Origin: a virus
IMG/VR virus record: IMGVR_UViG_3300036841_000114
Span: 1 to 20,221 of that record
Length of the DNA: 20,221 bases
Reading direction: 5' to 3' (one strand)
The position numbers and the translations under genes were made by a program. Positions 1 to 20,221 of the stretch are shown here, in pieces; positions within the stretch are counted from its first letter, which is position 1, and the number at the start of each line of letters is the position of its first letter. Below the pieces are notes generated by a model. The model did no database searches. It was not told the origin of the DNA and was given only the letters and a program-made list of their open reading frames with translations.

Positions 1-2
1 TG

Positions 3-194
3 GGCTTCCATCCCGGATTCCCGCCCGGCTTCGACGTGAAGAGGGCGGAGAAGGGATTAGCGCAGACCGATTGCACATGCGGACATTCGCGCGGCAGGCA
101 TATAACCGCAATCCATGGCCAGCCACTGAGGAAATGCGCCAGTTCCGGATGTGGATGCAAGGAATTTGAGGAAGAAGCCGTCGCTAAGGCATAG
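3..194 (+). CDS. Small cysteine-rich (zinc-binding-like) phage protein, 5' end missing
   Basis: The reading frame is open from the left edge to a TAG at 192-194, giving 63 visible residues. It holds a CTCGH motif (codons 24-28), a His/Ile stretch, then KCASSGCGCKEF (codons 44-55). The spacing of Cys-x-Cys-x-His followed by a Cys cluster and Cys-x-Cys-x-x-Phe resembles short zinc-ribbon proteins common in phage genomes. No start is visible, so the full length is unknown. The role cannot be told; nucleic-acid or protein contact through zinc is a reasonable guess only. A hairpin follows three bases after the stop, so this may be the last gene of an upstream transcription unit. Confidence 0.6.
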   Translation, partial: GFHPGFPPGFDVKRAEKGLAQTDCTCGHSRGRHITAIHGQPLRKCASSGCGCKEFEEEAVAKA

Positions 195-196
195 CG

Positions 197-232
197 CTTT
201 GCCGCCTAGCTCTTTGCTGGCTAGGCGCGAAG
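197..232 (+). terminator. Hairpin after the first gene, terminator-like without a clear T-tract
   Basis: Perfect 8-bp arms CGCCTAGC (203-210) and GCTAGGCG (220-227) enclose a 9-base loop. Allowing one bulged C and one G-T pair, the stem extends to 197-201 paired with 228-232, about 13 bp. There is no T-run after it, so Rho-independent termination is uncertain; an RNA-processing or mRNA-protecting hairpin is equally possible. A second small hairpin (GGGGT/ACCCC, 244-258) lies in the same gap, before the next gene. Confidence 0.4.
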
Positions 233-297
233 ACAGGGGGCGCGGGGTTGTGTACCCCTAAATCAATGGCGAGCGATTAAACGCGAAAGGGAACGAT

Positions 298-912
298 ATG
301 GAGAACGAGCTGATTCAACAATCCGCCTTCGACTATGAAGCCATTGATCCGGATGCCAGGGCTGTCGTCAAGAATAGGACTGCCGAGATTCACAGCCTGA
401 CGCGAATCGCCGCGCAGTCCATCGTGAAGATAGGGCGCAAGCTAGTCGAGGTGAGATCGTTACTCAAAGGGCGATTCGTCTCATGGCTACAAGGGGAATT
501 CCATTGGTCGGAGCGCACGGCATACAACTTCATTTACGTCTACGAGAAGTTCGGAGATGAGCAGGCGATCTCGAACTTCGCGCCCTCGGCGCTATATCTA
601 CTCTCGGAGCCCTCGGTTCCAGCAGAGGCGCGCAAGCAGGCTGTGAAAATGGCCGTTGAGGGGGAGACGATTAGCCATAAGAAGGCGAAAAGGCTGGTTA
701 CTCATTTCGTTGGCAGAAAGGCGGAGAGTGTTTCGCTCGTGTCGGCGGCCGGGCCCGAGATTAAAGAATCGCCGCATCTCTTTTACGTAAATCGGCTCAC
801 GATAGCCATTCACAACGGAGATTTAGACATGAAGCATGATCGGCTGACTTATGCTTTGCATAATCTGGCCGAGCTGATCAAGCGGCGCGTGCCATTGCAT
901 CCGCCGAGATAA
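298..912 (+). CDS. DUF3102-like protein
   Basis: This 204-residue protein matches the DUF3102 pattern: a helix with an Ile-Gly-Arg-Lys-Leu core (around residues 44-49), a loop with GRFVSWL (about 58-64), then WSERTAYNFIYVYEKF (about 70-85). DUF3102 proteins are found in phages, plasmids and mobile elements and look like DNA- or ParB/KfrA-associated helical proteins; their biochemical function is not established. The start ATG at 298 follows AAAGGGAA with normal spacing. The C-terminal part (about 130-204) is basic and helical. It is followed eight bases later by the Com-like gene, so the two are probably co-transcribed. Role here is unknown; gene regulation or replication/partition is inferred only from the family's usual neighbourhoods. 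Confidence 0.7.
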   Translation: MENELIQQSAFDYEAIDPDARAVVKNRTAEIHSLTRIAAQSIVKIGRKLVEVRSLLKGRFVSWLQGEFHWSERTAYNFIYVYEKFGDEQAISNFAPSALYLLSEPSVPAEARKQAVKMAVEGETISHKKAKRLVTHFVGRKAESVSLVSAAGPEIKESPHLFYVNRLTIAIHNGDLDMKHDRLTYALHNLAELIKRRVPLHPPR

Positions 913-920
913 GAAGAAAA

Positions 921-1166
921 ATGAATACCTCACAGCAAAAACCCGAATTCGTTCCAGTCCGTTGCCCCAAATGCAGCGCGACTCTATTTCGTATCAGTCC
1001 GACGACCGACACATTCTCGATCGAAATAAAGTGCCGGCGATGCACGCGACGCCGGCGCATGAAGATGCAGCGCCGCCTCGTAAACGTCTACGTCGTCATT
1101 CAGATTTCTCTTGAACCGCCTGCGCAGGCTGTCATAGACTCGAATCTTGAAAATCCCGCGCGTTGA
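921..1166 (+). CDS. Com-like zinc-finger protein (Mu Com family)
   Basis: The 81-residue product carries C15-P-K-C18 followed by a short spacer, then IEIKC38-R-R-C41. This layout (CxxC, about 19 residues, IEIKCxRC) is the signature of phage Mu Com, the zinc-binding protein that activates translation of mom by melting an RNA structure. An Arg-rich run (RRRR at 43-46) follows the finger and would suit RNA contact. The C-terminal 35 residues have no recognisable domain. A purine-rich AAGAAGAAAA precedes the ATG. A 6-bp hairpin (1158-1174) covers the stop codon and a strong terminator lies 28 bases downstream. No mom homologue is visible in this window, so the regulated target, if any, is unknown. 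Confidence 0.7.
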   Translation: MNTSQQKPEFVPVRCPKCSATLFRISPTTDTFSIEIKCRRCTRRRRMKMQRRLVNVYVVIQISLEPPAQAVIDSNLENPAR

Positions 1167-1193
1167 GCACGCGCCATATACTTCGCGCCATCG

Positions 1194-1237
1194 AGCGCCG
1201 GCGGTCCTACAAGGATCGTTCGGCGCTTTTTGTTTTT
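1194..1237 (+). terminator. Strong intrinsic terminator downstream of the Com-like gene
   Basis: Arms AGCGCCG (1194-1200) and CGGCGCT (1221-1227) pair perfectly, and the interior continues with a GGTCCT/AGGATC-type stem and a single bulge, about 15 bp in all. The right arm runs directly into TTTTTGTTTTT (1227-1237). This is a textbook Rho-independent terminator. It ends only 20 bases before the next start codon, so the gene at 1257 must either be transcribed by read-through or antitermination, or the structure works as an attenuator. Confidence 0.85.
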
Positions 1238-1241
1238 CCGC

Positions 1242-1255
1242 CGTCATTAATGACG
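1242..1255. promoter_or_regulatory. Perfect 14-bp palindrome abutting a start codon
   Basis: CGTCATTAATGACG is its own reverse complement and ends one base before the ATG at 1257. As DNA it could be a dimeric operator; as RNA it could fold intermolecularly or hide the initiation region. No ribosome-binding site is visible between it and the ATG. Function is unproven; a 14-bp perfect palindrome is uncommon by chance at a given position but not extraordinary across 20 kb. Confidence 0.35.
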
Positions 1256-1256
1256 A

Positions 1257-1616
1257 ATGAACGAATGGATTGAACTAGCCAAAAACTATGGATTGCCGGG
1301 CCTGATCATTCTCGCGTTCGGCGCGTTTTGGTATTTGAAGGTCTGGCCATTGCTGATCAGGCAGTTGGACGACGCCAAGGTTGAGCGCGAGACGCAAGGG
1401 AAGCGATTCGAAGAGCAAGGAAAGCTCTTCACTGAAGCGTTGAAGCTGGAACGGGACGATAACTCGCGCCGCTTCGATGAGCAGGGCAGGCTGTTTATGG
1501 AGGCGTTGCGCCGCCAGAACGTCCTGGCGGCCGAAACCCATAAAGAGATCACCGAGGAGCTGCGATCGATTGGGCGCCCGGAACGATCAATCAAAAAGCA
1601 GACGAGAAAACGATAA
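1257..1616 (+). CDS. Single-TM coiled-coil membrane protein (holin/UviB-like topology)
   Basis: This 119-residue protein has one hydrophobic segment (residues 13-33, with GLIILAFGAFWYL) near the N terminus followed by a long charged helix predicted as coiled coil, ending in basic residues. The overall plan resembles small BhlA/UviB-type phage membrane proteins, but I cannot assign it to that family. The coiled coil contains a 22-residue tandem duplication (43-64 and 65-86). The ATG at 1257 has no clear Shine-Dalgarno sequence and sits just past a terminator and a palindrome. The stop abuts the ATG of the next membrane protein, so the two are translationally coupled. A role in membrane permeabilisation or lysis control is inferred from topology and neighbours. 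Confidence 0.55.
   Translation: MNEWIELAKNYGLPGLIILAFGAFWYLKVWPLLIRQLDDAKVERETQGKRFEEQGKLFTEALKLERDDNSRRFDEQGRLFMEALRRQNVLAAETHKEITEELRSIGRPERSIKKQTRKR
1383..1514 (+). repeat. Two tandem copies of a 66-bp (22-codon) unit in the coiled coil
   Basis: Residues 43-64 and 65-86 of the protein starting at 1257 align without gaps. Each unit starts with Glu-Arg and contains the block RF(E/D)EQG(K/R)LFxEAL. The DNA copies have diverged, so this is an old duplication that lengthens the coiled coil by one unit. Confidence 0.7.
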
Positions 1617-1952
1617 ATGATCATTTTCCTCTACAACTTTCTGGCGTTCATCAACGCCGTCTACTTTTTGGGCAACGCTTACTGCGCTTGGAAGATTTAC
1701 AGGCTCAAGCATCGCTGGGGCATATATGTCTCGATCGCATTCTTCGTGGACGCGCTGGCCGGACTGGCGAGCGTCGTTACGCTCGGCTTCGGCCCGCGTC
1801 CTGCGCAAATCGTCTGGTGGTCGATCATCCTGGCGCTGGTCACTCGCCTTGTGGCGGCCGTCGGCGTCGCCGTTACGACCCTTTTCTTCATGGGAATACT
1901 CAATGGCGTCGGGAGCTATGCCAAAACTGAAACCAATACGGATAAGTCATGA
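1617..1952 (+). CDS. Three-TM small membrane protein, holin candidate
   Basis: The 111-residue product has three hydrophobic segments, roughly residues 2-24, 33-57 and 64-95, separated by short charged loops (KIYRLKHR after the first), and a polar C-terminal tail. Three-TM proteins of about 100 residues are typical of class I holins, the inner-membrane pore formers that time phage lysis. No holin family signature is recognisable, so this is a topology call. Its ATG directly follows the TAA of the preceding gene, and its own TGA overlaps the next ATG (ATGA at 1949-1952), showing a tight translation-coupled group. Confidence 0.5.
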   Translation: MIIFLYNFLAFINAVYFLGNAYCAWKIYRLKHRWGIYVSIAFFVDALAGLASVVTLGFGPRPAQIVWWSIILALVTRLVAAVGVAVTTLFFMGILNGVGSYAKTETNTDKS

Positions 1953-2422
1953 TCGAACTACCGATCACAATCTCAAATCTTGACCGGATCGCCGCCGCGA
2001 TCGAACAGCTCGTCCTGATCGAGAGCGCCGCGCGATTCACGTTCACAATTTCACTGGGAGACATTTCAAACATGCCAATTTACAAATCAGATCGACCCGA
2101 TTTCGATTTTCGCGTAACGATCACGGCCGCCGACAGCGAGGGCAATTCGATCCCCGATGCGCCGGTTCCCGAAGGCCATATGCTGACCGTGCTGAGTAGT
2201 AATCCTTCGGCCTTCGAGGTCGCGCAGGACCCCGGCGATCCGCGATTCATTCACGCCCACGTCGGCGGCCCGAATCCTGACGGCACGCCGAGCCAGGCGA
2301 CGGTCAGAGCGAACCTCTTCGATCCGGCGAATAACCTGATCGCGACGGGCGAGGCCTCGGTCACGGTCACAGTCGGAGATCCGACGGCGATCTCGGCAAT
2401 CACTCTCAATTTACCCGAATGA
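1949..2422 (+). CDS. Ig-like (bacterial Ig fold) domain protein
   Basis: This is a 157-residue protein whose residues 50-150 alternate in the manner of a bacterial Ig-like beta-sandwich, with DFRVTITAADSEGN, a loop rich in Pro/Asp/Gly, and the closing strand GEASVTVTVGDPTA. Such domains are often displayed on phage particles or bind carbohydrates. Two starts are possible: ATG at 1949, overlapping the previous stop, and in-frame ATG at 2072 (codon 42), which has GGGAG upstream; the shorter product would be just the Ig-like domain. No signal peptide is seen. Its location inside a membrane-protein cassette is unexpected for a virion protein. Confidence 0.5.
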   Translation: MIELPITISNLDRIAAAIEQLVLIESAARFTFTISLGDISNMPIYKSDRPDFDFRVTITAADSEGNSIPDAPVPEGHMLTVLSSNPSAFEVAQDPGDPRFIHAHVGGPNPDGTPSQATVRANLFDPANNLIATGEASVTVTVGDPTAISAITLNLPE

Positions 2423-2871
2423 GCATCTTCATCTCCAATTTTGGCCGCCGGATTGCGGACCTCATCAAGCAGAACCGCGCCCGGCTCATCAAGCTGGCGC
2501 TGATCGTGGCGGCAATTCTCGCCGCTACGATCGCGCTATATCTCAGCATCGAGAAGATCCAGTCCTGGCGGTACGAGAAACGCGTCCAGGCGCTCGAAAA
2601 GCAATATCAAGCGGCCGACGCCAGGGCGAAAGAGCTGGAGGCGCAGGCGGAGGCGACGCGGCAGGCGATTGATTCAAAGCAAGCCGAAGTCCAATTCCTC
2701 GAAGCTCGCGCTCAGGATGCCGAAAAGAAGCTGCAGCAAGTCCGGACAATCGTTCTGCCGCTGAAGGAAACCTATGAACAAGCTCGCAATACCCCTGTCG
2801 CTGCTGCTGATACTTCCTGCGCCGACGTTTGCGCAGAGCTCGCAAGACTCGGGCATCCCTGCCAACAATGA
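2419..2871 (+). CDS. Rz-like inner-membrane coiled-coil protein (i-spanin candidate)
   Basis: The 150-residue product has a basic N-terminal cytoplasmic stretch, one TM segment (residues 24-44, with LALIVAAILAATIALYL), and a long Ala/Glu/Gln/Lys-rich coiled coil (about 52-118), then a Cys-containing tail (DTSCADVCAELARLGHPC). Length, topology and coiled coil match lambda Rz-type i-spanins, which disrupt the outer membrane in the last lysis step. Its start overlaps the previous gene by 4 bases (ATGA). The last 98 bases are overlapped in the +1 frame by the next gene, as in Rz/Rz1 pairs. The partner is not a lipoprotein, so the call stays tentative. Confidence 0.5.
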   Translation: MSIFISNFGRRIADLIKQNRARLIKLALIVAAILAATIALYLSIEKIQSWRYEKRVQALEKQYQAADARAKELEAQAEATRQAIDSKQAEVQFLEARAQDAEKKLQQVRTIVLPLKETYEQARNTPVAAADTSCADVCAELARLGHPCQQ

Positions 2872-3223
2872 ATGCCCGGGCCTGGCGCGCGCGTGCTCGG
2901 CCGCCGCGAAGGAGTTGAAGGCGGCGAGGGATCTGATCAAAGGATATGAGCAGCAAGTCGCGGCGTCTGATAAGCGGCTGGACCTGGCGCAGAAGGAAGT
3001 CGCAAGCCTCAAGCAATTGAACGCGCTCGAAAGCGACCGCGGGAAGCAGCTCGAAGCCGTGATCGCGGCCGAGCGGGAGGCAAAGGCGAATCTGCTCGCG
3101 CTCAAGGCCGAGCAGGAGGCGCGGATCGCCCAGCTCGAAAAGAAGCTCAGCAATTCTCGAAAAATAGCGCTGATCGCGGGCGTGGCCGCCGTGGTTGCGA
3201 TCCTGATCAGCATCAAGAGGTGA
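2774..3223 (+). CDS. Secreted coiled-coil protein with C-terminal membrane anchor (spanin-like partner)
   Basis: The 149-residue product starts with a signal peptide (MNKLAIPLSLLLILPAPTFA, likely cut before QSSQ), followed by a periplasmic coiled coil (about 45-125) and a C-terminal TM (about 127-146, with IALIAGVAAVVAILISI) ending in Lys-Arg. The start lies inside the preceding Rz-like gene, in the +1 frame, with GAAGGAAAC six to seven bases before the ATG. The nested position mimics Rz1, but there is no lipobox Cys after the signal sequence, so it is not a standard o-spanin. A u-spanin also pairs an N-terminal export signal with a C-terminal TM, but anchors to the outer membrane by lipid, which is missing here. 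The function is therefore open: lysis partner or other envelope factor. Confidence 0.55.
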   Translation: MNKLAIPLSLLLILPAPTFAQSSQDSGIPANNECPGLARACSAAAKELKAARDLIKGYEQQVAASDKRLDLAQKEVASLKQLNALESDRGKQLEAVIAAEREAKANLLALKAEQEARIAQLEKKLSNSRKIALIAGVAAVVAILISIKR

Positions 3224-3243
3224 ACGTTGATGAGCGCGTTCAC
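3220..3243 (+). other. Hairpin over the stop codon of the spanin-like gene
   Basis: GTGAACG (3220-3226) pairs perfectly with CGTTCAC (3237-3243) across a 10-base loop, enclosing the TGA at 3221-3223. No T-run follows, so it is not a standard terminator. The following 26 bases contain only very short reading frames. Confidence 0.4.
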
Positions 3244-3297
3244 TGGATTCTGATGGACAGAGCGTTAATGTGAGTGGCGACTCTGACATCAGAATTC

Positions 3298-3334
3298 GGG
3301 CGGGCGGCTTAAGGGGCATAGCTGCCCGCCCTTT
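3298..3334 (+). terminator. Terminator- or attenuator-like hairpin upstream of the beta-barrel gene
   Basis: An 11-bp GC-rich stem, GGGCGGGCGGC (3298-3308) with GCTGCCCGCCC (3321-3331), has one G-T pair and a 12-base loop, followed by TTT and an A/T-rich stretch. It sits 23 bases before the ATG at 3357. The short T-run makes full termination doubtful; attenuation is likely enough to note. Confidence 0.5.
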
Positions 3335-3356
3335 AACAAATTGCCCAAAGGAAAAC

Positions 3357-4082
3357 ATGAAAAGACTGCTCCTATTTATCGCAATATTCCTCGCCTTCGC
3401 TCTTTGCGCTAAGGCGCAAGATACTTTCATCGGCGGCGGCATCGCTCCGGCTTTCACGGCGGCGCACGGGCCGCTCTCCTTCAAGAACTTCAACCCCAAT
3501 TCCTATCCGATCGGATTCTACGGCGAGGCCGGTCTCGGTCTCGGCCACGGGTTTCAAGTGCGAGCGCTCGGCGAGTATTACAACAAAGCGCTTTATCCCA
3601 CTCTGTTCAATAACAACCTGTCGAAGAATGAGATTCGGCTCCGGCCCGAGCTTCGTTGGTGGAGAGGGCGGCAGGAAGCGCGATTTCGAGTATTCATAGC
3701 GGGTGGGATTGATCTGTATCGCCAGGGCCAGACGGATCAGGACGTTTTCTCGGCGATATTCAATCCGGAGGTCGTCAAATCCGGTCTCAATCCGCTCTTA
3801 ATCCTAGGCTTGCGAATCAAGCAGCGCCACGAAGTCTATTACACGCAGATATTCAAAGACGATTTCAGCGGTCTCAATGATCGCGGGGTCAACGGCTATC
3901 GCCTCGGATATTTCTATTATCACCCCTTGTCTTCGCACATTGACGCGAAGGTGGGGGCGGAGGGCGATTACACGGGCACGACGACTTGCTGTGTAAACGT
4001 CGGGCAGGATACTCCTCGGCGTTTTGTTGATGGCGGTAACGTGTTTGTCTTGAAGATCAGGGCCGGTTTTATTTTTAAATAG
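3357..4082 (+). CDS. Secreted beta-barrel-like (outer-membrane) protein
   Basis: I chose the ATG at 3357 because AAAGGA precedes it by a few bases and it begins a clear signal peptide (MKRLLLFIAIFLAFALCAKA, cut before QDT); upstream in-frame GTG at 3270 would put a terminator-like hairpin inside the coding region. The 241-residue product shows alternating aromatic/polar strands (GFYGEAGLGLG, FQVRALGEYYNK, RVFIAGGIDLY, GYRLGYFYYH) and ends with KIRAGFIFK, the pattern of a monomeric 8-10 strand outer-membrane barrel. Such proteins are typical of host genomes and rare in phage late regions. Known precedents for phage-encoded envelope proteins act in superinfection exclusion or receptor masking; that role is inference here. 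Acquisition from a host is plausible. Confidence 0.6.
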   Translation: MKRLLLFIAIFLAFALCAKAQDTFIGGGIAPAFTAAHGPLSFKNFNPNSYPIGFYGEAGLGLGHGFQVRALGEYYNKALYPTLFNNNLSKNEIRLRPELRWWRGRQEARFRVFIAGGIDLYRQGQTDQDVFSAIFNPEVVKSGLNPLLILGLRIKQRHEVYYTQIFKDDFSGLNDRGVNGYRLGYFYYHPLSSHIDAKVGAEGDYTGTTTCCVNVGQDTPRRFVDGGNVFVLKIRAGFIFK

Positions 4083-4089
4083 AGGATTT

Positions 4090-4344
4090 ATGCCAGCTCT
4101 AAGCGAAGCCGATCGGGAAGCGATCTGGCAAGAGATCATTTCCAAAAACAGAGAGGGCGAGATTGATTCGCTCAATCATGCCGATCTCCGAGCGGCGATT
4201 GACGCCGCGGACGATTGGGTTATCGCCAATGCGGCCTCATTCAATACAGCTCTCCCGCAGCCAGTCCGCGGAATACTGACGGCGGCGCAAAAGGCGCTAT
4301 TACTGAGCTACGTCGTGCGGCGTCGATGGCTAATGGGAGCGTAA
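4090..4344 (+). CDS. Small conserved-looking phage protein upstream of terminase
   Basis: This 84-residue, mostly helical protein begins with an ATG at 4090 preceded by AGAGGA. It contains SLNHADLRAAIDAADDWV (about 27-44), SFNTALPQP and a hydrophobic C-terminal helix with AQKALLLSYVV. It resembles short hypothetical proteins found next to terminase and head genes in phages of this type, but I do not know its function. It follows the beta-barrel gene by 7 bases and precedes the small terminase candidate by 10 bases, so it belongs to the packaging transcription unit. Confidence 0.65.
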   Translation: MPALSEADREAIWQEIISKNREGEIDSLNHADLRAAIDAADDWVIANAASFNTALPQPVRGILTAAQKALLLSYVVRRRWLMGA

Positions 4345-4354
4345 TAGCGTAGTC

Positions 4355-4912
4355 GTGAAGCTTACGAAGGAACAACGCAAACTGCTGGTCGCATGGGCCG
4401 CCGAAGGGTTGACTTTCGACGAGATCAATCAACGCGCGGCCCAGCGCGATCCGCCTTTCTATGTTGAGCCGAACCAGCTCAAGCATGTCCGTCGGCAGGC
4501 GAAAAAGACATATAGCCAGCTCCGGGAAGAGTTCGAACGCGAAGCGCACAGCGAAGGACTCGCCCGGCGAGCGGTAAGGCTGCGCGAGAAAATGTCGAGG
4601 CATGCGCTACTCAATAGAGTGATTGCGGAGCGCGCCGACCATATAGAGATGCAGGATGCGCCGGGCGGCAAGACAGGATTGCTCGCGCTCGACTATAAGG
4701 GGAAAGACGCGGATCGCGCCGTTTATAAGCTAGATGCGGCGCTGCTGAAGGAACTTCGGGACCTGGAGCGGGAGATCGCAATCGAGTTGGGCCAATGGAC
4801 GGAGAAGAAGGAACTGACGGGCGCGGGCGGCGAGCCCTTACTCGATCCGCTCGTCGCAGCTTTGGAAAAGGCCTATGGCAACGGCAAGCAGCAGCCAGAT
4901 ACGACTAATTGA
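4355..4912 (+). CDS. Terminase small subunit candidate
   Basis: A GTG at 4355 is the likely start; no in-frame ATG lies near it and no strong ribosome-binding site is seen. The N terminus (KLTKEQRKLLVAWAAEGLT, then a second helix with FDEINQRA) looks like a helix-turn-helix, followed by a basic Arg/Lys-rich helical region and an oligomerisation-type helix with LLKELRDLEREIAIELGQW (about 130-148). At 185 residues, directly upstream of and overlapping the large terminase by 38 bases, it fits the small subunit that recognises the packaging site and loads DNA to the motor. The call rests on position plus architecture. Confidence 0.7.
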   Translation: MKLTKEQRKLLVAWAAEGLTFDEINQRAAQRDPPFYVEPNQLKHVRRQAKKTYSQLREEFEREAHSEGLARRAVRLREKMSRHALLNRVIAERADHIEMQDAPGGKTGLLALDYKGKDADRAVYKLDAALLKELRDLEREIAIELGQWTEKKELTGAGGEPLLDPLVAALEKAYGNGKQQPDTTN

Positions 4913-6323
4913 GGATCTCGCAACGGAATGCGCCATAATTGCGCGAGATCTCGGCGCGCCGCGAGACCAGCTCGCCAATTTCTTCCGAGGCCGATATATT
5001 CCACAGCCGAAACAACTGCAATTCCATTCAGCATGCAGATTGGCTGATCTGCCCGACGGGCCTGATCAGATTGGATTCGGCGGCGCCCGAGGACCTGGTA
5101 AAAGCCATGCGGTCTTCGCTCAGATCGCTCTCGACGATTGCCATCGAGTTTCGAATCTAAAAGTCTTATATATCCGGAAAGTGGCCAAGAACGCGCGGGA
5201 ACAGTTCGAGGACTTGCGCCGCGGCGTGCTCGGCAGAATGCCGCACGATTACAACCGCCAGGGAGTGATCAGCTTCGGGAACGGCGCGCGCATCGTCATC
5301 GGCCACTTCAGAACGGAAGGCGACGTCGACCAGTATTTGGGCCTCGAATATGACGTGATCGTAATTGAAGAGGCGACGACGCTGAGCCTGGCCAAGTACA
5401 AAACGCTCAGAGATTCGAATCGCACATCGAAGCCGAACTGGCGGCCGAGGATCTATGCTTCGACGAATCCGGGCAACATTGGCCATGTCTGGTTCAAGGA
5501 GAGATTCATCACGCCGGCGCGCAAGCTGCAGGAGACTGACACGCGCTTCATCTTCGCCACGGTCGATGACAATAGATTTGTCGATTCCGGATATACGAAG
5601 AAACTCGAAGATAATACCGGCTGGAAGCTGCGCGCATACCGCTTCGGCGATTGGGACATTGCGGCCGGCCAATACTTCTCGACCTGGAATTACGATGAGC
5701 ATACTTGCGAGCCGTTTGAGATCCCGGCGCACTGGCCAGTATGGGGCGCATTCGACTATGGCTTCACTCATCCGTCGGCGTTCTATCTGATGACTGAGTT
5801 CGACGGGACGGTATTCATCGTCAGCGAACATGTCGAAGCGAAAAAGCTACCGAAGGACCACGCGGAGGCCATGGCCCGCATCGCATCGAAGCACGGCCGC
5901 GAGATCGCCGAGATTCCAGTCTTCGCCGGCGCGGACGTCTTTGCCAATAAGGGCGATGAGAATGCAAAGACCATTTCCCAGCAATATTCCGCATTCGGCA
6001 TAAATATGGTTGCGGCGCCGATGGATCGTATTTCGGGCTGGGGTGAGATGCTTGACCTGCTCGGCGATCCCGGGCGGGATGAAAACCCGATCCCGGCGAG
6101 GCTTAAGATCGCGAGGGATTGCGTAAGGCTGATCGAATGCATCCCCGCCCTGCAACACAACCCGAATAAGCCGGAGGATGTTTTGAAGTGGGATGTCGAC
6201 GATGAAGGCTCCGGCGGTGACGACCCGGCCGATGCGGCCAGATACGGATTGATGGCCAGGCTGATCGATCCGGAGGAAGCGCCGGCGCTCGGAGGAACCA
6301 GAAATCCTTTGATCGTACGATAA
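4875..6323 (+). CDS. Terminase large subunit
   Basis: This 482-residue protein is the DNA-packaging motor. The ATPase domain carries Walker A GGARGPGKS at residues 69-77, Walker B YDVIVIEEA around 159-167 and the coupling motif ASTNPG near 195-200. The nuclease domain has FDYGFTHPSAF (Asp about 294), FAGADVF (Asp about 354) and DDPADAARYG (Asp about 453), the three acids of the RNase H-like fold. It thus hydrolyses ATP to pump DNA into the prohead and cuts concatemers. The length fits compact terminases rather than lambda gpA. It overlaps the small subunit gene and is preceded by GGAAAAGG. A 196-base non-coding gap follows. Confidence 0.95.
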   Translation: MATASSSQIRLIEDLATECAIIARDLGAPRDQLANFFRGRYIPQPKQLQFHSACRLADLPDGPDQIGFGGARGPGKSHAVFAQIALDDCHRVSNLKVLYIRKVAKNAREQFEDLRRGVLGRMPHDYNRQGVISFGNGARIVIGHFRTEGDVDQYLGLEYDVIVIEEATTLSLAKYKTLRDSNRTSKPNWRPRIYASTNPGNIGHVWFKERFITPARKLQETDTRFIFATVDDNRFVDSGYTKKLEDNTGWKLRAYRFGDWDIAAGQYFSTWNYDEHTCEPFEIPAHWPVWGAFDYGFTHPSAFYLMTEFDGTVFIVSEHVEAKKLPKDHAEAMARIASKHGREIAEIPVFAGADVFANKGDENAKTISQQYSAFGINMVAAPMDRISGWGEMLDLLGDPGRDENPIPARLKIARDCVRLIECIPALQHNPNKPEDVLKWDVDDEGSGGDDPADAARYGLMARLIDPEEAPALGGTRNPLIVR

Positions 6324-6328
6324 AGTGC

Positions 6329-6356
6329 TTGCATTCCAACACGTTTAATTTATAGA
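6329..6356 (+). promoter_or_regulatory. Weak sigma70-like promoter candidate
   Basis: TTGCAT (6329-6334) and TATAGA (6351-6356) are spaced by 16 bases in an A/T-rich pocket directly after the terminase stop. Matches to consensus are 3 of 6 and 4 of 6, so this is weak alone. It is worth listing because it sits ahead of a run of hairpins that ends in a terminator-like stem. The bases from 6353 (TAGACTCAGATTTCCGA) recur imperfectly at 6408. Confidence 0.25.
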
Positions 6357-6362
6357 CTCAGA

Positions 6363-6513
6363 TTTCCGAGGTGGATTTTTCCTGTGATGCCGCAAGGCGT
6401 TGAGCACTAGACTCGGATTTCGATCTCGAAAAATTTTCCGCGCGCGCCATGGGCGCCAAGCGGTTCGCTTCTCGAAGGCAACTCGTCCGAACATTCGGAC
6501 CGGTTGCCTTTTG
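6363..6513 (+). ncRNA. Candidate structured RNA or leader between terminase and portal
   Basis: Five hairpins follow one another: 6386-6401 (six pairs including two wobble, GCAA tetraloop), 6418-6431 (TTTCG/CGAAA), 6444-6456 (GCGCC/GGCGC), 6458-6470 (AAGCG/CGCTT) and 6475-6510 (8-bp plus 6-bp stem). The last ends in a T-rich run. The whole gap has no convincing gene, in a region where almost all other neighbours touch or overlap. If the weak promoter at 6329 is real, a transcript of about 150 bases would result. Alternatives are a 5' leader that attenuates portal expression or a packaging-related site. The boundaries are estimates. Confidence 0.4.
6475..6513 (+). terminator. Terminator-like hairpin directly before the portal start
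   Basis: AAGGCAAC (6475-6482) pairs with GTTGCCTT (6503-6510). After a 2x2 internal loop, GTCCGA (6485-6490) pairs with TCGGAC (6495-6500) around the loop ACAT. The sequence after it is TTGTCGTTT, then the portal ATG at 6520. Stem strength suits a terminator, but the T-run is interrupted, so partial termination or attenuation is likely. Confidence 0.6.
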
Positions 6514-6519
6514 TCGTTT

Positions 6520-8043
6520 ATGGGCAAAAGGTCACGCAAAAATAGGTTTCGCACCGTCGGCGCGAACGCGCTGAAGGATGCTCCATCCATTCAAGCCGCC
6601 GCGTTGACCGCGCTCCCTTCCAATGGCGGCGAGTCCTCGGCCCCAGAATTTGATCCGGCGCTTGAATACGTCGCCGGCTATGGCCTGGCGTACAGCGCGC
6701 TCGAGCGCCAGATCCCGGCGCAGGCTCATGATCCGCGCGCGCCCGAAGTCACCTTCGAGACGTACCGGCAAATGCTGAACGATCCGGAGATCGTCTCCGA
6801 TGTTCGCACTCTCACCCAAATGGCGCTTGCGGACGGATTGCAACTTCAGCCTGCCGTCGAAGGCAAGCCCGTGGACGATGATGCGGCCGAGTTCGCCCAG
6901 GCCTTCGAGATTGCGCAGTTCTGCGAGAGGGCAATATCGAGCCTGTATAAGCCGCTCGAAGAGACCCTGGAAGGCATCGTCGAGGGCGCGCTTACTTACG
7001 GCCATAAGACGGCGGAGATTACCTGGAAGCTCGGGATGGGCCCGGACTCGAATAGGCTTGTCCTGGCCAGAATCGCGCAGAAGAATTACCGCACTCTGGA
7101 TTTCGTCGTTGATAAGTACTGGAATCATCTCGGCTTCACTCCGCGGACACCGGCGCTGCAGCTTCCGGCGCGCGCCGTCATTCCCCGCGAGAAGTTTTTC
7201 CACCTGGCGCTGCACGAAGAAGATGAGGATCCGCGCGGCCGCAGCTCGATCAGACCGGTCTATACCGCCTGGATGTTCAAATGCATGACCTGGCCGGAGT
7301 ACAAACGCTGGCTCGATAACTGCGCGCTGCCCTCGATCGTTGGTAAGACGGCGCCGAAGCAGCCCGGCGACGTCCAGCGCAATCCGGACGGGACCGCGAA
7401 GACCGGGGGCAAGCCGACATCGCCGGCGGAAGCGATGCGGGATGCGCTCGTGAACCTGAAAAACGCCTCGGTCGCGGTCCTTCCGAATGGGGCCGAAGTG
7501 GATCAGCTCGACGTCGTCGGCGAGGGCGCCGGATTCGAACGCGCGATCAACGTCGCCGATAGCCAGATCAGCAAGGGAATTCTCTATCAGATGCTCGCCA
7601 CGAGCGAAGCTCAGTACGGCACGCGCGCGCAATCCCAAACGCATATGCAGGTGCTCGACCTAATGGTCTGGTGGTTGAAAGGGAAGATCGCGAAAGCGGT
7701 CAAATGCGATCTGATCGAAAAGGCCATTCGGTACAACTTCGGTGATGAGGCGCTGCGCTTCACCCCAATGGTCAGCCTCGGCGACAGCGAGCGCCGCGAC
7801 TGGGCGGTCGACGCGACGGCCGCGGTCGCGCTCTCGCCCGAGATCACGGATTCGCAATGGAACGCAGTGACTGATCAGCTCGGGCTTCCGCCGGCGCTCC
7901 CCGGCGAACAGCCGCGCGGAATGGTCAGGCAAGCGCAGATTGCCGACCAGCAGGCGCAGAACCGACCGCCGCAAGTGCAAGCCCGGACTAGGCCGAGATC
8001 TGGATCTTTCGTGAGCGTGAGAGGAGGGCCGCGCAATGGGTGA
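6520..8043 (+). CDS. Portal protein (DUF935 / Mu gp29-like)
   Basis: The portal is the dodecameric ring through which DNA enters and leaves the head. The 507-residue product, read from ATG 6520, matches DUF935-type portals in length and in its central motifs: YGHKTAEITW, the Glu/Asp-rich FFHLALHEEDEDPRG, RPVYTAWMFKCMTWPEYKRW, and LYQMLATSEAQYGTRAQSQTH in the wing/stem region. The frame continues upstream to a TTG at 6400, but that segment is Arg-rich, contains the hairpins and looks non-coding. No ribosome-binding site is visible before 6520, which is odd for such a gene and may mean structure-controlled initiation. The stop overlaps the next ATG. Confidence 0.85.
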   Translation: MGKRSRKNRFRTVGANALKDAPSIQAAALTALPSNGGESSAPEFDPALEYVAGYGLAYSALERQIPAQAHDPRAPEVTFETYRQMLNDPEIVSDVRTLTQMALADGLQLQPAVEGKPVDDDAAEFAQAFEIAQFCERAISSLYKPLEETLEGIVEGALTYGHKTAEITWKLGMGPDSNRLVLARIAQKNYRTLDFVVDKYWNHLGFTPRTPALQLPARAVIPREKFFHLALHEEDEDPRGRSSIRPVYTAWMFKCMTWPEYKRWLDNCALPSIVGKTAPKQPGDVQRNPDGTAKTGGKPTSPAEAMRDALVNLKNASVAVLPNGAEVDQLDVVGEGAGFERAINVADSQISKGILYQMLATSEAQYGTRAQSQTHMQVLDLMVWWLKGKIAKAVKCDLIEKAIRYNFGDEALRFTPMVSLGDSERRDWAVDATAAVALSPEITDSQWNAVTDQLGLPPALPGEQPRGMVRQAQIADQQAQNRPPQVQARTRPRSGSFVSVRGGPRNG

Positions 8044-8263
8044 AGCCTTACTGAATATTCGACATGAAAGCGAGCCCGGCGCTTATTGCTGTAATGCTAC
8101 CTGCCAGTATTGTGAGTTTTTCCGAAAATGGGGCGAGCAATTAGCGGTAGCGGAGAACTTTCAACATCTTCAGATATGCGCGGCGCATATCGACGGAATT
8201 GGATGCCCAGGAGTTTTAGGGGCCCATTACTGGCCGCCAATAAGTATGGGAGGGTTAGCCTAA
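8036..8263 (+). CDS. Small cysteine-rich protein between portal and protease
   Basis: The 75-residue product starts at an ATG overlapping the portal end by 8 bases, with GAGGAGGG upstream, and its TAA overlaps the protease ATG (TAATG, 8261-8265). Both couplings argue it is real. Cysteines fall at 18, 19, 23, 26, 48 and 57, with His51 nearby (CCNATCQYC, then ICAAHIDGIGC), which would suit one zinc or an iron-sulphur-like cluster. I do not recognise the family. The position between portal and protease suggests a head-assembly or regulatory role, but nothing shows it. Confidence 0.7.
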   Translation: MGEALLNIRHESEPGAYCCNATCQYCEFFRKWGEQLAVAENFQHLQICAAHIDGIGCPGVLGAHYWPPISMGGLA

Positions 8264-9684
8264 TGGCATTAAGAGCGTTTAGCCTGGCCTGCTCAATCCC
8301 TTGGGCGATCACTCCGGAGGCGCTTCATCAGATTCTCGAAATCTCAACCCGCGAGCATTTGCCGGACTTCGAGGCTGTCGCCGCGCGAAAAGCTCGCAGA
8401 ATGGACGGATCAGAGGCGGCGCGAATCCGTGAAGGCGGCGTCGCGGTGATCGATGTCAACGGTCCGATCTTCCGCTACGCGGATTATTTCACCGAGATTT
8501 CAGGCGGCGCGACTATCGAGGGTCTGTCGAAGGACTTCAATGCGGCCCTCAATGATCCGTCGGTAAATTCGATCCTGCTCAACATTGACAGTCCGGGCGG
8601 TGAAGTCGCCGGCGTCAACGAGTTCGCGCAGATGGTCTTTGACGCGAGGGGGCGCAAGCCGATCGTCGCCTATGTGGATGGCCTCGGCGCCTCGGCGGCC
8701 TACTGGATTGCGAGCGCCGCACATGAGATCGTCGCCGATGCGACCGCGCTGATCGGAAGTATCGGCGTTGTCGCGGCAATCCCCAATCCGGATAAGAAGA
8801 GCGCCCGCGAAGTCGAATTCGTCTCCAGCCAATCGCCGAAGAAACGGCCCAATCCCAACACGGAATCCGGCAAGGATCAGATCCAGGCGCTGGTCGATGA
8901 CCTGGCCGACGTCTTCGTCTCGACCGTGGCGCGCAATCGGAACGTGAGCGCAAAAACAGTTTTGGGCGAATTTGGCCAGGGCGCCGTGCTGGTCGGCCAG
9001 AAGTCGGTCGAGGCAGGCCTGGCCGATAGGCTCGGAAGTTTCGAAGAAGTGGTTGCGGACCTTGCAGCGGGCAAGAAGCCGCGCAGGTACAAACCCAAAA
9101 TGGCGGCGGAGACCGAGGAAGAAGTTGAAGCCGCGGAGGAAGAAGAAATGACTCTTTCAGAAAGATTCAAAAATCTAAAAGCGCGGATGATCGCCGCTAT
9201 TGAAGCCGACGAGAATCCTCCTCAAGAAATCGTCGGCAAGGTCGAAACGACCGAGCCGGCCAAATCCGCCGAAGAGGACGCCGCGAAAATCGCCGCAGCC
9301 GAGGCGGAAGCAGCCGATCTCCGCAAACAGCTCGCCGCGCAGCGCGAGGAGAAGACCAAGGCCGAAGCCGAGGCCTTCGTGAGGCAGCAGATTGCGGCCG
9401 GCCATCTTTTCCCGGCCGAGGCGGAGCCGACGGTCACCCAATACCTGGTCGCGGCGACCGATGACCAGGACCGCCCGCTCAAGGAAAGCTCAAGAGTCGC
9501 CAATCTGCGCGCAATGATCGAAGCGCGCCCGTCGAACAAGCTCACCGAGGAATTGACCGTCGGCCCGAGCGATAAGGTCCTGAAGGCTGACGAGAACTCT
9601 CAAACCGAGATGAGCGATGAGCGCCGGCGCGAATTGCTCGGCAAAACGCCCGCGGGGAAGGCCGCGCTGAGCGTCGTCAAATAA
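8263..9684 (+). CDS. Prohead protease (peptidase S49 family) with C-terminal scaffold domain
   Basis: This 473-residue protein is the lambda gpC-type head protease. The start at 8263 has GGGAGG upstream and overlaps the preceding stop; longer in-frame starts would lie inside the Cys-rich gene. The S49 domain (about 58-265) has NIDSPGGEVAG and DGLGASAAYWIAS with nucleophile Ser144, then GSIGVVAA, and Lys193/Lys194 in SQSPKKRP at the spacing expected for the general base. From about residue 285 it becomes acidic and helical with a coiled coil (EAEAADLRKQLAAQREEKT), the scaffold part. The protein would process scaffold and itself during prohead maturation. Confidence 0.9.
   Translation: MALRAFSLACSIPWAITPEALHQILEISTREHLPDFEAVAARKARRMDGSEAARIREGGVAVIDVNGPIFRYADYFTEISGGATIEGLSKDFNAALNDPSVNSILLNIDSPGGEVAGVNEFAQMVFDARGRKPIVAYVDGLGASAAYWIASAAHEIVADATALIGSIGVVAAIPNPDKKSAREVEFVSSQSPKKRPNPNTESGKDQIQALVDDLADVFVSTVARNRNVSAKTVLGEFGQGAVLVGQKSVEAGLADRLGSFEEVVADLAAGKKPRRYKPKMAAETEEEVEAAEEEEMTLSERFKNLKARMIAAIEADENPPQEIVGKVETTEPAKSAEEDAAKIAAAEAEAADLRKQLAAQREEKTKAEAEAFVRQQIAAGHLFPAEAEPTVTQYLVAATDDQDRPLKESSRVANLRAMIEARPSNKLTEELTVGPSDKVLKADENSQTEMSDERRRELLGKTPAGKAALSVVK
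9135..9140 (+). promoter_or_regulatory. Internal ribosome-binding site for the nested scaffold
   Basis: GGAGGA lies seven bases before an in-frame ATG at 9148. It is one of the best Shine-Dalgarno matches in the head block and lies at the boundary of protease and scaffold domains, so it probably drives independent scaffold synthesis. Caution: the sequence also encodes a Glu-rich run (GAGGAAGAAGAA), which resembles a Shine-Dalgarno by codon choice. Confidence 0.6.
9148..9684 (+). CDS. Nested in-frame head scaffold protein (Nu3-like)
   Basis: Starting at ATG 9148, the same frame as the protease yields a 178-residue protein beginning MTLSERFKNLKARMIAAIEA. It is acidic, Ala/Glu-rich and mostly helical, with a coiled coil in the middle (about residues 50-75) and a C-terminal helical segment (SDERRRELLGKTPAGKAAL). 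This reproduces the lambda C/Nu3 and Mu I/Z arrangement, in which scaffold is made in excess from an internal start. Scaffold directs capsid assembly and is then degraded by the protease. It rests on position, composition and the internal ribosome-binding site. Confidence 0.65.
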   Translation: MTLSERFKNLKARMIAAIEADENPPQEIVGKVETTEPAKSAEEDAAKIAAAEAEAADLRKQLAAQREEKTKAEAEAFVRQQIAAGHLFPAEAEPTVTQYLVAATDDQDRPLKESSRVANLRAMIEARPSNKLTEELTVGPSDKVLKADENSQTEMSDERRRELLGKTPAGKAALSVVK

Positions 9685-9739
9685 TCGCCGCGCTTAATGC
9701 CGGCCAATTTCGAAACGCACGAAAGGAGCGTGAGTAGCA

Positions 9740-10162
9740 ATGCCACAAGTTCACACTTTTACCGGCCAGAAACTTGAGCCGTATATGAATCCCGACCAGG
9801 CGCGGACTATCGCCGTCAAAATCGCACCGTCACAGACCCTGACCAAGGGCACGGTTCTTGGTCGCATCACGGCGTCGAATCTCTGGAAGGCTTACAACAA
9901 CGGCAACGCCGATGGGAGCGAGGTCGCGCGCGCAATCCTGCAATACGACGTAGTGACCGATGCCGGCGGGCTGCATTACTACGGCACGCAGGCTTCGAGC
10001 GAGCAGGGCCAGGGCGAGCCGAGCGTTCCCGCTTATATCACAGGCGATTTCTTCGGGACCGACCTGACCGGCCTTGATGCCCCGGGCATGGCCGATTTCT
10101 TCGCGCGCTTCATCTTCGGCGACGACATAGCCGATGCCAATCGCGTGATCCATATTCCATAG
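9740..10162 (+). CDS. Head decoration protein (lambda gpD-like)
   Basis: The 140-residue product fits the bacteriophage lambda head decoration family: a flexible N terminus, SQTLTKGTVLGRIT (early strands), a central region with ILQYDVVTDAGG, and a C-terminal part with ITGDFFGTDLTGLD. Decoration proteins trim the expanded capsid at three-fold sites and stabilise it against internal DNA pressure. Its place between scaffold and major capsid protein is exactly that of lambda gpD. It is somewhat longer than lambda gpD (110 residues). GGAG lies about 11 bases before the ATG. Confidence 0.85.
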   Translation: MPQVHTFTGQKLEPYMNPDQARTIAVKIAPSQTLTKGTVLGRITASNLWKAYNNGNADGSEVARAILQYDVVTDAGGLHYYGTQASSEQGQGEPSVPAYITGDFFGTDLTGLDAPGMADFFARFIFGDDIADANRVIHIP

Positions 10163-10214
10163 TCCGGCGCGAGCCGATTCGATGAGCCTTTAAAACTTTG
10201 AAGAGGAGAGGAAC

Positions 10215-11246
10215 ATGTCAACCTTTATTTACCCGACCAGCGCCGAGCTCAGACGGATCGAGCAGGACAAGCTGCCGAACCTGATCGCGCAACGGCCGAT
10301 TTTCTCGATTCTGCCGATGGAGAGCGTCGATTCCCATATTCTGATGTGGGAGCAGGAAGACAACTTCATTGGCCTGCAGCAGATTCGCGGCCTTAACGGC
10401 CAGCCCGGGCGCGTCCAGAAAACCGGGGCGAAGCGCTTCATTATGCAGCCTGGAGTCTATGGTGAATATACGACCATAGACGAACTCGAGCTGACCGAGC
10501 GCCGCCAGTGGGGCACATTCAATCAGCCGGTCTCGATTGACGACCTGATAATGCGCGAACAGGACCGCCTACTCGGGCGCCGGCTCGACCGCGTCGAGGT
10601 GATCGGCTGGACGTTGCTGACGACGGGAACTTTCAGCATATCCGGGCCCGACGGGCTGGTCTATCAGACCGACACCTTCGCGCTTCAGACGTCCTCCGGC
10701 TCGGCCTGGGGCACGCCGGCGACCGGAACCCCGCTCGCGGATCTGCGCGCCGTGCAACTGCTCAGCCGCGGCCATAGCGTCAACTTCGGTCCGGAGGCGC
10801 GCGCCATTATGAACCGCGTTACCTGGAATAAGCTGATCGCGAATACTAACGCGGCGGACCTGGGCGGCAAGAAGGGCATGGGCCTGCAATCCATCACGAG
10901 CGTCGGCGACGTCAACCGCATCCTGGGCGGCGAAGGCCTGCCGCAGTTGGAAATCTTCGATGGGGGCTATCTGGCCGAGCCTTCAGGCACCTTCACGCCG
11001 TTCATTCCCGATAACAAAACCGTCATCGTCGGCCGGCGTACTGACGGCGGGAACCTGGGCGGGTATCGAATGACTCGCAACGCGAATAATCCAGGCCTCG
11101 GGCCGGGTCCTTATACGGAAGTCATCGATCGCGGCGAGTCTGGTAGCGGTCGCCAGGTCCCGCGCACGATCGAAGTCCATGACGGGCATAACGGTGGGCC
11201 GGTCATTTACTTCCCGTCGGCGCTCGTGATCCTGACCACTACATAG
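10215..11246 (+). CDS. Major capsid protein (lambda gpE-like)
   Basis: At 343 residues this is nearly the length of lambda gpE, and it shows the gpE-family layout: an N-terminal region with LPNLIAQRPIFSILPM, then the E-loop/P-domain segment KTGAKRFIMQPGVYGEY, the helix with MREQDRLLGRRLDRVEVIGW, and a C-terminal domain with PDNKTVIVGRR and HDGHNGGPVIYFPSALVIL. It forms the icosahedral shell (HK97 fold by family knowledge). A strong GAGGAGAGG precedes the ATG, consistent with high expression. A hairpin follows the gene at 11281. Confidence 0.92.
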   Translation: MSTFIYPTSAELRRIEQDKLPNLIAQRPIFSILPMESVDSHILMWEQEDNFIGLQQIRGLNGQPGRVQKTGAKRFIMQPGVYGEYTTIDELELTERRQWGTFNQPVSIDDLIMREQDRLLGRRLDRVEVIGWTLLTTGTFSISGPDGLVYQTDTFALQTSSGSAWGTPATGTPLADLRAVQLLSRGHSVNFGPEARAIMNRVTWNKLIANTNAADLGGKKGMGLQSITSVGDVNRILGGEGLPQLEIFDGGYLAEPSGTFTPFIPDNKTVIVGRRTDGGNLGGYRMTRNANNPGLGPGPYTEVIDRGESGSGRQVPRTIEVHDGHNGGPVIYFPSALVILTTT

Positions 11247-11280
11247 ATTTGACTCCTATGGATACATCTCCTTCCAGTTA

Positions 11281-11317
11281 CCGGCCTCATTGCCGAGGCA
11301 GCGGGGCCGGGTTTCTT
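11281..11317 (+). terminator. Terminator-like hairpin after the major capsid gene
   Basis: CCGGCCTC (11281-11288) pairs with GGGGCCGG (11303-11310) with one G-T pair and a 14-base loop, followed by GTTTCTT. The interrupted T-run suggests partial termination, which would make capsid transcripts more abundant than those of downstream genes. Confidence 0.5.
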
Positions 11318-11327
11318 GAAAGGGTTT

Positions 11328-11543
11328 ATGGCTAAGAAATACGAAGTCATTTTTACTCATCTTCGCGATGCGAACGGCGGTGATCATTTCTTCGGCGAGA
11401 TTCTGACCGCCGAAGAAATCGGCAATGCGGAGCTGCATCTCTCCCGTGGCGCTGTCAGGGAAATCGTCGAGGAAGAGCCGAAGGCTGAAGAGCCTGTCGA
11501 AGAGGCTCCGAAACCTGAAGTAAAGCCGAAGGCCAGGAAATAG
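11328..11543 (+). CDS. Small protein with acidic/Lys-Pro tail, post-capsid position
   Basis: I take ATG 11328 (GAAAGGG upstream) rather than the in-frame TTG at 11316. The 71-residue product has a short folded part (KKYEVIFTHLRDANGG and GEILTAEEIGNAEL) and a low-complexity tail of Glu, Pro and Lys (about 46-71) ending in KPKARK. It sits where lambda has FI, a small head-completion protein, but I see no sequence reason to call it FI. Its TAG directly precedes the next ATG. Confidence 0.6.
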   Translation: MAKKYEVIFTHLRDANGGDHFFGEILTAEEIGNAELHLSRGAVREIVEEEPKAEEPVEEAPKPEVKPKARK

Positions 11544-12197
11544 ATGCCGACCGTCGCCCAGATCGAAAATGCGGATGTCCTTATCGCTAGCCAGGCGACA
11601 CGGCTGATCCGCGCCATCAGGGCCTCGGAGGTCTACAACGAGGACCGAGCGCGCTGGCCAGGCGTCGAAGCTAAGGTCTTCGGACGCGTCGGGCGCCGGA
11701 AAACGATCACGGGCGCCAGCAATGCCGCTCCGATCGTGATCACGTCTGTCGGTCACGGCTTCACGGCCGAAGACCTGGTCACCGTGCAGGGCGTCGGCGG
11801 CAATACGGCGGCGAATGGCGTCTGGATCGTCGCAAACCCCGCGGACGATACCTTCGAGCTCTTCGGCTCGATCGGCAACGGCGCGTATACGTCGGGCGGT
11901 GAGATTCTCGACCTGGTCTCGCAGCATCTCTCCGCGATTGTCGATGCGCTTGATCAAATCGGCGATGGCACAGTCGGCATTAAGGGCGGACGCGACGGCA
12001 CTGATTATTCGCAGACGCGTGATCGCGAGGCGCTGATCGGTGAAGCTCTCGCGGCTCTCTTCACGAGCGCTGAAGATGCGGCGAGCGGGGCTTATGCCGT
12101 TGGGCAGAGGACCTTTGGCCGCTGCTGTCCGCTATGCGGATGGGTTTCCTGTCGCTGCGCGACGTCTGGGATATGGCAAGGGGGACCATGCCAATAA
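11544..12197 (+). CDS. Structural protein with E1-FCCH-like beta domain and Cys-rich tail
   Basis: The 217-residue product has a helical N terminus (1-50), then a beta domain (about 53-120) of the kind annotated as ubiquitin-activating E1 FCCH-like in phages: VITSVGHGFTAEDLVTVQG, a small loop, NGVWIVANPADDTFELFG and TSGG. A helical part follows (LSAIVDALDQIGDG). The last 35 residues contain six cysteines (RCCPLCGW, SCRC, GPCQ), unlike the rest of the protein, so either a metal-binding tail exists or the original C terminus has been altered by a frame change. It overlaps the next ATG by 10 bases. A head or head-tail role is inferred from position. Confidence 0.6.
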   Translation: MPTVAQIENADVLIASQATRLIRAIRASEVYNEDRARWPGVEAKVFGRVGRRKTITGASNAAPIVITSVGHGFTAEDLVTVQGVGGNTAANGVWIVANPADDTFELFGSIGNGAYTSGGEILDLVSQHLSAIVDALDQIGDGTVGIKGGRDGTDYSQTRDREALIGEALAALFTSAEDAASGAYAVGQRTFGRCCPLCGWVSCRCATSGIWQGGPCQ

Positions 12198-12808
12198 CAG
12201 ACGACTTCAACAGGGCAGATGGCGGACTTGGAAGTGGCTGGGAAACTCTCGTCAGCCTGTCCTGGGCGATTGTCAGCAATGCCGCCGTGCCTACTTCAAG
12301 CGGCGGGACAAATACGGAGACGAGGCGCACCGAATCTTTCTCGGGCGATCATTATGCTCAATGTGACTGCGAATATACCGATCCCGCAGCGCCAGGAAGC
12401 GGTAATTCCAGGTCGGGGCCAGCGGTGAGAGTTCAAGCCGACGGAAGCTGTTACCGGGCAACGTTCACGGATAACGATATCGTAATCCGCAAAGTCACGG
12501 GAGGCGGGAATAATGCGGGAACGTTTTTGACCGATTTCATCGCAGCCAATTGGCCTCACACCACTCTGCGTACTCTGAAGCTGGAAGCAATAGGTTCAAC
12601 TATCAATGTCTACGCTGACGGCGCTCTGTTGGGGGGCGTCACGGATACGGATCTGACGGGCGGCAAGCCTGGATTATTCGAGGTCACGGGTAACCCCAGC
12701 TTCATTGCCAGATGCGACAACTTCGAATGCTCTGATGCGATCGCCAGCGAAACCTATCCCGCGGGGCATGGACCAACAATCAGAGGCAAACCTCTCTTGA
12801 GGATGTAA
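12188..12808 (+). CDS. LamG/concanavalin-like jelly-roll protein, capsid or fibre accessory
   Basis: ATG 12188 follows AAGGGGGACC and starts with ITDDFNRADGGLGSGWE, the typical opening of phage and bacterial lectin/glucanase-fold domains of this kind; upstream in-frame ATGs at 12134 and 12140 exist but lack a good ribosome-binding site. The 206 residues continue with beta strands (GPAVRVQADGSCYRATF, LRTLKLEAIGSTINVYADG) and the closing GKPGLFEVTG...ARCDNFEC. This fold usually binds glycans. In this location, between capsid and neck genes, it may decorate the head or form a fibre. Its TAA overlaps the next ATG. Confidence 0.65.
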   Translation: MPITDDFNRADGGLGSGWETLVSLSWAIVSNAAVPTSSGGTNTETRRTESFSGDHYAQCDCEYTDPAAPGSGNSRSGPAVRVQADGSCYRATFTDNDIVIRKVTGGGNNAGTFLTDFIAANWPHTTLRTLKLEAIGSTINVYADGALLGGVTDTDLTGGKPGLFEVTGNPSFIARCDNFECSDAIASETYPAGHGPTIRGKPLLRM

Positions 12809-13281
12809 TGAAAGAATCAGGCTACGTTTATCACGTCGAGCTTCCGAGTACGGCCGTCACGGCCGCTAAGACGCTGGTTCAAATTAAAGCTGGCGCGGCG
12901 GCGCTGGAGCTTCTCGAAGTTCGCGTGAGCCAGATCACTAAAACCGCCTCGGAACTGCTGGAAGTGCAGATCCTTCGCAAAACAGCGGCCGCGACGGTAA
13001 CCAGCTTCACTCCGCTCAAAGTCGGCGGCTCGGCCGATCCGGCGTCGCTGGCAGTCGGCGGCACATCGGCGACAGGCAACAACGCCTCGGCCGAGGGCAC
13101 GAATGGAGACATTCTGTTCAAGGGCATCTGGAACGTGCTCAACGGGGAATATATCTACTTGCCTACACCCGAAGATCGAATATGGGTCCCGCAAGCGGGA
13201 ATCATCGGGATTAAGCTCAATACGGCGCCGGCGGCCTCGATGAATATTATCTGCATCGCGCACTTTGTTGAATATCAATAA
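12808..13281 (+). CDS. Beta-rich structural protein of unknown function
   Basis: This 157-residue protein begins at an ATG overlapping the previous stop (TAATGA). It reads as alternating beta strands: TLVQIKAGAAALELLEVRVS, LLEVQILRKTAAATVTSFTPL, GDILFKGIWNVLNGEYIYLP and IIGIKLNTAPAASMNIICIA, without long helices or membrane segments. It has the look of a virion surface protein. I cannot name the family. Gene coupling with the jelly-roll protein upstream suggests they are made and used together. Confidence 0.65.
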   Translation: MKESGYVYHVELPSTAVTAAKTLVQIKAGAAALELLEVRVSQITKTASELLEVQILRKTAAATVTSFTPLKVGGSADPASLAVGGTSATGNNASAEGTNGDILFKGIWNVLNGEYIYLPTPEDRIWVPQAGIIGIKLNTAPAASMNIICIAHFVEYQ

Positions 13282-13299
13282 AAAGGGGGAGCCAAGGTT

Positions 13300-13839
13300 A
13301 TGGCAATGACGGTTCAAATCGTGCAAGGCACAGGCGGATCGCCGACCTGGGCGCAGGTCACCGCGATCAAATGGAATAGGACAGATGATGCCGCGACCGC
13401 CAGCGCCATTCCGACGCCTACCGCGACGGGCACGAATTTCAGCTTCGTCAAATCGATGATGGTCAATATCACGGCCGTTGGCGGCCTGAGCATGACTAAT
13501 ATCCTGGTTGGCAAAGTTGCGAATGAAGCCACGACCGGCACGAAGCTCTGGCACAGGACGGATCACGCCGAAGGCTCCTATGTCCAGGCGACGGCCGCGC
13601 CGGCCCCAACCGGCGACAACAACTCGACCGCGCCCGTAATTCCCGCCGGCGGAAATAACACGTCAGTCATTGCATTGCCCCTGATCGGCTCGGCGAGCGT
13701 CTATAGCGCCGGTCCTCATAACACTACTGGCCGCAAGGGCAATATGGTCGAGATGTGCCTGGGCGTGGATTCCGGTAATACGACGGCCGGGAGCGCCGTC
13801 TCTACGCCGACCCTTAGATGGAGCTGGACGGAGGCTTGA
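13300..13839 (+). CDS. Thr/Ala/Asn-rich beta structural protein
   Basis: GGGGGAG precedes the ATG at 13300. The 179-residue product is rich in Thr, Ala, Gly and Asn and predicted mainly beta, with VTAIKWNRTDDA, NFSFVKSMMVNITAVGG, TKLWHRTDHAEG and a closing LRWSWTEA. No family recognised. It resembles in style the protein just upstream, and both probably belong to the same exterior structure. Its TGA overlaps the next ATG (TGATG at 13837-13841). Confidence 0.65.
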   Translation: MAMTVQIVQGTGGSPTWAQVTAIKWNRTDDAATASAIPTPTATGTNFSFVKSMMVNITAVGGLSMTNILVGKVANEATTGTKLWHRTDHAEGSYVQATAAPAPTGDNNSTAPVIPAGGNNTSVIALPLIGSASVYSAGPHNTTGRKGNMVEMCLGVDSGNTTAGSAVSTPTLRWSWTEA

Positions 13840-14219
13840 TGAGCGTTGTCTATAAGACTCGATGGCGACTGATCTATGTAGATGGTCGCGAGCTCGATGA
13901 ATCGCCGGGCGGCAGCACAATTATGGAGCGATGGCCGAACCCCATTGAACTGCAATTGATCAGCTGGGTTGGCAAGGTCCGGCTGCGCGTTCCTATTCCG
14001 GCGGGTCATAAGCCGATTTTCTATCGCCGGCGCTTCGTCGAGCAGAAACTTGGCGGCCAATTAGGTGAGCCGCAACTTGATGCGATAGTCTTCGGCTACG
14101 GATGTGAATCAGGCAGTAACGTGCAAGGCAAGCTGTGGATGTGGAGCAATAACGAGGCCGTAAATTGCCCCCGTGAGCACGCCGACGAGACTGCTATTGA
14201 AATGCTTTTGCAGGCGTAG
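13839..14219 (+). CDS. Beta-rich protein of unknown function
   Basis: I chose the ATG at 13839 because it overlaps the preceding TGA and has GACGGAGG upstream; an in-frame ATG at 13818 lies inside the previous gene. The 126-residue product has many aromatic and basic residues (YKTRWRLIYVDGREL, LQLISWVGKVRLRVPIP, KPIFYRRRFVEQ, GKLWMWSN) in likely beta strands. No family is recognisable. It is followed 17 bases later by the repeat protein, and together with the two upstream genes forms an accessory structural block. Confidence 0.6.
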   Translation: MSVVYKTRWRLIYVDGRELDESPGGSTIMERWPNPIELQLISWVGKVRLRVPIPAGHKPIFYRRRFVEQKLGGQLGEPQLDAIVFGYGCESGSNVQGKLWMWSNNEAVNCPREHADETAIEMLLQA

Positions 14220-14236
14220 GGATCAGGGCATGAGAG

Positions 14237-15430
14237 ATGCCGGTATATCGACCGTTAACCAGATTGCAGCCGCGACCTCGGCGAACCGCGCTACTCGCCG
14301 GTGTTGCCGCCAGCTCGGACGTTACATCTACCGCGGCGATCTCTCGAACCGAGCAGAGCGATGTCACGACGTCGGCCGCGATCAGTCGCACCGAACAGAG
14401 TGATGTAACCAGTTCGGCGGCAATCTCTACCACGAACACTTCTGACGTTTCGACGTCAGCAGCTCTTTCAACTACGAATAATGCGGACGTCACGACCGAT
14501 GCGGCCGTTAGTCGCACGGAGCAGAGCGATGTTTCGACCAGCGCGGCGATTAGTCGCGCGGAGCAGACAGACGTAACAAGCTCAGCGGCGATCAGCCGCA
14601 TCGAGCAGACTGACATAACCAGCTCCGCAGCAATCAGCCGGACAGAGCTGGCCGATGTCACTTCTGATGCCTGTATCACGGTCGCCGGCGCGAGCCTAGC
14701 AGATGTTACTTCATCTGCGGCGATCAGCCAGACAGAGAAGGGCGATGTTGGTTCTGACGCCGCCATTAGCCGGACCGAGCAGAGCGACGTGGCAAGCTCC
14801 GCGGCGGTATCACGCACTGAGCAGGCCGATGTCACGACATCGGCAAGCCTGGGCATGGCCGGCGCGGCGGATATCAGTTCTTCAGTCTGCGTATCGCGGA
14901 CGGAGAGATTCGACGTAACGACTGATGCCTGCATAAGCGTGCCGTTCGCGCCTTCCACGCTGGCGGCCGATGACCGAACGATTGCGGTCACATGGGAGGA
15001 CGATAGAACGATTGACGGCGCGAGCTGGGAAGATGATCGAACATTTTCATTGCCGAGCATTGGGATGACGAAGACAGGCGTAAAAATCAAACCGGTTGTG
15101 ATCGGCGACGACTTCAGGGTCAAGCGGACTTATACAGGTCTCCCGGCAGGGACGGTTATTTCGACTGCCAGATTTATTGTCAAGAAGTCAGAGAAACAGG
15201 CCGACACCCAGGCGCTTATCAGCAAGGAAATCACGGCCTCGCAGACGGCCTCCGGCTGGATCACGGATGCTGATACAACAGGCGGCGATCTGAAAATGTA
15301 TTTCGATCCGACGGCGCTTGAGACGAGCAAGGCTAAGGCAGGCCTCGATTATGTCTTTCGCGTCGAGGTCGACACAGTCGGCGGGCAGCGCCATACCCTC
15401 GAAAAGGGGACGCTGCCATTCATTCTGTAA
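14237..15430 (+). CDS. Repeat-rich fibre-like protein with BppU-like C-terminal domain
   Basis: The 397-residue product has three parts. Residues 1-26 form a short basic leader. Residues 27-239 are fifteen consecutive copies of a 14-residue repeat with consensus SDVTSSAAISRTEQ; copies 9 and 15 are longer and more divergent. Residues 245-270 carry three DDRT(I/F) blocks, two preceded by WE (WEDDRT). The last 130 residues (KIKPVVIGDDFRV, ARFIVKKSEKQ, YVFRVEVDTVGGQ, LPFIL) resemble the N-terminal domain of lactococcal BppU-type baseplate/adhesin proteins and their relatives. The repeat region should be an extended rod. It probably links a particle-bound end to an exposed end; which end is which is unknown. 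GAGAG lies before the ATG. Confidence 0.7.
   Translation: MPVYRPLTRLQPRPRRTALLAGVAASSDVTSTAAISRTEQSDVTTSAAISRTEQSDVTSSAAISTTNTSDVSTSAALSTTNNADVTTDAAVSRTEQSDVSTSAAISRAEQTDVTSSAAISRIEQTDITSSAAISRTELADVTSDACITVAGASLADVTSSAAISQTEKGDVGSDAAISRTEQSDVASSAAVSRTEQADVTTSASLGMAGAADISSSVCVSRTERFDVTTDACISVPFAPSTLAADDRTIAVTWEDDRTIDGASWEDDRTFSLPSIGMTKTGVKIKPVVIGDDFRVKRTYTGLPAGTVISTARFIVKKSEKQADTQALISKEITASQTASGWITDADTTGGDLKMYFDPTALETSKAKAGLDYVFRVEVDTVGGQRHTLEKGTLPFIL
14315..14953 (+). repeat. Array of about fifteen 42-bp coding repeats
   Basis: The period is 42 bases (14 codons); one unit is 48 bases and the final one about 45. At protein level the Asp-Val-Thr and Ala-Ala-Ile-Ser cores are strongly kept, while at DNA level the copies use many different synonymous codons, for example TCG, AGC, AGT and TCT for Ser. 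The divergence in silent sites with retention of amino acids indicates an old array held by selection on the protein and little recent slippage or homogenisation. Confidence 0.9.
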
Positions 15431-15436
15431 TTGAAG

Positions 15437-15826
15437 ATGGCAGGAATTCTCACACAACCGCATCTGCAACGGCTCGAAGCGCTTCGCCGCGTAAGGCATG
15501 TCCTGCAGGGCGAAGACCCATCGATCTCGCTTCTGAAGCGCGACTCGACACAGGCGCTCGTCGAAGCGGTCAGCGTCGATCGCGGCTGGACTTATACCGA
15601 TCGCGATTCGAGCGGCGGCAGATTACCGCCGCAGGTAATGTTCGAACTTCAGATCGCGGAAGAAATGATTGGGCGCGAAGACGTCGACCAGACAGCGGCG
15701 ATTCAGCACGGCGAGCAAATCTTCGAGATCGTTCAGCTGGCGCCAGGCGAGCCGGGAATCTTCCGGCCGGCGGGATTGCAACGCTTTTGGCGCTTCTGGC
15801 TCGCGCCGCTGGAGGAGTTGCCATGA
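15437..15826 (+). CDS. Head-tail stopper/neck protein candidate
   Basis: ATG 15437 is preferred over the in-frame TTG at 15431. The 129-residue product starts with a helix (QPHLQRLEALRRVRHVL) and continues into beta strands ending with IQHGEQIFEIVQLAPGE and LQRFWRFWLAPLEELP. It lies directly upstream of an HK97 gp10-like gene and a tail terminator candidate, the place of the head-closure protein in lambda- and HK97-type phages (FII/gp9 position). The family is not recognised from sequence; the call rests on order and size. Its stop overlaps the next ATG. Confidence 0.5.
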   Translation: MAGILTQPHLQRLEALRRVRHVLQGEDPSISLLKRDSTQALVEAVSVDRGWTYTDRDSSGGRLPPQVMFELQIAEEMIGREDVDQTAAIQHGEQIFEIVQLAPGEPGIFRPAGLQRFWRFWLAPLEELP

Positions 15827-16212
15827 CCTTTGAGGTAAGCATCGGGCCAGGCTTCCAGGCGGCCGTCGAGCGCCAGATGGAGCCGATTATTCGCCAGAAG
15901 ATCGGCGATCTGCATTCGCTCTTCAATGAGGAGTTTCGCGGGCCGAAGAGCGGCAAGATTTATCGCAGACCCGAACCGCTGAGCGGATTGTATCGCGCGT
16001 CGGCGCCGGGCCAGCCGCCGGCGATCGCATCGAGCAATTTACTGCTCTCGATTGAGGAATCTTTCCCAGATCGATTGACCGGGCAGATCACAATCGGCGC
16101 GCCGTATGCCGGCGATCTGGAGCGCGGGACCAATCGAATCAGGCCCAGGCCCTGGATTCGGCCTGCGATTGATCGACTGATTAATGGCTTCAGGAGAATC
16201 GGAGGTCAATAG
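15823..16212 (+). CDS. HK97 gp10-like neck/tail completion protein
   Basis: ATG 15823 overlaps the previous TGA (ATGA) and has GGAGGAG at good spacing; this start is clearly better than the longer frame from 15787. The 129-residue protein shows features of the HK97-gp10 family: an N-terminal helix, the central loop with ASAPGQPPAIASSNLLLSI, a strand GQITIGAPYAGDLERGT and the C-terminal RPRPWIRPAIDRLINGF helix. In lambda the equivalent is gpZ, needed to join tail to head. The product probably sits at the top of the tail. Confidence 0.75.
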   Translation: MTFEVSIGPGFQAAVERQMEPIIRQKIGDLHSLFNEEFRGPKSGKIYRRPEPLSGLYRASAPGQPPAIASSNLLLSIEESFPDRLTGQITIGAPYAGDLERGTNRIRPRPWIRPAIDRLINGFRRIGGQ

Positions 16213-16710
16213 GTGGCGAGCGAGATCGATATCAGAGAGGCCATTGTCGAGAGAATCAAGGACGCGGTCTCGGTCTTCACGCCGACGGCGCTCGTGCTCG
16301 GGCGGGACATCACGGGCCTCCTGGACTCGGCGATGCCGAACGATCTTCGCGACAGCGCCAATGCGATTCACGTCCTGACCGTCACGCAGCGAAGCATGCT
16401 GCCGATAGATATTCGACAGGGCGGCGCGCTGTACGAGCTGGTTTACGACATCATCCAGTGGAAGCAGCATCGCACGGGCTCGGACGCCTCGAACTCTGAC
16501 AGGGAAGCAAGCCTGGAGCGCGACGCCGTTATCAATGCTTTCAGATATGCCGGCGAGCTGCCGGAGATTTTGAAGAAGGCGCACGTCAGGCCGCTCGAAT
16601 GGCCGGCGGGGGCGCTGAATAAGCCGAGGCCGATCGCGAATGGCCAGGTATGGGTATCGAGCGCGATTTTGCGCGCGCAGAATTTTTATGGTCCGACGGG
16701 ATGTTCTTAA
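16213..16710 (+). CDS. Tail terminator protein candidate
   Basis: A GTG start at 16213 directly follows the preceding TAG and has GGAGG upstream. The 165-residue product begins with the helix IREAIVERIKDAV, followed by strands NAIHVLTVTQRS and LYELVYDIIQWKQ, the alpha/beta plan of lambda gpU and related terminators, which cap the tail tube when it reaches full length. The C-terminal part (GQVWVSSAILRAQNFYG) closes the sheet. The call is supported by its position between the gp10-like gene and the tail tube gene. Confidence 0.6.
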   Translation: MASEIDIREAIVERIKDAVSVFTPTALVLGRDITGLLDSAMPNDLRDSANAIHVLTVTQRSMLPIDIRQGGALYELVYDIIQWKQHRTGSDASNSDREASLERDAVINAFRYAGELPEILKKAHVRPLEWPAGALNKPRPIANGQVWVSSAILRAQNFYGPTGCS

Positions 16711-16728
16711 ACGGAGGAAGCAGAAGCA

Positions 16729-18168
16729 ATGCCTAATGACAATCTGATTCAAGATGCCGAATTATATATCTCGACGCGAGAGGGGGGCTTTAATATGCCG
16801 GTCACCGTCGGCTCGAACTACGACCGCTGCGGATGGCAAAACGCCGCCGTTTATATCCCCGAGCCTGAATTCTCGACCGACGCGGGCAGGGCCGGCAATT
16901 CCAGTGAATTCCAGACCGGCCAATGTCTGCGGCGCTTTCTGCCGGCCACCATCGGACTCGCCGATCGGGCGAACTTCAAATCGTATGGGAAGCTTGCCAT
17001 GCGCTGCGCCGGCGGGGTCCCGCTCGCGCCGGTGAACGTCGTTCCAGCCGTCGCCTGGAGACATGCCGCGAATATGCTGCCGAAAGCGGCAGGCCTTCAA
17101 CTTCCTTCATTCAACGCGATCACGGCGAGCGGCGGCGCATCGTTCCTCTGGCCAGGTACCGTAGTTGATAGCTTCTCGATGAGCCAGCAGGGCGACGATG
17201 ACGTGCAAATTCAGTTCGCATTACTGACGTCGGGCAAGCATAGGAGCCCGCATCTGATCGGCGTACAGCAGGTCGAGACCGCGACGGCCGTCGGCACTGT
17301 CACGCTATCGGGCAATGCGAAGGCTACGGTTACAGCCGCGAATATGTCCGGCTCGCCTCGCGTCGTCATCTTTGCGGTCGTCAACGGCGATACGGCCACT
17401 GTCTGGGCTGGAAAAGCGCGCACGGCGCTGCAAAACGACCCTGTCGTCGGCGATTTCTTCATAGTTTCAGGCGCGGGCGCCTCGATTGTTCTGACCGCCC
17501 GCCATACGGCGCCCGACGACAGCACGATGAATCTCGCGCTCGATAATGATACCAGCACAGGCATTACCGCGGCGCCGACCTCGACCAATACCACGGCCGG
17601 CAGTTTCACGCTGCCGAATCCGCCGGCCTTCGCATGTCTGGATCCGAAGCCGTTCCTTGAATATACGGACGACGTCGGCCTGCGCGACCTGGCGAGCGAT
17701 TGCCGGTGGCGCGCCTGGACCTTCTCAATGAACAATAATCACAACCCTTCGCTCGCCAGGTGCGGCGGCGATCCCAGGCAAAAGCGCGGCGATTATTCGA
17801 TCACTGCGCCAGGCCCGGGCGTCGGCGCATATGTCAATAAGAGCGTGCGCGGCCCTCGCACAATCTCTGCCGAAATCGTCTACCTGGTCGGAAGCCGCGT
17901 GTCGGAATGGGAGAAAATGTGCGACGCCATCCAGCTCACCAATGTCAAATTCGGCGCGCGCGGGGCAGTGCTCGACGGGGCGGGGCCGACCTATGAGGAA
18001 CTGAGCGCGATCATCCCCAAGGCCAAGTTTAACGGCGTCCGTGGCGATAACGTGGACGGCTATGCGGCGTTCAGATTCAGTTTCGCCACCGAATTCGACA
18101 CGACGGCGATCGGCGCCAGGATCGAGGTCGTCAACAACCTCGACGGGGTCTCGCCCCTTTTTAATTAA
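16729..18168 (+). CDS. Major tail tube protein with an inserted beta domain
   Basis: This 479-residue protein occupies the tail tube position and is preceded by the strong GGAGGAAG. Residues 1-185 and 295-479 look like one fold interrupted by an insertion: TVVDSFSMSQQGDDDVQIQF precedes and PFLEYTDDVGLRDLA follows. The insert (about 188-290) has the pattern GTVTLSGNAKATVTA, NGDTATVWAGKARTALQND, FFIVSGAGASIVLTARHTAP and STNTTAG, a domain that I recognise as recurring in phage structural proteins. Tube proteins polymerise into the hollow tail; the insert would point outward. Tube length per monomer exceeds lambda gpV (246 residues) by the insert and extra loops. Confidence 0.75.
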   Translation: MPNDNLIQDAELYISTREGGFNMPVTVGSNYDRCGWQNAAVYIPEPEFSTDAGRAGNSSEFQTGQCLRRFLPATIGLADRANFKSYGKLAMRCAGGVPLAPVNVVPAVAWRHAANMLPKAAGLQLPSFNAITASGGASFLWPGTVVDSFSMSQQGDDDVQIQFALLTSGKHRSPHLIGVQQVETATAVGTVTLSGNAKATVTAANMSGSPRVVIFAVVNGDTATVWAGKARTALQNDPVVGDFFIVSGAGASIVLTARHTAPDDSTMNLALDNDTSTGITAAPTSTNTTAGSFTLPNPPAFACLDPKPFLEYTDDVGLRDLASDCRWRAWTFSMNNNHNPSLARCGGDPRQKRGDYSITAPGPGVGAYVNKSVRGPRTISAEIVYLVGSRVSEWEKMCDAIQLTNVKFGARGAVLDGAGPTYEELSAIIPKAKFNGVRGDNVDGYAAFRFSFATEFDTTAIGARIEVVNNLDGVSPLFN

Positions 18169-18178
18169 GAGAGGAATT

Positions 18179-18439
18179 ATGCCGAAGACGGATAAAGCGA
18201 TACCCGAAGAGGTCGCGATCGAGGATGCGCCGGCGGTCATCCAAGAACTTGCCGCCGCTCAACCTGAAGAAACCTTCGAAGAGCGCGAGGCGCGCCTGAA
18301 GCGCGAGGATTATCAGCGTCGCAATCTGCAGGCCATCAAAGACCGCGAAGAGATTATGCGTCGCAATGGCGTGCTCAGCGCCGATGAGCCTTTTTCGATG
18401 GACGCGGATGCGGCGGTAAGGGCTCGATGCTGTTTGTGA
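18179..18439 (+). CDS. Small charged helical protein after tail tube
   Basis: ATG 18179 has GAGAGGAA upstream. The 86-residue product is Glu-, Lys- and Arg-rich and probably one or two long helices (ETFEEREARLKREDYQRRN, IKDREEIMRRNG). No family is recognised. The location between tail tube and tail assembly chaperone is where many siphoviruses carry small tail-assembly genes. It ends with CCL, and its last 13 bases overlap the next gene. Confidence 0.55.
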   Translation: MPKTDKAIPEEVAIEDAPAVIQELAAAQPEETFEEREARLKREDYQRRNLQAIKDREEIMRRNGVLSADEPFSMDADAAVRARCCL

Positions 18440-18663
18440 AGGCCCTGAGCTTTCTGCGCGCGATCTGGTCGTTTGTTCGATGGGGCGATGTTCCGCTCGC
18501 CAGGCACGACCGACGGCAGGCGATTTGCCTCGGCTGCGAACACCTGGAGCCGACGGCAAACGGCGTGTTTTGTCAGGAGTGCAGATGTCCGCACTGGGCA
18601 GTTTCCGACTTAAGAACGAAGTGGCGGATGAGTGATCTGCGCTGTCCGCTGGGGAAATGGTGA
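18427..18663 (+). CDS. Zinc-binding-like Cys protein of the tail region
   Basis: The 78-residue product holds C34-x2-C37, C49-x2-C52-x-C54 and C73-P-L near its end, with AICLGCEHLEP, FCQECRCPHW and LRCPLGKW. This Cys pattern with a final CPxxKW is common in small proteins of siphoviral tail modules, though its function is not established to my knowledge. The N terminus (residues 2-19) is hydrophobic and aromatic but probably too short and charged for a membrane segment. It overlaps the preceding gene by 13 bases. Confidence 0.7.
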   Translation: MLFVKALSFLRAIWSFVRWGDVPLARHDRRQAICLGCEHLEPTANGVFCQECRCPHWAVSDLRTKWRMSDLRCPLGKW

Positions 18664-18668
18664 AGTGA

Positions 18669-18881
18669 ATGGCTGAATGGCCAATTTTTAAGGTGAATAT
18701 TGAGCACATCTATCCGCTCGACGACCTCGCTGCGCACAATACTAATGGCGGGCCTTGTTCCTGCCAGCCGCGTGTGGAATCTGGCGACATAGAAGGCTAC
18801 GTCGTAAAAGTACTCGTTATTCATAACTCGTTCGACGGGCGGGAAGCTTTCGAAGCGAAAGAGCCTGCGCGCGAGCAATAG
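18669..18881 (+). CDS. Small HIYPLxDL / HNSxDGRE motif protein
   Basis: The 70-residue product carries HIYPLDDLAAH (13-23), PCSCQPR (29-35) and VIHNSFDGRE (about 51-60). Small phage proteins with this signature (His-x-Tyr-Pro, Cys-x-Cys-x-Pro, His-Asn-Ser-x-Asp-Gly-Arg-Glu) recur in siphoviruses, and I recognise the pattern but not a function. The conserved His, Cys and Asp residues could bind metal. It starts 5 bases after the preceding stop and is followed by a 106-base gap. Confidence 0.75.
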   Translation: MAEWPIFKVNIEHIYPLDDLAAHNTNGGPCSCQPRVESGDIEGYVVKVLVIHNSFDGREAFEAKEPAREQ

Positions 18882-18925
18882 CACCGCATCGGCTCGCTCA
18901 CTCGCAGTTGATCACCGCGAGGACA

Positions 18926-18946
18926 GGCGCGAAACCTTGACGCGCC
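18926..18946 (+). other. Hairpin upstream of the tail assembly chaperone
   Basis: GGCGCG (18926-18931) pairs with CGCGCC (18941-18946) over a 9-base loop within the 106-base gap 18882-18987. No T-run follows, so a leader structure is likelier than a terminator. I see no gene in the gap. Confidence 0.35.
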
Positions 18947-18987
18947 GGCGGGCCAATCCAAATTCAAGGCTTGCCACAAGGAGGCAT

Positions 18988-19791
18988 ATGAACGAAGCAG
19001 CAGAAACCGCAGTCGAAAAGCTCGACACTCTCATCACCGAATCCCAATCCCAGGCCGAAGAAGCGCCAAGACTCTTTCCGCTCGACCAGTCCGAGGCCAC
19101 GGTCGAAATCGACGTCATCGGCGAAGATTTCAAATTAACGCTTGGGCATAGAATCAAATGGCCGTCACTCGGCGCACTCATTGAGAGAGAGCAGCAGACG
19201 CCCGTGAAAACTCAGATACTCGGCCCGGGGAAAATCAAATATCAGAATGACAATGGCGTCACGGCAAATTCGCTGCTTTGGGACAAGTTCCGAAGCCAGG
19301 TAAAGGGCTATGAATGGAACGGCGCCGATCCGGATCAATGGATTGACGTTTCGGACGAATTGGCCGCACAGATTCCGTCAGAGCATAAATCCGAGGCGAT
19401 CGTCGGGCTGTTCGTGGCGCAGTTCGAGGTCGAGAGGCCGAAGGGCAAGGGATACGTCCTGGGCGCGCAGATCTATCGGGTCAAACAAACGTATGGGCCG
19501 TATACGATCTGGCACGTTTTCAGCAAGCCAAGCGACCGCGACCGCCGCGACCTTGCCCGCAAATCACGTGAGACGCACGGCCAGCCGGCCGCGGTCAAGG
19601 CGAAGAATGAGATCTTCACGAATCTGAAGCCCTATGTCGAGCTATACGACAAGCTATTCCTGCGGCTGGAAGGCGTCACCGGCGCCGATCCCAGCATGAT
19701 TGCGCAGCGCAAAGACCTCGTGAATGCGATCTGGAAGCAGGGCGCCATTAACGAACTGATGGAGTCGTTTGAGGTTTCACGGCGGGACTGA
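18988..19791 (+). CDS. Tail assembly chaperone candidate (lambda G-like)
   Basis: ATG 18988 follows AAGGAGG at ideal spacing; an in-frame TTG at 18937 is inside a hairpin and rejected. The 267-residue product has an acidic N-terminal helix, a beta domain (ATVEIDVIGEDFKLTLGHRI), a long middle region with a Lys/Glu-rich stretch (VLGAQIYRVKQTYG), and a helical C terminus (KDLVNAIWKQGAINEL). Position after tail tube, and a second frame opening exactly at its 3' end, match the G part of the lambda G/GT pair that loads the tape measure protein. Sequence alone does not identify the family. Confidence 0.6.
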   Translation: MNEAAETAVEKLDTLITESQSQAEEAPRLFPLDQSEATVEIDVIGEDFKLTLGHRIKWPSLGALIEREQQTPVKTQILGPGKIKYQNDNGVTANSLLWDKFRSQVKGYEWNGADPDQWIDVSDELAAQIPSEHKSEAIVGLFVAQFEVERPKGKGYVLGAQIYRVKQTYGPYTIWHVFSKPSDRDRRDLARKSRETHGQPAAVKAKNEIFTNLKPYVELYDKLFLRLEGVTGADPSMIAQRKDLVNAIWKQGAINELMESFEVSRRD

Positions 19792-20221
19792 TCGAGGAAC
19801 TGACGGAGTGGTTCACCGTTCGGTTCGACAAGATTCGAGAATTGAACTTTGAAAGTTGTCCGGGCGAGCATCGATGCGAGACGAAGGAAACGGGCAGGAT
19901 TTATCGGTTTTTGAAGCAGCAGCCCGATCTTGAGATCGAACGGATATGCGCGGATTGCAAATTGCGCGAGACGAAGCCGGGGCGCGAGCCGTTACATTTG
20001 TCGCATGCGATCCATATCGCCAACGAATTGGAAGAGGATAGCCTGGTCTGCGGGGGCTTCGATTATCCGGCGATTCTGGACTATTTGGACCCACTCGAAT
20101 GGGCGTGCCTGGTAGCAATCAAGGAGGCGCATCGTAATAGCGAGAATAAGAGTATAAAGCCGCCCCAGCAGCAGAACGACCGAGAAGAGCAGTACGCGAA
20201 ACTGAAACGCCTCGCTCATGG
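19773..20221 (+). CDS. T-like extension of the tail assembly chaperone, probably by -1 frameshift (3' end cut)
   Basis: The frame one base back from the chaperone is open from 19773 to the window edge, 149 codons, with no in-frame ATG anywhere. Only weak starts exist (CTG 19788, TTG 19842), each without a good ribosome-binding site. The overlap with the upstream gene is 19 bases. Encoded features are C29-x5-C35 and C59-x2-C62 (counted from 19773), a possible zinc site, and LDPLEWACLVAIKEAHRN near the end. In lambda, T is translated only as a G-T fusion through a -1 slip. No classical slippery heptamer is seen in the overlap; GGTTTCA at 19773 is the nearest candidate and is imperfect. Confidence 0.6.

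Follow-up and report, generated by a model that had tools for sequence, protein, structure and literature searches.

The terminase-portal gap and its conserved module

The window, by which we mean the whole 20,221-base IMG/VR virus record analysed here, carries a lysis block followed by the small and large terminase genes, a portal gene of the Mu type, a protease, a decoration protein and the capsid; no close relative of this phage was found among annotated phage records. The terminase ends at position 6323 and the portal ATG is located at 6520, leaving a gap of 196 nt, with the coordinates reported in a first-pass annotation. The plus strand of the gap folds at -66.9 kcal/mol, compared to -56.1 +/- 4.2 kcal/mol for dinucleotide shuffles (z = -2.6), and the predicted transcript at 6361-6512 reaches a z of -4.3. 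The first-pass annotation had described five tandem hairpins in this gap, of which the gap and its better-than-shuffle folding were reproduced, while the five separate stems did not stand as listed. The features of the locus are presented in Table 1.

Table 1. Features of the terminase-portal gap, the adjacent portal gene and the second copy of the module (window coordinates).
Feature	Position	Strand	Evidence or remark
Second module copy (element 2): TTGAAC - 18 nt - TAGACT, leader hairpin, terminator-like hairpin 1194-1227 with T-tract	1111..1237	+	Model R1, 29.7 bits, E 8.5e-5
Promoter-like pair TTGCAT - 18 nt - TAGACT	6329..6358	+	Identical spacing in 9/9 gap elements
First copy of 14-nt direct repeat, TAGACTCAGATTTC	6353..6366	+	13/14 identical to 6408-6421
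55-nt insertion: CGAG, 37-nt CRISPR repeat, second copy of 14-nt direct repeat (6408-6421)	6367..6421	+	This phage only
Solitary CRISPR repeat GTGGATTTTTCCTGTGATGCCGCAAGGCGTTGAGCAC, stem-loop 6386-6401 with GCAA loop	6371..6407	+	CRISPR-DR33 match; core identity to arrays
Bulged leader hairpin CCGC..GCGCC..GGCGC..GCGG	6438..6463	+	3/7 pairs changed on both sides
Intrinsic-terminator-like hairpin 6475-6510 with T-rich tail to portal start codon	6475..6519	+	5/14 pairs changed on both sides
Portal gene, Mu type	6520..8043	+	Portal_Mu, E 2e-39; first gene past terminator

Related phages were gathered through their terminase and portal, and further ones through DNA searches. The same element was identified in eight related phage contigs, the window counted in, and in the relatives it is established immediately 5' of the portal or of a small gene intervening before it. 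It consists of a TTG-N18-TAGA[A/C]T promoter-like pair (family letters TTGCA[AT], 18 nt, TAGA[AC]T), a leader of 80-100 nt containing a bulged hairpin, and a hairpin resembling an intrinsic terminator, the U-tract of which extends into a start codon, in most cases that of the portal. The unpaired leader sequence is poorly conserved among the relatives. A ninth phage (L031), with a portal 57% identical, retains the promoter spacing and the terminator, while its middle hairpin is absent and its leader measures 65 nt. In the window, the hexamers lie at 6329-6334 and 6353-6358, and the promoter-like pair proposed earlier at 6329-6356 thus exists and is conserved, ending 2 nt further on. It is weak against the sigma-70 consensus (7/12), and the pattern TTGNNN-N17-19-TAGANT has two plus-strand matches in the window, both at the two elements, and zero on the minus strand. 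With a predicted start site at ~6365 and the terminator end at 6512, the RNA is predicted to measure 148 nt, which fits the small RNA of about 150 bases that had been suggested. We consider the architecture of this module well supported.

Covariation was studied on eight distinct sequences. In these, 92.8% of the cells are paired and 8/21 pairs show changes on both sides, values attained by 0/500 shuffles, while structures slid along the alignment are 23-46% paired. Since the set is small and made of kin sequences, and the alignment had been adjusted to the model, we regard the support as good, not overwhelming. Compensatory changes of the kind expected from a structured RNA are therefore present in the homologous gaps. 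The terminator helix is paired in 94.5% of the cells, with a layout common to all relatives, and the stem at 6475-6510 with its T-rich tail is confirmed as a strong intrinsic-terminator-like hairpin with conserved compensatory changes. The stems at 6444-6456 and 6458-6470 had been listed as two hairpins, which we reject, as covariation among the relatives backs the single bulged hairpin of Table 1; the stem at 6418-6431 can be drawn as a weak local stem and receives zero support from the relatives. Portal coding through the gap was likewise rejected, because in L006 a TAA stands directly 5' of the ATG and in L008 an extra gene lies between the hairpin and the portal; judged on these two contigs, read-through of the region by the portal gene is not seen in homologues.

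The surroundings of the element vary among the contigs with which the insertion and the element were compared (L002, L003, L005, L006, L008, L021 and L036). In L002 and L021, kilobase inserts separate the terminase from the element, which remains at the portal side. The insert of L002 (4447-6830, ~2.4 kb) encodes a 274-aa ORF without Pfam match. In L021, whose terminase is 86% identical to that of the window, the portal at 1559-3493 is of another kind (Phage_portal) and includes a 2'-5' RNA ligase domain; reversed ORFs and the gap element follow. A 70-aa gene is found between terminator and portal in L008 (4565-4777) and behind the element in L021 (from 6768), starting exactly at the U-tract. 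In L036 (contig IMGVR_UViG_3300037153_000860) the element precedes a portal stub and a small-terminase gene, so this contig appears rearranged; its terminase and portal fragments also look rearranged around a cargo which, between the terminase fragment and the element, includes a YhaV-like toxin scoring below the Pfam cut-off. Finally, the phage of L012 has a terminase 88% identical and is without a recognisable relative of the window portal; at ~980-1015 it carries a hairpin that is unrelated but ends in the same way (CTTTTCGTTTTTATG), ahead of the next gene.

A solitary CRISPR repeat within the leader

The relatives have a single copy of the 14-nt sequence that is present twice in the window, where the 55-nt insertion ends with a copy of the sequence preceding it, and the repeat therefore runs exactly into the phage leader. 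Its 37 bases start with GTG and end with CAC, as do those of the related arrays described below. The stem at 6386-6401 with its GCAA loop, which had been counted among the hairpins of the gap, is genuine; it is the stem-loop of the CRISPR repeat and is missing, like the repeat itself, in all relatives compared. At the curated (gathering) threshold no Rfam family matches the window. A relaxed Rfam scan gave CRISPR-DR33 with 27.2 bits (E 7e-4 for 421 bases), which stays below the curated threshold because the gathering score is 39.

The 22-nt core of the repeat is identical (22/22) to that of an array of 54 copies from the viral-contig scan (L079), next to which no cas genes were recognised among the ORFs scanned, and matches the type I-MYXAN arrays L059 and L062 at 21/22, while the runner-up core site within the window reaches 16/22. 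A plasmid search led to cyanobacterial CRISPR arrays with the repeat GTGTCCAAACCATTGATGCCGTAAGGCGTTGAGCAC or near variants and adjoining cas genes; those of Synechocystis and NIES-970 have 12 and 7 copies, spaced 70-75 bases apart, and type I-MYXAN proteins are named in Synechocystis and Nostoc records. A Leptospira I-B/Myxan repeat belongs to the same class, and its transcripts are processed by Cas6 (PMC9372919, PMC4758666). The 5' third of the window repeat is unmatched in any array compared and varies between organisms too, the full repeat giving at best 31-32/37 against the compared arrays; with these arrays it stays below the level that SRUFinder asks for, an identity of 90% or more across 90% or more of a known repeat. 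Assuming equal base frequencies, a core match over 22 nt that allows one mismatch would be expected ~1e-7 times per repeat in 40 kb of strand sequence, or, by our arithmetic under the same assumption, ~0.003 times against 17,823 repeats. From these sequence comparisons we hold the identity as a CRISPR repeat to be near certain.

The repeat is solitary, as no second one was found in the 100-bp flanks, where alignment was no better than for shuffles. The exact 24-nt repeat was found in no viral contig searched, while the relaxed core returned 14 contigs, and no arrays with this repeat were detected in 395 genomes from the phylum to which L019 belongs. Copies of the repeat class are also scattered elsewhere. 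Leptospira plasmid and viral records sharing flanks (L061, L072, L077, L083, L084) contain 1-4 copies, annotated cas genes being absent near those of the plasmid. Six viral contigs (L076, L080, L081, L071, L078, L082) contain single, paired or decayed copies, possibly representing solitary repeats or mini-arrays.

Concerning its origin, the repeat is known from one assembly, the near-identical contig L007 stopping short of the site. One may speculate that it arrived by recombination with a host array bearing a spacer against this leader. An array spacer beginning with TAGACTCGGATTTCGATCTC would point to entry of the repeat by recombination at a matching spacer; among 104 spacers of four arrays compared with these phages, no convincing match was found (best 15 nt). 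Virus-borne mini-CRISPR arrays (PMC6858448) are similar in that a repeat is followed by virus-derived sequence, although the window has one repeat followed by its own leader instead of a foreign spacer.

A second copy before the lysis block and a proposed gating of late operons

A covariance model built from the gap element also recovers a weaker, second copy of the module, element 2, at 1135-1239 of the window and in L008, L005 and L002, and a fifth case is L154, the one new element 2 among 85 matches of a wider promoter pattern in viral contigs, which were mainly coding or due to chance. The 18-nt promoter spacing of the gap element recurs in element 2, with similar letters upstream (ATTTCTCTTGAA), and the terminator of element 2 ends at or near a start codon. 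In G007, a 46-kb relative, element 2 is established between the end of the replication genes and the start of the lysis block; such an early/late junction is the position of pR'-tR' in phage lambda. A small zinc-ribbon gene (921-1166 in the window), kept in related records, overlaps the promoter of element 2 with its end, and the conservation of that promoter could therefore partly be coding. The loop of the leader hairpin at 1157-1173 of the window and its surroundings contain GCGTTGAGCAC, which agrees over 11 nt with the end of the CRISPR repeat; this match is missing in the orthologues and is probably due to chance. The sequence GTTGAGCAC at 1162 was considered as a second repeat and rejected as chance, since the orthologues are without it and the repeat stem is absent.

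Because the U-tract meets the start codon, a promoter cannot fit between terminator and gene; an mRNA with that start codon needs polymerase that has passed the terminator, which must therefore be conditional or leaky. The earlier proposal of a portal attenuator fits this arrangement well, and both it and the small RNA remain good readings. We propose that the gap is a late-operon leader, in which the promoter, the structured leader (80-100 nt, ~148 nt here) and the terminator that reaches the head-operon start codon would by default give a short terminated RNA, while portal and head mRNA would be made only by polymerase passing the terminator, coming either from the gap promoter or from the upstream terminase operon. 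Since the module is repeated before the lysis genes, a single factor opening both gates is plausible, and a dedicated antitermination factor would be the simplest reading for two gates so similar. Q-type antiterminators (PF06530 and PF03589) gave zero matches in four records, which may be fragments.

The late leader of phage lambda consists of pR', the 6S RNA and tR'. The module resembles it in having a promoter and a short terminated RNA ahead of late genes, copy 2 preceding the lysis genes where the early and late regions meet. In contrast to lambda, no Q gene was found in the four records, each phage has two copies with one of them before the portal, and the terminator touches the start codon; the likeness seen is one of layout. 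An ordinary promoter with a leaky terminator could instead insulate or tune the late operons with no dedicated factor, the CRISPR repeat being a functionless passenger. This would agree with the negative search for Q families, with the few portal copies needed and with the leader of L031, which does without its middle structure. However, the module occurs twice in each phage, where two late blocks begin and with promoter signatures that match, and a complete repeat right behind the start site is improbable as a random passenger, so we consider this explanation rather unlikely.

Control could also act on translation, if the hairpin by the start codon blocked ribosomes and were melted by a Com-like zinc-ribbon protein encoded before element 2, in the way that Com of phage Mu acts on mom. 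An overlap of the Com-like gene with element 2 is seen in the window and four related records. Outside the hairpin, the 40 nt upstream of the portal ATG contain no Shine-Dalgarno-like run, while the neighbouring genes have one. Nevertheless, the similarity to Com is weak (PHROG E 7e-4, zero Pfam matches above cut-off), and translational control alone would require neither the conserved T-tract nor the promoter, which makes such a gate improbable.

The discrete promoter and terminator, the covarying hairpin and the two paralogues per phage might also suggest that the two terminated leaders act in trans as small RNAs, with targets of their own or a pRNA-like structural role. Against this, Rfam is empty at the curated threshold, the L031 leader is down to 65 nt with its hairpin gone, and unpaired leader sequence is poorly conserved; we consider it quite improbable. 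An RNA taking part in packaging, for which phi29 pRNA had been named as precedent, was rejected: the phi29 pRNA family gave zero matches in the window at the gathering threshold and zero in 6200-6620 at a relaxed one, and L031 keeps promoter and terminator without the middle structure. The likeness to phi29 pRNA consists in a small RNA gene close to packaging genes, while the packaging machinery is different and the core structure is not family-wide.

The leader RNA as a candidate RNA anti-CRISPR

The repeat is intergenic, between terminase and portal, and starts 12 nt 3' of the -10 box of the predicted promoter directly upstream, ~6 nt past the predicted start site; the native leader and the terminator then follow. 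Such a position makes it a candidate solitary repeat unit, that is, an RNA anti-CRISPR (Racr). Published solitary repeat units are intergenic and often lie right behind promoters, and CRISPR-Cas inhibition has been reported for nine candidates that were tested (PMC10651486). No Cas families were found among the window proteins scanned. Like the Racrs of Camara-Wilpert et al. 2023 (PMC10651486), the window has a single intergenic phage repeat right behind a promoter with its stem-loop retained; unlike them, its repeat sits inside a conserved terminated late leader, belongs to the I-MYXAN/I-B class, has a short 5' part and is a candidate only.

As the leader carries a complete CRISPR repeat near its start, the short RNA is a candidate Racr and, judging from its sequence, a candidate decoy against bacterial CRISPR immunity. 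RacrIF1 acts by Cas6 binding and cutting, with Cas subunits tied up. In the same way, a leader invaded by one complete repeat of the type I-MYXAN/I-B class may be bound and cut at the repeat stem-loop by host Cas6, and Cas subunits would then be held in non-productive complexes. From the predicted start to the cut site there are only ~36 nt here, as opposed to ~70 nt in RacrIF1. Immediately 3' of the repeat, the late leader of the phage itself resumes (TAGACTCGGATTTCGATC...), with a 17/18 match at the same site of L005. Repeat and leader might form a self-made crRNA, and host Cascade so loaded would target the late promoter of superinfecting relatives, while the donor copy, flanked by a repeat in place of a PAM, would escape; we find this highly improbable. 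To the joint reading, a conditionally terminated late leader with an inserted repeat as a candidate Racr, we assign a probability of roughly 60%.

Present twice per phage, the module offers a defined target for learning how late genes are switched without a recognisable Q protein. If the leader RNA is a Racr, it would show how a decoy can originate, namely by entry of one CRISPR repeat into a phage transcript that was terminated beforehand, and the near relatives would serve as the empty-site control for that origin. An uncultured phage would in that case also contribute a decoy of the type I-MYXAN/I-B class, and the repeat class would indicate its host.
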